Shown: positions 1 to 64,000 of the stretch, one piece after another
How positions within the stretch are numbered: the first letter of the stretch is position 1
Layout: each line of letters starts with the position of its first letter
Assembly (NCBI RefSeq): GCF_014646075.1
Contig: NZ_BMMT01000003.1
Location: 62,001 to 126,000, forward strand
Length of the DNA stretch: 64,000 nt
Origin: Saccharopolyspora thermophila
Lineage (GTDB): Bacteria; Actinomycetota; Actinomycetes; Mycobacteriales; Pseudonocardiaceae
Reading direction: 5' to 3'
Made by a program: the position numbers and the translations under genes
Notes under the pieces: generated by a model
Databases searched by the model: none
Seen by the model: the letters and a program-made list of their open reading frames with translations, nothing else
What the model was told of the DNA's origin: nothing

Positions 1-435
1 CACCACCGGCTCGAACATCGCGAACTGCTCGTCCAGGCCGCGGTTGAGGTTGCGGCGGGTGAAGGTCTCGGTGGCCGAGGCGAAGATCGCGATGTCCCGC
101 ACGTCCGACTCCAGCGCCCGGTCGAGGCCGCGCGAGTTCGGCACCAGCACCGGGTAGCGCACGCCCGGTGCCCGCTGCAGGCCGGCCAGCAGCTCCGCCG
201 CGTCGGCGAGCTGCGGCACCCACTCCGGGCGCACGAAGCTGGTGGCCTCCAGCACCCCGAGTCCGGCGTCGGCCAGGCGGTGCAGGAACTCCAGCTTGAC
301 GTCGAGTGGGACGATCTCCTTCTCGTTCTGCAGACCGTCGCGCGGCCCGACCTCCCAGATCGTCACGGCTGCGGGCAGCTCCCCCGGCTCCGGCGAGGCC
401 ACCTGCATGGGCAGGCCCAGTTCACGCGACGTCAT
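1..435 (-). CDS. Hydroxymethylglutaryl-CoA lyase, N-terminal part (cut by window edge)
   Basis: The 145 visible codons contain the family's substrate/metal signature near residues 27-37 (WEVGPRDGLQNEK). It is followed by VPLDVKLEFL, then by TSFVRPEWVPQL and the VLVPNSRGLDRAL strand typical of this TIM-barrel lyase. Enzymes of this family split HMG-CoA, or a related 3-hydroxyacyl-CoA, into acetoacetate and acetyl-CoA at the end of leucine degradation. The ATG at 435 is preceded by a GGAGG ribosome site. The C-terminal half, with the catalytic cysteine, lies outside the window, so the related isopropylmalate/homocitrate-type lyases cannot be fully excluded. Confidence 0.85.
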   Translation of the reverse strand, partial: MTSRELGLPMQVASPEPGELPAAVTIWEVGPRDGLQNEKEIVPLDVKLEFLHRLADAGLGVLEATSFVRPEWVPQLADAAELLAGLQRAPGVRYPVLVPNSRGLDRALESDVRDIAIFASATETFTRRNLNRGLDEQFAMFEPVV

Positions 436-488
436 CGGCGTTCCTCCGTCTCTCCTACGACGCCCGCACCTGGTCGGACCCGGCGCGG

Positions 489-983
489 TCACTCGTCCAG
501 AGCATCGTCGGTGACCTCCCGGTAGAGCAAGGTGTGCACCTTCTCCACCTGCGGGATGTCGTCGAACTCCAGCGGCTCGTCCGAAGCCGACTCGACGATC
601 AGCGTGCCGCAGCCCAGCAACCGGTCCAGCAGCCCGTGCCGGAAGCGCACCGAGTTGATCCGCGACATCGGGATGTCCACTCCGGTCCGGGTGAACACGC
701 CCTCGCGGACCATCAGCCGGTGCGTGGTGACCACGAAGTGGGTGGTGCGCCAGCGCACCAGCGGGGCGAGGGTGCACCAGATGATCAGGATCGCGCCGAC
801 CGCACCGAGGGCGATCCACACCGGCACCCGCCAGCTGGTCGTCGCGGCCAGCGCCGCGAGGTAGGAACCGCCGCCGACCACCACGAACAGGACCAGCACC
901 GGGACGACGAGCATCTTCCAGTGCGGGTGCTTGTGCACGACGACGTACTCGTCCGCCGCCAGCAGGCCATCCGGGTAGGCCAC
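489..983 (-). CDS. PH-domain (bPH2/YdbS-like) membrane protein
   Basis: A 164-residue protein with two hydrophobic helices (about 24-46 and 53-76), then a bacterial PH domain marked by THFVVTTHRLMVREGVF and IPMSRINSVRF. Such proteins are membrane anchored with the PH fold in the cytoplasm; their ligand is generally unknown. An AGGAGG six bases upstream supports the GTG at 983, although the frame stays open to a GTG at 998. It lies directly downstream of birA on the same strand, as the M. tuberculosis counterpart Rv3278c does. A cofactor role should not be inferred from position alone. Confidence 0.8.
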   Translation of the reverse strand: MAYPDGLLAADEYVVVHKHPHWKMLVVPVLVLFVVVGGGSYLAALAATTSWRVPVWIALGAVGAILIIWCTLAPLVRWRTTHFVVTTHRLMVREGVFTRTGVDIPMSRINSVRFRHGLLDRLLGCGTLIVESASDEPLEFDDIPQVEKVHTLLYREVTDDALDE

Positions 984-1029
984 GCCGATCCTCCTCACCC
1001 TCGTCGCCGGTCACCGATCACGTTACCGA

Positions 1030-1863
1030 TCAGGACCGGCGCAGGTGGACCACGTCGCCGGCGGACACCGCCGTGCTGGTGCCGTCGGCCGCGCGCACCA
1101 CGAGCCGCCCGGCCGCGTCAATGTCGGTGGCGACGCCGCGCACCTGCTCATCCGGCCCCAGTTCGACGCGCACCTGCTGACCGAGGGTGCTGCACAGGGC
1201 CCGGTACCGGTCCAGCAGGCCGGTCGCGACCACGTCCCCGCCGGTGCCCCGCCAGACGTCCTCGAGCTCGGCGAACGCCGTGAGCAACGCCACCGCGAAC
1301 GCCTCGCGGTCCACGTCCGCGCCCTGCGCCACCAACGACGTCGCGGGCAGGCCACCGGCGCCGCGCGGCAGGTCCTCGGGCCGCTGGTGGACGTTGACGC
1401 CCATGCCCAGCACCACCGCCATGCCGTCGGGTCCGGCGACGGCATCGGCCAGGATGCCCGCGCCCTTCAGCCACTCGTCGCCGTCGCCGAGCAGGAGGTC
1501 GTTCGGCCACTTCAACGCGGCCGGCACGCCGGTCTCGCGCCGCACGGTCTCGGCCAGGGCGACCCCGGCGACCAGCGGCAACCAGGCCAGGGCGGTCGGC
1601 GGCACGTCCGGCCGCAGCAGCACGCTCACGAACAGCCCGCAACCGCGCGGCGACGCCCACTGCCGCTGCAATCGGCCGCGCCCGGCCTGCTGCTCCTCGG
1701 CGATCAGCACGGTGCGGTCCGCCGCGCCGCGGCCCGCGGCGGCCACCAGGTCGGTGTTCGTCGACCCGGTGACGGTCACCACGTCCAGCGCGCGGTAGGG
1801 CCCGCGGTCGACCAGCCGCGCGCGCAGCCGGGCGCCGTCCAACAACACGGGAGTCGTCACCAC
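1030..1863 (-). CDS. birA: Biotin--[acetyl-CoA-carboxylase] ligase
   Basis: A 277-residue biotin protein ligase that would activate biotin with ATP and attach it to the carboxyl-carrier subunit of acyl-CoA carboxylases. Visible motifs are the biotinyl-AMP loop GRGRLQRQW (residues 61-69), KWPND (118-122) and KGAGIL (133-138), followed by the C-terminal SH3-like domain. There is no N-terminal DNA-binding domain, so it is a ligase only and not a biotin-operon repressor. Two GTG codons stand in tandem (1863 and 1860). A TAGGCT -10-like box at 1867-1872 would fit a leaderless transcript starting near the second one. Confidence 0.93.
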   Translation of the reverse strand: MVTTPVLLDGARLRARLVDRGPYRALDVVTVTGSTNTDLVAAAGRGAADRTVLIAEEQQAGRGRLQRQWASPRGCGLFVSVLLRPDVPPTALAWLPLVAGVALAETVRRETGVPAALKWPNDLLLGDGDEWLKGAGILADAVAGPDGMAVVLGMGVNVHQRPEDLPRGAGGLPATSLVAQGADVDREAFAVALLTAFAELEDVWRGTGGDVVATGLLDRYRALCSTLGQQVRVELGPDEQVRGVATDIDAAGRLVVRAADGTSTAVSAGDVVHLRRS

Positions 1864-1934
1864 CCCAGCCTATGTCGCGGACCGCGCGGCGGCCGGTCCC
1901 CGCGAAACCGGCTCGACCGGGACCGGTGAACGAC

Positions 1935-1972
1935 CGCGGCCCGCGGCGGTTGCTCCACCGCCGCGGGCCGCG
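1935..1972. terminator. Perfect 16-bp stem hairpin
   Basis: Arms at 1935-1950 and 1957-1972 are exact reverse complements around a six-base loop (TGCTCC). It lies just past the stop of the secreted protease gene and upstream of birA, so it probably ends protease transcription. There is no U tract, which is common for high-GC terminators. Confidence 0.75.
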
Positions 1973-1981
1973 ATCACCGGG

Positions 1982-3124
1982 TCAGCCGGTCACCAGGCGG
2001 AGGTTGTAGGCGCTCAGCGCCTCCTGCACCGGCTGGAAGTAGGTCGTCCCGCCGAAGGTGCAGTCGCCTGACCCGCCGGAGGTCATGCCCTGCGCCTGGT
2101 TGCCGCTGATGAACGAGCCGCCGGAGTCACCCGGCTCGGCGCAGACGTTGGTGCGCGTCAACCCGTAGACCGTGCCCTGGGGGTAGCGCACGGTCTGGTT
2201 CAGGGCCTGCACCGATCCGCAGTGCCACCCGGTGGTCGAGCCCGAGCGGCAGATCGACGAGCCGACCGGGGCGACCGACGCGCCGGAAACCAGGCGGGTG
2301 CTGCCGTTGTAGAGGTTCACCCGAGGCTGGGGGGTCCAGCTGGAGTTGGTGGCCACCCAGGCGTAGTCGTTGCCGGGGAACGACGAGTCTCGGAAGGTGC
2401 CCATCGAAACCCCGTTGTAGCCCTGCACCGCGGTGCCGGCTGTGCCGCAGTGGCCGGCGGTCACGAAACCACCCGCACCGGAGGACGTGCGTACCGAGAA
2501 GCCCACCGAGCAGCGCCCACCCATGTAGTAGGCATCCCCGCCGATGATGTCGTAGAACGGGCGGGGCGACTCGGCGACCTCCTCGACGCGGACGGCGTCG
2601 CTGGCCGCGCGCACCCGGGTGAGGAAGTCCTCGGTGGCAGCGTCGCGCTGCGCGCGGTTCACCGACACCACGACGCTGTTGGACCGCACGTCCACGTACC
2701 AGCCCGTGACGGCGCGGGGTGCCGTGGACTCCATGCTGTCCAGCATGGACTTCGCGGCGTCCAGCTCCCGCGCGCTGTTCGGCACGACCACCGCCTCCGC
2801 ACCGGCTTCACGCACCGTCCGCGCCGCAGCACCGTCGGTCACCGCGACGACCAGTTCGGCCCGCGCGGCGTCGAAGTAGGAACCGGCGAAGGAGTCCCCG
2901 GTCGACCGGCGCAGCGTCTCGTCGAGCCGCATGGCCTCGGCTTCCTGCACCAACCGGGCCCGCGCCTGCGGTGCGGTCAGGCCGAAGTCGCGCTGCATCG
3001 CCGCCAGCAGCTCGGATGCCACGTCGGGGGTCGGTGCGGCGGTGGACGGGACCGCCAGTGCGGCGATCGTGCCAGCGGCGAGCACGGCCGCGCCGAGCAG
3101 CCGAACGGTTCTTCTCCGACTCAT
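1982..3124 (-). CDS. Secreted S1-family (streptogrisin/alpha-lytic type) serine protease precursor
   Basis: The 380-residue product begins with an Arg-rich n-region, a hydrophobic core and an AxA cleavage site (residues 1-30). A propeptide of about 160 residues follows, and the mature protease starts near residue 191 (YDIIGG). The catalytic triad is visible: His225 in TAGHC, Asp253 in GNDYAW and Ser334 in GDSGG. The cysteine pairs and overall length match streptogrisins, which need the propeptide as a folding chaperone. Upstream codons exist as far as 3235, but the ATG at 3124 opens a proper signal peptide. It is likely exported by Sec or Tat and self-processed. Confidence 0.92.
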   Translation of the reverse strand: MSRRRTVRLLGAAVLAAGTIAALAVPSTAAPTPDVASELLAAMQRDFGLTAPQARARLVQEAEAMRLDETLRRSTGDSFAGSYFDAARAELVVAVTDGAAARTVREAGAEAVVVPNSARELDAAKSMLDSMESTAPRAVTGWYVDVRSNSVVVSVNRAQRDAATEDFLTRVRAASDAVRVEEVAESPRPFYDIIGGDAYYMGGRCSVGFSVRTSSGAGGFVTAGHCGTAGTAVQGYNGVSMGTFRDSSFPGNDYAWVATNSSWTPQPRVNLYNGSTRLVSGASVAPVGSSICRSGSTTGWHCGSVQALNQTVRYPQGTVYGLTRTNVCAEPGDSGGSFISGNQAQGMTSGGSGDCTFGGTTYFQPVQEALSAYNLRLVTG

Positions 3125-3530
3125 GGTCGTCTCCCTAGATCCATGTGCAGGGATCACCCGCGCGTGGCCGATCGCGGCCGAGATGCGCGCGGGAGCTTGG
3201 TCCACCCCGGCCGTCGCCGGGACGTGCGGGATCACCCGGTGATCAGCCGGGTCGGTGAGGAGAGGAGTTGGCGGACCGGTCCGCTCGCGAGACGGCGGCC
3301 CGTACGCAGAACATTAGGATCAGTCCGCCAAAAAGGACACCACTGTTCGGAGCATCCTGCGCGGCCGAGAGGTCGCGCGACCCGGAAGTCCCTCCGTCAC
3401 AACGATTCTCGGTGTTGCGGTCGTGTTTCGTGCGATTCCACAACAGGTTTCGCGACCCCCGCGGACAAATCCGGGAAAGCTGGTGAAAGGCGCCGGGGAG
3501 CCGCGCCGCCGGCCCGCTACCATCGCAGTC
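3125..3530. other. Divergent intergenic region between protease and maf genes
   Basis: About 400 bp with no convincing gene. It must hold the protease promoter on the minus strand and, at its right end, the maf promoter. It is less GC-rich than its surroundings around 3300-3330. No strong repeat or RNA structure is visible. Confidence 0.5.
3518..3523 (+). promoter_or_regulatory. -10 box (TACCAT) of a probable leaderless maf transcript
   Basis: The hexamer ends seven bases before the GTG start of maf, leaving no room for a ribosome-binding site. Transcription would therefore start at or next to the start codon. Confidence 0.5.
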
Positions 3531-4166
3531 GTGCGTTTCGTGCTCGCCTCCGCTTCTCCCGCCCGCCTGTCCGTCCTGCGCGCCGCCGGGATCGAGCCGC
3601 TGGTGCGGGTCTCCGGGGTGGACGAGGACGCGGTGGCCGCCGCGCTGACCGACCCCACCCCGGCCGAACTGGTCACCGCGCTGGCGCGGGCCAAGGCGGA
3701 CGCCGTGGCCGCCGAGATCGCCGCGGCGGAACCAGACGCGGTGGTCGTCGGCTGCGACTCGATGCTGCGGACCGCGCAGGGCGAGGTGGTCGGCAAGCCC
3801 GGCACCCGCGAGGCCGCCGCGAAGCGGTGGGCGGACAACGCCGGCAGCACGGGGTACCTGGTGACCGGGCACGCCGTGGTCCGGCTGACCGGCGGCGAGG
3901 TCAGCGAACGGGCGCAGGGGCATGTGAGCACCGCGGTCCGTTTCGGCCGGCCGACCGAGGCCGAGCTGGACGCCTACCTGGCGACCGGGGAGCCGCTGCA
4001 CGTGGCGGGCGGGTTCACGCTGGAGGGCTTCGGCGGGTGGTTCGTGGAGGGCGTCGACGGTGACCCGTCCAGCGTGCTCGGCATCAGCCTGCCGCTGACC
4101 CGTCGGCTGCTCGCCGAGGTCGGGGTCGGGGTCGTGACGTTGTGGAACACGCCGAACGCGCAGTGA
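3531..4166 (+). CDS. maf: Maf-family nucleoside triphosphate pyrophosphatase
   Basis: A 211-residue protein with the Maf N-terminal signature LASASPARLSVLRAAGI, the catalytic/metal aspartate segment VVGCDSML, GKPGTREAA and a C-terminal GGFTLEGFGGWF block. Family members hydrolyse non-canonical or modified NTPs to monophosphates (house cleaning) and have been linked to septation. The GTG at 3531 puts the conserved VRFVLASASP at the extreme N-terminus; the open frame extends upstream but carries no conserved sequence. Its place near birA matches M. tuberculosis Rv3282. Confidence 0.9.
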   Translation: MRFVLASASPARLSVLRAAGIEPLVRVSGVDEDAVAAALTDPTPAELVTALARAKADAVAAEIAAAEPDAVVVGCDSMLRTAQGEVVGKPGTREAAAKRWADNAGSTGYLVTGHAVVRLTGGEVSERAQGHVSTAVRFGRPTEAELDAYLATGEPLHVAGGFTLEGFGGWFVEGVDGDPSSVLGISLPLTRRLLAEVGVGVVTLWNTPNAQ

Positions 4167-4399
4167 CACCATGATCAGCGCATTCGGGTGAACATGAACA
4201 CAATTCGGTTACCTCTGGATTAGTGAGGACTTGCGGGTAGTTACAACTGTTCGCGATGGGAACCGGGTGGTATCTGACCTCGCGCCTGCACGTCGACCTG
4301 CGACGGCAGGCCAGCTCTACCTGTCCGTGATCTGACGCGCCGAAACCCGGCGCCGATCCGGCCTGCGCAGTCCCACTTCCCCGAATCCAGGAGATTCTT

Positions 4400-5734
4400 G
4401 TGCCTTCCCACCCTGGGCGATCGCGCCCGCGCCTCAACCCCAAGCTGTTCGCCGTCGCCGTGGTCGCCTCGCTCGTCGTGGGCGCGCTCCTCGGCTGGAT
4501 CGCCAAGCAGACCGGAGCCGACTGGCTGGTCACCACCCTGGACACCATCGGCTCGACGTTCACCAAGCTGCTCACCTTCACCGTGTTGCCACTGATCTTC
4601 ACCGCGATCGTGGTGGGCATCGACAGCCTGCGCGGCGTCGGCGGTGGGCGCGCCGCCGCGCGGCTCGGCGGCAAGACGGCGCTGTGGTTCGCCATCACCT
4701 CGCTGATCGCCGTGCTGATCGGCCTGGCCGTCGGCTGGCTGTTCCAGCCCGGGCGCGGCCTGGTCATCGAACCCGACCCGGACAAGCTCGAAGCGATCGG
4801 CCAGAAGACGCAGGGCTCCTGGCTGGATCTGGTCAACGGCCTGGTGCCGAGCAACCTGATCAGCGCCTTCGCCGAGGGCGAGACGCTGCAGGTGGTGTTC
4901 GTCGCGCTGATCATCGGCGCGGCCAGCTACAGCCTGGGCGACAAGGCGGCGCCCTTCGTCACCATCAACAAGGCGGCCTTCGAGATCATCCAGCGCGTCC
5001 TCGGCTGGATCATCCGACTCGCCCCGCTGGGCACGCTCGGCCTCATCGGCAACGCGGTGGCCAGCTACGGCAACGAGTTCTTCGTCCCGCTGCTGAAGCT
5101 GATCAGCTCCACCTACGTGGCGTGCGCGCTGGTCCTGTTCGGGATCTACCCGCTGCTGCTGGCCCTCGTCGCCCGGGTCAGCCCGGCCCGGTTCTTCGCG
5201 AAGGCGTGGACGGTGCTGCAGTTCGCCTTCGTCTCCCGCTCCTCCAGCGCCAGCCTCCCGCTGACCCGGCAGACCGCGGAGAACCTGGGGGTGCCGTCGT
5301 CCTACGCGAGCTTCGCGGTGCCGCTGGCCACCACGACCAAGATGGACGGCTGCGCCGCGATCTACCCGGCCATCGGGTCGATGTTCATCGCGAACCTCTT
5401 CGGCCTCCAGCTCGGCCCGGTGCAGTACCTGACCATCGTCGCGGTCGCGGTGTTCGGCTCGATCGCCACCGCGGGCGTCACCGGCTGGTTCACCATGCTG
5501 ACGCTGACCGTCGGCGCGCTGGGCTTCCCGCCCGAGGTGGTCGCCACCGGCATCGCCATCGCCTACGCGGTGGACCCGATCATGGACATGATGCGCACCG
5601 CCACCAACGTCGGCGGCCAGATCGTGGTCCCGGTGGTCGTGGCCCGCAGCGAGGGCCTGCTCGACGACGAGGTCCTCGCCCGGCCGAGCGCGCCACCGCT
5701 GCTCGACAGGGAGCGCGCCCTCACCGGAGCCTGA
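4400..5734 (+). CDS. Dicarboxylate/amino acid:cation symporter (DAACS family)
   Basis: A 444-residue integral membrane protein with a short basic N-terminus and at least eight hydrophobic segments. The serine-rich re-entrant loop (SRSSSASLPLTRQTAEN) and the TM7 cation-site motif (TTKMDGCAAIYPA, a variant of NMDGTA) identify the GltP/DctA family, which couples uptake of glutamate, aspartate or C4-dicarboxylates to Na+ or H+. The GTG start follows CAGGAGATTCTT with good spacing. It is monocistronic, with a 233-bp upstream region. The substrate cannot be told from sequence. Confidence 0.9.
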   Translation: MPSHPGRSRPRLNPKLFAVAVVASLVVGALLGWIAKQTGADWLVTTLDTIGSTFTKLLTFTVLPLIFTAIVVGIDSLRGVGGGRAAARLGGKTALWFAITSLIAVLIGLAVGWLFQPGRGLVIEPDPDKLEAIGQKTQGSWLDLVNGLVPSNLISAFAEGETLQVVFVALIIGAASYSLGDKAAPFVTINKAAFEIIQRVLGWIIRLAPLGTLGLIGNAVASYGNEFFVPLLKLISSTYVACALVLFGIYPLLLALVARVSPARFFAKAWTVLQFAFVSRSSSASLPLTRQTAENLGVPSSYASFAVPLATTTKMDGCAAIYPAIGSMFIANLFGLQLGPVQYLTIVAVAVFGSIATAGVTGWFTMLTLTVGALGFPPEVVATGIAIAYAVDPIMDMMRTATNVGGQIVVPVVVARSEGLLDDEVLARPSAPPLLDRERALTGA

Positions 5735-5820
5735 CCGGTCGTTCCTCCCGGCGGAGTCCACCCAAGGTCGTCCGGCCGTTCACCTCGGCGCGAGGGGCTC
5801 TTCCGGCGGTCATCCGACCG

Positions 5821-5826
5821 TAGGAT
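5821..5826 (+). promoter_or_regulatory. -10 box (TAGGAT) upstream of the DUF1707 gene
   Basis: It ends six bases before the GTG at 5833, again the geometry of a leaderless transcript. Confidence 0.45.
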
Positions 5827-5832
5827 GACGGT

Positions 5833-6195
5833 GTGGAGAACGGTCGACGGGGCAGGGATCTGCGGGTCGGCGACCCCGAGCGGGAACGCGCCATGCAGCT
5901 GCTTGGCGAGCACTTCACCGCCGGACGCCTCGACGTCCAGGAGTACGACGAGCGCTGCCAGCGGGCCGCCGCCGCACGGATCCGCTCCGAGCTGGACGCG
6001 CTGTTCCGCGACCTGCCCGAGCCACACCCAGCCACCCCGCCCATCCCGGTGAAACCATCGGTCCCGGCCGCGAAGGTGGTGTTCGCGGTGTGCGCGGTGG
6101 CGTTGGCGGTGGTCCTGCTGTTGGCGGCGCGCCAGTTCGGGCTGCTGCTGTTGCTGCCCCTGCTGGTGGTGTTCTGGTTCTCCTGGCGACGCTGA
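5833..6195 (+). CDS. DUF1707 (SHOCT-like) membrane protein
   Basis: A 120-residue protein. Residues 9-63 form the DUF1707 domain (LRVGDPERERAMQLLGEHF, then GRLDVQEYDERCQRA and LDALFRDLP), common in actinobacterial envelope proteins of unknown role. A proline-rich linker and two closely spaced hydrophobic stretches (about residues 76-95 and 99-117) complete it, so the DUF1707 domain probably sits in the cytoplasm. The GTG start is set by the family N-terminus. It is probably transcribed alone. Confidence 0.8.
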   Translation: MENGRRGRDLRVGDPERERAMQLLGEHFTAGRLDVQEYDERCQRAAAARIRSELDALFRDLPEPHPATPPIPVKPSVPAAKVVFAVCAVALAVVLLLAARQFGLLLLLPLLVVFWFSWRR

Positions 6196-6230
6196 CGCTC
6201 GACCTACCGCCACCGCCGACCGGGCTTCGT

Positions 6231-6236
6231 TACGGT
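6231..6236 (+). promoter_or_regulatory. -10 box (TACGGT) upstream of the DUF3558 lipoprotein gene
   Basis: It ends seven bases before the ATG at 6244, consistent with a leaderless transcript. It also argues against the in-frame GTG at 6235, which it overlaps. Confidence 0.4.
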
Positions 6237-6243
6237 GAAGGTC

Positions 6244-6891
6244 ATGCGATGGATCATCGGGGCGCTCGGCGCGGCGACGGCCGCGGCCACCCTCACCGGC
6301 TGCGGCCTGTGGTACTCCGAGCGCGCGGTCGGCACGGCACCGCCGTCGCCCCCGCCGCCGCCGCCGCCGACGACGAGCGCTCCCCCGCCGCCGCGACCGT
6401 TCGAGCTCGGCCTCGACGGCGTCGACCCGTGCCGCCTGCTCACCGACGACCAGCGCAACCAGCTGGGCTTCGACCGCGACCCGATCCCCGACTCCGAGGC
6501 GGGCTTCGGGAACGCGGCGACGTGCAGTTACCGCAACACCACCGGCAAGGTGGGGGCCCGGTTGGCGCTGATCACCACCGAGGGCATGGGCGTGTGGACC
6601 GACGACACCGCGCAGGTGGAGGCGACGCCGGTGGTGATCGGCGGCTTCCCGGCACTGGTGATCAAGACCCCCGGGCTGGACCTGTCCTGCAACGTCGCGG
6701 TGGACGTGGCCGAGGGCCAGCACCTCGACGTCCTCTACCGCGACGACGGCGGGCGGCCACCGCCACCGGTCGACCAGTTGTGCGCCGGGGCGCAGCGCGT
6801 GGCCGAGGACGCCATCAGCACGCTCGCGGAACTCGAGCTCGTGACGTCCGGCACCCGGTCCAGCGACGCCGAATCGGGCGCCACGAATTGA
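6244..6891 (+). CDS. DUF3558-type secreted lipoprotein
   Basis: A 215-residue lipoprotein with a signal peptide and LTGC lipobox (Cys near residue 20), then a Pro/Ser-rich spacer with a run of prolines. The DUF3558-like domain includes VDPCRLLTDDQRNQLGF, a second cysteine in ATCSYRN and a C-terminal LCAGAQRVAEDAI segment. Such lipoproteins are numerous in Pseudonocardiales and sit on the outer face of the membrane; their function is unknown. The gene is followed by the WXG-like/PPE/EspG module, a recurring neighbourhood for this family. Confidence 0.82.
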   Translation: MRWIIGALGAATAAATLTGCGLWYSERAVGTAPPSPPPPPPPTTSAPPPPRPFELGLDGVDPCRLLTDDQRNQLGFDRDPIPDSEAGFGNAATCSYRNTTGKVGARLALITTEGMGVWTDDTAQVEATPVVIGGFPALVIKTPGLDLSCNVAVDVAEGQHLDVLYRDDGGRPPPPVDQLCAGAQRVAEDAISTLAELELVTSGTRSSDAESGATN

Positions 6892-7107
6892 ACACGCTAC
6901 GCAACGGGGCGGGGCGGAGCGAAAGCGATACTCACCGCGTATGGAGCACTCCCCAGCGTGACGATTGGTGACTACAGTGGTCCGCGGACGTTTGAGTAGC
7001 TTGAGCGTTCGGGTGCCCCGCACCCGGTGGACGCCGCCGCCCACCTGAGCGTTCAAGCGCAAGGGCCCGCACCCGTACCCGGCCCGTGACCTGTGGGAGG
7101 GGAAGAC

Positions 7108-7482
7108 GTGCCGCTCACTGCTCCGTGGGGTGACAGCTCGACCGATGCCCTGCCGGGAACGTCCGGCGGCTCCGTGCAGATCGATCCCGCCGCCATCCCG
7201 AGGCTGGTCAACGCGCTGCAGGAATCGCTGGACGCGGTCGGCCTGCAGATCGAGCACGCCATCACCGAACTGCGGATCCGCCCGTGGGCGGGCGATCCGA
7301 TCAGCGCCGACGCGGCCGAGGAATTCAACCGGCGCTCCCTCGGCGGTGGTGACGACGCGCTGACCGCCCTGTGCGGCTACCGCGACCAGCTACAGGCCGC
7401 CGCCGAGTCCTTGCAGCGCGCCAACCGCCAGTACGAGCGGATCGACGAGGACAGCGCCGCAGGTATCGGCGGGGGTTGCTGA
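7108..7482 (+). CDS. WXG100/PE-like small helical protein of a type VII secretion module
   Basis: A 124-residue, mostly helical protein. VQIDPAAIPRLVNALQESLD and a later PWAGDPISADAAEEFNRR helix resemble PE/WXG100-like ESX substrates, but no clear WxG turn is present. The GTG at 7108 follows GGGAGGGGAAGAC, a strong ribosome site, so the earlier TTG/GTG codons in this frame are unlikely. The PPE gene starts five bases after its stop. By analogy with PE/PPE pairs, the two products may form a heterodimer for export; that is inference. Confidence 0.65.
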   Translation: MPLTAPWGDSSTDALPGTSGGSVQIDPAAIPRLVNALQESLDAVGLQIEHAITELRIRPWAGDPISADAAEEFNRRSLGGGDDALTALCGYRDQLQAAAESLQRANRQYERIDEDSAAGIGGGC

Positions 7483-7487
7483 CACCG

Positions 7488-8330
7488 ATGAGCGACCACC
7501 GCTGGCAGGGGTACCGCCACGCTGAGCTGTACGCGCAGATCCACGAGGGACCGGGCCCGGAGGGCTCGGTCGACAGTGTCCGGCGCTGGAGCGAGCTGAC
7601 CCGCACGCTCGGCGAAATCGACTCCGGGCTGGCCGCCGCCCTGTCCTCGGCGATGGCCGGGTGGCAGGGCGCCGCCGCCGACAGCGCGCACGACGGCGTG
7701 CGGCCGCTGGGCGACTGGGCCGCGCAGGCGCAACAGGCCGCGAACCTGATGCGGGAGCGCGCCGAGCAGCAGGCGGAGTTCATCAGTAAGGCGCGCCACG
7801 ACATGCCCCCGCCGGTGCAGGTGACCTCCGAGGAACCCAGCACCGCCGAGTCGCTGCTCATCCACCTGTTCGGCGGGCAGACCGACTACGAGCGGCAGGA
7901 GGCCGAGCAGCACGCCGCCGAGCAGCGGGCGTTCCAGGTGATGCGCACCTACGAGGCGTCAACGGTGGCCAACACGACGTCGCTCGCATCGTTCACGCCG
8001 CCGCCGCGGGTGGTTGTGGACGCCCCGGTCGCCGGTGGCCCGTCGGCACATGGTGGCCACCCGCCGGTGACGATCAGCTGGGCGGCGCCCGCCGCACGCG
8101 TGCCGGTGTCGCCGCACGTCGGCGAGCAGCGCCCCGCACGGCCCGGCGGTGCGGGCCCGACGCGCGGCGACGGGCGCTCGACCGGGCCCGGCCCCGGCGG
8201 CAAGCGGGCGCGGCGGGAGCGCGACGACCCGGTCGACCGGAAGGTGACCGAGCAGGTCGGGCGGCCGGGCGGGTTCTTCGACGCACCGCAGACCCTGTCC
8301 CGCCCGGTGATCGGTGGCGAGCCCGGTTGA
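7488..8330 (+). CDS. PPE-domain protein (putative ESX substrate)
   Basis: A 280-residue protein. Residues 1-110 form the helical PPE-like region, with WQGYRHAELYAQI, WSELTRTLGEIDSGLAAAL and the WQGAAADSA turn that corresponds to the WxG loop. A Pro/Ala/Gly-rich low-complexity tail follows and ends in FFDAPQTLSRPVIGG. The strictly conserved PPE triplet of mycobacteria is not at the N-terminus. The ATG at 7488 lies five bases after the upstream gene, and its stop overlaps the EspG start, so the three genes are probably one transcript with coupled translation. Confidence 0.75.
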   Translation: MSDHRWQGYRHAELYAQIHEGPGPEGSVDSVRRWSELTRTLGEIDSGLAAALSSAMAGWQGAAADSAHDGVRPLGDWAAQAQQAANLMRERAEQQAEFISKARHDMPPPVQVTSEEPSTAESLLIHLFGGQTDYERQEAEQHAAEQRAFQVMRTYEASTVANTTSLASFTPPPRVVVDAPVAGGPSAHGGHPPVTISWAAPAARVPVSPHVGEQRPARPGGAGPTRGDGRSTGPGPGGKRARRERDDPVDRKVTEQVGRPGGFFDAPQTLSRPVIGGEPG

Positions 8331-9259
8331 TGGCCCGCACCAACCCGCCCCGGCTGGTGACCCTGTCAGCGCTGGAGTTCGACGTACTCATCGAGCACCT
8401 CCGGCTGGAGACCACACCGCTGGTGCTCAAGGTCCCCTCGCCGGGCCGCACCCACACCGAACGAGCCGAACTGGTCGAACGGGCGTGGCGGTCGCTGGCG
8501 TCCCGCGACCTGGGCCGCCCCACGGGGCTGGATCCGGAGCTGGAGGCGATGCTGCGCCTGCTGGCCCGTCCCACCCGCGAGGTCGATGGCCGGATGTGGC
8601 TGGGGCGCAGCGTCCGCGTGCTCGCCGCGGCCGACGACGACGCCGGGAGCGCGGTGCTGGTCATCAAGGACGGTGACGCGCTGACCATGCGGTCGGCGGC
8701 GATCACCGGACTGCCGCGGGAGGCCCTTTCCGCGCTGCCGCCGCAGCCGCCCGGCCCGGGCCGTTCCGTTTCGGTGCGCAGCAGTGATCTCGACGCCGCG
8801 GCGGCCGAGGCCGGCGACAACGTGGAGCAGCTGAGCGGTGTGCTGCAACGGCGCGGTGTCCGCCCGGACGACGCGGAAACGCTGACCGGCATGGTGGCCG
8901 GTGCGGCAGCGCGCGGCCAGTTCGGCGCGGCGGCACGCAGCCGAAGCGGTCGCCGCGTGCGCGCGGGGCGCGTGGTGGGGTTCTTCGACACCCCGCACGG
9001 CCGCTACGCCCAACTCCGCCGCGAATCCCCCTCAGGCGAGCTGTGGAGCACGGTTGCCCCGGTGGACGCTCGCCGCCTGACGGCGCACGTCGAAGAACTC
9101 CTCGCCGAAGTCACCGACCAGTCCTGGCAGCGCCCCTCCCCCACCTGGGAAGCTGCCGAGCTGTCCACCCCCACCGGCATAGGGAACACGCCGAGCCACG
9201 CCACCTTCCCCCACCGCGCCCGGGTGTCACCCAACCCCGGATCACCCATATCCTATTAG
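8330..9259 (+). CDS. EspG-family ESX secretion-associated chaperone
   Basis: A 309-residue protein matching the EspG fold: N-terminal TLSALEFDVLIEHLRLE, a central beta region (MWLGRSVRVLAAADDD, AVLVIKDGDALTMR) and the late FFDTPHGRYAQLRRE block. EspG proteins are cytosolic and bind PE/PPE dimers to hand them to the ESX secretion machinery. The ATG overlaps the PPE stop by one base (TGATG). No EccA-EccE, MycP or EsxA/B genes are visible here, so the secretion apparatus must be encoded elsewhere. Confidence 0.8.
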   Translation: MARTNPPRLVTLSALEFDVLIEHLRLETTPLVLKVPSPGRTHTERAELVERAWRSLASRDLGRPTGLDPELEAMLRLLARPTREVDGRMWLGRSVRVLAAADDDAGSAVLVIKDGDALTMRSAAITGLPREALSALPPQPPGPGRSVSVRSSDLDAAAAEAGDNVEQLSGVLQRRGVRPDDAETLTGMVAGAAARGQFGAAARSRSGRRVRAGRVVGFFDTPHGRYAQLRRESPSGELWSTVAPVDARRLTAHVEELLAEVTDQSWQRPSPTWEAAELSTPTGIGNTPSHATFPHRARVSPNPGSPISY

Positions 9260-9332
9260 GACAGTGCCTGGAAACCTGAACATGCGTGCTCGGCCGAAGG
9301 CGCGCTTCGCCTGCTGGTCCGTTGTGGACGCC

Positions 9333-11069
9333 TCAGGAATCCGTTCGGACCAGGCCGTCCCGCGCCTCCGGCGCCGCTGAGCGCTTCGCGTCGGCCGCCT
9401 GGTCGTCCGGTTGCGTCTGCGAGTCGCGCTCCGCCTCGACACGCCTGGTGTACACGTCCACCTCGCGCGCCACGCGCTCGTCGTCCCAGCCGAGCACCTC
9501 GGCCATCAACCGCGCGACCGGTTCGGCGCAGTCCACGCCGCGGTGCGGGTACTCGATGGAGATCCGGGTGCGCCGGGTCAGCACGTCCTCCACATGCAGC
9601 GCGCCCTCGTGGCTGCACGCGTAGACCGCCTCGGCCTGCAGGTAGTTCGGCGCGGCGGGAATCGGCTTGAGCAGCTCGGGCCGGTCGTCGCCGATCGCGA
9701 GCACGTCGTGGACCTCCGATCCGTAGCGGTCCAGCAGGTGCCGAATGCGGTACGGGTGCAGACCGTGCGCCGCAGCCAGCTGGTCGGCCTGGTTGATCAG
9801 CGCGTGGTAGCCATCCGCGCCCAGCAGCGGCACCCGGTCGGTGATCGAGCGCGGGATGCGGCCGGAGATGTCCGGCGCGACCGCGTCCACCGCGTCGGCC
9901 GCCATCACGCGGTACGTCGTGTACTTGCCGCCGGCGATGGCCACCAACCCGGGCGCGACCCGCGCCACCGCGTGCTCCCGGGACAGCTTGGAGGTCTCCT
10001 CGCTCTCCCCGGCCAGCAGCGGGCGCAGCCCCGCGTAGACGCCCTCGATGTCGTCGTGGGTCAGCGGCGTGGCCAGCACCGAGTTGACGTGATCCAGGAT
10101 GTAGTCGATATCGGCCTTGGTGGCCGCCGGGTGTGCCAGGTCGAGGTGCCAGTCGGTGTCGGTGGTGCCGACGATCCAGTGATTGCCCCACGGGATCACG
10201 AACAGCACGGATTTCTCGGTGCGCAGGATCAGCCCGGTCTCGGCGACGATGCGGTCCCGCGGCACCACGATGTGCACGCCCTTGCTGGCGCGCACCCGGA
10301 ACCGGCCGCGGCCGCCGGACAGCTTCTGCAGCTCGTCGGTCCACACCCCGGTGGCGTTGATCACCGCCTGCGATCGGACCTCGACCTCCTCGCCGGTCTC
10401 CACATCGCGCACCCGCACCCCGGCAATTCGGTCGGCTTCCCGCAGGAACCCGGTCACCTGCGCGGAGTTCAGGACCACCGCGCCGTAGCGGGCGGCGGTG
10501 CGGGCCACCGTCATGGTGTGCCGGGCGTCGTCGGTCTGGGCGTCGTAGTAGCGGATGCCGCCGATCATGGCGTTGCGCTTGAGCGCGGGGACCATCCGCA
10601 GCGTTCCGGCGCGGGTGAGGTGCTTCTGCCCCGGCACGGAGCGGGCGCCGCCCATGGTGTCGTAGAGGAAGAGGCCGGCTGCGGTGTAGGGACGCTCCCA
10701 GAAGCGATGGGTGAGCGGGTAGAGGAACGGCACCGGCTTCACCAGGTGCGGTGCGATGCGGGTGAGCATCAGCTCGCGTTCCCGGAGTGCCTCGCGCACC
10801 AGGGAGAACTCCAGCTGCTCCAGGTACCGCAGGCCCCCGTGGAACAGCTTGCTGGACCGGCTGGAGGTGCCGGAGGCCAGGTCCCGGGCCTCCACCAGGG
10901 CCACCCGCAGGCCGCGGGTGGCCGCGTCCAGTGCGGCCCCGGCACCGGTCACGCCGCCGCCGATCACCACCACGTCGAACTCCTCGGCGCCGAGGCGCCG
11001 CCAGTTCTCCGCCCGCTCGGCGGGTCCGAGCGCGCCCTTCAACCGGCTCTCGGTCTTGTCTTTGGACAC
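9333..11069 (-). CDS. glpD: Aerobic glycerol-3-phosphate dehydrogenase
   Basis: A 578-residue FAD enzyme that oxidises glycerol-3-phosphate to dihydroxyacetone phosphate and passes electrons to the quinone pool at the membrane. The dinucleotide motif VVVIGGGVTGAGAALDA lies near residue 35, and the family block SSKLFHGGLRYLEQ follows. A C-terminal DAO_C-type domain is present. The GTG at 11069 is preceded by GAGGAGGACGCG, an excellent ribosome site, so the upstream codons to 11222 are probably not translated. It is downstream of a DeoR regulator on the same strand and opposite glpF-glpK. Confidence 0.93.
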   Translation of the reverse strand: MSKDKTESRLKGALGPAERAENWRRLGAEEFDVVVIGGGVTGAGAALDAATRGLRVALVEARDLASGTSSRSSKLFHGGLRYLEQLEFSLVREALRERELMLTRIAPHLVKPVPFLYPLTHRFWERPYTAAGLFLYDTMGGARSVPGQKHLTRAGTLRMVPALKRNAMIGGIRYYDAQTDDARHTMTVARTAARYGAVVLNSAQVTGFLREADRIAGVRVRDVETGEEVEVRSQAVINATGVWTDELQKLSGGRGRFRVRASKGVHIVVPRDRIVAETGLILRTEKSVLFVIPWGNHWIVGTTDTDWHLDLAHPAATKADIDYILDHVNSVLATPLTHDDIEGVYAGLRPLLAGESEETSKLSREHAVARVAPGLVAIAGGKYTTYRVMAADAVDAVAPDISGRIPRSITDRVPLLGADGYHALINQADQLAAAHGLHPYRIRHLLDRYGSEVHDVLAIGDDRPELLKPIPAAPNYLQAEAVYACSHEGALHVEDVLTRRTRISIEYPHRGVDCAEPVARLMAEVLGWDDERVAREVDVYTRRVEAERDSQTQPDDQAADAKRSAAPEARDGLVRTDS

Positions 11070-11151
11070 CGCGTCCTCCTCGCTCGATTCGCGTCCCACC
11101 GGTGACCTCATCGCCGACGCGGAACCGGACTCCGGCACCAGGTGGAGGTCA

Positions 11152-11979
11152 TCATGCCCGACCAGCACGGTCCGTGCTCGATGCCGAACCGCGTGCGGTC
11201 CCCGCCTGTTCGACCAGCGCACCGCGCTCGCGCAGCACCTCGATGTCGGCGGCCGACGTGCGGGAATCGACGATCACGATGTCGAAGTCCTCGACGGGGG
11301 CCACCGCGTGCAGCGCGCGACGCCGGAACTTCGTGTGGTCGACGTAGAGCACCCGGCGCTGCGCCGAGGCCAGCATGGCTTTCTTGATCTGCACCATCTC
11401 CTGCTGCGGGTAACAGCCGATGCCGTCGGTGACCGCGGAGACCGACATGATCGCCAGGTCGACGCGCAGGTTCCGCAACGCGTCCAGGGCCATGCCGCCG
11501 ACGAACGCGTCCGCCCACGGCAGGTAGTCGCCGCCGACGCAGATCAGGCTGATGCCCGGCGCGCCGGCCAGTTCGCCGAACACGCCGCGGTGGTTGGTGA
11601 CCACCGTCAGCGGTGCGCGCTCCGGGAGCAGCCGGGCCAGGTACACACCGGTCGTGGAGTCGTCGAGGACGATCGCCTGCCCGGGCTCGACGAGTTCCGC
11701 CGCGGCGCGGGCCAGTTCCTCCTTCTCGGTCTGGTTCTGCTGCAGCCGGTACTCCGAGGCGGCTTCGTAGAGCAGCGAGGACGCCGCCGAGACGTTGCCG
11801 CGGTTGCGGTGCACCAGGCCCTGCGACTCGAGGTCGGCGAGGTCGCGGTACACGGTCATCGCGCTGGCCCCGATGGTCGCGACGAGGTCGTCGATGCGCA
11901 GGGTGCCCTCCGCCATCACCAGCTCGGTGATCTTGCGGCGCCGGTCCTGCTGCTTGCTGGACGGACGTCGACCGGACAT
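11152..11979 (-). CDS. DeoR-family transcriptional regulator, probable glycerol regulator
   Basis: A 275-residue repressor. An N-terminal helix-turn-helix (ASAMTVYRDLADLESQGLVHRNRG, about residues 38-61) is joined to a DeoR sensor domain with VLDDSTTG, VVTNHRGVF and VLYVDHTKFRRRALH. GlpR-type members sense glycerol-3-phosphate or another sugar phosphate. Its place between glpD and the divergent glpF-glpK operon makes regulation of all three, and of itself, likely. The ligand is inferred from context only. Confidence 0.85.
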   Translation of the reverse strand: MSGRRPSSKQQDRRRKITELVMAEGTLRIDDLVATIGASAMTVYRDLADLESQGLVHRNRGNVSAASSLLYEAASEYRLQQNQTEKEELARAAAELVEPGQAIVLDDSTTGVYLARLLPERAPLTVVTNHRGVFGELAGAPGISLICVGGDYLPWADAFVGGMALDALRNLRVDLAIMSVSAVTDGIGCYPQQEMVQIKKAMLASAQRRVLYVDHTKFRRRALHAVAPVEDFDIVIVDSRTSAADIEVLRERGALVEQAGTARGSASSTDRAGRA

Positions 11980-12088
11980 CGTCGCGTTCTCCTATCCCCG
12001 CTGATCGACCGAACGGCGCCGGCCGGGGTGCGCCGACCGGGCGCGCGGGTGCCGCTGCCCGGAGTGCACCCCCACAGCAACCGCGTAA

Positions 12089-12109
12089 CTCGATAAAAAC
12101 ATCATCGAG
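12089..12109. promoter_or_regulatory. Inverted repeat, candidate DeoR/GlpR operator
   Basis: CTCGAT and ATCGAG form exact six-base arms around nine AT-rich bases in the glpR/glpF divergent region. Confidence 0.4.
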
Positions 12110-12124
12110 AAGGTATTGCAACGT

Positions 12125-12138
12125 GCTTTTTAACAAGC
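12125..12138. promoter_or_regulatory. Second inverted repeat, candidate DeoR/GlpR operator
   Basis: GCTT and AAGC arms flank TTTAAC in the same AT-rich island, 16 bases from the first repeat. Confidence 0.35.
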
Positions 12139-12417
12139 CTAGTGTGACCGCGATGTCCGGGAGCACCGGGTCGCGCGGCGCGGCGGACCACCGGGGAGCA
12201 GGGGCGCAACGCCGCCCACGCACCCGCGGAGAGCCGCGCCGACCCGTGCTGCCACCTGCGGGAACACCCGGCTTGGGCAGTACGGACCAACGGGTTGCCC
12301 ACGAGTGGCGGCAGGCGTGGACACGTGTTGCCATGCGGCAGTAGCGTCCCGCTCCATCTCGGACAGTCACCATCCGATCCCGCCCTGCCAACGGCGGCAT
12401 GACGAGGGGAACGCAGT

Positions 12418-13170
12418 ATGGCCAGTCTTGGTGCGATCTTCACCTGGGAGTTACTGGGGACGGCGATGCTCACCTTGTTGGGGTGCGGTGTTGTCGCCAA
12501 CGTGACCCTGCGCAACGCTCTCGGGCACAACGGCGGCTGGTTGCTGATCAACTTCGGCTGGGGCTTCGCGGTTTTCGCGGGCGCGAGCGTCGCGTGGGAG
12601 TCGGGCGCGCACATCAACCCGGCGGTGACCCTGGGGCTGGCGGCGAACGGGCAGACGCCCTGGTCGCAGGTCCCGGTCTACATCGTCGCGCAGCTCATCG
12701 GCGGCGCCCTGGGCGCCGTGCTGTGCTGGGCCGCCTACAAGCTGCAGTTCGACACCCACGACGAACCGGCGAACACCCGCGGCATCTTCTGCACCGGCCC
12801 CACGGTGCGCAACGCGCCGTGGAACCTGCTCACCGAGATCATCGGCACCTTCGTACTGGTCCTGTGGATCATCCTCAGCCCGCAGGCCGGCCCCGGCGAC
12901 GCGGACGGTGTGCCGACCTTCGGCAACTCCGCGCTCGGCTACGCCGCGGTCGCGTTCCTGGTGATCGGCATCGGCAACTCACTGGGCGGGCCCACCGGCT
13001 ACGCCATCAACCCGGCCCGGGATCTCGGGCCGCGCATCGTCTACGCGATTCTGCCGATCCGCGGTAAGGGCTCGGCCGAGTGGGGGTACTCATGGGTCCC
13101 GATCGTCGGGCCGATCGCCGGTGGCGTCCTGGCTGGTCTGCTGGCGCTCGCCCTGCCCATCAGCAGCTGA
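12418..13170 (+). CDS. glpF: Glycerol uptake facilitator (aquaglyceroporin)
   Basis: A 250-residue MIP-family channel with six predicted membrane helices. The two half-helix pore motifs are NPA at residues 67-69 (AHINPAVT) and 198-200 (AINPARD). The aspartate after the second NPAR is typical of glycerol-permeable members rather than water-only aquaporins. The channel would let glycerol diffuse in, to be trapped by the kinase encoded 33 bases downstream. The ATG at 12418 is the natural start of the first helix. It is probably cotranscribed with glpK and controlled by the DeoR regulator. Confidence 0.93.
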   Translation: MASLGAIFTWELLGTAMLTLLGCGVVANVTLRNALGHNGGWLLINFGWGFAVFAGASVAWESGAHINPAVTLGLAANGQTPWSQVPVYIVAQLIGGALGAVLCWAAYKLQFDTHDEPANTRGIFCTGPTVRNAPWNLLTEIIGTFVLVLWIILSPQAGPGDADGVPTFGNSALGYAAVAFLVIGIGNSLGGPTGYAINPARDLGPRIVYAILPIRGKGSAEWGYSWVPIVGPIAGGVLAGLLALALPISS

Positions 13171-13203
13171 TCGCACAGCTCCACAGAGGAAGGTAGAACG
13201 GCA

Positions 13204-14706
13204 ATGGCCTCCTACGTCGCCGCCATCGACCAGGGCACCACCTCCACGCGGTGCATGATCTTCGACCACTCCGGCCGCGTCGTCTCGGTCGACCAGATGG
13301 AGCACCGGCAGATCTTTCCGAAGGCCGGGTGGGTCGAGCACGACCCGGCGGAGATCTGGACCAACACCCGGCAGGTGTGCGCCGGTGCGCTGGCCAAGGC
13401 GGACCTGGTGTCCTCGGACATCGCCGCCTGCGGCATCACCAACCAGCGGGAGACGACCGTGGTGTGGGACCGGGCCACCGGCAAACCGGTCTACAACGCC
13501 ATCGTCTGGCAGGACACCCGCACCGACGAGATCGTCAACTCACTCGCCGCCGACGGCGGGCAGTACCGCTACCAGAGCCGGACGGGTCTGCCGCTGGCCA
13601 CCTACTTCTCCGGCCCCAAGGTCCGCTGGATCCTGGACAATGTGGACGGTGCCCGGGAACGGGCGGAGAAGGGCGAGCTGCTGTTCGGCAACATGGACAC
13701 CTGGGTGCTGTGGAACTCCACCGGTGGCCCGGACGGCGGTCTGCACATCACCGACCCGACCAACGCGTCCCGCACGCTGCTGATGGACCTGGAGCGGCTG
13801 GAGTGGGACGCCGACATCTGCGCGGAGATCGGCGTGCCGACCGCGATGCTGCCGCAGATCCGCTCGTCCTCCGAGGTGTACGGCAAGTTCCGGGAACGCG
13901 GCGTGTTCGCGGGCATCCCGATCGCGGGCATCCTGGGCGACCAGCAGGCGGCCACCTTCGGCCAGGCGTGCCTGTCGCCGGGCGAGGCGAAGAACACCTA
14001 CGGAACCGGCAACTTCGTGCTGCTCAACACCGGCACCGAGCGGGTGATCAGCGAGAACGGTCTGCTCACCACGGTCGGCTACAAGATCGGCAGCAACGAC
14101 ACGGTGTACTGCCTGGAGGGTTCCATCGCGGTCACCGGCTCGCTGGTGCAGTGGTTGCGCGACAACCTCGGGCTCATCGCGACGGCCCCGGAGATCGAAC
14201 AGCTGGCCCGCACGGTCGAGGACAACGGCGGCGCGTACTTCGTGCCGGCGTTCTCCGGCCTGTTCGCTCCGCACTGGCGTTCCGACGCCCGCGGCGCGAT
14301 CGTCGGCCTCACCCGCTACGTCAACCGCGGCCACCTGGCCCGGGCGGTGCTGGAGGCCACGGCCTTCCAGACCCGCGAGGTGATCGAGGCGATGAACGCG
14401 GACTCCGGTGTCCCGCTGAAGTCGCTGAAGGTCGACGGCGGCATGGTGGTCAACGAACTGCTGATGCAGTTCCAGGCGGACGTCCTCGGTGTCCCGGTGA
14501 TCCGCCCGGTAGTGGCGGAGACGACGGCCCTCGGCGCGGCCTACGCGGCCGGTCTGGCGGTGGGCTTCTGGACCAGCGAGGAGGACATCCGCTCCAACTG
14601 GGCCAAGGACAAGCAGTGGGACCCGCAGATGCCGGAGGAACTCCGCGAGAAGAAGTACCACGAATGGCAGAAGGCGGTGACCAAGACCTTCGGCTGGGTC
14701 GAGTGA
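13204..14706 (+). CDS. glpK: Glycerol kinase
   Basis: A 500-residue FGGY-family kinase, the usual GlpK length. It begins with the phosphate-1 motif [19 protein letters not shown], carries the [11 protein letters not shown] block, [27 protein letters not shown], and a C-terminal [17 protein letters not shown] signature. It phosphorylates incoming glycerol to sn-glycerol-3-phosphate using ATP. The start codon follows GAGGAAGG. It is the second gene of the glpF-glpK operon and is followed by a strong terminator. Confidence 0.96.
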
Positions 14707-14728
14707 CCAACGCGATCCAGTAGCACCA

Positions 14729-14795
14729 CCCCGGCGGCGTGACCGGCACATCGCGACCCGCGAGACCAGGTCACGCCGCCGGGGTTGTCTTTTCC
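14729..14795 (+). terminator. Strong intrinsic terminator after glpK
   Basis: Perfect 16-bp arms at 14729-14744 and 14769-14784 enclose 24 bases, and the stem is followed by TTGTCTTTTCC. It is one of the few hairpins here with a recognisable U-rich tail. Confidence 0.88.
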
Positions 14796-14831
14796 CCTCG
14801 CTGAGCCGAGTCTCGCATCTCGTGCGGAATG

Positions 14832-15262
14832 TCAGAGAGCCCTGAGCGCGCAGACTGGCGGTACCAAGCGTTCCTTCATTGCTTCGATTCTCATGATCGA
14901 ACCGCCCCTGGTGTCGGTTGGGCCGGTGTGGCCGGCGACCACGCGGGCCATCCAGTCGAGCGATTCATCGTATTTCCAGTAGTCGCTGTGGTACGACCAG
15001 GTGTGCACCGGCAGTTCGCGTGCACCGAAGGACGGATCGGACGGGTCGCGACCGAACCAGTGATCGTCGAAGGGGTCGCCGTAGTCGAGGGGTCAGGTGA
15101 CGGCGTGGCGACCTCGATAGCGTCGAGTCCGGTTGTGCCGGAGCAGACATGGTCGGGCGCGACGCCCAGTTCGCTTGCGTGGTCAATGCCGACACCGGGC
15201 GAATCCAGGAACACGATGTTGTCCGCGGCCGACGGCGATCCGTGCCTGAGCGCCACGGCAGA
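14832..15262 (-). pseudogene. DUF1023-like alpha/beta hydrolase, C-terminal remnant B (frameshifted)
   Basis: Reading from 15262, the frame gives SAVALRHG, then NIVFLDSPGVGIDHASELGV and HVCSGTTGLDAIEV, which match the C-terminal half of DUF1023 alpha/beta hydrolases. Near 15089-15110, at a run of four Gs, homology jumps to the next frame and continues with LDYGDPFDDHWFGRDPSDPSF, HSDYWKYDESLDWMARVV and a TGA at 14832. The catalytic GHSYGS nucleophile region and the whole N-terminal half are missing. It is therefore both truncated and frameshifted, and almost certainly non-functional. Confidence 0.75.
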
Positions 15263-15269
15263 CCATTGA

Positions 15270-15431
15270 TCACACAGAAGGCGCAACGCTCGCAACGAGC
15301 GTGAGCAGCAGCCCCAGCCCAAGCACGATCTTGGACATTATGTGGCAAAGCCCCCACACGATGGTGATGATGACGGCCGCAATCCACCACAGGATGAACC
15401 ACAGGAGGAAGCCGAACATCACCCAGCCCAT
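15270..15431 (-). CDS. Tiny two-helix membrane protein (53 aa), hypothetical
   Basis: An ATG-initiated frame of 53 residues made almost wholly of two hydrophobic helices: MFGFLLWFILWWIAAVIIT and KIVLGLGLLLTLVASVA. It starts three bases after the stop of the preceding 57-residue ORF and ends seven bases before hydrolase remnant B. No ribosome site is evident, so expression would depend on coupling. No family is recognised. Its hydrophobic pattern is hard to explain as chance, but its neighbours are decayed, so it may be relic coding sequence. Confidence 0.4.
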   Translation of the reverse strand: MGWVMFGFLLWFILWWIAAVIITIVWGLCHIMSKIVLGLGLLLTLVASVAPSV

Positions 15432-15434
15432 CGA

Positions 15435-15608
15435 CTAAGGATCGGCGTCGAGGCTACCGGGGGCAGTGAGGCTGAAGCTGACGAAAAACCACCATCGGTT
15501 CAGGCTCAAGACTGCCAGGATCGCGGCGATGGGGGTGCCGACTCCTTGGGCGATTCGCCATCCGGTCTTGGTGCGGTCCGGGTAGCCGTCGATGTCGGGG
15601 GCTGTCAC
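15435..15608 (-). CDS. Small single-helix membrane protein (57 aa), hypothetical
   Basis: The GTG start overlaps the TGA of hydrolase remnant A by four bases (GTGA), and GAAGGGA lies about eight bases upstream, so translation could be coupled. The product has a polar head (TAPDIDGYPDRTKTGW), a hydrophobic segment from about residue 24 to 48, and a short acidic tail. No family is recognised. Position suggests it was once a partner of the hydrolase; whether it is still expressed is unknown. Confidence 0.42.
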   Translation of the reverse strand: MTAPDIDGYPDRTKTGWRIAQGVGTPIAAILAVLSLNRWWFFVSFSLTAPGSLDADP

Positions 15609-16192
15609 TGGTGTGTCCCTTCTGCGCGGCCGACCACGATACGCGCCAAGGCATCGACCGTTTGCGGGTCTTTCCAGTAGTCGTTATGACGCGTCGTCGG
15701 GCTGCTCGGAATCTGGTTTCCACCGAACGCCGGGTCAGCCGGATTCATTCCGTACCAATGCTGGTCCGGGAACCCGCCCCAGGTTCGCGGATCGCCGTCG
15801 ACGGCGAAGTGAATCTCGTCATCACGCGAGGTGCCAGCCCATACATGCTCTGGCGGGACACCGAGATCACGTGCGTGGTCAACGCCGACACCCGGCGAGC
15901 CCAGGAACGCGACCTCGTCGGCATGGAGGCCCGCATCGCGGGAGGAGTAGCCGACCACGGTAGAGCCGTAGCTGTGACCGACGGTGTTGTGCGACGGCGC
16001 TCCTTCGTGGGTGGCTCGGAGTCCCTTTTGGAACTCCGACAGGTCCTGTTTGGCTCCGTTCGCCTATTTTTCCGCCGCGGCACCAGGCACGAGGCTTGAC
16101 GGTGACTCGTAGCCTTCCCACACGATGGTCGCCACCTTCTGACCTGGAGGTGCCAGCTGCTGGGCTCGGTCGTAGATCGCCTGGTTTAGTAG
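15605..16192 (-). pseudogene. DUF1023-like alpha/beta hydrolase, remnant A (5'-truncated, nonsense codon)
   Basis: From about 16192 the frame reads LLNQAIYDRAQQLAPPGQK, VATIVWEGYESPSSLVPGAA and then meets a TAG at 16066-16064, where the family usually has a tyrosine. It resumes with ANGAKQDLSEFQKGLRATHE, the nucleophile motif GHSYGSTVVGY, FLGSPGVGVDHARDLGVPP and HVWAGTSRDDEIHFAVDGD to a TGA at 15607-15605. The N-terminal half is absent and replaced by a MerR fragment. It is more intact than copy B but lacks a start and carries a stop, so no full enzyme can be made. Confidence 0.8.
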
Positions 16193-16245
16193 CGCAGCTG
16201 GTGCGCGTGCACTCCGGTCCTGCGGCTCAGTTCCCCGATCAGCAC
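16186..16245 (-). pseudogene. Severed MerR-family helix-turn-helix head (19 codons)
   Basis: A GTG at 16245, preceded by a GGGAG about six bases upstream, opens a frame reading LIGELSRRTGVHAHQLRY and then TAA. This is the recognisable N-terminus of a MerR regulator (IGELARRTGVS...LRYYE), cut exactly where RYYE should continue. Hydrolase remnant A begins in another frame at the same point, so the site looks like a deletion junction. Confidence 0.55.
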
Positions 16246-16505
16246 GCCGACTCCCGCTTGACCTTCATATCGATGTGAACGTTGATGATTCTGCCATGAC
16301 GACCACCGCCTCCTCGCGAGCAAGCTCCGCGCACACCCCGTGACCGTCCTGGTCCTGGCCTGATGGGTTCGTGCGCTACGGGTACCCCACGACCGTGGGA
16401 AACCGGGCCGCACCCACGGCCGAACAACTGATCGAGCTGTGGCCGGGGCGGCGACAGGTGTGCGGCGATGATCGAGTAATTCCGGAAACCAGCAGAGGAG
16501 CGGTT

Positions 16506-16937
16506 ATGACCAGCACGCAGTTCGACCCGCACGCGTTGCTCGCGGAAAGCCGACTCGGCGTCCTGGCGACGATCAAGTCGTCCGGGCTCCCGCAGCTCTC
16601 CCCCGTCATGCCGTTCTACGACCGGGAGGCCGGTGTCCTGCACATCTCGACGACGGACGGCAGGGCGAAGACGGCGAACCTGCGGCGGGACCCGCGAGCC
16701 GCGTTGGAGGTCACCAGCCCCGACGGACGTTCGTGGGCCACCGCCGAGGGCGCGGTCACGATCACCGGTCCGGGGACCGACCCCCACGGCCCCGAGGTGG
16801 AGGCGCTGGTGGACTACTACCGCGCCGCCGCCGGGGAACACCCGGACTGGGACGAGTACCGGTCGGTGATGGTGTCCGACCGCAGGGTGCTCCTCACGAT
16901 GAGGGTTGAGCACGTCTACGGCGCGACCATCGGCTGA
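16506..16937 (+). CDS. PPOX-class F420/FMN-dependent oxidoreductase (split-barrel fold)
   Basis: A 143-residue protein with the typical opening LAESRLGVLATIKSSGLPQL and the strand pattern of pyridoxamine-oxidase-like split barrels (VLHISTTDGRAKTANLRRDP, RAALEV). Actinobacterial members use F420 or FMN to reduce diverse substrates or to bind cofactor; the substrate is unknown. The ATG at 16506 follows CAGAGGAGCGGTT, a good ribosome site. It diverges from the MerR remnant, which may once have regulated it. Confidence 0.82.
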   Translation: MTSTQFDPHALLAESRLGVLATIKSSGLPQLSPVMPFYDREAGVLHISTTDGRAKTANLRRDPRAALEVTSPDGRSWATAEGAVTITGPGTDPHGPEVEALVDYYRAAAGEHPDWDEYRSVMVSDRRVLLTMRVEHVYGATIG

Positions 16938-17232
16938 CTAGCCAACGCTGGACCAAATGTGCCGATCAATCTCCGCCAGATGGGGCTCGACCCGGGTGAC
17001 GTAGTCCGGGAAACGGGCCTCCGTGCCGGGGTTTCCTCCGTGACCTGTCGACACGGCGGAGCCCAGGCACCGGCTTCACCGGCAGGCATCGGGGAAAACC
17101 CGGAAACGGTCAGGAGGAGACGGCCGCTGCCCCTGGGGTTCGAACGGGGTATCCGGTGAGCGAGCGCGCAGCAGTCCAGGTCGATCCTTCCAGCACCGAG
17201 CAGTTCAGCGCCGAGTCCTCAGTGGACGGTGA
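16938..17232. other. Intergenic stretch without a supported gene
   Basis: About 300 bp between the oxidoreductase gene and the terminator of the small secreted protein gene. Short frames here have no recognisable motif or ribosome site. It may be further debris of the decayed region to the left. Confidence 0.4.
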
Positions 17233-17264
17233 GGGTGTCGCGGCTCCACTGGAGCGCGACACCC
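17233..17264 (-). terminator. Hairpin terminator of the small secreted protein gene
   Basis: Arms of 15 and 14 bases (17233-17247 and 17251-17264) pair fully except for one bulged G around an ACT loop. It lies 12 bases beyond the stop at 17276. Confidence 0.75.
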
Positions 17265-17275
17265 CCGACCACCGC

Positions 17276-17578
17276 TCAGTCGTCGTCAGCCGACTGCTTG
17301 CTCGGCTTCTTCGCGGACTGCTCGGTGGCCCCACCCTCCGAGTTCGCGCTGGACACGGTCTTCGTCTCGCCGTCGCTGCTCACCGACGCGTGGGCGGTGC
17401 CGTCCTGGCCCTCGCCGTCCTGACCCGAACCGCTGCTGCCGTCGAGCAGCCCGGTGACCCTGAGCAGCGGCTTGGCCTCCGCACCGCCCTGCGCACCCGC
17501 GGTGGTGGCAGCACCCAGCAGGACAACCGCAGCCAACCCGGTGCCCGCGGCGAGAACGCGAACGAATCGCACGTGCAT
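17276..17578 (-). CDS. Small secreted protein of unknown function
   Basis: A 100-residue protein with a clear Sec signal peptide: basic VRFVRV, a hydrophobic core and a TTAGA-QG cleavage site near residue 28. The mature part is about 70 residues, rich in Gly, Ser, Lys and Asp, ends in KKPSKQSADDD, and has no cysteine or recognisable fold; it is probably disordered. The ATG at 17578 follows GAGGATGGGAG. It has its own terminator, so it is probably transcribed alone. No family is recognised. Confidence 0.65.
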   Translation of the reverse strand: MHVRFVRVLAAGTGLAAVVLLGAATTAGAQGGAEAKPLLRVTGLLDGSSGSGQDGEGQDGTAHASVSSDGETKTVSSANSEGGATEQSAKKPSKQSADDD

Positions 17579-17999
17579 CAACTCCCATCCTCGTGATCGG
17601 CCCCCCTGTTCCACCCTGGGTGATGTGATCGACCGCAGCAGCGCGGCATCCGATCAACCACACGCTCGGGTTGGGACCCGCGGAGTTGCGGTGCGATTCA
17701 GCTCTCCTTCGCGTGGGCCCGGAGTGCCTCGATCAAGAGCCGGGACCGCTGCCCGTCGTCGACCACCTCGGGCCGCCGGGTGCAGGCGACGTCCAGGGCA
17801 CGGACCCGCCCGGTGGCCAGGGCGCGGCAGAGGGCCGCGGTGGGGCGACGGTGATCACGCCCGGAGGCAGGGCGAGGCCCGGTCCCCGGCAACCGCTCGT
17901 CGAGGTGGAAGAGCGCCCGGGGGACCGCCCCACGGGGAACCCGTTCGCCCGCGACGAAAATCGCCGCGGCCGACGAGAAGCGCGCTTACTGTGGCTGAC
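17579..17999. other. Intergenic region, no confident gene
   Basis: About 420 bp. A minus-strand frame ending at 17698 (ending IEALRAHAKES) reads like coding sequence but has no usable start after its upstream TAA. It may be a gene remnant. Otherwise the region holds the promoters of the two flanking genes. Confidence 0.4.
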
Positions 18000-18686
18000 A
18001 TGGACGTCGTCACCGTGGTGCCGAACCTGCACCTGCTGCGATTCGAGTTCGGCCAGGCTTACCTGTGGCGGGAGGGCCGCTCGGCGACACTGGTCGACAC
18101 CGGTATCGCCGGAGCCGGCGCGGACATTGTCCGGTACCTGCGCGAAATCGACGTCGAACTGGCCCGGATCGTGCTCACCCACGGGCACGAGGACCACGTT
18201 GGCTCCGCCGCCGAGGTCCGCGCCGCGACCGGTGCCCCGGTGCTCGCCCACCGCGATGACGCACCGATCGTGCGCGGCGAACGACCACGCCCCGATCCGG
18301 TGCTGCTCGACTGGGAACGCCCGCTGTTCGAGAGCATCGCCCCGAACGTGCCCGCGCCGCCGCCGTGCCCGGTGGACCAGGAACTCGTCGGCGGCGAGGT
18401 GTTCGACTTCGCCGGCGGAGCCCGGGTGCTGTCCATCCCGGGACACACCGACGGCAGTATCGCCCTCCACCTGCCCAAGCAGCGCATCCTGTTCACCGGC
18501 GACACCGTCGCCCACGTCACCGAGGTCATGCTCGGCACGTGCAACCTGGACCGGCCGCGGGCGGTCGAGTCATTCCACCGGCTCGCCGAACTCGACGTTG
18601 AAGTCGCCTGTTTCGGCCACGGCGACCCGATCACCACCGCGGCCGGAGCCGAACTCCGCGCCGCGGCGGCGAATCTCACGCCGTAG
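18000..18686 (+). CDS. Metallo-beta-lactamase-fold hydrolase
   Basis: A 228-residue protein with the dinuclear-metal motif THGHEDHVG (family HxHxDH, here with Glu at the variable position), a third ligand in SIPGHTDGS, the bridging Asp in LFTGDTV, and a late His in CFGHGDP. This pattern fits the glyoxalase II-like or general MBL hydrolase group; the substrate is not evident. The ATG at 18000 places VPNLHLLRFEFGQAYLW at the start of the fold. It seems monocistronic. Confidence 0.88.
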   Translation: MDVVTVVPNLHLLRFEFGQAYLWREGRSATLVDTGIAGAGADIVRYLREIDVELARIVLTHGHEDHVGSAAEVRAATGAPVLAHRDDAPIVRGERPRPDPVLLDWERPLFESIAPNVPAPPPCPVDQELVGGEVFDFAGGARVLSIPGHTDGSIALHLPKQRILFTGDTVAHVTEVMLGTCNLDRPRAVESFHRLAELDVEVACFGHGDPITTAAGAELRAAAANLTP

Positions 18687-18997
18687 CCGAACGGCCTCGC
18701 TCACGTCGGCGAATCAAAATGTCCAATTTGTACACCAGGTGCTGGGGTAGGCGCGCTGAGAAATGCTTGCACGCCCTTGCAGCAGAAGTCGAGTGCGATG
18801 ATGTCGAGTCGGCATCATTCAGTCCGCTGTGCACGGACTTGGAGCGACTGTTCGGCGTGCATAGCACGAGCTCGTCGGCAGTACCGTTTCCTAGGATCGT
18901 CATGCCCAGACTTTGCGTCGGTCCTGGGCGATCGTCGTGAGGACAAGCCTGACGAAGCCCGTTTTCGATGGACCACCGGTTCGTTCCTGGCCATCGT
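18687..18997. other. Low-GC convergent intergenic region
   Basis: The 311 bp between two converging genes are visibly poorer in GC than their flanks. A short plus-strand frame (18719-18940) starts with ATG but shows no motif, no ribosome site and poor codon bias. No gene is called; the composition suggests foreign or relic DNA. Confidence 0.4.
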
Positions 18998-20026
18998 TCA
19001 GGCTGCCATGTCCGCGAGTTCGTCAATCGCCTCCTCCACCATCTTCCGGGTGTGCCGAAGTTCCCGACTGTCCAGCGTGTCGCGCAGTTCCCGGAGATCC
19101 CGCTCGGTATCCGCGCGCGGACGCCCCAGCTTGTCCAGGCTCTTCAGCAGCCCCAGCCGGGCCAGCGCCGCACCACGCGGCTCGTTGATCGACCGGAACA
19201 TGTCCCACGCTTCGCGATAGGTGCGGGCCGCCTCGCCGTACCAGCAGGCGCGGAACAACACGTTGCCACGCATCTTGCGGTTGTAAGCCAATGCGCTGGA
19301 CAGGTCCATGCGGCGGCAGATCTGCTCACCGCGCGATAACAAGCACAGCGCCTCGTCGGGCTCGCCGCGCAGCGACAGCACGTCGGCCATGCCGCGCAGG
19401 GCCCAGGCGAGCCCCCGCTCGTCGCCACCGCCCTCCGCGAGCTCCGCAGCCTCGGCGAAGCGGCGCCACGCCGAGTCGAGATCGCCGCTGTTGCGGTCGA
19501 GCTGGGCCAGCCCTTCCAGCGCCCACACCGTGTGCCGGCACTCGCCGCGCTTGCGGGCCTCGGCCAACAACTTCTCGTGTAGGTCACGCGCTTCCTCCTG
19601 GTCACCGCGGATTCGCAGGGTCTCGGCGATGCCCGCCTGGGAGTACCCGTAGGCGACCACCTCGCCCGCCTGCTCGGCCAGGTCCCGCGCCAAAGACAGC
19701 CACCGGACCGCGGCATTGAGCTGGCCGCGCTGCCGGGCGAGGGTGCCGCCGCTCCACAGCGCCCACGCCATCGCGCCCTTGTCCTCGGCGCTGCGCGCCG
19801 CCCGGTAGCTGCCACGCCAGGCCGCGTCGGCCTCGTCGAGCCTGCCGAGCCGACGGCACGCCTCGGCCACCGCCAGCCGGGCCTGGGCGAGTTCCAGCGC
19901 GTTGCCCGCCTCCGCGGCGCCGTGCTCCCGCTGCCGGGCGGTCTCCAGCACGTCCTCGTAGGCCGTGTTCACCGACATGTCCCGCAGCGCCCCCTGGTAT
20001 TCCGGAGCGAACGCCTTGCCGTACAT
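18998..20026 (-). CDS. Tetratricopeptide-repeat protein
   Basis: A protein of 342 residues, or 361 if the ATG at 20083 is used, built almost entirely of helical pairs with TPR spacing. Examples are LAVAEACRRLGRLDEADAAW, GIAETLRIRGDQEEARDLHE, LEGLAQLDRNSGDLDSAWRR and GMADVLSLRGEPDEALCLL. There is no signal peptide or membrane helix, so it is probably a cytosolic scaffold or the regulatory half of a signalling pair. The start at 20026 has GAGG about nine bases upstream; the earlier ATG has none. The partner is unknown. Confidence 0.72.
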   Translation of the reverse strand: MYGKAFAPEYQGALRDMSVNTAYEDVLETARQREHGAAEAGNALELAQARLAVAEACRRLGRLDEADAAWRGSYRAARSAEDKGAMAWALWSGGTLARQRGQLNAAVRWLSLARDLAEQAGEVVAYGYSQAGIAETLRIRGDQEEARDLHEKLLAEARKRGECRHTVWALEGLAQLDRNSGDLDSAWRRFAEAAELAEGGGDERGLAWALRGMADVLSLRGEPDEALCLLSRGEQICRRMDLSSALAYNRKMRGNVLFRACWYGEAARTYREAWDMFRSINEPRGAALARLGLLKSLDKLGRPRADTERDLRELRDTLDSRELRHTRKMVEEAIDELADMAA

Positions 20027-20261
20027 CCCGAGCCACCTCGTTTTCCTGCTCGTTGGTGCCTCAAGACGCACCAACCCGCTCATGGGGCCGGGCCCGCCCG
20101 ATCCCCTGAACGGCGGTGCCCGGCCTTCTCGAACCCCCGACGACCTCCACGTTATGAAGCAGCGGGGGTTCGGCGGATCAGCCGATATGGCAGGCGAGGT
20201 CGACCGATCGGCCAGAAAGGTGATGACCTTCTCTAGTACTTTCGGCCGAGATCACTGGGCT

Positions 20262-20660
20262 TCAGGAGCCGTGCCGGTGGCCCGGGCGTTGCTCGGGCGG
20301 CAACTGGCATGCGGGCGTGGCGCCCGGCAACCGGGAGCGGTTGTCCGCCACCCACCGGTACACCCGCTCGGCCACCCACCGCAGCACCGGCGCGGACATC
20401 GCCCAACCGACGACCGGCCACGGCAGGCGGGCGCTCCGGAGCAGCTCGGCGACCGCCGCAGCACCGCCGAACACGCGCCCCGAAGGGGCGACCCACAGCA
20501 CCTCGTGCCGGGCCCGCTCCGGCGTGGTCCGGTAGGCCGCCAGATCGGCCTCCTGCCAGGCGAGGATCCGCATCCGTACCGGCAGCCGCTCGGCCCAGCG
20601 CACGCTGCGCGTGCAGAAGCCGCAGTCACCGTCGTAGATCAGCACGGGCAACTCGCTCAT
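20262..20660 (-). CDS. DCC-family (DUF393) thiol-disulfide oxidoreductase-like protein
   Basis: A 132-residue protein that opens with the family signature LIYDGDCGFCTRSVRW. The CxxC-like DGDCGFC motif at residues 10-16 is the presumed redox site. Further blocks are LAWQEADLAAYRTTPE and VFGGAAAVAELLR, with a C-terminal YRWVADNRSRLPG. Family members are small, probably membrane-associated and poorly characterised. The ATG at 20658-20660 lies next to the conserved strand, with AAGGAG upstream. It precedes no operon partner on its strand. Confidence 0.85.
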   Translation of the reverse strand: MSELPVLIYDGDCGFCTRSVRWAERLPVRMRILAWQEADLAAYRTTPERARHEVLWVAPSGRVFGGAAAVAELLRSARLPWPVVGWAMSAPVLRWVAERVYRWVADNRSRLPGATPACQLPPEQRPGHRHGS

Positions 20661-20764
20661 GACCGCCGACGCTCCTTCCCGCCCGGGGCGCTCGCTCCCG
20701 CGAACAACGGTCGCAGACGCGGCCGCACCCGGCACAGCACGTAGCCGTGGCGACCGGGCAGTCC

Positions 20765-22168
20765 TCAGTCGAGGTCGTCGTGGCGCATGAGCTGGCGGCC
20801 GGCCTCGGTCAGCGAACCGGACAGCGACGGGTACACCGAGAACGTGTTCGCCAGGTTCTCCACGGTGACCTGGTTCTGGACCGCGAGCGCGATGGGCAGG
20901 ATCAGCTCGCTGGCGTTGGGGGCCACGACCACACCACCCACCACGACACCGGTCTGCGGACGGCAGAACACCTTGAGGAAACCGCGCCGCAGGCCCTCCA
21001 TCTTCGCCCTCGGGTTGGTGGCCAGCGGCATCATCACGGTGCGCGCGGGAACCTCCCCGCTGTCGATGGCCTGCTGGCTGATGCCGACCGTGGCGATCTC
21101 GGGGTGGGTGAAGACGTTGGCCGCGACGGTCTTGAGTTTGATCGGTGTGACGCTCTGGCCCAGCGCGTGCCACATGGCGATGCGCCCCTGCATCGCGGCG
21201 ACCGACGCCAGCAGCAGCACGCCGGTGCAGTCACCCGCGGCGTAGACACCCGGGACGCTGGTCCGCGACACCCGGTCGACCGGGATGTAGCCGTTGCGGT
21301 CGGTCTCGATGCCCACCCGCTCCAGGCCGATGTCGGTGGTGTTCGGCACCGAGCCGACGGTCATCAGCGCGTGGCTCGCCTCCACCTGGCGGCCGTCGGC
21401 CAGGTGGATCAGCACGCCGGAGTCGGTGCGCTCGACCTTCTCGGCCCGGGCGTGCTTGACGACCTCGGTGCCGCGCTCGGCGAACACCTCCTCCAGCACC
21501 GCGGCGGCGTCGGCGTCCTCGTGTGGCAGCACCCGGTCGCGGCTGGAGATCATGGTGACCTTCACGCCCATCTCGGTGTAGGCGGAGGCGAACTCCACAC
21601 CGGTCACACCGGAGCCGATCACCGCCAGGTGCTCGGGCAGCTCGGGCAGGTCGTAGAGCTGGCGCCAGGTCAGGATGCGCTCGCCATCGGGTTCGGCCCC
21701 CTTGAGGATCCGCGGGGTGGCACCGGTGGCGATCATGACCACGTCCGCGGTCAGCTCCTCGAAGCTGCCGTCGGCCAGATCGACGCCGACGTGGTGCACC
21801 GCCATGCCCTTGGTGGGGTTGGTGAAGCGGGCCCGGCCGGGCAGGATCTTCACGCCCTCCCGGCGGACCCGGGAGCGGATGTCGGCCGACTGGGCCAGCG
21901 CCAGGCCCTTGACGCGGCCGTGCACGACCGCGACGTCGACGTCGGAGTCCTCGGTCTTGGCGCGGATGCCCAGCTCACGGGCGTCGCGGAACGCCGAACG
22001 CGCACCCGCGGAGGCGATGAAGGTCTTCGACGGCACGCAGTCGTACAGCACGCAGGCCCCACCGAGGCCCTCCGGCTCGACCAGCGTGACGTCCGCCCCG
22101 TTCTGGGCTGCGACCAATGCCGCCTCGTAGCCCGCCGGGCCGCCTCCCATGATCACGATGCGGGTCAC
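20765..22168 (-). CDS. lpdA: NAD(P)H-quinone reductase, LpdA-like flavoprotein disulfide reductase
   Basis: A 467-residue enzyme of the pyridine nucleotide-disulfide reductase family. The FAD motif IVIMGGGPAGYEAALVAA lies at residues 4-21, the redox-pair region CVLYDC at 39-44, and the NAD(P) motif VIGSGVTGVEFAS mid-protein. The C-terminal interface has SVYPSLSGSLTEAGRQL and lacks the His-Glu dyad of true lipoamide dehydrogenases. That, and its neighbours, fit the M. tuberculosis Rv3303c type, which reduces quinones. GAGGAG six bases upstream supports the GTG at 22168. Confidence 0.88.
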   Translation of the reverse strand: MTRIVIMGGGPAGYEAALVAAQNGADVTLVEPEGLGGACVLYDCVPSKTFIASAGARSAFRDARELGIRAKTEDSDVDVAVVHGRVKGLALAQSADIRSRVRREGVKILPGRARFTNPTKGMAVHHVGVDLADGSFEELTADVVMIATGATPRILKGAEPDGERILTWRQLYDLPELPEHLAVIGSGVTGVEFASAYTEMGVKVTMISSRDRVLPHEDADAAAVLEEVFAERGTEVVKHARAEKVERTDSGVLIHLADGRQVEASHALMTVGSVPNTTDIGLERVGIETDRNGYIPVDRVSRTSVPGVYAAGDCTGVLLLASVAAMQGRIAMWHALGQSVTPIKLKTVAANVFTHPEIATVGISQQAIDSGEVPARTVMMPLATNPRAKMEGLRRGFLKVFCRPQTGVVVGGVVVAPNASELILPIALAVQNQVTVENLANTFSVYPSLSGSLTEAGRQLMRHDDLD

Positions 22169-22240
22169 TTCGCGCTCCTCTTCGAATCCGAGTCCTCGTG
22201 GGCGCCAGGCTCACGGTACGCCGCGGTGAGGTCGGTCATT

Positions 22241-22258
22241 TCGGGTGGTGTCACCCGA
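22241..22258. promoter_or_regulatory. Seven-base inverted repeat upstream of lpdA
   Basis: TCGGGTG and CACCCGA are exact arms around GTGT, 73 bases upstream of the lpdA start and in the region shared with the divergent cyclotransferase gene. It may be an operator; the regulator is unknown. Confidence 0.35.
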
Positions 22259-22412
22259 GTTGACCACAGTCACGCTACGGACGGGTAGGCACGTCGGACC
22301 GCTGCGGCGGACGCTGCCCGCACACGACGAGGCCGGTCGCCGCAAGCCGACGGAGACCTGTCGTACCCGGATTTGTGATGTGATCCGTTCCGCCGCTCGG
22401 CCCGTCGATCGC

Positions 22413-22418
22413 TACCCT
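22413..22418 (+). promoter_or_regulatory. -10 box (TACCCT) of the cyclotransferase gene
   Basis: It ends seven bases before the GTG at 22426 with no ribosome site between, suggesting a leaderless transcript. Confidence 0.5.
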
Positions 22419-22425
22419 GTTGGGC

Positions 22426-22878
22426 GTGCCTCTGTACGCCGCGTACGGGTCCAACATGGATCCGGCCCAGATGATGAAGCGCGCCCCGCACTCCCCGATG
22501 GCGGGAACGGGCTGGCTGATGGACTGGCGGTTGACCTTCGGCGGGGAGGACTACGGCTGGGAGGGCGCCCTCGCCACGATCGTCCCGCAGCCCGGCTCCC
22601 AGGTTTTCACCGTGCTCTACGACGTCAGCCCGGAGGACGAGCGGCAGCTCGACAACTGGGAGGGCGCCGAGCTGGGCATGCACAAGAAGCTGCGCCTGCG
22701 GGTGCAGACGCTCGACGGGCCCGTGCTGGCCTGGCTGTACGTGCTGGACGCGTACGAGGGCGGGCTGCCGTCGGCGCGCTACCTCGGCGTGATGGCCGAT
22801 GCGGCCGAGGCCGCCGGGGCCCCAGCGGACTACGTGGAGAAGCTGCGGACCCGCCCCTGTCACAACGTCGGCCCGTGA
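22426..22878 (+). CDS. Gamma-glutamylcyclotransferase-like protein (AIG2/GGCT fold)
   Basis: A 150-residue protein with the fold's hallmark YAAYGSNMDPAQM at residues 3-15, LTFGGEDYGWEGALATI, and the catalytic-region segment YDVSPEDERQLDNWEGAELG. Relatives release 5-oxoproline from gamma-glutamyl compounds, though many bacterial members have no proven substrate. The GTG at 22426 sets the family N-terminus; a TTG two codons earlier is less likely. It diverges from lpdA, the same arrangement as Rv3303c-Rv3304. Confidence 0.82.
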   Translation: MPLYAAYGSNMDPAQMMKRAPHSPMAGTGWLMDWRLTFGGEDYGWEGALATIVPQPGSQVFTVLYDVSPEDERQLDNWEGAELGMHKKLRLRVQTLDGPVLAWLYVLDAYEGGLPSARYLGVMADAAEAAGAPADYVEKLRTRPCHNVGP

Positions 22879-22906
22879 CATCGAGGCCACACTTCACGCC
22901 TGTCGT

Positions 22907-22917
22907 GTGATAATCAC
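22907..22917. promoter_or_regulatory. GTGATAATCAC palindrome, candidate DeoR operator
   Basis: A perfect palindrome around a central A, 28 bases upstream of the DeoR start, overlapping a GATAAT -10-like sequence. A near-identical motif lies between the HAD and FGGY kinase genes at 25965-25975. Confidence 0.55.
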
Positions 22918-22945
22918 TCCGATCGCACAGGCGTAGGGGGTGTTC

Positions 22946-23731
22946 GTGGCCGACTCGGGCGGCACGCCGGTCAGCCAGCAGGACCGGCGCGAGCAGATCC
23001 GCCAGGAGGTGCTGGCCAGCGGATTCGTCCGCATCGAGGCGCTCGCCACCAAACACGGCGTCAGCGGCATGACGATCCACCGTGACCTGGACGTGCTGGA
23101 GCAGCAGGGCTGGTTGCGCAAGGTCCGCGGCGGCGCCACCTCCACGCCCACCGCGCTGCTGGAGACCTCGGTGCGCGCCCGGATCGCCGATGCCGCCGAG
23201 GAGAAGGCGCGGATCGCCGAGCACGCGGTGCGGCTGGTCTCCCCGGGCCAGGTGGTGGCCCTCGACGACAGCACCAGCGCCCTGGCCGTGGCGGAGCGGT
23301 TGGCGCCGCTGGCGCCGCTGACCGTGGTGACCAACTTTTTGTCGGTGATCAACCTGCTCAGCGGCGAGCCCGGGCTGCACCTGATCGGGCTCGGCGGCGA
23401 CTACCAGCCGTCCTACGACGCCTTCCTGGGCCTGCACACCGCGGCCATGGCCCGCACGCTGCGCTCCGACGTGCTGTTCATGTCCACCACCGCGGTCGTC
23501 GGCGGCCACTGCCTACACCGCTCGCAGGAGACGATCCAGGTCAAGCGGGCGCTGATGGAGACCGCCGGGAAGCGGGTGCTGCTGCTGGACCACTCGAAGT
23601 TCGACCGGCGCGCGGTGCACGAGCTGGCACCGCTGACCGAGTTCGACCTCGTGGTGGTGGACGGTGGAACCCCGGAGGCGCTGCGCGAGGAGCTGCTGGC
23701 CGCCGGGGTCACGCTCGAAGTCGCCGGTTGA
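22946..23731 (+). CDS. DeoR-family transcriptional regulator of a sugar/polyol kinase locus
   Basis: A 261-residue regulator. The N-terminal helix-turn-helix (HGVSGMTIHRDLDVLEQQGW) is followed by the glycine-rich hinge KVRGGA and a DeoR sensor domain with ALDDSTSALAVAERL, VVTNFLSVINLL, GLGGDYQPS and VLLLDHSKFDRRAVHELA. It probably binds a phosphorylated sugar. The GTG at 22946 has AGGGGG five bases upstream. The convergent FGGY kinase ends five bases from its stop, and the shared GTGA-N3-TCAC motif ties it to the two kinases and the HAD gene. Confidence 0.85.
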   Translation: MADSGGTPVSQQDRREQIRQEVLASGFVRIEALATKHGVSGMTIHRDLDVLEQQGWLRKVRGGATSTPTALLETSVRARIADAAEEKARIAEHAVRLVSPGQVVALDDSTSALAVAERLAPLAPLTVVTNFLSVINLLSGEPGLHLIGLGGDYQPSYDAFLGLHTAAMARTLRSDVLFMSTTAVVGGHCLHRSQETIQVKRALMETAGKRVLLLDHSKFDRRAVHELAPLTEFDLVVVDGGTPEALREELLAAGVTLEVAG

Positions 23732-23736
23732 TCCCG

Positions 23737-25170
23737 TCAGATCCAGCCACGGTTGCGCAGTTCGCCGACGAACCGCTGGTAGCTGGCGTCGAGCGCGGCG
23801 ACCTCCGCACGAACCGGCTCGACGAGCTCGCCCTCGGGAACCATCGCCGCGGCAGCCGTGCTCAGGTCCGGGTGGACGGAACCGCTCGCCGCGAGCAGGG
23901 CCGCGCCCAACGCCGTACCCGCTCGGTGAACCCGCAGCACCGGCCGGTCCAGCACCGATGCCCTGATCCGGGACCAGGCGACACTGCGCGCTCCGCCACC
24001 GGCCGTGCGCACCGGGCCATCGACCGGGGCGCCGAGTTCGGCCAGTCGCTGCAGGGCCAGTCGTTCGCAGAACGCGACGCCCTCGAGCCGGGATCGGTAC
24101 TCGTCGACGCGGTCCTGGGGCGTGCCGAGCACGAAACTGGTGGCCTCGGGAGCGAGGAACGGGAACCGCTCCCCGGCTCCGCGCAGCGGGTAGTTGACCA
24201 CGCTGGCCGGACCGCGCTCGGTGGCCGCTTCGTCCAGCTGCGGCAGCTCGGCCGGGTCCACATCGGACAGTGCGGAGCCACCGATGTTCGCCGCGCCGCC
24301 GGGCAGCCACATGCCGTCCGGGTGCAGGTGGCTGTAGACCGCGCCCGCCGGGTCGTGCACGAGTTCCGCGGAAACGCCCTTCAGCACCAGGGTGGTGCCG
24401 AGCACCGTGACGAACTGCCCGACGTCGACGGCCCCGCACGCCAGTTGGCCAGCGCAACCGTCGGTCATGCCCGCGCGAACCTCGCAGCCGACCGGCAGCC
24501 CGGTCAGCTCCGCCGCCGGCGCGCCGACGGTGCCGAGCACGGTCGTGGGCCGCACCACCTCGGGCAGGAGGTCGGCGGGCACCTTCAGGGCGTCGAACAC
24601 CTCGGTCGCCCACTCCCCCGCGACCGGGTCGTAGCCGCTCTTCAGCGCGTGGCTGGAGTCGGTGGCGACCGGGTGGCCGACGAGCTTCCAGGCCAGCAGG
24701 TCGGGGGTGTGGCAGATCCGCACCGCGCCGTCCGGCAGGTGGCCGGCCAGCCAGCCGATCCGGGCCAACCCCGATCCGGCCGACGGCGTGATCCCGGTGC
24801 GCCTCCAGCGCTGCGCACCGACCTCCGCGGCGGCGCGGGCCGCCTCCTCGGCGCGGCGGTCGTCGTACATCAGGGCCGGTGCGAGCGGGTCGGCGTCGCG
24901 ATCGACGACGACAACGGTCCCCGAAGTCGCCGAGATCGCCACCGCGGCAATGTCGGCGGCACGCCCGCCCAGCGCCCTGGTGCACTCGGCCAGGCTGTCC
25001 CGCACCGCAGGCCACCACGAGCCGGCGTCCTGCTCGGAGCGTCCTCCGGAGGACCGCACCGGCTGCGGCAGTTGCCGGGACGCCGCGGCCACCACCGCAC
25101 CGGACGGGTCGTGGACCTGCACGCGCACGTTGGCGGTCGCGACGTCCACACCCGCGACCAGTTCGCTCAT
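23737..25170 (-). CDS. FGGY-family carbohydrate kinase, substrate unknown
   Basis: A 477-residue two-domain kinase of xylulokinase/gluconokinase type. The opening VAGVDVATANVRVQVHDPSG replaces the usual D-x-G-T with DVAT. Later come AISATSGTVVVVD, a VTVLGTTLVLKG strand, and the ATP-site segment RTAGGGARSVAWSRIRA. The ATG overlaps the HAD stop by one base, so the two are translationally coupled. The DeoR gene faces it. The altered phosphate-1 loop makes prediction of its sugar unsafe. Confidence 0.82.
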   Translation of the reverse strand: MSELVAGVDVATANVRVQVHDPSGAVVAAASRQLPQPVRSSGGRSEQDAGSWWPAVRDSLAECTRALGGRAADIAAVAISATSGTVVVVDRDADPLAPALMYDDRRAEEAARAAAEVGAQRWRRTGITPSAGSGLARIGWLAGHLPDGAVRICHTPDLLAWKLVGHPVATDSSHALKSGYDPVAGEWATEVFDALKVPADLLPEVVRPTTVLGTVGAPAAELTGLPVGCEVRAGMTDGCAGQLACGAVDVGQFVTVLGTTLVLKGVSAELVHDPAGAVYSHLHPDGMWLPGGAANIGGSALSDVDPAELPQLDEAATERGPASVVNYPLRGAGERFPFLAPEATSFVLGTPQDRVDEYRSRLEGVAFCERLALQRLAELGAPVDGPVRTAGGGARSVAWSRIRASVLDRPVLRVHRAGTALGAALLAASGSVHPDLSTAAAAMVPEGELVEPVRAEVAALDASYQRFVGELRNRGWI

Positions 25171-25868
25171 CACTCCCCCTGCAACCGATCGAGCGCCGCG
25201 GGCAGTTCAGCGAGGGAGTACACCACCACGTCCGGTTCGGCCAACTGCTCCGGAGTCGGTTCCGGTGGTGCCTCGCCGCGCACCACCCACACCGTGCGCA
25301 GGCCGACGCGGTGCGCACCGCGCACGTCGGTGTCGAGGCGGTTGCCCACGTGCACCGCGTTCTTCGGCTCGACCCCGGCTTCGCGGAGCGCGTACTGGAA
25401 GATCCGTGGATCGGGCTTCTCGGCGCCCACGACCTCCGAGACCGCCCAGATGTCGATGTGGTCGGCGACCCCGTCGCGGCGCAGTGCGTCGACCACCACC
25501 GCCCGCTGGTTCGCCACGATCGCGATCTTGTAGCGCCCGGCGAGCTGCCGCAGGGTCGGCAGGACGTCGGTGTACAGCGCCGAGGGCGGGTACTCCCAGT
25601 AGCGCTCCGCGCGGTCCGACAGCCGCTGCCGGTCCTCGGGCGTCAGGAACCGCCCGGCGATCGCGGTGCGCAGGGACCCGCTCTGGGCCTGGCGGCGCTC
25701 GTCGTAGACCCGCTGGAACTCGGCTTCGTCGACGGTGCGGCCGTCTTCGGCGGCCAGTTCGGTGGCCGCGCGCAGCAGCGCGTCCCGGTACGTGGCGTCG
25801 TCGTAGATGGGGCCACCGACGTCGAGCAGCACGAGGTCGATCCGGTCGGCTCCGGAGTTGGAATGCAC
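25170..25868 (-). CDS. HAD-superfamily hydrolase with altered motif I
   Basis: A 232-residue protein with a Rossmann-like core and helical cap. Motif I reads LLDVGGPIYDD, so the nucleophilic Asp is kept but the usual second Asp is Gly, as in some dehalogenase-like HADs. Motif II is probably IVANQ, and motifs III/IV are present in GAEKPDPRIFQYAL and VGNRLDTDVRGAHRVGL. Context suggests it dephosphorylates a sugar phosphate or acts as a phosphatase safeguard for the kinase translated from the same mRNA. The GTG start follows GGAAGGA. Confidence 0.8.
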   Translation of the reverse strand: MHSNSGADRIDLVLLDVGGPIYDDATYRDALLRAATELAAEDGRTVDEAEFQRVYDERRQAQSGSLRTAIAGRFLTPEDRQRLSDRAERYWEYPPSALYTDVLPTLRQLAGRYKIAIVANQRAVVVDALRRDGVADHIDIWAVSEVVGAEKPDPRIFQYALREAGVEPKNAVHVGNRLDTDVRGAHRVGLRTVWVVRGEAPPEPTPEQLAEPDVVVYSLAELPAALDRLQGE

Positions 25869-25964
25869 GTCGCGTCCTTCCGGTCGTGGTCCGCAACCGG
25901 GACCTGGGTGTCACATTCCAGCGCAAACATAACACTAATCTTGCAATCTTTAACACTTGATGCT

Positions 25965-25975
25965 GTGATGTTCAC
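25965..25975. promoter_or_regulatory. GTGATGTTCAC palindrome, candidate DeoR operator
   Basis: GTGA and TCAC arms match the site upstream of the DeoR gene. It lies in the 158-bp divergent region between the HAD and second FGGY kinase genes, next to an AT-rich patch (25925-25965) likely to contain the promoters. Confidence 0.5.
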
Positions 25976-26026
25976 GGGTCGAGCCGACCGGTCCGACCCG
26001 GCAGGCGGGAGCAGAAGGGATCGACC

Positions 26027-27502
26027 GTGATCACCATCGGGATCGACGCCGGCACGTCGGTGGTGAAGAGCGTCGCCTACGCCGAGGACGGCACCGAGCT
26101 GGCGGTGGCCCGCCGCCCGACCAAGGTCGAGCACCCACGGCCCGGCTGGGCCGAGCAGGACATGGACGAGGTGTGGGCGGCCGTCGCCGACACCGTGGGC
26201 GAACTCGTCGCCGCGCTGGGCTCCGAGGTCGCCGCGCTGGCGATCACCGCCCAGGGCGACGGGTGCTGGCTGGTCGACAACACCGGCCGCCCGACCGGGC
26301 CAGCGCTGCTGTGGAACGACGCGCGCGCCTCCGACATCGCGCGGAACTGGGCTGACTCCGGGCTGCTCGGCGAGCTGTTCAAGATCAACGGCTCGGTCGG
26401 CTTCGCCGGCCTGCCGCACGCCCAGCTCACCTGGCTCAACGCCCACGACCGGGACCGGGTCGCCACCGCCGCGAAGGTGCTGACCTGCGGCGGGTGGCTG
26501 TTCCACTGTCTCACCGGACGCCTGGCGTGGGACGTCTCCGAAGCGTCGAACCCGTTCCTCGACGCCCGCACCGGCGACTACTCCCCAGCCGTGCTCGCCG
26601 AACTCGGCCTGGGGTGGGCGGAGCGGCTGCTGCCCGACGCCGTCGACGGCCAGCAGCGGATCGCACCCCTGCGCGCCTCGGCCGCCGAACGGCTCGGTGT
26701 CGCCGCGGGCACGCCCGTGGTGCTGGGCTCCTACGACGTGGTCTCCACGGCGATCGGCGCCGGAGTCACTGAACCAGGCCAGGTCTGCACCATCCTCGGC
26801 ACCACCCTCTGCACCGAGGTGATCAGCGACGATCCCCGGCTGGACCGCGAACCGGTGGGAATGTCGCTGCGCACCCCGATGCCCGGCAGGTGGATGCTCG
26901 CCAGCCCCACCCTGGCGGGCACCGAGGTGGTGGAGTGGGCCTGCCGGATGCTCGGCCTGCCCAACCCGGAAAACCTCACCGAACTCGCCGAGCACGCCGA
27001 GCCGGGCAGCAAGGGGCTGCTCCTGCTCCCGTACCTGTCGCCCGGCGGGGAACGGGCGCCCTTCTACGACCCGGCCGCCCGCGGGGTCCTGCACGGCCTG
27101 AGCCTGGAGCACGGCCCGGCCGAGATCGCCCGGGCCTGCCTGGAAGGGCTGGCCCTGGTGATCCGGGACTGTCTGCGGGCCAGCATCGCGCACCCCACCG
27201 AGCTGCGGGTCACCGGCGGCGGTTCGGCGAACCCGCTGTGGCGCCAGGTGATCGCGGACGTCACCGGGCTGCCGGTGGTGCGCACCACCGACGAGCAGGC
27301 GGGGGCGCGCGGTGCGGCGGTGACCGCGCACGCACTGCTGGAACAGCGCTGCATCACCGAGGTGGCCCGGGACCTGGTCGGGACGTCGGAGCCGCTGCGG
27401 CCCGTCGACGCCCACCGCACGTACTACGACGACGCGTACGCGCGCTTCCTGCGGATTCGGGAGAGTGCCCAGGCCAACGAGTGGTTCCGGACGGCGGGCT
27501 GA
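26027..27502 (+). CDS. FGGY-family carbohydrate kinase (xylulokinase-like)
   Basis: A 491-residue kinase with a canonical phosphate-1 loop (ITIGIDAGTSVVKSVAYAEDG), GWAEQDMDEVW, AITAQGDGCWLVD, the adenosine-site ILGTTLCTEVI and the C-terminal RVTGGGSANPLWRQVIADV signature. It resembles xylulose, erythritol or other polyol kinases; the substrate is unassigned. The GTG at 26027 follows AGAAGGGA. It is transcribed away from the HAD/FGGY pair across a shared regulatory region, so all three are probably induced by the same sugar. Confidence 0.87.
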   Translation: MITIGIDAGTSVVKSVAYAEDGTELAVARRPTKVEHPRPGWAEQDMDEVWAAVADTVGELVAALGSEVAALAITAQGDGCWLVDNTGRPTGPALLWNDARASDIARNWADSGLLGELFKINGSVGFAGLPHAQLTWLNAHDRDRVATAAKVLTCGGWLFHCLTGRLAWDVSEASNPFLDARTGDYSPAVLAELGLGWAERLLPDAVDGQQRIAPLRASAAERLGVAAGTPVVLGSYDVVSTAIGAGVTEPGQVCTILGTTLCTEVISDDPRLDREPVGMSLRTPMPGRWMLASPTLAGTEVVEWACRMLGLPNPENLTELAEHAEPGSKGLLLLPYLSPGGERAPFYDPAARGVLHGLSLEHGPAEIARACLEGLALVIRDCLRASIAHPTELRVTGGGSANPLWRQVIADVTGLPVVRTTDEQAGARGAAVTAHALLEQRCITEVARDLVGTSEPLRPVDAHRTYYDDAYARFLRIRESAQANEWFRTAG

Positions 27503-27507
27503 TCGGC

Positions 27508-28155
27508 TCATCGCGCACCCCCGGCCACGAGTTCGTCGGGTGGCCGGGACCAGGCCAGCTCCAGCAGGGCGGCGGCCTGCCGGGTGCCCCTGCGGTCCCG
27601 GCGCCGGGCCAGCCGCTCCGCGACCCGCGCCCGGAAGTGCTCGCTGGTGTCGTCGAGCTGTGCCAACGCCTGCTCCAGACAGGCCAGGGCCAACCGCTGC
27701 GGCCCCGTGCACAGGAGTTCGGCTATCGCCACGTCCAGCGCCTGGACGCGGAGCCCGTCGAGTTCGACGACGTCGCTCTCCCGAACCCACGCCTGGTGGA
27801 CGATGAGGTCCGGCGCGGAGCGGAGCTCACGGTCGTAGGGCACGGTCACGTGCAGCACGTCACCGGCCGCGGCACCGCACCCGTGCATGGCTGCGGCCGT
27901 CGGGCCGGACAGCAGCGAGTACGGTCCGCCGCGCAGCAACGCCGCCGCGGCCCGGGTCAGCGGGTCGTGCTGGCGCGTCTCCGGGACGAGCACCCCGTGC
28001 CACGGTTCCACCCACAGTCCTTCGGCGAGGCCGGCGGCGATCTCGGCGCAGCCGAGCAGCTCTTCGGCTTCACGGCGCAGAATGGCACCGTGCCGGGCGG
28101 GGAGGGTTCCGGGGGCGGCCGGACCGGTTCGCGGGCAGCTGATGTTCGCAGTCAT
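27508..28155 (-). CDS. AbiEi-like / DUF559-associated N-terminal domain protein
   Basis: A 215-residue protein. It has a winged-helix-like start (HGAILRREAEELLGCAEI), GLWVEPWHGVLVPET, LLSGPTAAAMHGCG, and the strand pair HVTVPYDRELRSAPDLIVHQ followed by VQALDVAIAELLCTG. This architecture is shared by AbiEi-type antitoxins and by actinobacterial DUF559 proteins, but the C-terminal Vsr-like nuclease domain of the latter is missing. No AbiEii toxin gene is adjacent, so a toxin-antitoxin role is not supported. It converges on the FGGY kinase with a five-base gap. Confidence 0.6.
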   Translation of the reverse strand: MTANISCPRTGPAAPGTLPARHGAILRREAEELLGCAEIAAGLAEGLWVEPWHGVLVPETRQHDPLTRAAAALLRGGPYSLLSGPTAAAMHGCGAAAGDVLHVTVPYDRELRSAPDLIVHQAWVRESDVVELDGLRVQALDVAIAELLCTGPQRLALACLEQALAQLDDTSEHFRARVAERLARRRDRRGTRQAAALLELAWSRPPDELVAGGAR

Positions 28156-28249
28156 GCCCTCAAAGAGGCGGCGACCCCTCCCATAGATGCAGCTGCCGCC
28201 GGATACACCCTGATCGGGTGGAAACCGCCGAGCTCACATCGGCGTGCAA

Positions 28250-28281
28250 GGGCGCCTTCGACCGCCTGGCCGAAGGCGCCC
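28250..28281 (-). terminator. Hairpin terminator of the M20 peptidase operon
   Basis: Perfect 11-base arms (28250-28260 and 28271-28281) around a ten-base loop, 14 bases past the stop of the downstream M20 gene. Confidence 0.75.
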
Positions 28282-28295
28282 GTTTCAGCTGGTGG

Positions 28296-29687
28296 TCAGT
28301 GCTGCAGGCTGAGCAGGGCGGTGTGCACCATCGCCCGGACACCCACGAACAGGGAACGCTCGTCCAGCGCGAACGTCGGCTGGTGCAGGTCCTTGACTCG
28401 GCCGACCCCGGAGTGCACGCCCAGCCGCGCGAAGGACCCCGGCACGTGCTCCAGGTACCAGCCGAAGTCCTCGCCACCGGAGGACTGCGGGGTGCTCGTC
28501 ACCGCGTCCTCGCCGACCGCGGCGGCGATACCGGCCTGGAACAGCGCCGTGCTCTCCTCGTCGTTGACCACCGGCGGCACGCCGCGGCGGTGCTGCAGGT
28601 CGAAGCCCACACCCAGCGGCGACAGCAGGCTGTGCACCAGTTCGTGCACCAGCGGCTCCAGCTTCGCCCAGGTGTCGCGGTCGCTGGTGCGCAGCGTCCC
28701 GCTCAGTACACCGTCCTGCGGGATGGCGTTCGGCGCCTCGCCCGCATGCACGGCACCCCAGGTCAGCACGGTTCCGGTGCGCGGGTCGACGCGGCGCGAC
28801 AGCAGCGTCGGCAGGCCGGTGATGACCGACCCCAACGCGTGCACGAGATCCGCGGTCAGGTGCGGACGGGACGTGTGTCCGCCCGGCGAGGTCAGCCGCA
28901 GTTCCAGCAGGTCGCTCGCGGACGTGATGGGACCGACCCGGGTGCCGATCTTGCCGACCGACAGGCGCGGGTCGCAGTGCAGCCCGAAGATGCGGTCCAC
29001 GTCGTCGAGGGCGCCGGAGGCCAGCACGTCCAGCGCGCCGCCGGGCATGACCTCCTCGGCGGGCTGGAAGACCATCCGCACCCGGCCGGGCAGCTCCGGC
29101 GCCGCGGCCAGCGCCAGCGCCGCGCCCAGGGCGACCGCGGTGTGCGCGTCGTGCCCGCAGGCGTGCGCAACGCCGTCCACTGTGGAGGAGAATGGCAGTC
29201 CGGTGTTCTCGCTCAGCGGCAGGGCGTCGATGTCGGCCCGCAGCGCCACGGTCCGCTGCCCCGGGCGGGCGGTGCCGATGTCGCAGATCAGACCGGTGCC
29301 CACCGGCAGGATGCGGGGCCGCAGCCCGGCCCGGGACAGCCGCTCGGCGAGGAAGGCCGTGGTCTCGTGCTCGGCCCGGGACAGTTCGGGGTGGGCGTGG
29401 ATGTGCCGCCGCCAGGCGACGATCTGCTGCCCGTGGGCCTTCAGCCAGGCGTCCAGCCAGGACGGTCCGCGGCCGGCGCCGAGGTCTGCCACGGAAGATT
29501 CCACACCGGACCCCACGCTGGACATGGTGCTGCCAATCGGCCCACTCGGCCCGTCCACACCCGGCGCCACGAGCGTCCCCTGCGCCACGGCGGACCGCTC
29601 CGCCGCGTCCCAGTCCGCTTCCTCGACCGCCGAACCGCTGTTCGAGGGTCGGCCCGGCTCCGAGCCACGAGAATCCACCACGGTCAC
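28296..29687 (-). CDS. M20-family amidohydrolase (AmiB1/AmiA1-like)
   Basis: A 463-residue metallo-amidohydrolase. Metal ligands are visible in DGVAHACGHDAHTA and in the QPAEE motif (MVFQPAEEVMPGG); the dimerisation lid shows as TSPGGHTSRPH and the last ligand region as SSGGEDFGWYLEHVPG. Family members cleave N-acyl amino acids, aminobenzoyl-glutamate or similar amides. The GTG start overlaps the upstream M20 stop by four bases (GTGA), so the two are coupled. The first 80 residues are not conserved. The tandem matches M. tuberculosis amiA1-amiB1 in place and type. Confidence 0.85.
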   Translation of the reverse strand: MTVVDSRGSEPGRPSNSGSAVEEADWDAAERSAVAQGTLVAPGVDGPSGPIGSTMSSVGSGVESSVADLGAGRGPSWLDAWLKAHGQQIVAWRRHIHAHPELSRAEHETTAFLAERLSRAGLRPRILPVGTGLICDIGTARPGQRTVALRADIDALPLSENTGLPFSSTVDGVAHACGHDAHTAVALGAALALAAAPELPGRVRMVFQPAEEVMPGGALDVLASGALDDVDRIFGLHCDPRLSVGKIGTRVGPITSASDLLELRLTSPGGHTSRPHLTADLVHALGSVITGLPTLLSRRVDPRTGTVLTWGAVHAGEAPNAIPQDGVLSGTLRTSDRDTWAKLEPLVHELVHSLLSPLGVGFDLQHRRGVPPVVNDEESTALFQAGIAAAVGEDAVTSTPQSSGGEDFGWYLEHVPGSFARLGVHSGVGRVKDLHQPTFALDERSLFVGVRAMVHTALLSLQH

Positions 29688-31000
29688 GCCACGCCTCCAG
29701 CATCTCGCGGGACACCCGCATCCGGCCGGCCGCCATGAGCAGAAGAACGAGTGTCGCTCATGCAGCCTCCAGAACGTGCACACTCTTCCGACGTACTGCG
29801 CCCGCGCGCCCCCGCCAGCAGGCGGTCGCGTTGCGCCCCGTCCAACGCGGCGGCCACCGCGGTCCAGGCCATCGCCAACGCCCCGTCGATTACCGCGCGA
29901 TCCGCGGCCGGGGTCGCGCATGCGGCGGCGAACTCCGCCTGGTGGTTGACCGCGTCGCCGCAGTCAATCGCGATCATCGGATGGATCGCGGGCAGGTGCT
30001 GGGTCACGTTGCCCATGTCGGTGCTGCCGATGACCCGGCTCTGCTCTTCGCCTCGGTCGAGCGGTTCGCGCCCGAGCTCGGTGATCGCGCGGCGGTACGC
30101 CTCCGACAGCCATTCGTCGGGACTCAGCTCCGCGTAGACCGGGGAGATCTGCACGACTTCGTGCTCACACCCGGTCGCCGTGGCGCCCGCCTCGAAACAG
30201 GCCCGGATCCGGTTCTCCAGGCGTTGCAGGGAGGCAGCCTCGGCCGCACGCAGGTTGTAGACCGCCGCGGTGTACGCGGGAACGATGTTCGGTGCCGCGC
30301 CACCATTGGTCACGATACCGTGCACCATCTGTTGCGGTTCGAGGTGCTGGCGAAGCAACCCGATCGAGACCTGCGCGACGGTCAGCGCGTCGGCCGCGTT
30401 GCGGCCCAGTTCGGGGGCCGATGCCGCGTGCGCCGCGCGCCCGGTGTAGCGGACCTCCAGGTCGGTGATGGCCAGCGACGTCGGTCGGCAGATCTCCTCT
30501 GGCCCGGGGTGCACCAGCATCGCCATGGCCACGCCGTCGAAGACGCCGCGTTGCAGCATCAGGACCTTGCCGCCGCCGGTCTCCTCGGCCGGGGTGCCGA
30601 TCAGCCGGACCGTGATCCCCAGGTCGTCGGCGACGTCAGCCAGGGCGAGCGCCGCGCCGACCCCGGCCGCGGCGATGATGTTGTGCCCGCAGGCGTGCCC
30701 GACCTCGGGCAGGGCGTCGTACTCCGCGCAGATCCCGACCACGAGTTCCCCGCTGCCGGACTCGGCGACCAGCGCGGTGTCGAGGTCCGCGACCGGCGCG
30801 CGCACCGCGAAACCGTGCGCGTCGAGCAGGTCGGCGACCTTGGCGGCGCTGCGGTGCTCGGCGAAGGAGAGCTCCGGCTCGGCGTGAATGCTGCGGGACA
30901 GCGCGACCAGTTCCGGTTCGTGGCGCTGCACGGATTCGCGGCAGCGGGCACGCAGGTCGGCGGAGGGGTCTTCACGGTTCGAGGTCGGGGCGGTGCGCAT
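29684..31000 (-). CDS. M20-family amidohydrolase (AmiA1/AmiB1-like), upstream partner
   Basis: A 438-residue relative of its downstream neighbour. It shows GICAEYDALPEVGHACGHN for the first metal site, TPAEETGGGKVLML for the Glu-Glu pair, RYTGRAAHAASAPELGRNA for the lid and GSTDMGNVTQHLPAIHP for the C-terminal ligand block, as in AbgB-type aminobenzoyl-glutamate hydrolase subunits. The ATG at 31000 opens the conserved region (RARCRESVQRHEPELVAL); codons up to 31171 look non-coding. Together the pair could form a two-subunit amidohydrolase; that is inference. Confidence 0.85.
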   Translation of the reverse strand: MRTAPTSNREDPSADLRARCRESVQRHEPELVALSRSIHAEPELSFAEHRSAAKVADLLDAHGFAVRAPVADLDTALVAESGSGELVVGICAEYDALPEVGHACGHNIIAAAGVGAALALADVADDLGITVRLIGTPAEETGGGKVLMLQRGVFDGVAMAMLVHPGPEEICRPTSLAITDLEVRYTGRAAHAASAPELGRNAADALTVAQVSIGLLRQHLEPQQMVHGIVTNGGAAPNIVPAYTAAVYNLRAAEAASLQRLENRIRACFEAGATATGCEHEVVQISPVYAELSPDEWLSEAYRRAITELGREPLDRGEEQSRVIGSTDMGNVTQHLPAIHPMIAIDCGDAVNHQAEFAAACATPAADRAVIDGALAMAWTAVAAALDGAQRDRLLAGARGRSTSEECARSGGCMSDTRSSAHGGRPDAGVPRDAGGVA

Positions 31001-31427
31001 TTGCGCCCATATTGCATCGTCGGGGCCGGTGGTGCTGCTGATGCCGCACGGCGGGGAGACAACCGGTAGCGGTACTGCGCCGAACGGGTGGCGCGGATTC
31101 AGCGCGACCGAAGAATTCGAGTCCAGCCGTTGCCCGCGGCAACGGGTTCCGCGGAACAATTGAAAGCTCAATCACGCACGGCCCAACGCGGCCCGGGAGA
31201 GCTACGGAACGGAAAGGGTGTGGGCCGGCACCGGTCGGGGGGCTTCCCGGTGCCGACCCACGTTCGTGGGGGGCTGCTGCCCCGGTCGCAGCGGCGTCGG
31301 CTACTGCGTCGCGGGCCGGGCTCGTACCGGTCGCGGGCAGTCCGCGCACGCCGTCAGTTGTGAAAATCCCACAGGTTCGCCGCCAGGTCTAGTCCATGGC
31401 GAGAATTCCCACCGAAATATTTTCGCA
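31001..31427. other. Intergenic region upstream of the M20 operon
   Basis: About 430 bp without a supported gene. The stretch near 31370-31430 is AT-rich for this genome. The M20 operon promoter should lie between 31010 and 31200. Confidence 0.4.
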
Positions 31428-31453
31428 AAGAACCGACCGGGCTGCCGGTTCTT
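31428..31453 (-). terminator. Hairpin terminator of the small membrane protein gene
   Basis: AAGAACCG and CGGTTCTT pair around ten bases. Read on the minus strand, the stem is followed by TTGCGAAAATATTTC, a T- and A-rich tail. Confidence 0.65.
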
Positions 31454-31456
31454 CCG

Positions 31457-31729
31457 CTACTTCTTCCGCTTCACGAAGAAGACCGGCAACTTGCGGATCT
31501 TGCGGGACACCAGGACCAGCCCGATCAGCACCACGCCGGTGGTGCCGATCGCCATGCGCTGGCGCTCGGTGAGGGAGTCCTCATCCTGCGGCGGCGGGTT
31601 CGGGGTCGGCTGCTGCGCCACCACCGGGGCCGCCTGGTCCGCCCACGCCGCAGCGGCGGTGGCCGACGGGGCCAACAGCAGGAACAACGCGATCGCGAGG
31701 CCAGCGAGCACGCGGCCAGTCCGCCACAT
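31457..31729 (-). CDS. Small exported protein with C-terminal membrane anchor
   Basis: A 90-residue protein with a signal peptide (WRTGRVLAGLAIALFLLLA, cleavage near ATAAAA), a Gln/Pro-rich linker (QQPTPNPPPQDEDS), a second hydrophobic helix (MAIGTTGVVLIGLVLV) and a very basic tail (RKIRKLPVFFVKRKK). The positive tail suggests the C-terminus is cytoplasmic. No family is recognised. The ATG at 31729 starts the signal peptide; the upstream frame to 31783 has no hydrophobic character. It has its own terminator. Confidence 0.62.
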   Translation of the reverse strand: MWRTGRVLAGLAIALFLLLAPSATAAAAWADQAAPVVAQQPTPNPPPQDEDSLTERQRMAIGTTGVVLIGLVLVSRKIRKLPVFFVKRKK

Positions 31730-31864
31730 GATGGCTCCACACCCTTCTGAGCCGCGTCGATTCACGACACTTCCGCGGGTCACCCGTACTGGTCCATTTG
31801 ATCATATTCAGCCCGGGGAGTGACCCACCGCGGGCGTTTTGTGCCGGATCGGCGCAGTGCCGCG

Positions 31865-32212
31865 TCAGCGGACCCGACGCTCCCGCTCGATGCGGTCGCC
31901 GAGCTCGTCGACCACCAGCGTGTCGCGGCGGTTGCTGTCCGCCCGGTACGCCGCGCGGCCCACCAGCTGCGCCATGACCGGCGCGGTGAGCATCTGGAAC
32001 AGGCCCACGAGGATCAGCCCCGAGGCGTAGACGAAGTCCAGCTGGACCGCCGTGCCGACCAGGATCAGCAGCAGCCCCAGGGTCTGCGGCTTGGTGGCCG
32101 CCTGCAGCCGCGCCGTCACGTCCGGGAAGCTCAGCAGCCCGACGGCGCCGAGCAGGCACGACAACGCACCGCTGATCAGGCACACCGCGGAGAACACGTC
32201 CAACCAGCTCAC
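31865..32212 (-). CDS. mrpG: Mrp cation/proton antiporter subunit G
   Basis: A 115-residue protein with three membrane helices (FSAVCLISGALSCLLGAVGL, LGLLLILVGTAVQLDFVY, and GLILVGLFQMLTAPVMAQLV) and the family motif FPDVTARLQAATKPQTLG. It is the last gene of the seven-gene Mrp operon. The GTG overlaps the mrpF stop by four bases. MrpG is a small subunit needed for assembly and activity of the Na+/H+ (or K+/H+) antiporter complex in the cytoplasmic membrane. Confidence 0.9.
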   Translation of the reverse strand: MSWLDVFSAVCLISGALSCLLGAVGLLSFPDVTARLQAATKPQTLGLLLILVGTAVQLDFVYASGLILVGLFQMLTAPVMAQLVGRAAYRADSNRRDTLVVDELGDRIERERRVR

Positions 32213-32475
32213 CGGTACGGCTCCTTCTTCTCCACCAGCCGCGCGACGCTGACCGAGCCGATGAAGGCCAGCAGGGCGAACGCGGCCAGCAGCGCGATGT
32301 TCGACCCGTCCTGCTGCCAGGCCATCCCCACGCAGGTGGCCGCGATGATCAGCGTCACGAACACGTCCACCGACACGATCCGGTCCAGCGTGGTGCGCCC
32401 GCGCAGCAGCCGCACCAGCACCAGCAGCCCGGCCGCGCACAGCAGGCCGAAGGTCACCGCGAAAACCCAGAACAC
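32209..32475 (-). CDS. mrpF: Mrp antiporter subunit F
   Basis: An 88-residue protein with three hydrophobic helices and the MrpF hallmark LLRGRTTLDRIVSVDVFVT. The GTG at 32475 lies one base after the mrpE stop. The family's usual length (about 90) supports this start over upstream codons in the same frame. Confidence 0.9.
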   Translation of the reverse strand: MFWVFAVTFGLLCAAGLLVLVRLLRGRTTLDRIVSVDVFVTLIIAATCVGMAWQQDGSNIALLAAFALLAFIGSVSVARLVEKKEPYR

Positions 32476-32476
32476 C

Positions 32477-33028
32477 TCACACCTCCCGCCCGCGCACCAG
32501 CGCCACCTCGTCCGCCGAGCCGACCGCCCGCACGATGCGCGCCTCCAGCTCAAGCACGCCCCGGCGCACCGCTTCGGCGTCCTCGGCCCGCATGCCGAGC
32601 GCGTAGACGTAGCAGATCCGGTTGGCCCGGTCGATCTGCAGCACGAACTCGCCCGGGGCCAGCGACACCGCGTTGGCCACCATCGCGGTCAGGTGGTCGG
32701 AGTCGGTCCGCAGGCGCACCGCGACGATCCCGGCTCTGGCGCGCGGCCCGTACCGCACCGCCTGCCAGGACACCCGGAACGTGGAGACCACCAGGTCCCA
32801 CGCCAGGTAGCCGACCAGCTGCAGCAGCGGCAGCGGCCGCACCACGAGCCGGGTGTTGATCGCCGGGAGCGGAAACACGGTCACTACCAGCAGCGCGACC
32901 ACCAGCCCGAAGACGAAGGTGCCCACGTCGAACGTGCCCCACAGCATCACCCACACCAGGGTCAGCCAGGCCACCAGCGGCAGCCGCTGCAGCACCCGCC
33001 GTCGCCTGCTGATCAGCCGCTCGGACAT
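32477..33028 (-). CDS. mrpE: Mrp antiporter subunit E
   Basis: A 183-residue protein. Two or three N-terminal membrane helices are followed by a soluble domain with the MrpE patterns GIVAVRLRTDSDHLTAMVAN, SLAPGEFVLQID and YVYALG. The ATG at 33028 overlaps the mrpD stop by one base (TGATG). MrpE forms part of the small-subunit module and is often dispensable for the transport reaction itself. Confidence 0.9.
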   Translation of the reverse strand: MSERLISRRRRVLQRLPLVAWLTLVWVMLWGTFDVGTFVFGLVVALLVVTVFPLPAINTRLVVRPLPLLQLVGYLAWDLVVSTFRVSWQAVRYGPRARAGIVAVRLRTDSDHLTAMVANAVSLAPGEFVLQIDRANRICYVYALGMRAEDAEAVRRGVLELEARIVRAVGSADEVALVRGREV

Positions 33029-34554
33029 CAGCCACCTCCCAGCACCGCGCTGCGGTAGGTCTCGCCGTGCACCAGGTCCGCCGCCGCGCGCCCGCTGACG
33101 TTCGCCAGCGGACCCGCGACCATCGCGATCACCACGCTCGCCGCCACCAGCACCCCGGTCGCGATGACCATCGGGCGCGACGAGCTCGCGGTGCCGACGA
33201 CCAGTTCGTCGGTCGGATCCGGATCCGCCTCCGGCGCCTTGACCTGGCCCCAGAACGCCCGCGTCCACACCCGCGCCATCGCGTACAGGGTCAGCAGGCT
33301 GGTCAGCACCGCGCCGCCGGTCACCGCGTACGCGGTCCAGGTGCCCGCGCCGACACCGGCCTGCAGCAGCGCCAGCTTGGCGACGAAACCCGAGAACGGC
33401 GGCACCCCGGCCAGGCTCAGCGCGGGCAGCGCGAACAGCACCGCGATCAGCGGCGCGGCCTTGGCCAGCCCGCCCATCCGGGTCAGCGCCACCGTCCCGG
33501 TGTGGCGCGTGATCAACCCGCTGACCAGGAACAACGTGGCCTGCACGGTGATGTGGTGCACCACGTAGAGGATCACCCCGGTCAGTCCGACCACGTCATA
33601 GACGCCGAGCCCGAACAGCATGTAGCCGATGTGGCTGACCAGCAGGAACGACAGCAACCTGTTGAGGTCGTTCTGGGCCAGCGCGCCGAGGGCGCCGACG
33701 ATCATGGTGATCAGCGCGATGCCCAGCATCAGGTTCCAGCTCTCCTGGTGGCTGAACACCAGCGTCTGGGTGCGGATCAGCGCGTAGATGCCGACCTTGG
33801 TGAGCAGCCCGGCGAACACCGCGGTCACCGGCGCGGGCGCGGTCGGGTAGCTGTCCGGCAACCAGAAGTGCAGCGGCACCATCGCCGCCTTGACCCCGAA
33901 CACGATCACCACGAGCAGTCCGAGCGCGACCTGCAGGCCGTCCGGCAGCTGGTGCACCTTCTGCCCCAGGTCGGCCAGGTTCACCGTGCCCGCCGAGGCG
34001 TACACCAGCGCGATCATGGTGATGAACAGCAGCGACGAGGCCAGGCTGACGATCGTGTAGGTCATGCCGGCGCGCACCCGGGTGGCCGTGGTGCGCCGCG
34101 TGATGAGCACGTACGACGAGCTCAGCATGATCTCGAAGGCGACGAACAGGTTGAACAGGTCGCCCGTGAGATAGGCCAGCGACACCCCGGCGCACAGCAT
34201 CAGGTACATGGGGTGGAACGTGGTGCTGGAGCGCTGGCGCCCGTAGTCGGTGATGCGCTGGCCGATCGAGTAGATCAGCACCGCGAACGTCACCACCGAC
34301 GACACCACCAGCAGCAGCGCCGACAGCCGGTCGGCGACCAGCGTGATGCCGAACGGCGCGGGCCAGGCGCCCATCTGCAGCACCAGCGGACCGTCGCGGT
34401 CGGCGACGTGGAGCAGCACGGCGGCGTCGGCGATGATCGCGCCGAGCACCACCAGGCCGAGGACGCGCTGCAGGTCGGCGAACCGGCCAAGCGCCAGTGA
34501 CAGTCCCGCGGCGGCCAGCGGCAGCAGCACGGGCAGGGCCACCAGAACCGTCAC
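33028..34554 (-). CDS. mrpD: Mrp antiporter subunit D (NuoM/N-like)
   Basis: A 508-residue protein with about 14 membrane helices, related to the antiporter-like subunits of complex I. Markers are the TM5 glutamate region LFVAFEIMLSSSYVL, KAAMVPLHFWLPDSYPTAPA with the conserved lysine, and FKA-type KVGIYALIRTQTLVF. It carries one of the ion/proton half-channels. The GTG overlaps the mrpC stop by four bases, while the frame extends upstream into unrelated sequence. Confidence 0.93.
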   Translation of the reverse strand: MTVLVALPVLLPLAAAGLSLALGRFADLQRVLGLVVLGAIIADAAVLLHVADRDGPLVLQMGAWPAPFGITLVADRLSALLLVVSSVVTFAVLIYSIGQRITDYGRQRSSTTFHPMYLMLCAGVSLAYLTGDLFNLFVAFEIMLSSSYVLITRRTTATRVRAGMTYTIVSLASSLLFITMIALVYASAGTVNLADLGQKVHQLPDGLQVALGLLVVIVFGVKAAMVPLHFWLPDSYPTAPAPVTAVFAGLLTKVGIYALIRTQTLVFSHQESWNLMLGIALITMIVGALGALAQNDLNRLLSFLLVSHIGYMLFGLGVYDVVGLTGVILYVVHHITVQATLFLVSGLITRHTGTVALTRMGGLAKAAPLIAVLFALPALSLAGVPPFSGFVAKLALLQAGVGAGTWTAYAVTGGAVLTSLLTLYAMARVWTRAFWGQVKAPEADPDPTDELVVGTASSSRPMVIATGVLVAASVVIAMVAGPLANVSGRAAADLVHGETYRSAVLGGG

Positions 34555-34967
34555 TGTGTCGCCTCCTTCTCCAGTTCCTCCGCGGCGTCCTCCTCCGACT
34601 CGGCCAGGCGGCGCTCGAGCCGTTGGATACGCCGGTCCTCCACGTCGTCGCGGACCTCGTCGTGGCCCAGCAGCGTCCACGACCGGTACGCCAGCGCCAG
34701 CAGGAACGTGGTGAGCGCGAAGGTGATCACGATCGCGGTGAGCGCCATGGCCTGCGGCAGCGGGTCGGCCATCTCCTCCGGTCGCGCCGAGGTGAGCATC
34801 GGGGCCCGGGCGGGCGGCCCGCCGGCGGTCTGCAGCAGCAGGTTGGAGCCGTGCCCGAGGATCACGATGCCCAGCAGGATGCGCATCAGCGAGCGCTGCA
34901 TCAGCAGGTAGAAGCCGACCGCGTAGAGCACGGCCAGCACCAGCGCCATCGTCAGGTTGATCGTCAT
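34551..34967 (-). CDS. mrpC: Mrp antiporter subunit C (NuoK-like)
   Basis: A 138-residue protein with three membrane helices and the NuoK/MrpC pattern YLLMQRSLMRILLGIVILGHGSN split by a short loop, then PLPQAMALTAIVITFA. The last 40 residues are charged (DVEDRRIQRLERRLAESEED), a longer tail than most MrpC proteins have. The ATG overlaps the mrpB stop by four bases. Confidence 0.92.
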   Translation of the reverse strand: MTINLTMALVLAVLYAVGFYLLMQRSLMRILLGIVILGHGSNLLLQTAGGPPARAPMLTSARPEEMADPLPQAMALTAIVITFALTTFLLALAYRSWTLLGHDEVRDDVEDRRIQRLERRLAESEEDAAEELEKEATQ

Positions 34968-35509
34968 CGCTGCCCCCTGGCCGCGGCCTCGGCGTCGGCC
35001 TCGATGCCCGAGCCGAGGGTGCGCAGCAGATCGAGGACCACGCCGACGATCAGCAGGTAGACACCGCTGTCCAGCAGCAGGCTGGTGACGACCTTGAGCT
35101 CGCCGAGCACCGGCACGGAGACCTTGTAGATCGCGGTCTCCAGGAGCTGGCCGCCGAAGGCCAGCGGCAGGAACGCCGACGCGGTGGCGATGGTCAGGCC
35201 CAGGCCGATCAGCACCGGTGGGCGCATTGACACGATCGCGCTGTCGTCCATCCGGCCGCCGGCGAGGTAGCGCAGCACGAACGCCTGCCCGGCGACGAGG
35301 CCGCCGCTGAACCCGCCGCCCGCCCGGTCATGCCCGGCGAACAGCAGGTAGATCGACAGCACGAGCACGGTGGGGAACACGATCCGGGCGGCCAGTTCCA
35401 GCAGCACGGTGCGCTGCCTGCCGTCGCGGCAGAACCCGGACAGCAGCCAGCGCTCGGTGGGGATGTCCCAGGTCGTCCAGGACTCCCGCTTCGGGGTCGG
35501 CGAGGTCAT
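34964..35509 (-). CDS. mrpB: Mrp antiporter subunit B
   Basis: A 181-residue protein with four hydrophobic helices and the MrpB motif LFAGHDRAGGGFSGGLVAG followed by VLRYLAGG. About 30 extra polar residues precede the first helix. The ATG overlaps mrpA by four bases. The subunit is homologous to the C-terminal part of MrpA and belongs to the large-subunit module. Confidence 0.92.
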   Translation of the reverse strand: MTSPTPKRESWTTWDIPTERWLLSGFCRDGRQRTVLLELAARIVFPTVLVLSIYLLFAGHDRAGGGFSGGLVAGQAFVLRYLAGGRMDDSAIVSMRPPVLIGLGLTIATASAFLPLAFGGQLLETAIYKVSVPVLGELKVVTSLLLDSGVYLLIVGVVLDLLRTLGSGIEADAEAAARGQR

Positions 35510-37881
35510 TCGCGCACCTCCTCCTTCTGCCGCTGGCCGGACGGGATTGGTGTCCTGACCCGCACTGGTGTCGTGCGGGTGCTGCGTTTCCGCCGTTCGT
35601 GCCGGGACGCGAGGATCAGGCTGGCCACGCCGGTGGCGGCGACGGCCAGCACCGCGATCTCGCCGACGGTGTCGAACGCGCGGAAATCGACGATGATCGC
35701 GTTGACCACGTTGGTCGCGCCCGCGCCGTGCTCGGCGTTGGCGATGAACTCGGCGCTGGCCTCCGGAGGCGCCTGCCGGGCCGCGCTGAAGATCACCGAG
35801 GCCAGCGCGATGAACACGCCCGCGGCCCCGGCGATGATCGCCTTCGGCACGCGCAGCGCCCGGGCCGTGTCGGTCTGGGTGAACCGTGCCGGCAGGCGAC
35901 GCAGCACGAACACGAACGCCACCAGCGTCAGCGTCTCGACCAGGAACTGCGCCAGGGCCAGGTCGGGGCCGCCGTCCACGATGAACAACCCGCCGATGCC
36001 GTAGCCGACCACGCCCACCAGCAGCACCGCGGTGAGCCGGCGCTGGGCGCGCAGCACCGCGATGGCGGCCACGACCACCACGATCGCCAGCGGGATCTGC
36101 AGCGCGGTGTCGTAGACGCGCAGGTCCTCCGGCACGCTGGCCCGGACCACCAAAGCCGCCCCTGGGATGGCCAGCACAGTCAGCAGGATGATGCCCAGGT
36201 AGGTGGGCAGCGAACCGACCTGCAGGCGACCGGTGACGCCGACCGCGACCCGCTCCAGCAGCGCCATGATCCGCTCGTAACCGCGCTGCGCGTCGGGCAG
36301 CCGCGGCAGCCGGTTGCGCAGCCCCGTGACGCGCACCCGGCCGAGGTGCAGCACGACACCGCCGACCAACGCCGCGGCCGACATCAGCAGCGGCAGCGTC
36401 CAGCCGTGCCAGAGCGCCAGGTGGTACGGGTCGTCACCGGGGACGAACGCCGCCGCGTACCCGCCGGCCAGCTCGTCGGCGAGCGGGTAGCCGATGCCCA
36501 GGACCACGCCCGCGACAGCCGGGAGCGCGGTCGGCACCAGCGCCTCGGCACTCGGCGGCTCGGCCTCGGTCGGGGCCTGTCCGGGCTTGTCGGCGAACGC
36601 GCCCCACAGCGTCCGGAGGCTGTAGGCGACGGTCAGCATCGAACCGACCACCAGCACCACGTCCACCAGCAGTTCGGTGGGGCCGCCCCGCAGGAAGCCG
36701 GTGAAGGCGGCCTCCTTGCCGAGGAAGCCCAGCAACGGCGGCAGACCCGCCATCGAGGCCGCGCCCAGCGTCGCGATCACCGCGAGCGCCGGCATCCGGT
36801 GGCCCAACCCGGACAGCTCGCGGATGTCGCGGGTGTGCGCCTGGTGGTCGACGATACCCACCACCAGGAACAACGTCGCCTTGAACAGGCCGTGCGCGAG
36901 CAGCATCGCGGCACCCGCCAACGCGGCTGTGTAGGTGCCCGCGCCGAAGAGCACCATCAGGAACCCGAGCTGGCTGACCGTGCCGTAGGCCAGCAGCTTC
37001 TTCAGATCGTGCTCGTGCAGCGCCCGCCAGCCGCCCAGCAGCATCGTGACCAGGCCGAACACCACGGCGGGCAGCCACCACTGCGGCACCCCGGAGAACA
37101 CCGGGCCCAACCGCGCCACCAGGAACACACCGGCCTTGACCATCGACGCGGCGTGCAGGTAGGCGCTGATCGGCGTCGGCGCGACCATGGCCGCGGGCAA
37201 CCAGTTGTGGAACGGGATCTGCGCGGACTTGGTGAACGCGCCGACCAGGATCAGCACCGCGGACACCGCCATCGGGGCGCCGCTCGGCGGGTGCGCGACC
37301 AGCTCCGAGATCCGGTAGGTGCCCGCGGACTCGCCGAGCACCACGAAGCCGAGCAGCATCACCAGCCCGCCCAGGCTGGTGACCATCAGCGCCTGCAGCG
37401 CGGAGCGCCGCGACTCGCGGCTGATCCCGGCCTGCCCGACCAGCAAAAACGAGCACACCGTGGTCAGTTCCCAGAAGACGTAGACGGTGATCAGATCGTC
37501 GGCGAGGACCAGCCCGAGCATCGCCCCGGCGAAGGCCAGCAGCAGCGGTGCGCAGCGCCGGGCGTCGCCGCCGCCGCGGCTGAAGTAGGCGTCGGAGTAG
37601 ACCAGCACCAGGGCGCCGATCCCGGCCACGAGGATCGTCATCAGCAGCCCCAGCGGATCGAGCCGGAAGCTGAACTCGAGGCCGATCAGCGGCGCCCACG
37701 CGACCGTCTCGCTGCGCACCTGCCCGGACAGCACCGGCCCGGCCTGCGCCAACACCCACACCAGCGCCGCCGCGGGCGGCACCGCCGCGGTCAGGAAGGC
37801 GGCGCGGGTGCTGCGCCGGGCCAGGAACGGCAGCCCCAGGGCCACCAGCAGGTGCAGGAGGACGAACGCGAGCAAGGGCAC
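35506..37881 (-). CDS. mrpA: Mrp antiporter subunit A (NuoL-like)
   Basis: A 791-residue protein, the usual length for MrpA, with some 18-20 membrane helices. The NuoL-like half shows VYVFWELTTVCSFLLVG, KSAQIPFHNWLPAAM and LLAHGLFKATLFLVVG. The C-terminal half (after about 600) carries the DUF4040/MrpB-like segment with FIVDGGPDLALAQFLVE. It is the first gene of the operon and forms the main ion channel with MrpD. The start is ambiguous: AAGGAG abuts the GTG at 37881 but stands six bases from a TTG at 37875. Confidence 0.94.
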   Translation of the reverse strand: MPLLAFVLLHLLVALGLPFLARRSTRAAFLTAAVPPAAALVWVLAQAGPVLSGQVRSETVAWAPLIGLEFSFRLDPLGLLMTILVAGIGALVLVYSDAYFSRGGGDARRCAPLLLAFAGAMLGLVLADDLITVYVFWELTTVCSFLLVGQAGISRESRRSALQALMVTSLGGLVMLLGFVVLGESAGTYRISELVAHPPSGAPMAVSAVLILVGAFTKSAQIPFHNWLPAAMVAPTPISAYLHAASMVKAGVFLVARLGPVFSGVPQWWLPAVVFGLVTMLLGGWRALHEHDLKKLLAYGTVSQLGFLMVLFGAGTYTAALAGAAMLLAHGLFKATLFLVVGIVDHQAHTRDIRELSGLGHRMPALAVIATLGAASMAGLPPLLGFLGKEAAFTGFLRGGPTELLVDVVLVVGSMLTVAYSLRTLWGAFADKPGQAPTEAEPPSAEALVPTALPAVAGVVLGIGYPLADELAGGYAAAFVPGDDPYHLALWHGWTLPLLMSAAALVGGVVLHLGRVRVTGLRNRLPRLPDAQRGYERIMALLERVAVGVTGRLQVGSLPTYLGIILLTVLAIPGAALVVRASVPEDLRVYDTALQIPLAIVVVVAAIAVLRAQRRLTAVLLVGVVGYGIGGLFIVDGGPDLALAQFLVETLTLVAFVFVLRRLPARFTQTDTARALRVPKAIIAGAAGVFIALASVIFSAARQAPPEASAEFIANAEHGAGATNVVNAIIVDFRAFDTVGEIAVLAVAATGVASLILASRHERRKRSTRTTPVRVRTPIPSGQRQKEEVRE

Positions 37882-38289
37882 CTCCTTGACGCCGATTGGT
37901 CGTCACCGGGGACCCGCCGACTCCCGACCACCGGGATTGTTCGTCACCACCGACACGGGCGCACCGCGACGATCCGCGTTCCTGCGGGCGACCGCTGCAC
38001 GGATCGGCATGAGGAAGACTCGGGCCAGCGAGGTCCGATCGCCGTCCAAGTTATCCGAAACGCACCAGTCCCGGCCACTGGCGCCGAGATCGGCATCCTG
38101 GCCGCTCGGCGGCCAATTTTCGTTGCGACGAAAAGACCTTGGTCACTTCGTCGGGGCGCGGACGGGACGGCACGGGGTGGGATTGTTCACTTTTGGTAAC
38201 GCCGTGATCGGGCTTGGCCGCATCGCAGGTGGGCAACGATCCTGCCGCGTTCGGCCTCGGGCGACTGATCCGCTGTGGAGAATGTGTGC
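37882..38289. promoter_or_regulatory. Divergent region between the Mrp operon and the protein kinase gene
   Basis: About 400 bp with no gene. It should contain the Mrp operon promoter and the kinase promoter. A palindrome at 38117-38134 is listed separately. Confidence 0.5.
38117..38134. promoter_or_regulatory. Seven-base inverted repeat in the Mrp/kinase divergent region
   Basis: TTTTCGT and ACGAAAA are exact arms around TGCG, AT-rich against a GC-rich background. It could be an operator or part of a hairpin. Confidence 0.4.
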
Positions 38290-39969
38290 GTGTCCGCGGA
38301 GAACAACGAGACCCTTGCCGGCGCCGGCCGGCTGATCGGTGACCGGTACCGCCTGGAGCGCGAGCTCGGCGGCGGCGCGATGGGCACCGTGTGGTCCGGT
38401 GTGGACGAACTGCTGCGGCGACCGGTGGCCGTCAAGGAGGTCAGGTTGCCGCCGGGGATGCCCGCGGAGGAGGCGGCCGAACTACGGGAACGCGCGCTGC
38501 GCGAGGCCCGCGCCATCGCCGTCCTCTCGCACCCCAACGTCGTGACGCTCTACGACGTGGCGCGCGAGGACGGGGAACCGTTCGTGGTCATGGAGCTGGT
38601 GCCCTCGCAGAGCCTGGCGGCGATCCTCGCCGAGCACAGCGCGCTCGACGACCAGCAGCTCGCGGTGATAGCCGACGGCGTGGCGGCCGGATTGGAGGCC
38701 GCGCACCGAGCCGGGATCGTGCACCGCGACGTCAAACCCGGCAACGTGCTGATCGGCGACGACGGCCGGATCAAGGTCAGCGACTTCGGGATCTCCCGCA
38801 ACATCGCCGAGCACACCATCACCCGCACCGGCATCCTGCTGGGCACCCCGGCGTTCATCGCCCCGGAGGTCGCGGCGGGCGAGGCGGTCACCGACGCGGC
38901 GGACCGGTGGGGGCTGGGCGCGACGCTGTTCGCCGCGGCCGAGGGCCGCCCGCCCTACGACGTCGGCGACGACCCGCTGGCCACGGTCACCGAGGTGGTG
39001 CGGGGCCCGGTGCCGACGACGACTCGCCCCGGGCCCGTCGGCGAGGTCATCGCCGGCCTGATGGTCAAGGACCCGGCGCAGCGCATGTCGCTGACGGAGG
39101 TGCGACGCAAGCTGCAGCACCTGCTGCCGGAGCCGGGGGCGCGCCCGTTCTCGATGCTGCTCGACCCGGACGCGCCGACGGTGCGGGTCCGGCAGCGGGT
39201 GGCCGAGCCGTCGTTCCGGCAGCCCGCGTCGGTGGCGGCCTCGGCGCCGCTGGCCCGCGACCCCGGTCTGCCGCCGTTCGCGCTGAAGGATCCGCCGCCG
39301 AGACGCCGCTCGCCGTTCGCGGTGCTCGCGCTCGGGACCGCCGCCGCCGTGCTGTTCGCGGCCGCGCTGGCCGGTGGCTTCGCCGGGACGCGGTTGCTCG
39401 CCGGGCGCTCCGTGCTGCCGCCGCACCAGACACCGGCGGCGACCGAGGAGCCCGATCCGGTGGCGCAGTTGTGGTGGGTCCGGCACGAGGACGTCGCCGA
39501 GCACACCGGGGCCGCCGGCGGCAGGTTCAGCATCGACGCCCCCGCCAACAGCGGATGGCGGGTGTTCCACAGCGAGCGCACCGACATCGCCACCAGCCTG
39601 GTGGTGTCGTTCGTGTCGCCGGACGGGGCAACGGAGATCGCGGTCCAGCGCTACGGGGGTTACTTCCGCTCCGGGCGGACCACGTCGGACTACGTGAATC
39701 GGTTGCGCGCCTCCGTGGAGGGGTCCGACGCCGACTTCCAGCTGTACTCCGCCACCCTGGACGGGACCGAGCAACGGTTGAGGTACTCGGCGGCAGCCAA
39801 GGCGCTGCTGCAGTCGCGTGCTCTGCTGCAGCAGCGCAGCACGGCGGCGGAGGTACTCCGCCGCGGCGACGACCTGTGGGTGGTGCGGGTGACGGTGCCG
39901 GAGGACCAGGCGTCGATCGCCGAATTACTGCTCGACCGGGTTCTGCCGACCTTCCGGACCGGACGCTGA
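38290..39969 (+). CDS. PknB-type Ser/Thr protein kinase with membrane anchor and extracellular domain
   Basis: A 559-residue kinase. The glycine loop [10 protein letters not shown] lies at residues 26-35, Lys49 in VAVKEV, the catalytic loop HRDVKPGN at 145-152, DFG at 165-167 and the activation-segment end GTPAFIAPE at 185-193. A proline/basic linker leads to one membrane helix (about 342-366) and a 190-residue extracellular domain without PASTA repeats, which may sense an external cue. GTG codons at 38275, 38284 and 38290 are in frame; the last has GGAG at the best distance. Targets are unknown. Confidence 0.9.
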
Positions 39970-40020
39970 CCCGGGTGGCGGGTTGTCGCAGCGAGGAGCG
40001 CGACCATGCCTGCCCCGGAC

Positions 40021-40026
40021 TAAGCT
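40021..40026 (+). promoter_or_regulatory. -10 box (TAAGCT) upstream of the purine nucleoside phosphorylase gene
   Basis: It ends eight bases before the GTG at 40035, implying a very short or absent leader. Confidence 0.45.
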
Positions 40027-40034
40027 GCGCGGCC

Positions 40035-40838
40035 GTGACGCCTACGACGTTTTCCGACCCCGCTGCCGAGAACGCCGCCGCCCGGCTGGCCGAGATCACC
40101 GGCGCCGCGCGCCACGACCTGGCCGTGGTGCTGGGCTCCGGGTGGCAACCGGCGGCCGAGGAGATCGGTAGCCCCGAGACCGAACTGAGCATGTCCGACC
40201 TGCCCGGGTTCGCCGAACCCGGCGCGGTGGGGCACAGCGGCAAGGTCTGGTCCGTGCCGGTCGCCGGCAAACGGGTGCTGGTCATGCTCGGGCGGACGCA
40301 CCTGTACGAGGGCAAGGGCATCGAGCCGGTCGTGCACGGGGTGCGCACCGCCGTCGCCGCCGGGTGCCGGACCGTGGTGCTGACCAACGCCGCGGGCGGG
40401 TTGCGCGAGGGCATGGCGGTCGGGCAGCCGGTGCTGATCAGCGACCACATCAACCTGACGGCGCGCTCGCCGCTGGTCGGCGCGACGTTCGTCGATCTCA
40501 CCGACCTGTACTCGCCGCGGCTTCGGAAACTGGCCCGGGAGATCGACCCGTCGCTACAGGAGGGCGTGTACGCCGGGCTGCCGGGCCCGCACTTCGAGAC
40601 CCCGGCCGAGATCCGGATGCTGCGCACCTTCGGGGTGGACCTGGTGGGCATGTCGACGGTGCTGGAGGCCATCGCCGCGCGCGCCGCGGGCGCCGAGGTG
40701 TTCGGGCTGTCGCTGGTGACCAACCTGGCCGCCGGGTTGAGCGGGCAGCCGCTGAACCACGAGGAGGTACTGGAGGCGGGCCGCGCGTCGGCCAGCCGCA
40801 TGGGCAAGCTGCTGCGCTCGCTGGTGGAGGTTGCATGA
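40035..40838 (+). CDS. punA: Purine nucleoside phosphorylase (trimeric type)
   Basis: A 267-residue enzyme that splits purine (deoxy)nucleosides with phosphate into base and (deoxy)ribose-1-phosphate. Trimeric-class motifs are VVLGSGWQP at the phosphate site, [22 protein letters not shown], the purine/sugar-site [28 protein letters not shown], and [19 protein letters not shown] with the base-binding Asn. The GTG at 40035 begins the conserved protein; the frame runs on upstream only as a shadow of the kinase gene. The mutase gene overlaps its stop by four bases, so the pair is one operon. Confidence 0.95.
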
Positions 40839-42556
40839 GCAGCACTTCGGGCCGCGGAACTCGACGTCCCGATCTCCAGGGCGCTCGCGGCCGTGCGGTC
40901 GCTTCCGCTGGGCGCGACGTCGAGTCCGCCGCGCTGCGGGACGCGGCGCAGCGCTGGATCGACGACGACATCGACCCGCGGTCGAAGGCCGAGTTGCGGC
41001 GCCTGGTCGACATCGACGCGTTCGACGAGCTGGCGGACCGGATGTCGGGGATGCCGCGGTTCGGCACCGCCGGGCTGCGCGCGCCGGTGCGCGCGGGCGC
41101 GAACGGGATGAACCGGGCGGTCGTCGTGCGCACCACCGCCGGGGTGGCGTCGTGGCTGGCCGAGCGGGGTTTCGGCGGCGGGATCGTGGTGGTCGGCCGC
41201 GACGGCCGCCACGGCTCGGAGGACTTCGCCACCGACGCCGCGGCGGTCCTGGCGGCGGCCGGGTTCGACGTGCGGTTGCTGCCCGAGCCGCTGCCCACCC
41301 CGGTCGTCGCGCACGCCACCCGCGCGCTGCGGGCGGTTGCCGGAATCCAGATCACCGCCTCACACAACCCGCCGCAGGACAACGGATACAAGCTCTACCT
41401 GCGCGGCGGGATCCAGTTGGTGACACCCACCGACACCGAGATCGAGGCCGCGATCGCGGCGGCCCCGGCGGCGAAATCGGTGCCGCGCGAGGAAAAGTGG
41501 ACGATCCATGAGTCCGCTTTGGACGATTACCTGGCGCGGGTGGCGACGTTGCCGCGCGGCACGGCCCGGGGCCTGCGCGTCGCCGCCACGGCGCTGCACG
41601 GCGTCGGCGCGCGGCCGCTGCTCGACGCGCTGCACCGCGCGGGGTTCGACGACGTCCATCTCGTCGCGTCGCAAGCGAAGCCGGATCCCGACTTCCCCAC
41701 CGTGCGCTTCCCGAACCCGGAAGAGCCCGGCGCGACCGATGCGCTGCTGGAACTGGCCGCCGAGGTGGACGCCGACCTGGCGATCGCGCTCGACCCGGAC
41801 GCCGACCGGTGCGCACTGGGCGTGTGCGAGGACGGGACCTGGCGGACGCTGCGCGGCGACGAGACCGGCGTGCTGCTCGCCCAGCACGTCCTGGCCACGC
41901 TGGACCGGGCGGCGACACCGGATCCGCTGGTGGCCACGACCATCGTCTCGGCGACGATGTTGCGCTCGATCGCGGCCGACTTCGGCGTCCGCTACGCCGA
42001 GACGCTGACCGGGTTCAAGTGGCTGGTGCGGGCCGGGGACGGCGCGGGCACCGGTCTCGTTTACGCCTACGAGGAGGCGCTCGGGCACTGCGTCGACCCG
42101 GACCACGTGCGCGACAAAGACGGCATCTCGGCGGCGGTGCTGGCCTGCGACCTCGCGGCCACCGCCAAGGCCGCCGGGCGCGGCCTGCCGGAACTGCTGG
42201 ACGAACTGTCCACCAGGTACGGGGTGCACCAGACCGGCCAGGTGTCGGTCCGCGTCACCGACCTGAGCGTGATCCCGCGGACCATGCAGCGGCTGCGCGC
42301 ACAGCCACCCACCCGGCTCGGTGGGACCACAGTGGACACCCGCGATCTGCTGCCGGACACCGACGGGCTGCTGATCACCGGGCCCGGCGGGCTGCGCGTG
42401 GTGATCCGCCCGTCCGGCACCGAGCCGAAGCTCAAGTGCTACCTGCAGGTCGTCGAGCCCGTCGGCGGGCTTTCGCTGGCCGCGGCCAAGCAGCGCGCCG
42501 CGGACCGGTTGGCCGAGCTGACGGAGTCGGTGTCCGAACTCGTGCGGGAGGGCTGA
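40835..42556 (+). CDS. pmmB: Phosphomannomutase/phosphoglucomutase-family phosphohexo(pento)mutase
   Basis: A 573-residue alpha-D-phosphohexomutase. The phosphoserine loop [12 protein letters not shown] has Ser176, the metal loop is DPDADRC, the sugar-selectivity loop appears as [10 protein letters not shown], and the phosphate-binding loop as [11 protein letters not shown]. Coupling to the nucleoside phosphorylase (ATGA overlap) suggests the physiological substrate may be (deoxy)ribose-1-phosphate rather than mannose phosphate, as in PGM2-like phosphopentomutases of similar length. The first 30 residues are not conserved. Confidence 0.9.
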
Positions 42557-42558
42557 CG

Positions 42559-43011
42559 ATGGCGCGGTTGCTGATCGTGCACCACACACCATCGCCGGGG
42601 ATGCAGGCGATGTTCGAGAAGGTCGTCGCCGGGGCCACGACCGACGAGATCGAGGGCGTCGAGGTGGTGCGCCGCCCCGCGCTGAGCGCCACCGCCACGG
42701 ACGTCCTCGAAGCCGACGGCTACCTCCTGGGCACCCCGGCGAACCTCGGGTACATCAGCGGCGCGGTGAAGCACTTCTTCGACACGATCTACTACCCATG
42801 CCTGGACGCGACGGTGGGCCGCCCCTACGGCTGCTACGTACACGGCAACGAGGGCGTGGAGGGCGCGCTACGGGCCATTCGGTCGATCACCACCGGCCTG
42901 TCGTGGCGGCAGGTGGCCGAGCCGGTGACCGTGCTGGGAGCGCCGGACAGGGAGTCGCTGGAGGCGTGCTGGGAGCTCGGCGCCTCCGTCGCCGCGACCC
43001 TCATGCCATGA
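42559..43011 (+). CDS. Flavodoxin-like NAD(P)H:FMN oxidoreductase family protein
   Basis: A 150-residue protein with a flavodoxin fold. The phosphate-loop region is LLIVHHTPSPGMQAMFEKVV, then GYLLGTPANLGYISGAVKHF for the flavin ring, and GCYVHGNEGVEGALRAI. It could be a small FMN reductase; electron partners are unknown. The ATG lies two bases after the mutase stop, so it is probably the third gene of that operon. Confidence 0.8.
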   Translation: MARLLIVHHTPSPGMQAMFEKVVAGATTDEIEGVEVVRRPALSATATDVLEADGYLLGTPANLGYISGAVKHFFDTIYYPCLDATVGRPYGCYVHGNEGVEGALRAIRSITTGLSWRQVAEPVTVLGAPDRESLEACWELGASVAATLMP

Positions 43012-43305
43012 CCGGGCGCGGACTTCCGTTGCTGGACAGCGAAAAGACCCCAGTTGATCTTGGTCGTGATCGCCGGAGTAACCTGATCGTGTCGTCGGGG
43101 CGCGCCCCTTGACGACAGCGGTGCGCCCTGGACAAAGCCCGCCTTCCCTCATCAACGTGCGATGTTCAGGGCGCAACCGCACCGGCTCACTCGTCGCGCC
43201 GACCGCGGACATGACCTGCACGAACAGGCATCTCCGGTGGGCACTGTCCCAACACGTCCCAATAGGGGAAAGCGCAGGATACGAGGTTGGGGTTACCCTG
43301 CGACA
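43012..43305. other. Intergenic region with promoter at its right end
   Basis: About 290 bp without a gene. TACCCT at 43294-43299 ends six bases before the next GTG start and looks like the -10 box of a leaderless transcript. Confidence 0.45.
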
Positions 43306-43641
43306 GTGAGTGAGGAAACGATCCGACTCGAACTCGACGACTCCGGCGTCTCCGTGGATCTCCCCCGGCCCACTGGCCCCCAGGACCAGGTTCAGGGCGT
43401 TCCCTACCGACCCGTCGAGTTCCGCGACGACGACCTTCCGGCCGCCCTGGAGCGGTCCGCCGAGTGGCTCCGTCAGGCCCAGGAGTGGCTCGGCGAACCC
43501 GTCGACGTGATCGCAGTCCATCTGGATTACGACGATCGCGAAGGCGCCCCGTACTACGACCTGAAGTTGCTCTGCAACGAGGAGGACCTGGCGGGGGCAC
43601 CGATCGCCCTGCGGCGCCTCCAGAGCGGCGCCGCCAGCTGA
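43306..43641 (+). CDS. Conserved small acidic protein of unknown function
   Basis: A 111-residue protein: IRLELDDSGVSVDLPRP, then the helix DLPAALERSAEWLRQAQEWL and a C-terminal beta region VDVIAVHLDYDDREGAPYYD. It has no signal peptide, membrane helix or recognised family. The GTG at 43306 is chosen because the upstream frame is unrelated and a -10-like TACCCT lies six bases before it. It ends at a hairpin terminator. Confidence 0.6.
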   Translation: MSEETIRLELDDSGVSVDLPRPTGPQDQVQGVPYRPVEFRDDDLPAALERSAEWLRQAQEWLGEPVDVIAVHLDYDDREGAPYYDLKLLCNEEDLAGAPIALRRLQSGAAS

Positions 43642-43651
43642 CCACACCACC

Positions 43652-43681
43652 GCGGCCCGTCCGTGGCCTCGGGCGGGCCGC
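43652..43681. terminator. Hairpin between convergent genes
   Basis: GCGGCCCG and CGGGCCGC pair around 14 bases in the 47-bp gap between a plus-strand and a minus-strand stop, so it may serve both. Confidence 0.65.
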
Positions 43682-43688
43682 GGCCCAC

Positions 43689-44072
43689 TCAGCCGTCCTT
43701 CGGCCTGGCCCAGCTCTCCAGCCGGTCGGCCACCTCGACGAGCTCGCGCTGCTCGCGCCCGACCTCCCGGACCAGCACCAGCGCCGCCTCGTCGTCGGCC
43801 TCCACCCACCAGCCGTTGACGTCGCACATCGCCACCGCGGCAACCCAGCCGAGCCGCCAGTTGCCCTCGGCCAGCGGCCGGGTGCGCACGACCGAGTCCA
43901 GCAGCGCGGCGGCCTTCAACCACAGCGTCTCGTACGCCGGGACGCCGAACACCTCGGCGCGGGGCCGGTACGCGGCGGCGTCGAGCAGGCCGCTGTCGCG
44001 CACCATCAGGTCACCGTCGGTCACCGCCGTGGCGAGCAGCAGCAGGTCGGACGTGTCGAGATATACGGTCAC
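43689..44072 (-). CDS. Doc/Fic-like toxin-family protein with degenerate active site
   Basis: A 127-residue protein whose layout follows death-on-curing toxins: VRDSGLLDAAAYRPRAEVFG, then YETLWLKAAALLDSVV, then the core segment RPLAEGNWRLGW and VAMCDVNGWW. In active Doc/Fic proteins the core starts with His (HxFx-D/E/N-x-N-K/G-R). Here Arg65 replaces His and Trp72 replaces Lys, while Glu69, Gly70, Asn71 and Arg73 remain. It therefore probably cannot transfer AMP or phosphate by the usual mechanism. It starts 14 bases after an RHH antitoxin gene. Confidence 0.68.
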   Translation of the reverse strand: MTVYLDTSDLLLLATAVTDGDLMVRDSGLLDAAAYRPRAEVFGVPAYETLWLKAAALLDSVVRTRPLAEGNWRLGWVAAVAMCDVNGWWVEADDEAALVLVREVGREQRELVEVADRLESWARPKDG

Positions 44073-44086
44073 CCGTCAATAGTCGA

Positions 44087-44293
44087 TCATGCGGAACCGA
44101 GCCGGTCCAGCAAGCCCCGGTACCGGGGCAGCACCCGTTGCATGACGTCGTGGAGCTGTTGCTCCTTCTGCTGGCGAGCCCAGCGTTCGGCCAGCGCGCT
44201 GCGCACGACCTCCTGCTTGGACCGCCCTTCGGCTGCCGCCAGCGCGGTGAGCCGCCGGTTCTCTTCCTCGGTGAGGCGCAGGGTCATGGCCAT
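44087..44293 (-). CDS. Ribbon-helix-helix antitoxin-like protein
   Basis: A 68-residue protein with the CopG/Arc-type pattern: an N-terminal beta strand MTLRLTEEENRRLTALAAAE, helix RSKQEVVRSALAERWARQQ and a charged C-terminal arm (HDVMQRVLPRYRGLLDRLG) that would clamp the toxin. Two ATGs, at 44293 and 44287, are possible. It lies immediately upstream of the Doc-like gene, and a palindrome overlaps its promoter, both typical of a self-repressing toxin-antitoxin operon. Confidence 0.72.
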   Translation of the reverse strand: MAMTLRLTEEENRRLTALAAAEGRSKQEVVRSALAERWARQQKEQQLHDVMQRVLPRYRGLLDRLGSA

Positions 44294-44301
44294 GCGGTTG
44301 A

Positions 44302-44320
44302 TGGTATCGCGCTGATACCA
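44302..44320. promoter_or_regulatory. Seven-base inverted repeat, candidate operator of the RHH/Doc operon or TetR gene
   Basis: TGGTATC and GATACCA are exact arms around GCGCT. It lies between the RHH start (44293, minus) and the TetR start (44347, plus), so either protein could bind it. Confidence 0.55.
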
Positions 44321-44346
44321 CTCGCTGAAGACGATACTTTCGGCCA

Positions 44347-44937
44347 ATGGCGAGACCTCGAGCGCACGACGAGGCCCTGCGCACCCGGTTGCTCGACCGA
44401 GCCGGGGAACTGCTGTCCGCGCACGGCCCCGAGGGCCTGAGCCTGCGCCGCCTGGCCGCTGACGTCGGCACCTCCACCACGGCGGTGTACTCCCTGTTCG
44501 GCGGCAAGCCCGGATTGGTTCGCGAGCTGTACGTGGAGGGTTTCCGACGGCTCGGCGAGCGGCTGGCGCGGGTGGCCCCCACCGACGATCCGATGCGCGA
44601 CCTGGCCGCGCTGGGCCACGCCTACCGGGACAGCGCCCTGGCCAACCGGCACTTCTACTCGATCATGTTCGGCAACGCGGTCCCTGACTTCACCCCCGAC
44701 GAGGAGGCCCGGGCGCGGTCGCTGCAGACCCTGCAGCCGCTGCGGGACGCCGTCGTCCGGGCCGTCGAAGCCGGCGAGCTGGTGGACACCGATCCGAACG
44801 AGATCGTGTTCGCGTGCTGGAGCCTGGTGCACGGCCTGGTGTCGCTGGAGCTCAGCGGCGCGGCCCCGGACGGCGACGAGCGCACCGCCCGCTACGAACG
44901 GGCGCTGCGCAACGGGATGGCGGGCTGGCGGCGCTGA
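44347..44937 (+). CDS. TetR-family transcriptional regulator
   Basis: A 196-residue repressor. The helix-turn-helix spans about residues 15-60 (ELLSAHGPEGLSLRRLAADV, TSTTAVYSLFGGKPGLV). The C-terminal ligand domain has the TetR_C pattern YRDSALANRHFYSIMFGN and FACWSLVHGLVSLELSG. It diverges from the RHH/Doc operon with 53 bp between starts. No obvious target gene lies downstream; autoregulation through the palindrome at 44302 is possible. Confidence 0.87.
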   Translation: MARPRAHDEALRTRLLDRAGELLSAHGPEGLSLRRLAADVGTSTTAVYSLFGGKPGLVRELYVEGFRRLGERLARVAPTDDPMRDLAALGHAYRDSALANRHFYSIMFGNAVPDFTPDEEARARSLQTLQPLRDAVVRAVEAGELVDTDPNEIVFACWSLVHGLVSLELSGAAPDGDERTARYERALRNGMAGWRR

Positions 44938-45034
44938 CCCCGCGCGCAACGGGGGATTCCCGGGGCAGCGCCGTCGCGGGTGGCCGGGGCCGCGAGCGGG
45001 GCATGTCCCGGTGAGCGCCCGTCACCCGGAAGGC

Positions 45035-45661
45035 TCAGTGCACCGCGCCGTACTCGCGGTCCCCCGCGTCGCCGAGGCCGGGGACGATGAACCCCGACTC
45101 GTTGAGCCGCTCGTCGATGCTCGCGGTCACCACCCGCACCGGCAGGCCGGACTCCTCCAGCCGCCGCACGCCCTCCGGCGCCGCCAGCGTGCAGATCGCC
45201 GTGACGTCGCTGGCCCCGCGGTCGGTGAGCAGGCTGATCGTGTAGACCATGGACCCGCCGGTGGCCAGCATCGGGTCCAGCACGAACACCGGCCGACCGG
45301 ACAGGTCGGCGGGCAGCGACTCCAGGTACGGCGTCGGCTGCAGGGTCTTTTCATCCCGAGCCAGGCCGACGAACCCCATCTGCGCCTCCGGAATCAACCG
45401 GTGCGCCTGGTCGGCCATGCCGAGCCCGGCCCGCAGCACCGGCACCAGCAGCGGCGGGTTGGCCAACCGGTAGCCGTTGGTGCGCGCGACCGGAGTGTGG
45501 ATCGGCTCCACCGTCACCTCGGCGTCGCGCGTTGCCTCGTAGATCAGCATCAGCGTGAGTTCCTGCAGCGCGGCGCGGAACTCGGCGCTGTTGGTGCGCG
45601 CATCGCGCATTGTGGACAGCCTCGACTTGACCAGCGGGTGATCCACGACCCGAACATCCAT
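45035..45661 (-). CDS. upp: Uracil phosphoribosyltransferase
   Basis: A 208-residue enzyme joining uracil to PRPP to give UMP. Typical segments are [52 protein letters not shown], the PRPP loop [13 protein letters not shown] and the C-terminal uracil-binding region [18 protein letters not shown] 45661 is preferred; a TACTGT -10-like box at 45670-45675 leaves only eight bases of leader. It serves pyrimidine salvage together with deoA and cdd further right. Confidence 0.96.
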
Positions 45662-45803
45662 GGGCAACAACAGTAACGGCCCACCCGCACGATGACGTTG
45701 CGGCTGGTCACGAACGTGTTCCCGGTCGCAGGACGCGGCAGGGCGGGCGAGCCGACCGCGCCGGCACCTCGGTGCCCGGTCACCGCGAAGGACGCGCCCG
45801 GTC

Positions 45804-46511
45804 CTACCCGGACCGCTCGGACGCGTGCTCGGCGAGGCCGCGGACGATCAGGTCGAGACCGAACTCGAAGCGCTCGTCGGCGTCGCCGGACATCAGCGCG
45901 GGCAGCATCGCCACGATCGTCGGGAACCGCTCGGCGGGCAGTTGCGTGAGGTACTCCCCGACCTGCCGCATCCGGTCGCCGAGCTCCGCCTCGTCGAGCC
46001 CGAAGCCCGCGCTGCGCTCCAGGGCCGCAGCCGTGCCGTAGAGGGCGAGGATGTCGACGCCGAAGGCGACCGCGCGGTCCGGGAGTCCGGCCGAGCGCAG
46101 GATGGCGAGCATCGCCTCGGTGATGCCCAGCGCGTTCGGGCCGGTGGGTGCGGGGGTGCGTAGCACCACCTGGGCGATGCCGGGGTGCCTGGCGAGCACC
46201 TCCACCTGCCGGCGGATGACGGCCTTGATCTGGTCCTGCCACCGCCGCGGGTCGGGCCGGGGTACCTCGATCTCGCCAAACACCAGGTCGAGCATCAGCT
46301 CGTGCAGCTCGTCCTTGTTGCGGACGTGGGCGTAGAGCGAGGCGGCGCCGGTGCCGAGGCGCTGGGCGACCTTGCGCATGCTCACCGCGTCCAGTCCCTC
46401 CGCGTCGAGCAGGTCGAGCGCGGTGCGCACGATCAGCTCCAGGCTCAGCGGCTGTTTGGGCGCTCGGCTGCGCGCGGCTCGCTGCTGCCAGGGCGGGACG
46501 GGCACGGACAT
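45804..46511 (-). CDS. TetR-family regulator of the adjacent FAD monooxygenase
   Basis: A 235-residue regulator with helix-turn-helix residues about 25-70 ([40 protein letters not shown]) and a C-terminal TetR domain of the type found with drug or xenobiotic sensors ([32 protein letters not shown]). The ATG at 46511 begins the conserved protein. It is transcribed divergently from the monooxygenase across 112 bp holding a phased palindrome array, so it very probably represses both genes. Confidence 0.88.
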
Positions 46512-46540
46512 CGCTGGGACCTCCTCGACGACTTCCTGCC

Positions 46541-46612
46541 GAACACCGTACTTGACGCGAACACCGTTCGATTGTAGAACAGTGTTCGTTCGTCGAACGG
46601 CGTTCGCGAGAG
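46541..46612. promoter_or_regulatory. Four operator units (GAAC-N3-GTTC type) repeated exactly every 18 bp
   Basis: Units begin at 46541, 46559, 46577 and 46595. Three contain perfect GAAC...GTTC palindromes of 11 bases (GAACACCGTTC, GAACAGTGTTC, GAACGGCGTTC); the first has GTAC instead of GTTC. The array fills the TetR/monooxygenase divergent promoter region. Confidence 0.8.
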
Positions 46613-46623
46613 AGGGATTCATC

Positions 46624-48183
46624 ATGTCGGAGCGCGTTCCCGTCCTGATCGTCGGAGCCGGGTTGTCCGGCCTGTCGACCGCCGTCTTCCTGGGCCTGCA
46701 CGGCACGCGGTCGCTGGTCGTCGAGCGGCACGCGAGCACGTCGTCCCACCCCAAGGCACGCGGCCAGCAGCAGCACACGATGGAGGCGCTGCGGCTGGCC
46801 GGTCTGGAGGCCGAGTTCACCGCCGCCTCGCCGAAGAGCCGGGGATTCCTGTTGCGCATCGCGGAAAGCGCGAGCGGGCCGGTGTTCCGCGAGATCCTGC
46901 ACGACACGTTCCTGCCGATGGGCCACCTCACCCCGGCGAGCGCGGCCGACGCCAGCCAGGCCAACGCCGAACGCATCCTGCTCGCCCGCGCCCGCGAACT
47001 CGGGGCCGAGGTCCGCTTCGGCACGACGCTGGAGTCCTTCGAGCAGGACGACGCTGGCGTGCGGGCGGTGCTCGCCGACGCCGGAGGCAACCGCATCGTG
47101 CAGGCGGACTACCTGGTCGCCGCCGACGGCCACCGCAGCCCGATCCGCGAGCAGCTCGGCATCGGCACGCACGGCCGCGGCACCCTCGGCCACTCGATCC
47201 ACTGGCTGGTGCGCGCCGACCTGTCCCACGTGGTCGGCGACCGGCAGGTCATGTACTACCTGCAGAACCCGCGCCTGTCCGGCGGGACCGGCGTGCTGGC
47301 CAGCACCGACCGCGCGGACGAGTTCGTGGTCGGCGTCGGCTTTGACCCGCGGCGGGAGGGTCTGGCCGACTTCACCGAGCAGCGCCGCCTCGAGCAGATC
47401 CGGCTGGCCACCGGAGTCCCGGACCTGCAGGTGGAGATCCTGCAGGCAAACACCACGGAGATCGGTATGCGGGTGGCGGACCGGTTCAGCGACGGCCGGG
47501 TGTACCTGGTCGGCGACGCCGCGCACACCATGCCGCCGCAGGGCGGGATGGGCGGCAACACCGCGGTGATGGACGGCTTCTACCTCGCGTGGAAGCTCGA
47601 CGCGGTGCTCCGCGGCGAAGCCGGTCCGGGCCTGCTGGACAGCCACGACGCGGAGCGGCGACCGGTGGGCGAGCTGATCGCGGAGAACCAGTACCGCAAC
47701 GCGCTCGTGCGCAACCTCCCCGACCGCGCGGTCGAGGGCGACGCGCCGATCGAGGATCCGGCCCTGCTGATGTTCGGCTACCGGCACAACGGCGCGGTGG
47801 TCCGCGAGCCCGGTGATGCGGGGGAACTGCTGGAGGACCCGACCCGGCCGACGGGCCGACCGGGGTCCCGCGCCCCGCACGTCGTCCTGACCACCCCGAC
47901 CGGTGAAGTGTCCACAATCGACCTCTTCGGTCGCGGTTTCGTCCTGCTGACCGGCTCCGCCCAATGGGCGCGCACCGCGGAGCGGGTGGCCACCGAGCTC
48001 GGCGTCCGCCTCCGCCCGCAGCTGATCGGCGGCGAGACCACCGGCGACTGGACAGGCCCGTACGGGGTGCGTGAGGACGGCGCGGTGCTGGTGCGTCCGG
48101 ACCGCTTCATCGCCTGGCGCAGCCCGGGCCCGGGAACCGCGGCGGACCTCGAGAAGGCCCTGCGCACCGTCCTCGATCGCTGA
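46624..48183 (+). CDS. FAD-dependent aromatic monooxygenase
   Basis: A 519-residue flavoprotein of the PheA/TcmG/MhpA group. It has the FAD motif VLIVGAGLSGLSTAVFLG at residues 6-23, the DG motif YLVAADGHRSPIREQLGI, the GD motif RVYLVGDAAHTMPPQGGMGG, and a C-terminal thioredoxin-like domain of about 100 residues. Such enzymes hydroxylate phenolic or polyketide-like substrates with NAD(P)H and O2; some inactivate antibiotics such as rifamycins. The ATG at 46624 lies 12 bases after the operator array. The substrate is unknown, but TetR control suggests induction by a xenobiotic or antibiotic. Confidence 0.88.
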   Translation: MSERVPVLIVGAGLSGLSTAVFLGLHGTRSLVVERHASTSSHPKARGQQQHTMEALRLAGLEAEFTAASPKSRGFLLRIAESASGPVFREILHDTFLPMGHLTPASAADASQANAERILLARARELGAEVRFGTTLESFEQDDAGVRAVLADAGGNRIVQADYLVAADGHRSPIREQLGIGTHGRGTLGHSIHWLVRADLSHVVGDRQVMYYLQNPRLSGGTGVLASTDRADEFVVGVGFDPRREGLADFTEQRRLEQIRLATGVPDLQVEILQANTTEIGMRVADRFSDGRVYLVGDAAHTMPPQGGMGGNTAVMDGFYLAWKLDAVLRGEAGPGLLDSHDAERRPVGELIAENQYRNALVRNLPDRAVEGDAPIEDPALLMFGYRHNGAVVREPGDAGELLEDPTRPTGRPGSRAPHVVLTTPTGEVSTIDLFGRGFVLLTGSAQWARTAERVATELGVRLRPQLIGGETTGDWTGPYGVREDGAVLVRPDRFIAWRSPGPGTAADLEKALRTVLDR

Positions 48184-48188
48184 GATCG

Positions 48189-48273
48189 GTCAAGGGCACC
48201 TTCTGCCTGAACTGGTCCCCGGTGGTTGGACTGTGGAATTCAGTGCCTGTTCAGGCTGCAAGGTGCCCTTGAC
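48189..48273. terminator. Long interrupted inverted repeat between convergent genes
   Basis: GTCAAGGGCACCTT at 48189 pairs perfectly with AAGGTGCCCTTGAC ending at 48273. After a short mismatch, GCCTGAAC pairs with GTTCAGGC. The loop is 36 bases. It fits a bidirectional terminator, though it is longer than needed. Confidence 0.65.
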
Positions 48274-48290
48274 TCGTCACTTGACCGCGG

Positions 48291-49421
48291 TCACGGGTGC
48301 AGGACGACCTTGGTGTAGCCCTCCACGCGCTGGTCGAACTTGCGGTACGCCTCCGGTGCCTCGGTCAGCGACAGCTCGTGGGAGACCACGAAGCTCGGCT
48401 TGGCCCGGCCCGCGATGATCAGGTCGCGCAGCTGCCGGTTGTAGCGCTTGACGTTGCACTGGCCGGTGCCCATGACCTGGCCCTTCTCGAACATCTTGCC
48501 GATGGCCACGCGCAGCATGCCCTGCTTGGCGTGCTCGTCGACACCACCGGGGTCCGAGGGCACGTACAGCCCGGGCACGCCGATGCGGCCGGTCGGGCGC
48601 ACGGTCTGGATCACCGAGTTCAGCACGATGGCCGGCTCCTCCTTCGAGGCGTCGCCGACCTGCGCCTGGTAGCCGACCGCGTCGACGCCCTTGTCGGTGC
48701 CCTCGCCGTCGGTCTGCTCCTTGATCATCTCCACCGGGTCGCCCTGGGAGAAGTCGATCGGGATGGCCCCGATCTCCTCTGCCTTGGCCAGCCGCTCCGG
48801 CACGCGGTCGACCGAGAACACCCGGGCCGCGCCGCGCAGCAGCGCCGAATACGCGGCCATCAGGCCGACCGGCCCCGCGCCGTAGACGACGACCGTCTCG
48901 CCAGGCGAGACCTGGGCGAGCTCGCAACCGTGGTAGCCGGTCGGGAAGATGTCGGCCAGCAGCACGAAGTCCGCCTCGTGGCCCTCCTTGGGCAGCTTCA
49001 GGCAGTTGAAGTCGGCGTAGGGCACCCGCAGGTACTCGGCCTGGCCGCCGGTGTAGGGCCCCATCGCGACGTAGCCGTAGGCGCCGCCGGCGAAGCCGGG
49101 GTTGACGGTCAGGCAGAAGCCGGTGTTGCCGGCCAGGCAGTTCTTGCAGAACCCGCACGCGACGTTGAACGGCATGACCACCCGGTCGCCGCGTTGGAGG
49201 CTGGTGACGCCCTCACCGACCTCCTCGATGATCCCCATGTTCTCGTGGCCGAACACGATGCCCGGCTCGGCGGCCGTCCGGCCTTCGTACATGTGCAGGT
49301 CGGACCCGCAGATCGCGGTGGAGGTGATGCGCACGAGCACGTCGTTGGGGTGCTGGATGCTGGGTCGCTCCACTTCACCGATCTCGACGGAGAACGGCTC
49401 TCGGTACACGACTGCCTTCAT
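48291..49421 (-). CDS. Glutathione-independent formaldehyde dehydrogenase-like zinc dehydrogenase
   Basis: A 376-residue medium-chain dehydrogenase. Catalytic zinc ligands are in AICGSDLHMYEGRT and FGHENMGIIEEVGEG, the structural zinc cluster is CGFCKNCLAGNTGFC, and the NAD motif is VVVYGAGPVGLMAAYSAL. The insertion YVAMGPYTGGQAEYLRVP and the C-terminal HAKQGMLRVAIGKMF are typical of the FdhA group, which oxidises formaldehyde with tightly bound NAD. The ATG follows GGAGGTGGTCACCC. It seems monocistronic. Related aldehyde dismutases cannot be excluded. Confidence 0.87.
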   Translation of the reverse strand: MKAVVYREPFSVEIGEVERPSIQHPNDVLVRITSTAICGSDLHMYEGRTAAEPGIVFGHENMGIIEEVGEGVTSLQRGDRVVMPFNVACGFCKNCLAGNTGFCLTVNPGFAGGAYGYVAMGPYTGGQAEYLRVPYADFNCLKLPKEGHEADFVLLADIFPTGYHGCELAQVSPGETVVVYGAGPVGLMAAYSALLRGAARVFSVDRVPERLAKAEEIGAIPIDFSQGDPVEMIKEQTDGEGTDKGVDAVGYQAQVGDASKEEPAIVLNSVIQTVRPTGRIGVPGLYVPSDPGGVDEHAKQGMLRVAIGKMFEKGQVMGTGQCNVKRYNRQLRDLIIAGRAKPSFVVSHELSLTEAPEAYRKFDQRVEGYTKVVLHP

Positions 49422-49577
49422 GGGTGACCACCTCCGGAGTGGAAGACGCACAAAATCTGGGTCAATGCCCAGCCACGGGCTACCCCGGCCGAACGCCCAC
49501 GAGACCCGGACGGGGGTCACCCGAACGAGGGCGCTTCGGGGAGTGAGAACGTGTGCGGGGCGCGCGCCGTTCGCGGG

Positions 49578-50210
49578 TCAGGGCTTGCGCCAGCGGAGGC
49601 GGTAGCGCCAGAAGAGGCAGCGGCGGAGGTCAGAGCCCGGCAGGGTCGCCGCCGTTGCCGCCCGGAGTTCGCGGAGGGTGGTGGTCGGGGTCTGGACGGG
49701 CATGCGGTCAGCGTGGGGTTTGCCCGCGCGCCCGCGAACCGCCAGGTATGCGCCCATCGCCGCGTTCGCGGGCAGGGCCAGTGCCTCCGTCGCGAAGTCC
49801 GCTGGCGTTTCCGACCGGTAGAGGCCGACGACGGCGAGAACGCCGCCGGGCCGCACCAGCTCGGCGAACCGCTCCAGAGCCGGGCGCAACGGCATGTGGT
49901 GCAGGCTGGCCACGGCGGTGACCGCGTCGTACCCCGCGGGATGCAGGTCGAGGCCCGGATCGAGCACGTCCCCGATCAGCCACCGCACGTTGTCCGCACC
50001 CGGCAGCGACGCGCGAGCGTGGTCGATCATGTCCGCCGAGAGATCCACGGCATCGACCGCGTCCACGCGCCCGGCGATTCTCCCGACCAGCTGCCCGGCC
50101 CCGCACCCTACGTCGAGCACTCTTCCGCCGCGCTCCGGCAGTTGCCGCAACAACCAACCGTGGTAGTGCGCGTTGTGGTCCCAGAGCAGCGCCCGCGGCA
50201 ACCGGATCAC
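49578..50210 (-). CDS. Class I SAM-dependent methyltransferase
   Basis: A 210-residue protein with motif I VLDVGCGAGQLVGRIAG (about residues 30-46), motif post-I AVDLSADMIDHARASLPG, motif II YDAVTAVASLHHMPL and motif III LVRPGGVLAVVGLYR. This is the general UbiE/Methyltransf_11 type; the acceptor substrate is unknown. The GTG at 50210 opens the conserved IRLPRALLWDHNAHYHGWLL. Its C-terminus is basic (RCLFWRYRLRWRKP). It has no visible operon partner. Confidence 0.85.
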   Translation of the reverse strand: MIRLPRALLWDHNAHYHGWLLRQLPERGGRVLDVGCGAGQLVGRIAGRVDAVDAVDLSADMIDHARASLPGADNVRWLIGDVLDPGLDLHPAGYDAVTAVASLHHMPLRPALERFAELVRPGGVLAVVGLYRSETPADFATEALALPANAAMGAYLAVRGRAGKPHADRMPVQTPTTTLRELRAATAATLPGSDLRRCLFWRYRLRWRKP

Positions 50211-50414
50211 GGCGCGAGAATACCGACCACCCCGGAGACGCCGGGTCGGCACGGCCGGGGCGCGCCGACCCACCACCGGGCGACGAGCCGCGGCCGCCCC
50301 GGTCGGACGTTCCCAGATCTGCCGAAATGTGGGAAGTTCGGCCCACGGCGTGGGGGGTTCACGGGCGTGGTGGGGTGCTTGGTTGAATCTTGGCGGTTCG
50401 GTGATGCGGGCGCT

Positions 50415-50420
50415 TAGACT
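50415..50420 (+). promoter_or_regulatory. -10 box (TAGACT) of the deoC operon
   Basis: It ends seven bases before the deoC ATG at 50428. A TTGGCG about 19 bases further upstream could be the -35 element. Confidence 0.5.
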
Positions 50421-50427
50421 TCGGGGC

Positions 50428-51381
50428 ATGGCACCGTCGCCGACACCGCCCGAGCTCGCCGACGCCGTCCGGGACGACCGGTCGCTGCGCCGGTTCCTGC
50501 ACGGCCTGCCGGGCGTCGACCAGGTGGGGCTCGAACAGCGGGCCGCCGGGCTGGCCACCCGCAGCATCAAGAAGACCGCGAAGCGGTGGGCGATCGACAC
50601 CGCGATCCGGATGGTCGACCTGACCACGCTGGAAGGCGCCGACACCGAGGGCAAGGTCCGCACGCTGTGCGCCAAGGCGCGCCACCCCGATCCGGAACAC
50701 CCGGACACGCCGCAGGTCGCCGCGGTGTGCGTGTACTCCGACCTGGTTGAGACCGCCGTCCAGGCCCTGGACGGCACCGACATCCGGGTCGCCTCCGTCG
50801 CGACCGCGTTCCCGTCCGGACGCTCCGCGCTGGCCGTCAAGCTCGCCGACGTGGAGTTCGCGGTGGCCGCCGGGGCCCACGAGATCGACATGGTCATCGA
50901 CCGCGGCGCGTTCCTTGCCGGCCGCTACGGCCAGGTGTTCGACGAGATCCAGGCGGTCAGGGCGGCCTGCGGCGACGCGCACCTCAAGGTCATCCTGGAG
51001 ACCGGCGAGCTGGCCACCTACGACAACGTGCGCCGCGCCTGCTGGTTGGCGCTGCTGGCCGGTGGCGACTTCATCAAGACCTCCACCGGCAAGGTGTCGC
51101 CCGCCGCGACGCTGCCGGTGACGCACCTGATGCTGCAGGCGGTACGGGACTGGCGGGACGCGACCGGGCAGCTGCGCGGGGTCAAACCCGCGGGCGGCAT
51201 CCGCACCACCAAGGACGCGATCCGCTACCTGGTGGTGGTGCACGAGGTCGCCGGGCCCGAGTGGCTGACCCCGGAACTGTTCCGGTTCGGCGCCTCCAGC
51301 CTGCTCAACGACCTGCTCATGCAACGGCGGACCCAGCTCGACGGCCACTACAGCGGCCCCGACTACGTGGCGGTGGACTGA
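50428..51381 (+). CDS. deoC: Deoxyribose-phosphate aldolase
   Basis: A 317-residue class I aldolase that cleaves 2-deoxyribose-5-phosphate into glyceraldehyde-3-phosphate and acetaldehyde. The Schiff-base lysine is Lys217 in DFIKTSTGKVSP; the second active-site lysine is Lys253 in GVKPAGGIRT. EIDMVIDRGAFLAG and VILETGELATYD are also family blocks. About 45 extra N-terminal residues distinguish this longer actinobacterial form. The aldehyde dehydrogenase gene overlaps its stop by one base, which suggests disposal of the acetaldehyde. Confidence 0.95.
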   Translation: MAPSPTPPELADAVRDDRSLRRFLHGLPGVDQVGLEQRAAGLATRSIKKTAKRWAIDTAIRMVDLTTLEGADTEGKVRTLCAKARHPDPEHPDTPQVAAVCVYSDLVETAVQALDGTDIRVASVATAFPSGRSALAVKLADVEFAVAAGAHEIDMVIDRGAFLAGRYGQVFDEIQAVRAACGDAHLKVILETGELATYDNVRRACWLALLAGGDFIKTSTGKVSPAATLPVTHLMLQAVRDWRDATGQLRGVKPAGGIRTTKDAIRYLVVVHEVAGPEWLTPELFRFGASSLLNDLLMQRRTQLDGHYSGPDYVAVD

Positions 51382-52814
51382 TGATCGAATGGGAGTACGC
51401 CCCCGCGCCGGAGTCGCGGGACATCGCCAACCTCAGGCCGAGCTACCAGATGTTCGTCGACGGCGAGTTCGTCGACGGCGGCGGGGAGCCGCTCAAGAGC
51501 ATCAACCCGGCCACCGAGGAACCGCTGGCCGAGGTGTCCAGTGCGGATGAGTCCGATGTGGACAAGGCGGTGCGGGCGGCGCGGCGGGCCTTCGACGACA
51601 CGTGGTCGGCGATGCCAGGCAAGGAACGCGCCAAGTACCTGTTTCGCATCGCCCGGCTCATCCAGGAACGCGCCCGCGAACTGGCGGTGTTGGAGACCCT
51701 GGACAACGGCAAACCGATCAGGGAGTCGCGGGATGTCGACGTCCCGACCGCCGCGGCGCACTTCTTCCACCACGCCGGGTGGGCCGACAAGCTCTCCTAC
51801 TCCGGGTACGGCCCCGACCCGCGGCCGCTGGGCGTCGCCGGTCAGGTCATCCCGTGGAACTTCCCGCTGCTGATGCTGTCCTGGAAGATCGCGCCGGCGC
51901 TGGCCTGCGGCAACACCGTGGTGCTCAAGCCCGCCGAGACGACCCCGCTGACCGCGCTGGTGTTCGCCGAGATCTGCCAGCAGGCCGGCCTGCCGCCGGG
52001 CGTGGTGAACATCCTGCCGGGGGCTGGTAACATCGGCGCCGCGCTGGTCGGGCACCCCGGCGTGGACAAGGTGGCGTTCACCGGCTCCACCGAGGTCGGC
52101 AAGCAGATCCAGCGCGTCGTGGCCGGGTCGGGCAAGAAGCTGACCCTGGAACTCGGCGGCAAGGCCGCGAACATCGTCTTCGACGACGCCCCGCTGGACC
52201 AGGCCGTCGAGGGCATCGTCAACGGGATCTTCTTCAACCAGGGCCACGTCTGCTGCGCCGGATCGCGGGTGCTGGTGCAGGAGTCCATCGCCGAGGAACT
52301 GCTGGCGAAGCTGCGGAACCGGGTGCGGACGCTGCGCGTCGGCGACCCGCTGGACAAGAACACCGACGTCGGCGCGATCAACTCCGCCGAGCAGCTACGT
52401 AAGATCACCGAACTGGCCGACAGCGGCGACGCCGAGGGCGCCCGGCGCTGGACCAGCCCGTGCCCGCTGCCGGAGCGGGGTTTCTTCTTCGCCCCCACGG
52501 TGTTCTCCGAGGTCGAGCAGTCGATGCGGATCGCCCGTGAGGAGATCTTCGGCCCGGTGCTGTCGGTGCTGACCTTCCGCACCCCGGCGGAGGCGATCGC
52601 CAAGGCCAACAACACCCCCTACGGGCTGTCGGCCGGGATCTGGACCGAGAAGGGGTCCCGCATCCTGTGGGCCGCGCAGCGGCTGCGGGCCGGTGTGGTG
52701 TGGGCGAACACCTTCAACCGGTTCGATCCGACCGCGCCGTTCGGCGGCTACCAGGAGTCCGGGTTCGGCCGCGAAGGCGGGCGGGCCGGTTTGGAGGCGT
52801 ACCTCGATGTCTGA
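51381..52814 (+). CDS. NAD(P)-dependent aldehyde dehydrogenase
   Basis: A 477-residue complete aldehyde dehydrogenase. It has IPWNFPLLMLSWKIAPALA (155-173), FTGSTEVGKQI for cofactor binding, general base Glu257 in LELGGK, nucleophile Cys291 in FNQGHVCCAGSR, and EEIFGPVLSVLTF. The ATG overlaps the deoC stop (TGATG), and its own stop overlaps the next gene. In this operon the likely substrate is acetaldehyde released by DeoC; that is inference from context. Confidence 0.93.
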   Translation: MIEWEYAPAPESRDIANLRPSYQMFVDGEFVDGGGEPLKSINPATEEPLAEVSSADESDVDKAVRAARRAFDDTWSAMPGKERAKYLFRIARLIQERARELAVLETLDNGKPIRESRDVDVPTAAAHFFHHAGWADKLSYSGYGPDPRPLGVAGQVIPWNFPLLMLSWKIAPALACGNTVVLKPAETTPLTALVFAEICQQAGLPPGVVNILPGAGNIGAALVGHPGVDKVAFTGSTEVGKQIQRVVAGSGKKLTLELGGKAANIVFDDAPLDQAVEGIVNGIFFNQGHVCCAGSRVLVQESIAEELLAKLRNRVRTLRVGDPLDKNTDVGAINSAEQLRKITELADSGDAEGARRWTSPCPLPERGFFFAPTVFSEVEQSMRIAREEIFGPVLSVLTFRTPAEAIAKANNTPYGLSAGIWTEKGSRILWAAQRLRAGVVWANTFNRFDPTAPFGGYQESGFGREGGRAGLEAYLDV

Positions 52815-53685
52815 CGACCGCACCCCGGAGCGGCTGCCCGTGGCCAAGACCTACAAGCTCTACATCGGCGGGGCGTTCCCGCGCTCCGAGTCGGGCCGGG
52901 TGTACCCGGTGCACGACGCGGACGGGCGTTTCCTCGCCAATGCCGCGCTCGCCTCACGCAAGGACGTCCGCGACGCGGTGGCCGCGGCGCGCAAGGCGTT
53001 CCCCGGCTGGTCCGGGGCCACCGCCTACAACCGCGGCCAGGTCCTGTTCCGCATCGCCGAGGTGATGGAGGGGCGGCGCGCGCAGTTCGCCGCCGAGGTC
53101 GCCGACGCCGAGGGCCTGTCCCGCAAGCAGGCCCGGTCCGCGGTGGACCAGGCAGTAGACCGCGTGGTCTGGTACGCGGGCTGGACGGACAAGATCTCGA
53201 TGGTGCTCGGCGCGGCGAACCCCGTCGCGGGGCCGTACTTCTCGTTCAGCGTGCCGGAGCCGACCGGTGTGGTCGGCGTGCTCGCCCCGCAGGACTCGGC
53301 GCTGCTCGGGCTGGTCAGCGTGGTCGCCCCGGTGATCGCCGCCGGGAACACCTGCGTGGTGGTGGCCAGCGCCGACCGGCCGCTGCCCGCGGTGACCTTC
53401 GCGGAGGTGCTGGCGACGTCGGACGTGCCCGGCGGGGTGGTGAACGTGCTGACCGGCCGAGCGGCCGAGCTGGGCCCGTGGCTGGCCGCGCACGCCGACG
53501 TCAATGCCCTCGACCCGACCGGGGCTGGCGAGCAGGTGCGGGCCGAGCTGGCGCAGGCCGCGGCGGGCACGGTCAAGCGGGTCCTGCCGGTGCGGCGCGA
53601 GCCGGACTGGACCCGCGAGCCGGACCTCCAGCGCCTGCGCGCCTTTACCGAGATCAAGACGGTCTGGCACCCGGTCGGGACGTGA
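52807..53685 (+). CDS. Half-length aldehyde dehydrogenase paralogue lacking the catalytic domain
   Basis: A 292-residue protein homologous to the N-terminal part of aldehyde dehydrogenases (YKLYIGGAFPRSESGRVYPV, YNRGQVLFRIAEVMEGRR, VPEPTGVVGVLAPQDSALLG, VTFAEVLATSDVPGGVVNVL). The PWN motif is replaced by PQD, and there is no catalytic cysteine or glutamate segment. Its ATG overlaps the full-length gene by eight bases, so both are made together. It may be a structural partner of the active enzyme or a remnant kept by coupling. The reading frame is intact. Confidence 0.85.
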   Translation: MSDDRTPERLPVAKTYKLYIGGAFPRSESGRVYPVHDADGRFLANAALASRKDVRDAVAAARKAFPGWSGATAYNRGQVLFRIAEVMEGRRAQFAAEVADAEGLSRKQARSAVDQAVDRVVWYAGWTDKISMVLGAANPVAGPYFSFSVPEPTGVVGVLAPQDSALLGLVSVVAPVIAAGNTCVVVASADRPLPAVTFAEVLATSDVPGGVVNVLTGRAAELGPWLAAHADVNALDPTGAGEQVRAELAQAAAGTVKRVLPVRREPDWTREPDLQRLRAFTEIKTVWHPVGT

Positions 53686-53709
53686 CCGGGGCCAGCCCGG
53701 GTGTCGCGG

Positions 53710-54297
53710 TCAGCGGATCTGCCAGTCCAGGCGGCCGTCCTCGGTGACCGTGGCGTAGCTGTGACCTGCCGGGACACCTTCGGTCAGGGCCCGGTAGACG
53801 TCGGACAGCATCGTCGTGACGCCCTGCCACTCCGGGCGCAGCACCTGGGCTGTCTCCTGCTCCCACTCCAGCACGCAGCCGCGCAGCGGACCCGGGCGCA
53901 GGTCCACCACGAGTTCGTCGGCGAAACCGTCACCGGCGATGGGGATCCAGGCCGGATGGAAGCTCGACCCCGGCGAACCCGCGTAATAGTCGCAGGCCGG
54001 ACGCTCCCACCGGGCCATCCAGGTCCTGCGGTGCTCCCGCCACGCCCGCAGGGCTTCGTCCGCGCTGTAGGGGGTGTAGAAGGGTGGCAGCACGTCTGCC
54101 AGCACGTCGGTGTCGGTGCCGCCGCAGCATGTCCACAACTTGCGGAGCTCCTCGGGCAGATCGACGGCGAACTCCGCCTCCAGCTCGGCGAGATCGGGCG
54201 GTGAGGGGGGACGTAACGCCGCTGCGGTGACCGGCGCATGCTCCCCGAGCCAAAGCACGATCTTCGTCCACAGCTCCGTGACATCCATTCCGATCAT
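53710..54297 (-). CDS. SMI1/KNR4-family protein
   Basis: A 195-residue protein with the SMI1/KNR4 (SUKH) pattern: SPPDLAELEAEFAVDLPEEL near the start, RKLWTCCGGTD, then IPIAGDGFADELVVDLRP and GCVLEWEQE. In bacteria this fold occurs as immunity proteins to contact-dependent or polymorphic toxins, and as orphan housekeeping copies. No toxin gene is adjacent, so function is open. The start may be ATG 54297 or 54288. Confidence 0.78.
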   Translation of the reverse strand: MIGMDVTELWTKIVLWLGEHAPVTAAALRPPSPPDLAELEAEFAVDLPEELRKLWTCCGGTDTDVLADVLPPFYTPYSADEALRAWREHRRTWMARWERPACDYYAGSPGSSFHPAWIPIAGDGFADELVVDLRPGPLRGCVLEWEQETAQVLRPEWQGVTTMLSDVYRALTEGVPAGHSYATVTEDGRLDWQIR

Positions 54298-54547
54298 GAT
54301 CGTCCGCGGTGGAGCAGTTGGGTACCGCCAACCGGGACCTCGACGCCGCCCGCGCCCCCGGCTGCCCCGGAAGGGGCAACGCCCGTTGGGCCGTTTCGGC
54401 CCAGGTGGAGGAGGATCGTTACCAACTGTTCCGTCGGCCGTTGCCTTCGGCGGACTCGATACGGTGACAGCTGGACCGGGAAACACGGTGCGAACCGGCA
54501 ACCCGTAGGCTTCCGCGAGGTCTGGTTCGGTGACCGGAGGTAGAGAG

Positions 54548-55774
54548 ATGGCGCAGGACATCGTCCCCATCGAGCTCGGGCTGCCGCAGGGCGACGTCGT
54601 CACCTTGTGGGCGCCACGCTGGCGCGAGGACGGCGAGGAGTGGGAGGCGTTCCTCGGGCACGAGGACGACCTGTACGCCTTCCCGGATGTCGCGCGCCTG
54701 GCCGCGTTCGTGCGCACCGCCCGGGAGCACGACCTGGACGACCACCCGGCCTGGCACGTGGTGCCCGCGCTGTCGGCGATCGAGCTGAGCCCCGACGAGG
54801 ACCATCAGTACGACCTGGTCGGCGTGCCCGAGCTGGTGGCCGAGCCGCCGGACACCTGGACCATCAACGAGCTCGCCGACATCGTCGAGATCGCCCGCTC
54901 GCTGGCTGACGTCTGCGAACTCGACGTGGTGCACGACGTGCTCGACGCCGCCGACGGGTTCGCCATGCTCGACCAGGGCACGTTCGCCTTCTCCGGCAAG
55001 GACGGCCAGCGCCGCTGGAACGAGCTGTGCCAGGTGGTCGTCGAGCGCTGGGACGAACTGCTGGACGCCATCGACGCGGTGGTCATCACCCCGGAGGTCC
55101 CGGCGGACGCCGTCGCCACGGCCGAGGCCGAACTCGCCGAGGCGCTGGAAGCCGACGACGACCAGGAGCCGGCCACCGCCGAAGCATCCGAAGTGGACGA
55201 CATCGAGGAGGTCGAGCTCGGCTTCTGGGGCGAGGTCGGCATCGACCCCATCCGGATCATCACCAGCACCGGCGAGCACTACACGCTGCGCTGCTACCTC
55301 GGCGACGACCCCATCTTCCTGGGCAGCGACGGCAAGATCGACGTGTTCGGTTCGCCGCGTGCGCTGGCCCGGTTCCTGGCCGACGACACCGCCGTCGAGG
55401 ACACCGACCTGGCGCGCGTGGCGACCTGGCCGCAGATCCGCGAGAAGGCCACCGGCGGCGAGCTGGAGATCGACGTCGACCCCCAGAACACCTACGTGCT
55501 GACCGGGTTGGACGACGACCTGGGCGCCGGTCCCTCCGAAGTGGACCCGACGCAGCTGGATCTGGCCGAGGAACTGCTCATGGATGCGGCGGCCTGGGCC
55601 GGTGACGACAGCGTGGAGGCGGCGCTGCAGCCCTCGGAGCGGCTGGGCTGGCTGGTCTCGTTCGTGCTGCGGCCCAGCCCGAACCGGCTGCCCCCGAGCC
55701 CGCCGTTCGACGAGGAGGTCGCGTCCTGGCGCAAACTCGTGGAGGCCCTCGAGGAACGCTTCCGGACCCACTGA
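54548..55774 (+). CDS. Conserved acidic protein of unknown function
   Basis: A 408-residue, strongly acidic protein without membrane segments. Two similar halves are suggested by VVTLWAPRWREDGEEWEAFL with DLYAFPDVARLAAFV, and later GEHYTLRCYLGDDPIFLGS with VFGSPRALARFLADD, pointing to an internal duplication. A Glu/Asp-rich linker at about 190-225 separates them. The ATG at 54548 follows GGAGGTAGAGAG. Its position between upp and add and its size recall M. tuberculosis Rv3311 (from memory). Function is unknown. Confidence 0.75.
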   Translation: MAQDIVPIELGLPQGDVVTLWAPRWREDGEEWEAFLGHEDDLYAFPDVARLAAFVRTAREHDLDDHPAWHVVPALSAIELSPDEDHQYDLVGVPELVAEPPDTWTINELADIVEIARSLADVCELDVVHDVLDAADGFAMLDQGTFAFSGKDGQRRWNELCQVVVERWDELLDAIDAVVITPEVPADAVATAEAELAEALEADDDQEPATAEASEVDDIEEVELGFWGEVGIDPIRIITSTGEHYTLRCYLGDDPIFLGSDGKIDVFGSPRALARFLADDTAVEDTDLARVATWPQIREKATGGELEIDVDPQNTYVLTGLDDDLGAGPSEVDPTQLDLAEELLMDAAAWAGDDSVEAALQPSERLGWLVSFVLRPSPNRLPPSPPFDEEVASWRKLVEALEERFRTH

Positions 55775-55792
55775 TCAGCGGGACTTCCCGGC

Positions 55793-55836
55793 GTGACGGG
55801 CACCTTCCGAGCAGCTCGGACCGAGGCGCCCGTCAC
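55793..55836. terminator. Bidirectional terminator hairpin with nested stem
   Basis: GTGACGGGC (55793) and GCCCGTCAC (ending 55836) are perfect nine-base arms. Inside, CCGAG-CAG-CTCGG forms a second stem. It lies between convergent stops at 55774 and 55860. Confidence 0.8.
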
Positions 55837-55859
55837 GTGATCACGCGAAAGAGGGTGTT

Positions 55860-56468
55860 TCAGGCCACCCTGGGCAGCAGGCGGCCCGATGCGGCGAGGC
55901 GGCGGCGGACCGGTTCACCCCGGTAGACCTGCCAGTACGCCTCGCGCAGGCCCTTGCGGGCCCGGTAGGCCAGCGCGGCCGCGCTGTTGCGGCTGATGCC
56001 GAAGCGCTCGCCCACCTCGACCGCCGACAGGCACTCGACCTCCACGTACCAGAGCACGTGCTGCCAGCGTCGCGGCAGCCGCGCGAACGCCTCGGCCACC
56101 AACGACCGCTCCCACTGCACCACAGCCGGATCGGTGAACGGCACGGCGAACCCCGCGAGGTCGAACGCGTCGAGCTCACCGGCCAGCTGCACTCGGCGAC
56201 TGCGGGCGCTCGACGCCGCCGCCAGGTTCCGCACCGTGGTGAGCAGGTAGGCGCGGAACGCGGTGTCCGGGCCGCCGCCCCGGCGCAGCACGTCCAGAAT
56301 CTTCGTGAACGCTTCTGAAACGAGGTCCTCGGCGTCGATCGGCGAGTCCGCGACCTGCCTGGCCATGGTGTGCGCGGCGGTGTTGTGCCGCGAGTACAGC
56401 TCGCCGAACGCCTCGGCCGACCCACTCCGCACCGCCTCGAGCAGTACCCGTTCGTCTCCTTCGGACAT
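55860..56468 (-). CDS. ECF-type RNA polymerase sigma factor
   Basis: A 202-residue sigma-70-family factor. Region 2 spans about residues 13-80 (AEAFGELYSRHNTAAHTMA, DAEDLVSEAFTKILDVLRRG, AYLLTTVRNLA); region 4 spans about 128-180 (RLPRRWQHVLWYVEVECLSA, VEVGERFGISRNSAAALAYR). The ATG at 56468 follows GAGGGGAACG. No anti-sigma factor gene is adjacent, which is unusual for ECF factors. A large hairpin lies 25 bases upstream of the start codon. Confidence 0.87.
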   Translation of the reverse strand: MSEGDERVLLEAVRSGSAEAFGELYSRHNTAAHTMARQVADSPIDAEDLVSEAFTKILDVLRRGGGPDTAFRAYLLTTVRNLAAASSARSRRVQLAGELDAFDLAGFAVPFTDPAVVQWERSLVAEAFARLPRRWQHVLWYVEVECLSAVEVGERFGISRNSAAALAYRARKGLREAYWQVYRGEPVRRRLAASGRLLPRVA

Positions 56469-56492
56469 CGTTCCCCTCGGTGCCTGTGCACC

Positions 56493-56535
56493 GGTGAGGG
56501 GCGTGCCACCGGCGGAATGGTGGACGCCCCTCACC
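56493..56535 (-). promoter_or_regulatory. Large near-perfect hairpin upstream of the sigma-factor gene
   Basis: Twelve-base arms (GGTGAGGGGCGT at 56493, ACGCCCCTCACC ending 56535) are extended by CCACC/GGTGG with a single bulged G and an eight-base loop. It may be a leader structure of the sigma-factor mRNA, or a terminator for the upstream IclR gene. Confidence 0.6.
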
Positions 56536-56707
56536 GAATGCGCCCCCGCTGCACCGATGCTCGCGGGCGGCGCGTAGACCGACAAGGTAAAGATTTTCAG
56601 ATGGTGATTGACGAGTCCTGGCGCGCCGGCGTGAGGCGGACCGTCGCGGGAGGCCAGCAACGGCGCGCGCCACCGCGACGGCACTGCTCTGCCCGGCAAC
56701 CCGGAGT

Positions 56708-57472
56708 TCACCCTCCTGTGGGCAGATCTCCTGCCACGGCGAGGGTTCTGCTGATCTCCGCGGCCGCGGCGCGCAACGGCTTCGCGAAAGTCCGGGTGTC
56801 GGCCAGCTTGTGTGCCGGGAAGGAGATCGCCAACGTCACCGGCACCTCCGCGCCGACAACCGGTGCCGCCAGGCACGCGGTGCCCAACGAGTACTCCTCG
56901 GAGTCGGTGACCATCGGCTGCACCGGGCCGTCGATGAGGTCGCGAACCCGGGTGATCGTGCGCGGGGTGAGGTCCGCGGGCGGGTACCGGGCGAAGTGGT
57001 CGGCGCGCTCCTCACGGCTCAGCCCGGACAGCAGGCACTTGCCGATCGCGGTCGCGTGCGCGGCCTGCCGGAAGTCAGCCCAGGTGTCGACCCGCGGGGC
57101 GCGCGGGCTGTCCACGATCTCGGCCACCTCCACCTCTCCCTCGTGGTAGCGGGCGAGGTAGATGGCGGCGTTGAGGTCCTCGCACAACCGACCCATGACC
57201 TCGCGGATCCGGCGGCGCAGGTTCTGCTGCTGGGCGGCCGCGTGCAGCCCGGCCACCTGTGCGCCGATCACGAACGCGCCGTCGTCGAGCTTCTCCAGGT
57301 AGCCCTCGTGCACGAGGGTGCGCAGCAGGTGGTAGGTGGTCGGCAACGCGATCCCGGTGCGCCGGGCGAGGGTCTTCGCACTGCACCCACCCGGGTGTTC
57401 GCCGACGGCTTCCAGCAGCCGCAGGGCGCGCTGGACCGATGTGATCAACGTGGGTTCGCCGTCCCGTGCCAC
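56708..57472 (-). CDS. IclR-family transcriptional regulator
   Basis: A 254-residue regulator. The winged helix lies at about residues 8-65 (LITSVQRALRLLEAVGEHPG, ARRTGIALPTTYHLLRTLVH, EGYLEKLDDGAFVIG), followed by an IclR effector domain (ATAIGKCLLSGLSREE, TDSEEYSLGTACLAAPVV, LAISFPAHKL). The GTG at 57472 is set by AGGAGG five bases upstream. It lies next to add on the same strand with a 137-bp gap that contains a tandem 19-bp repeat. Its targets are not known; a link to nucleoside genes is only positional. Confidence 0.87.
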   Translation of the reverse strand: MARDGEPTLITSVQRALRLLEAVGEHPGGCSAKTLARRTGIALPTTYHLLRTLVHEGYLEKLDDGAFVIGAQVAGLHAAAQQQNLRRRIREVMGRLCEDLNAAIYLARYHEGEVEVAEIVDSPRAPRVDTWADFRQAAHATAIGKCLLSGLSREERADHFARYPPADLTPRTITRVRDLIDGPVQPMVTDSEEYSLGTACLAAPVVGAEVPVTLAISFPAHKLADTRTFAKPLRAAAAEISRTLAVAGDLPTGG

Positions 57473-57495
57473 CTGTCCCTCCTGGTGTTCCGCGC

Positions 57496-57533
57496 ACCGC
57501 AGCCGTTCGCCACTACCGCAGCCGTTCGCCACT
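57496..57533. repeat. Perfect tandem duplication of 19 bp upstream of the IclR gene
   Basis: Two identical units (57496-57514 and 57515-57533), each ACCGCAGCCGTTCGCCACT, abut without a spacer, 24 to 61 bases upstream of the IclR start. They could be direct-repeat operator sites or a recent slippage event. Confidence 0.75.
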
Positions 57534-57609
57534 GTCGTGCATCGCGCTCGGAATCGGCGGTGTCCACTGCCGCCGCGACGGTGCGCCCAGTCCCGGCCGC
57601 GGTGCCGAG

Positions 57610-58698
57610 TCAGCCCAGCAACGCGGCGTAGCCGGGCTTGATCACGTCGTTGATGATCTCCAGGCGCTCGTCGAAGCCGATGAACGCCGACTTCATCGCG
57701 TTGACCGTGAACCACTGCATGTCGGCCCAGCCGTAGCCGAACGCCTCGTGCAGCGCGGCGAACTCGCTGGACATCGTGCAGTGGCTCATCAACCTGTTGT
57801 CCGTGTTCACCGTGACCCGGAACCGCAGTGTGGTCAGCAGCCCGATCGGGTGCTCGGCGATCGAGCTCGCCGCCCCGGTCTGCAGGTTCGACGACGGGCA
57901 CATCTCCAGCGGGATGCGGCGATCCCGCACGTAGGAGGCCAGCCGCCCCAGGTGCACCGAGCCGTCCTCGGCGACCTTGATGTCGTCGACGATGCGCACC
58001 CCGTGCCCGAGCCGCTCGGCGCCGCAGTGCTGGATCGCCTCCCAGATGGACGGCAGGCCGAACGCCTCACCAGCGTGAATGGTGAAATGCGCGTTCTGCT
58101 GGCGGAGGTATTCGAAGGCGTCCAGGTTACGGGTGGGGGGATAGCCGGCTTCGGGTCCGGCGATGTCGAAACCGACCACCTCGGCATCGCGGTAGCGGAC
58201 CGCCAGATTCGCGATTTCCGCCGAGCGCGCGTTCTGACGCATCGCGCACAACAAGGTACCGATTCGGATACGTTTTCCGGATTCCGCGGCGCGTCGCTCG
58301 CCTTCCCGGAATCCGTCCTGCACGGCCTCCACGATCTCCTCGAGGGTCAGGCCGCGTTCCTGGAACAGCTCGGGGGCGTAGCGGACCTCGGCGTAGACCA
58401 CACCGTCGGCGGCCAGGTCCTCGGCGCACTCCGCGGCAACCCGGGTCAGCGCCTCCTTGGTCTGCATGACCCCGACGGTGTGCGCGAAAGTCTCCAAATA
58501 GCGCTCCAGCGAGCCGGAGTCGGCCGCGGCCGCGAACCATTCGCGGAGCTCATCGGGGTCTTCGTGGGGGAGGTCGGAGTAGCCGGTGGCCCGCGCGAGG
58601 TCGATGACGGTCTGCGGTCGCAGCCCGCCGTCCAGGTGGTCGTGCAACAGCACCTTCGGGGCCAGCCGGATCGTGTCCAGGGTTACCGGAGTCGACAT
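57610..58698 (-). CDS. add: Adenosine deaminase
   Basis: A 362-residue zinc enzyme converting (deoxy)adenosine to (deoxy)inosine. The HxH metal site appears as [12 protein letters not shown] at residues 17-28, followed by [34 protein letters not shown] and the Asp-containing VNTDNRLMS. The ATG at 58698 is preceded by a TAACGT -10-like box with only six bases between, so the transcript is probably leaderless. Its product feeds the purine nucleoside phosphorylase encoded at 40 kb. Confidence 0.95.
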
Positions 58699-59020
58699 GC
58701 GCCCACGTTACAGCGCCACACCGCGTCATCACCGACAGCTACCGACGGGCCACCGGGCAGGACCGCCGGATGACGGCGCTGGACGAGTACCGGTAACCAG
58801 GACATTCGTACGGCGAAACTCACCCGAATGGATGTAATCACCACGATTGGGCCATTTGGCCGCAAACATTCGCGACGTTCGGTCGCATGCCACTGGGCCG
58901 AATGGATTCAGAAAAGAAGTCGCAATCACGCAAAGTATCGGGGGGTGTCTGGGAACGCGAGAAGCGAGTAGCTACGCTCCATGAGTCCTCACCTCCCCTC
59001 GACGAAGGACGCCCCTAGCC
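58699..59020. promoter_or_regulatory. Divergent region between add and the coiled-coil protein gene
   Basis: The 322 bp hold no gene. CCGAATGGAT occurs twice (58824-58833 and 58898-58907), and GGCCATTTGGCC, an almost perfect palindrome, lies between them at 58850-58861. These may be binding sites; the segment is AT-richer than its flanks. Confidence 0.45.
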
Positions 59021-60214
59021 GTGACCGAGAACATGTCGTTCGACCGCATGCGCAACATGCTCACGCGTGCGGCTGAGATCCGCGAGAGCGAACAGCAGCA
59101 GATCTTCGACGCCCTGGACGAAATCCACGCCCGGCTGTCTCCGCTGGAGTCACTGGGCTCCGTGCGGAAACGACTGTCCGAGCTGCCCGACCGCACCGAG
59201 GTCAGCGTGCTCGCCGAACGACTCGACGAGGCACTGGCCAAGCTCGAGGCGCACGACAGCGCGCTGCTGGACCTCAAGGGCGCCGTCGAGAGCCTGGTGG
59301 ACAAGCTCGCCAAGCCCTTCGCCCAGCTCGACGGTCGGCTGGACGGCGTGGCGGGCCGGATGGACGGTGTCTCCGGCCGGATGGACGGCCTGGAGGACAA
59401 GCTCGGCCACATCCACAAGCGCCTCGACGAGCTGGGGCTGCACCTGGACAAGCAGGACAGCCGCCTGGAAGCGCTGCCCGCCACGGTGCACGGCCCGGTG
59501 AAGGAGCGCATCGACTCGCTGGAGACGAGCCTGCGCGGTCGCTTCGCCGAGATCGACGAGGGAGTCCACGAACACCTCGACGGCACCCGCGAGGCCCTGC
59601 AGCGCGCCGTCACCGAGTCCACCGGCAGCGCGCAGCACGCGCTGGCCGAGGCGGTCGCCGGCACCCGCGACCAGCTGGACGCCAAGCTCGACCAGCTCGC
59701 CGCGCGCCCCGCCGTCGACCCGACCGACCGGCTGGACAAGCTGGCGGAGCGGCTGGAGCTGCTCACCAACCGGCTCAACGAGGTCTCCGACCGTCTCGAC
59801 CAGGTGGAGAGCAACGTCAACGCCCGGATCGACACCGTCGAGCACGGTGTCAGCAGCCGCCTGGACACCGTCGAGGAAGGCGTCAAGAGCGGCCTCGGCG
59901 AGCTCGGCGGCGCCCTGTCGAAGAACCTGACGCAGCTGTCCGGCACGCTCGCCCAGCGGCCCGACAGCGAGACGCTGGGCGCGCTGGTCCGCCAGGCCAA
60001 CGAGGAGAGCGAGCGGCGGCACGCCGGGCAGCTCGACGAGGCCATGGCGACCTTCGCAGAGCTCATCCTCGGCGGCAGCGCCCCGTCGGCCCCGCCGCCG
60101 CCCACCACGCTGCCCCGGCAGCAGCGCCGCGGCCGGTCCAAGAGCGCCAAGCGCGAGCCCGACAAGGCGCTGACCGCCGACGGCGACGACGACTTCGCAG
60201 CCGAGAGCGCCTGA
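59021..60214 (+). CDS. Long coiled-coil protein with disordered basic tail
   Basis: A 397-residue protein, cytosolic by sequence. From residue 15 to about 320 it is nearly continuous heptad-like helix with repeated short units such as RLDGVAGRMDGVSGRMDGLE, RLDELGLHLDKQDSRLEAL and RLELLTNRLNEVSDRLDQVE. A Pro-rich segment and an Arg/Lys-rich tail (RQQRRGRSKSAKREP) follow. It probably oligomerises; a structural or DNA/RNA-associated scaffold role is plausible but unproven. The GTG at 59021 lies four codons before an in-frame ATG. Confidence 0.75.
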   Translation: MTENMSFDRMRNMLTRAAEIRESEQQQIFDALDEIHARLSPLESLGSVRKRLSELPDRTEVSVLAERLDEALAKLEAHDSALLDLKGAVESLVDKLAKPFAQLDGRLDGVAGRMDGVSGRMDGLEDKLGHIHKRLDELGLHLDKQDSRLEALPATVHGPVKERIDSLETSLRGRFAEIDEGVHEHLDGTREALQRAVTESTGSAQHALAEAVAGTRDQLDAKLDQLAARPAVDPTDRLDKLAERLELLTNRLNEVSDRLDQVESNVNARIDTVEHGVSSRLDTVEEGVKSGLGELGGALSKNLTQLSGTLAQRPDSETLGALVRQANEESERRHAGQLDEAMATFAELILGGSAPSAPPPPTTLPRQQRRGRSKSAKREPDKALTADGDDDFAAESA

Positions 60215-60221
60215 TCCGGGC

Positions 60222-60256
60222 GCGCGTCTGGTCCGGGCTGCCTGGATCAGACGCGC
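60222..60256. terminator. Hairpin between convergent coiled-coil and deoA genes
   Basis: GCGCGTCTG and CAGACGCGC are perfect nine-base arms around 17 bases, located between stops at 60214 and 60277, and may work in both directions. Confidence 0.75.
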
Positions 60257-60276
60257 TCCGGTCTTCCGCGGGCGGG

Positions 60277-61578
60277 TCAGGACGATCCGGCTGGTAAGCG
60301 CTCCGCTCCCACCCGGTCCAGGATCAGCGGCGTCGACTTCCAGTCGGCGCCGCTGATCTCGTATGCGCCGGCCAACGCCTCCCGGGCGCCCGCAGTGGTG
60401 TCCGGCCGGTCGGTGTGCAGCTCCAGCAGGGGCTGCCCGGCCTGCACCTGGTCGCCCGGCTTGGCACGGCACAACACCCCCGCCGCGTGCTGGACGGCAT
60501 CCTCCTTGCGGGCACGTCCGGCGCCGAGCCGCCAGGCCGCCACCCCGACCGCGTAGGCGTCGAGCCGGGTCAGCGTCCCCGTCTCCGGTGCCGTGACGAC
60601 CTCGACGTACCGAGCCACCGGCAGCGGCGCCTCCGGATCGCCACCCTGGGCGGCGATCATCCGGCACCACGTCTCGAAGGCGCGGCCGTCCGCCAGAACC
60701 TCAGCTGGGTCCACATCGGACAGTCCGGCGTGCGCGAGCATCTCCCGCGCCAGTGCCACCGTCAGTTCCACCACGTCCGCCGGGCCGCCGCCGCGCAGCA
60801 CCTCCACGGCCTCGGCCACCTCGAGCGCGTTGCCGACGGCCCGGCCCAGCGGCACCGACATGTCCGTGATCAGCGCGCTGGTGCGCAGGCCGTTGGCGGT
60901 GCCGATCTCCACCAGCGTGGTGGCCAGCCGCCGCGCCTGGTCGAGGTCCTTCATGAACGCGCCCGACCCGCACTTGACGTCCAGCACCAGGGACTGCACG
61001 CCTTCGGCGATCTTCTTGCTCATGATCGAGCTGGCGATCAGCGGGATGGACTCGACGGTGCCGGTCACGTCCCGCAGCGCGTACAGCTTGCGGTCGGCCG
61101 GGGCCAGTCCCTCGGTCGCCGCGCAGACCACCGCGCCGACGTCGTCGAGGCGGGCGCGGATCTCGTCGGCGGACAGCCGCGCCCGCCACCCCGGGATGGA
61201 CTCCAGCTTGTCCAGGGTGCCGCCGGTGTGTCCGAGTCCGCGTCCGGACAGCTGCGGCACGGCCGCCCCGCACGCGGCGACCAGCGGTGTCAGCGGCAGG
61301 GTGATCTTGTCGCCCACCCCGCCGGTGGAGTGCTTGTCCACAGTGGGCCAACGCACCCCGTCGAGCACCAGGGTCTGCCCGGAGGCAACCATCGCCGCGG
61401 TCCAGCGCGCCGTCTCCGCCGCCGTCATGCCGCGCAGCAGGATCGCCATGGCCAGCGCGGCCATCTGCTCGTCGGCGACCTCGCCGCGGGTGTACGCGTC
61501 GACCACCCAGTCGATCTGCTCGTCGGTCAGCTGCCGCCCGTCGCGCTTCGTACGGATCACGTCGATCGCGGAATGCAC
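60277..61578 (-). CDS. deoA: Thymidine phosphorylase
   Basis: A 433-residue enzyme releasing thymine or uracil from deoxynucleosides as the base and deoxyribose-1-phosphate. It shows RTKRDGRQLTDEQIDWVVDA, the phosphate-site KHSTGGVGDKITL, the family signature SGRGLGHTGGTLDKLESIPG, ASSIMSKKIAEG and the C-terminal CRAKPGDQVQAGQPLLELH. The GTG at 61578 lies at the conserved N-terminus, with GAGGAGG upstream. It is 94 bases downstream of cdd and probably in the permease-cdd-deoA operon. Confidence 0.95.
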   Translation of the reverse strand: MHSAIDVIRTKRDGRQLTDEQIDWVVDAYTRGEVADEQMAALAMAILLRGMTAAETARWTAAMVASGQTLVLDGVRWPTVDKHSTGGVGDKITLPLTPLVAACGAAVPQLSGRGLGHTGGTLDKLESIPGWRARLSADEIRARLDDVGAVVCAATEGLAPADRKLYALRDVTGTVESIPLIASSIMSKKIAEGVQSLVLDVKCGSGAFMKDLDQARRLATTLVEIGTANGLRTSALITDMSVPLGRAVGNALEVAEAVEVLRGGGPADVVELTVALAREMLAHAGLSDVDPAEVLADGRAFETWCRMIAAQGGDPEAPLPVARYVEVVTAPETGTLTRLDAYAVGVAAWRLGAGRARKEDAVQHAAGVLCRAKPGDQVQAGQPLLELHTDRPDTTAGAREALAGAYEISGADWKSTPLILDRVGAERLPAGSS

Positions 61579-61672
61579 CGTCCTCGCCTCCTCGCCGCAG
61601 GAACTTCCCCGCCAATAAAGAGCAACGAACCCCGCCCGCAGATACACCCCGGACGAGTGATCTCGGTGGCGC

Positions 61673-62053
61673 TCACAGCTCGAAGGCGTCCGGCAGCACG
61701 TCGCGCATCGGCAGGACACCGCGCGGGGTGTCCACGAGGCAGTCCGGTCCGCCGAGCTCCTGCAGGAGCTGGCGGCAGCGCCCGCACGGCATCAGCAGCT
61801 CACCGCTCCCGCTGCGGCAGGCGACCGCGACGAACCGGCCGCCACCGGTCAGCCGCAGCTGGCCCGCCATCGTGCACTCCGCGCACAGCGTCAGCCCGTA
61901 CGAGCCGTTCTCCACATTGCAGCCGACGACCACCCGGCCGTCGTCGCACAACGCGGCCGCCCCCACCTGCAGACCCGAGTACGGGCAGTACGCCAGCGCG
62001 GCGGCCTCCACCGCCGCCGCGCGCAGCGCGTCCCAGTCCACCGTTGTCGTCAT
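61673..62053 (-). CDS. cdd: Cytidine deaminase
   Basis: A 126-residue, homotetramer-type zinc deaminase. The substrate loop is CPYSGLQVGAA; the zinc motif with catalytic Glu is NGSYGLTLCAECTMAGQ, and the cysteine pair is PCGRCRQLL. It converts (deoxy)cytidine to (deoxy)uridine, the substrate of DeoA. The ATG at 62053 gives the standard length; a TTG at 62143 would add 30 unconserved residues. The upstream permease gene ends 110 bases away. Confidence 0.93.
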   Translation of the reverse strand: MTTTVDWDALRAAAVEAAALAYCPYSGLQVGAAALCDDGRVVVGCNVENGSYGLTLCAECTMAGQLRLTGGGRFVAVACRSGSGELLMPCGRCRQLLQELGGPDCLVDTPRGVLPMRDVLPDAFEL

Positions 62054-62163
62054 CGAGACCGCCGGCTCCGCAGGTGCGTGGTCGTCGTCCTCGACGCGGC
62101 GAGGCCGCCTGGCCCGCCCGGGCAGCGCGACCGCCTGCGCCAAGCGAGTCCAGAACCGGCCAT

Positions 62164-63423
62164 TCAGTCCTCACCCCGGCGGTACGGCAGGCCGTTGGCC
62201 GCGGGTGGTCGCAGGCGCTGCGACGCGGCTGCCAGCACCACGAGCGTCACCAGGTGCGGCGTGTAGGCCGTGATCTCCTCGGGCAGCTCGTCGGTGAACC
62301 AGTACACCGAGTACATCACCGCCGCGAAGACCAGCCCGAGCCCGGCGGCGAACCAGTTCCGCCGCCACAGCTGCACCGCCACCACCGCCACCAGCACCAG
62401 CGTGGCCGCGTAGAACAGGGCGTGCACGCTGGTCTCACCGCTGCGCAGCTGGAGGCCGTCGGAGTAGCCGAACAGCGCGGCACCGCCGAGCAGCCCACCC
62501 GGCCGCCAGTTGCCGAAGATCATCGCCGCCAGGCCGATGTAGCCGCGGTTGTTCGTCTGGCCCTCCAGGTATCCGGCCTGGCCCGGGTTGAGGATCAGGG
62601 CCGCGCCGCCGAGCCCGGCCAGCGCCCCGGAGATGACCACCGCGAGGTACTTGTAGCGGTAGACGTTGACGCCCAGCGACTCGGCCGCGACCGGGTTCTC
62701 CCCGCAGGAGCGCAGCCGCAGCCCGAACGGCGACCGCCACAGCACCAGGTAGCTCACCGGCACCAGCAGGTAGGCCAGCATGGTCAGCGGCGACACCTCG
62801 GTGACCAGCCCGCCGAGGATGCCCGCCAGGTCGGAGATCCCCACCCGCTGAAGGTCCTCCAGCTGCTCCAGCCAGGTGCCCAGCGGCTGGGCCGAGTAGG
62901 TGTCGAACTTCGGCACCGGCGGTGACTCCCGCGGGTTCTGCGAGATCGGCTCGAACAACAGCGTCGACAGGTACTTCGCGGTGCCCGCGCCGAGCAGGTT
63001 GATCGCCACGCCGGACACGATGTGGTTGACGCCGAAGGTGACGGTGGCCACCGCGTGCACCAGGCCGCCGAGTGCGCCGAAGACGGCCGCCGCGACCAGC
63101 CCGGCCAGCGGGCCCCACTGGTAACCGGCCCAGGCCCCGCCCCAGGTGCCCAGGATCATCATGCCTTCCAGGCCGATGTTGATGACCCCGGCGCGCTCCG
63201 CCCACAGGCCGGCCAGCGCGGCAAGCAGGATCGGGATGCCCAGCCGCACCGCGGACTGCACGGTGCCCGAGGAGGTCAGCTGCGGCACGCCCGTCTGGTA
63301 CGAGGTGATCGACACCGCCACGAACCCGACGGCCACCCACAGCAGCACCCGGGCCCAGCCCGGCAGCCGCCGACCCGCGCGCTGCCGAGTGGCCGGGGCC
63401 CGTTCGGTCGCGACCGCCGTCAT
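62164..63423 (-). CDS. ABC transporter permease, nucleoside/BMP type (second permease)
   Basis: A 419-residue inner-membrane protein with about ten hydrophobic helices, of the BPD_transp_2 family. Signatures are LLAALAGLWAERAGVINIGL, EGMMILGTW, FGVNHIVSGVAINLLGAG and the loop RSCGENPVAAESLGVNVYRY. Homologues import purine or pyrimidine nucleosides with a BMP-type lipoprotein and an ATPase. The ATG overlaps the upstream permease stop by four bases. Location next to cdd and deoA supports nucleoside uptake. Confidence 0.9.
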   Translation of the reverse strand: MTAVATERAPATRQRAGRRLPGWARVLLWVAVGFVAVSITSYQTGVPQLTSSGTVQSAVRLGIPILLAALAGLWAERAGVINIGLEGMMILGTWGGAWAGYQWGPLAGLVAAAVFGALGGLVHAVATVTFGVNHIVSGVAINLLGAGTAKYLSTLLFEPISQNPRESPPVPKFDTYSAQPLGTWLEQLEDLQRVGISDLAGILGGLVTEVSPLTMLAYLLVPVSYLVLWRSPFGLRLRSCGENPVAAESLGVNVYRYKYLAVVISGALAGLGGAALILNPGQAGYLEGQTNNRGYIGLAAMIFGNWRPGGLLGGAALFGYSDGLQLRSGETSVHALFYAATLVLVAVVAVQLWRRNWFAAGLGLVFAAVMYSVYWFTDELPEEITAYTPHLVTLVVLAAASQRLRPPAANGLPYRRGED

Positions 63424-64000
63424 GCCCGCTCACCTCCGGTTCCGGCGGCGGCCGGTTCGGCCGCGGTACCCAGCGCACGCCCGACCCGCCGCTGCTCTGC
63501 GGCGAGTTCGCGGCGGCGCACCAACTCGTGGGCCACGACCACCGACAGCACGATGGTGCCCTGCAGGATGGTCACGATCTCCTTCGCGACGCCGATGTTG
63601 TCCAGCGTCAGGGAGCTCTTGTCCAAAAAGGACCACAGCAGGGCGCCGAACGCCACGCCGACCGGGTGGTTGCGGCCCAGCAGCGCGATCGCCAGCCCGG
63701 CGAACCCGTAGCCGGTCGGGAAGTTCAGCGTGAACGTGTGGTCGCGACCCAGGATCTCCGGCAGCCCGGCCAGCCCGGCGATGGCACCGGACAGCAGCAT
63801 CGCCGACATCACCAGGCGCCTGGAGTTCACGCCACCGGCGACCGCCGCGGTCGGCGACAGGCCGGCGGCGCGCAGCTCGAAGCCGTACCGGGTGCGGTCG
63901 ATGAGCACCGAGTAGCCGATGCCCACGACCACGGCCAGCAGCACCAGCCCGAAGACGGTGCCCGCGCTGCCCAGCGGGATGCCCGGCACCTGGCCGCTCT
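63420..64000 (-). CDS. ABC transporter permease, nucleoside/BMP type (first permease, cut by window edge)
   Basis: The visible 193 C-terminal residues carry the family's EAA-like loop (RTRYGFELRAAGLSPTAAVA, AGGVNSRRLVMSAML), ILGRDHTFTLNFPTGYGFAG and LDNIGVAKEIVTILQG, with five hydrophobic helices. It pairs with the downstream permease through an ATGA overlap to form the membrane channel. The ATPase and binding-protein genes presumably lie beyond the window edge. Confidence 0.88.
   Translation of the reverse strand, partial: SGQVPGIPLGSAGTVFGLVLLAVVVGIGYSVLIDRTRYGFELRAAGLSPTAAVAGGVNSRRLVMSAMLLSGAIAGLAGLPEILGRDHTFTLNFPTGYGFAGLAIALLGRNHPVGVAFGALLWSFLDKSSLTLDNIGVAKEIVTILQGTIVLSVVVAHELVRRRELAAEQRRVGRALGTAAEPAAAGTGGERA

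Follow-up and report, generated by a model that had tools for sequence, protein, structure and literature searches.

A predicted ActR-type operator region with 18-bp steps between divergent repressor and monooxygenase genes of Saccharopolyspora thermophila

In Streptomyces coelicolor, the repressor ActR (of TetR_C_1 type) is encoded divergently from its target gene, actA. PMC3511530 describes three ActR complexes in EMSA and three operators within the DNase I footprint, prints these operators as GAACGGGCCACCGTTT, CGCGACCACCGTTCCAT and AGAACGGTGGTCGTTCG, and reports 23-fold less light from the target promoter with ActR in cis. For SCO7222/SCO7223, that paper (PMC3511530) gives three TGGAACGNCGTTCCA operators with three protected regions and a 72-fold drop in light when the repressor was present in cis, and for TetR/tetA two 15-bp operators. 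In SimR/simX, according to PMC5812520, the repressor is released by simocyclinone, the divergent gene encodes an exporter and the two operators are separate. We found no literature on the locus described below, or on a conserved 18-bp array of ActR type, among the open-licence PMC matches listed.

The locus lies in a 64,000-nt stretch of the Saccharopolyspora thermophila genome (GCF_014646075.1, NZ_BMMT01000003.1, positions 62,001-126,000, forward strand), hereafter the window, whose numbering is used throughout. Judging from sequence comparison, we hold it highly probable that the 18-bp repeat found there serves as operator region for a TetR repressor of the ActR type, placed over divergent promoters.

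Predicted sites and promoters between the two genes

The repressor gene occupies 45804..46511 on the minus strand and encodes a TetR-family protein of ActR type (235 aa; TetR_N and TetR_C_1, PF02909), with its start codon at 46511-46509 and GAGGAGG at 46526-46520. Its best solved relative was ActR (E 8.6e-49; 44% identity over 215 aa). The gene at 46624..48183 on the plus strand encodes an RdmE-like FAD-dependent aromatic-ring monooxygenase (519 aa; FAD_binding_3 and Rng_hyd_C) and is likely the one under the control of the repressor. Its product scored below the NCBIfam cut-offs for both the RdmE aklavinone hydroxylase (557.4 bits versus 700) and the DnrF-type aklavinone hydroxylase (495.2 bits versus 650). 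The domain content of the two products bears out a sequence-only reading of this DNA, in which the neighbours of the repeat had been named as a TetR gene and a FAD monooxygenase gene. The flanking genes, read by eye from their translations (uracil phosphoribosyltransferase-like, a second TetR-like, zinc dehydrogenase-like and deoxyribose-phosphate aldolase-like), give no hint of a biosynthetic cluster around the pair. Past the monooxygenase gene, before the dehydrogenase-like gene that converges on it, positions 48188-48275 form a strong hairpin (-55.1 kcal/mol, z -5.45). Parts of it were matched at 12 further genomic places, of which four lie within ~170 bases of a contig start; the hairpin looks like an interspersed repeat.

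Between the repressor and monooxygenase genes, four GAAC-N3-GTTC sites begin at 46541, 46559, 46577 and 46595, in exact 18-bp steps. Read directly, these coordinates confirm the earlier description of four GAAC units, three perfect and one degenerate. Predicted site 1 (GAACACCGTAC, 46541..46551) carries one mismatch, GTAC for GTTC. Predicted sites 2 (GAACACCGTTC, 46559..46569), 3 (GAACAGTGTTC, 46577..46587) and 4 (GAACGGCGTTC, 46595..46605) are perfect palindromes, flanked by C/G at sites 2 and 4 and by A/G at site 3.

Perfect GAACNNNGTTC matches numbered four in the window against 0.51 expected, with three of the four in the array, and none of 100 shuffles reached four. Matches with at most one mismatch showed no excess (16 versus 17.7 expected), so the degenerate site 1 is notable by its location and not as a match. 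Pairs of perfect sites 11-40 bp apart were absent from 60 first-order Markov windows, which contained 34 perfect sites in all. Across the complete 5.36-Mb genome, a search for two sites at an 18-bp step, allowing at most two mismatches, returned the array and one further place (two mismatches). The lone GAACGATGTTC at 30280, considered as a further operator, sits in a peptidase-like reading frame and was set aside as a chance match. The 13-bp CGAACRNYGTTCG occurs at four places in the genome, two of them within the array; the single matches outside it (G000:C1:421033 and G000:C10:50267) may represent extra operators or chance.

The array lies over two overlapping putative promoters, one for the enzyme gene and one for the repressor gene. 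The putative -35 of the monooxygenase gene, TTGACG (46552..46557, plus strand), adjoins site 1 and is separated by a 17-bp spacer, occupied by site 2, from the putative -10, TAGAAC (46575..46580, plus strand), the GAAC of which is common to the -10 and site 3. Site 3 also overlaps the inferred transcription start (~46587), and site 4 falls in the inferred 5' untranslated region. On the minus strand, the putative -10 of the repressor gene, TACGGT (46550-46545), is covered by site 1 and lies 33 nt from the in-frame start codon; the merging of site 1 with this hexamer would account for its GTAC half. A generic promoter scan returned no promoter here, because TAGAAC is without the final T that the scan demands.

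We propose that each GAAC-RNY-GTTC palindrome would be bound by a repressor dimer of its own, next to the dimers on the neighbouring sites. A dimer on site 1 would then occlude the repressor gene's own -10 as well as the border of the monooxygenase -35, one on site 2 the spacer, one on site 3 the monooxygenase -10 and transcription start, and one on site 4 the bases transcribed first. Since the sites would block both promoters, both genes would be held down together. Once a small ligand, probably aromatic polyketide- or quinone-like, had freed the repressor, the cell would make a flavin hydroxylase acting on compounds of this kind; we infer an aromatic polyketide-like inducer because the family names of the output suggest such compounds.

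Conservation and layout at homologous loci

Scanning genomes with the repressor as query yielded 16 loci, ten of them from named Saccharopolyspora (73-79% identity). Sites 1-3 stood at 18 bp in all ten, site 1 had the GTAC half in each, and one locus (L003) had a single mismatch in site 2. Loss of the spacing or the palindromes in close orthologues, which the sequence-only reading had said would speak against it, did not occur for these three sites. Site 4 followed at 18 bp in five of the ten and at 20 bp in four, and was absent from one (L009). Related site groups were also present in Actinoplanes (L011), Amycolatopsis (L012), Solirubrobacter (L013) and a Chloroflexota MAG (L014), and no related site group was found at the other two scan loci, L015 and L016.

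Allowing up to three mismatches, we found the combined pattern of promoter and operators in 14 of 22 same-genus genomes. In the 17 genus genomes examined for both the pattern and the repressor (E up to 1e-30), the two agreed throughout, with both present in 10 and neither in 7. Repressor homologues were found in 109 of 249 genomes at the family level (E up to 1e-30) and in 11 of 296 at the class level (E up to 1e-45); in a phylum sample, 3 of 396 genomes had the DNA pattern when two mismatches at most were allowed, one of the three being the window's own. One same-genus locus (L032) has five sites, and the monooxygenase similarity there spans residues 344-443 only; the gene is perhaps broken or replaced.

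Removal of identical 150-bp upstream stretches left 94 loci, from which L015, L016 and L070-L072 (distant or SCO7222-like) were taken out to give 89. Family-level repressor matches were taken as loci in two steps, 30 and then 40 more, out of a larger set. L021, L023, L024, L028 and L032 entered through DNA-pattern searches, so that their arrays are in part a product of the selection; protein searches also reached the genomes of L024 and L028 (as L043 and L040). A site was counted as clustered if it matched with at most one mismatch within 45 bp of another. On this rule, which admits some sites by chance, and over loci many of which are closely related and do not give independent counts, we found no clustered site in two loci, two sites in 10, three in 32, four in 32, five in 10, six in one and eight in two, with at least three in 77 of the 89. 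The four sites of the window had been taken as exceptional; with 32 loci having four, 32 having three and 13 having five to eight, they are not. The two loci with no clustered sites (L085 and L115) count against the main reading.

TTGAC was found two bases before a site-2-like palindrome in 80 of the 89 loci, and the other nine, which are without an exact anchor, again count against the main reading. Among the 80 anchored loci, sites 2 and 3 were 18 bp apart in 66, 19 bp in six, 17 bp in three and 16 bp in three, and no site 3 at a measurable spacing from site 2 was found in two. Several of the six loci with a 16-17-bp spacing have no canonical -10, which is a further point against the main reading. 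A TA-leading hexamer stood 17 bp past TTGACN in 74 of the 80, in a search that took any such hexamer and tried 17 bp first; when the search was repeated for every spacer from 8 to 33, any other spacer gave at most 18 of 80. The -10 read TAGAAC in 60 anchored loci. A TANNNT hexamer of the repressor gene was found at site 1, likewise in 60 of the 80, and in 29 of these 60 an in-frame start codon follows 6-7 nt on, as in a leaderless gene (for example L053, L055, L063 and L088).

Where an extra repressor-proximal site is present (L047, L049 and L051), it is this site that has the GTAC half, and site 1 is a perfect palindrome; in L023 and L099 site 1 is perfect and there is no extra GTAC site, which does not fit the main reading. 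The spacing between sites 3 and 4 ranged from 14 to 23 bp over the 80 loci: 18 bp in 31, 17, 19 and 20 bp in 12 each, other values in five, and no site in eight.

The array was kept where the divergent gene is another one. Divergent reading frames (n=88) were picked by third-position GC, so that some picks may be wrong, and L085 gave none; they encoded FAD_binding_3 in 35 loci, MFS_1 in 28, SnoaL_3 in 15, ABC_tran in two and 'other' in eight. On a quick, midpoint-rooted repressor tree, in which 27 of 90 inner branches are open forks, at least four changes of target class were needed with the eight 'other' loci left out. The control region therefore seems older than its present outputs.

Origin of the 18-bp register

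Under the preferred reading, it is the promoters that fix the exact phase in which sites 1-3 of the window stand, through the 17-bp spacer and the operator half contained in the -10 TAGAAC. The phase of site 1 would follow because the operator is merged with the opposing -10 and abuts the -35. The 18-bp step would also pack palindromes of 11-13 bp without overlap. In L063, L065 and L088 site 3 slips to 19 bp, yet the promoter spacer is 17 bp with TAGAAA.

Promoter geometry as the sole cause of the phasing is weakened by two extended arrays, which in this respect speak against the main reading. L076 has eight sites with six 18-bp steps and a last step of 20 bp, L074 keeps an 18- or 36-bp register across one degraded unit, and in both the sites extend upstream of the target promoter, beyond the reach of -35/-10 geometry. 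The register in these two loci needs another cause: either an 18-bp unit was duplicated in tandem, or the way in which dimers pack was under selection. More generally, the MFS-linked loci L074, L075, L076 and L079 have five to eight operator-like sites, mostly in 18- or 36-bp steps, and in three of these loci (L074, L076 and L079) the site groups continue beyond the target promoter on its upstream side.

We consider it rather unlikely that the 18-bp phasing itself was selected for contact between neighbouring dimers, with cooperative, switch-like repression along the DNA as the outcome. Such selection would agree with 18 bp being the commonest spacing of adjacent sites (151 of the 229 intervals tallied in the 89 loci), with the six successive 18-bp intervals of L076, which lie partly outside any recognised promoter, and with the register of L074 spanning a degraded unit. 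However, the variable spacing of sites 3 and 4 (18 bp in only 31 of 80), the 19-bp position of site 1 in the ActR-like loci and the helical offset all argue against it: at 10.5 bp per turn, 18 bp makes 1.7 turns, so that neighbouring dimers would face different ways. The three separate EMSA complexes of ActR, as described in PMC3511530, fit sites filling one by one and argue against all-or-none filling in ActR. The step from 18 bp alone to cooperative binding, taken in the sequence-only reading, is not supported, given that -35/-10 geometry accounts for sites 1-3 and that the distance to site 4 varies around 18 bp among relatives.

A wider version of the same idea, which we regard as doubtful, would make the ActR-type repressors a transferable cassette, in which two to eight sites set the depth of repression by dimers packed every 18 bp around the helix and the outputs (flavin hydroxylase, MFS pump, SnoaL-like protein, ABC pump) are exchanged. 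The 18-bp register of the extended arrays would then itself be selected, as a helical repressor coat.

It is improbable that the regular phase is a leftover from an 18-bp unit having been duplicated in tandem, in which case its exactness would say nothing on function. The repeated GAACNNNGTAC-N7 units of L076, two of which are followed by ttgac, point that way, as does CGAACACCGT, which recurs at 18 bp in the window (repeat family D5), but the palindromes are kept while their centres and spacers vary between loci. For sites 1-3, which hold their phase in distant relatives, conservation speaks against duplication; as the origin of the extended arrays it is possible.

That the palindromes belong to some other regulator, such as LexA or an ECF sigma factor, is barely credible: the GAAC and GTTC half-sites are identical, but each of the four window sites has an N3 spacer, the array and the repressor gene were both present or both absent in 17 of 17 genomes, the two stay together when the divergent gene differs, and the ActR operators are alike. 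The LexA SOS box is GAAC-N4-GTTC and was rejected as an identity on the spacer. With the co-occurrence in all 17 genomes, the array kept beside other divergent genes and the ActR parallel, it is very probable that the sites serve as operators for the TetR-type repressor encoded next to them, as the sequence-only reading had predicted.

Comparison with known systems

SCO7222/SCO7223 of Streptomyces coelicolor resembles the window in having a TetR-type repressor divergent from a monooxygenase gene and operators that share GAAC-N3-GTTC (GAACGNCGTTC core). The Streptomyces look-alikes of SCO7222 (L070-L072) differ in having perfect sites 27-31 bp apart with GG/CC flanks, and their repressors are 27-29% identical to the window repressor. 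We therefore rejected SCO7222-type operators as the identity of the window sites, whose flanks differ and whose steps are 18 bp versus 27-31 bp. In TetR/tetA, as proposed for the window, dimers on palindromes block divergent promoters; there are two operators and not four, and the tetA operator sequence differs from the window sites. SimR gave a sequence match to the window repressor, and its target is an exporter, unlike that of the window. In the QacR system, a single operator takes up two dimers, whose dyads overlap and are offset by a short distance. The window dyads are 18 bp apart and the palindromes are separate and non-overlapping, so a QacR-type double-dimer operator was rejected; the suggestion of QacR-like binding made in the sequence-only reading falls with it, as every dimer would sit on a separate palindrome of its own.

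The ActR layout was compared through L124-L126, where the repressors share 90-92% identity with ActR and the printed ActR operators are present; the match is thus to these loci and the printed operator strings and not to the act region of S. coelicolor itself, a limit on the main reading. L124-L126 read GGCCACCGTTT, then GACCACCGTTC at +19 bp and GAACGGTGGTC at a further +18 bp, over TTGACA, 17 bp and TAGAAC. Like the window, they have the promoter with the 17-bp spacer and TAGAAC, with sites at -19, 0 and +18. They differ in the step from site 1 to site 2 (19 bp versus 18 bp in the window) and in weaker palindromes (GACCACCGTTC and its reverse complement), both of which count against the main reading, and in having no fourth GAACNNNGTTC-like site with at most one mismatch, versus four sites in the window. 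The ActR target is an MFS exporter gene, versus a monooxygenase gene in the window. L127, with a repressor 52% identical to ActR, has five sites at 18, 18, 17 and 18 bp. Seven further ActR-like Streptomyces loci (L128-L134, 38-44%) have another layout, with site groups 68-100 bp apart. AT-rich GATATATCTTG-like stretches lie between the GAACNNNGTTC-like groups of these seven loci and are possibly sites of another regulator.

We call the window locus ActR-type on both protein and layout. Its TetR_C_1 repressor is nearest to ActR among solved structures, and ActR was placed among its homologues in the quick midpoint-rooted tree; at least three adjacent sites lie over TTGAC-17 bp-TAGAAC, in steps of 18-18-18 in the window and 19-18 in L124-L126.

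An uncharacterised repressor-monooxygenase pair of Saccharopolyspora is now tied to the ActR group, together with an exact map of which site would block which promoter. The same module before efflux pumps, flavin hydroxylases and SnoaL-like proteins offers a search pattern for genes that possibly answer aromatic compounds, and the arrays of two to eight sites form a natural series on the effect of site number and spacing. The operator region looks like a well-conserved example of a chemical-sensing switch whose type is known, not a new kind of switch.
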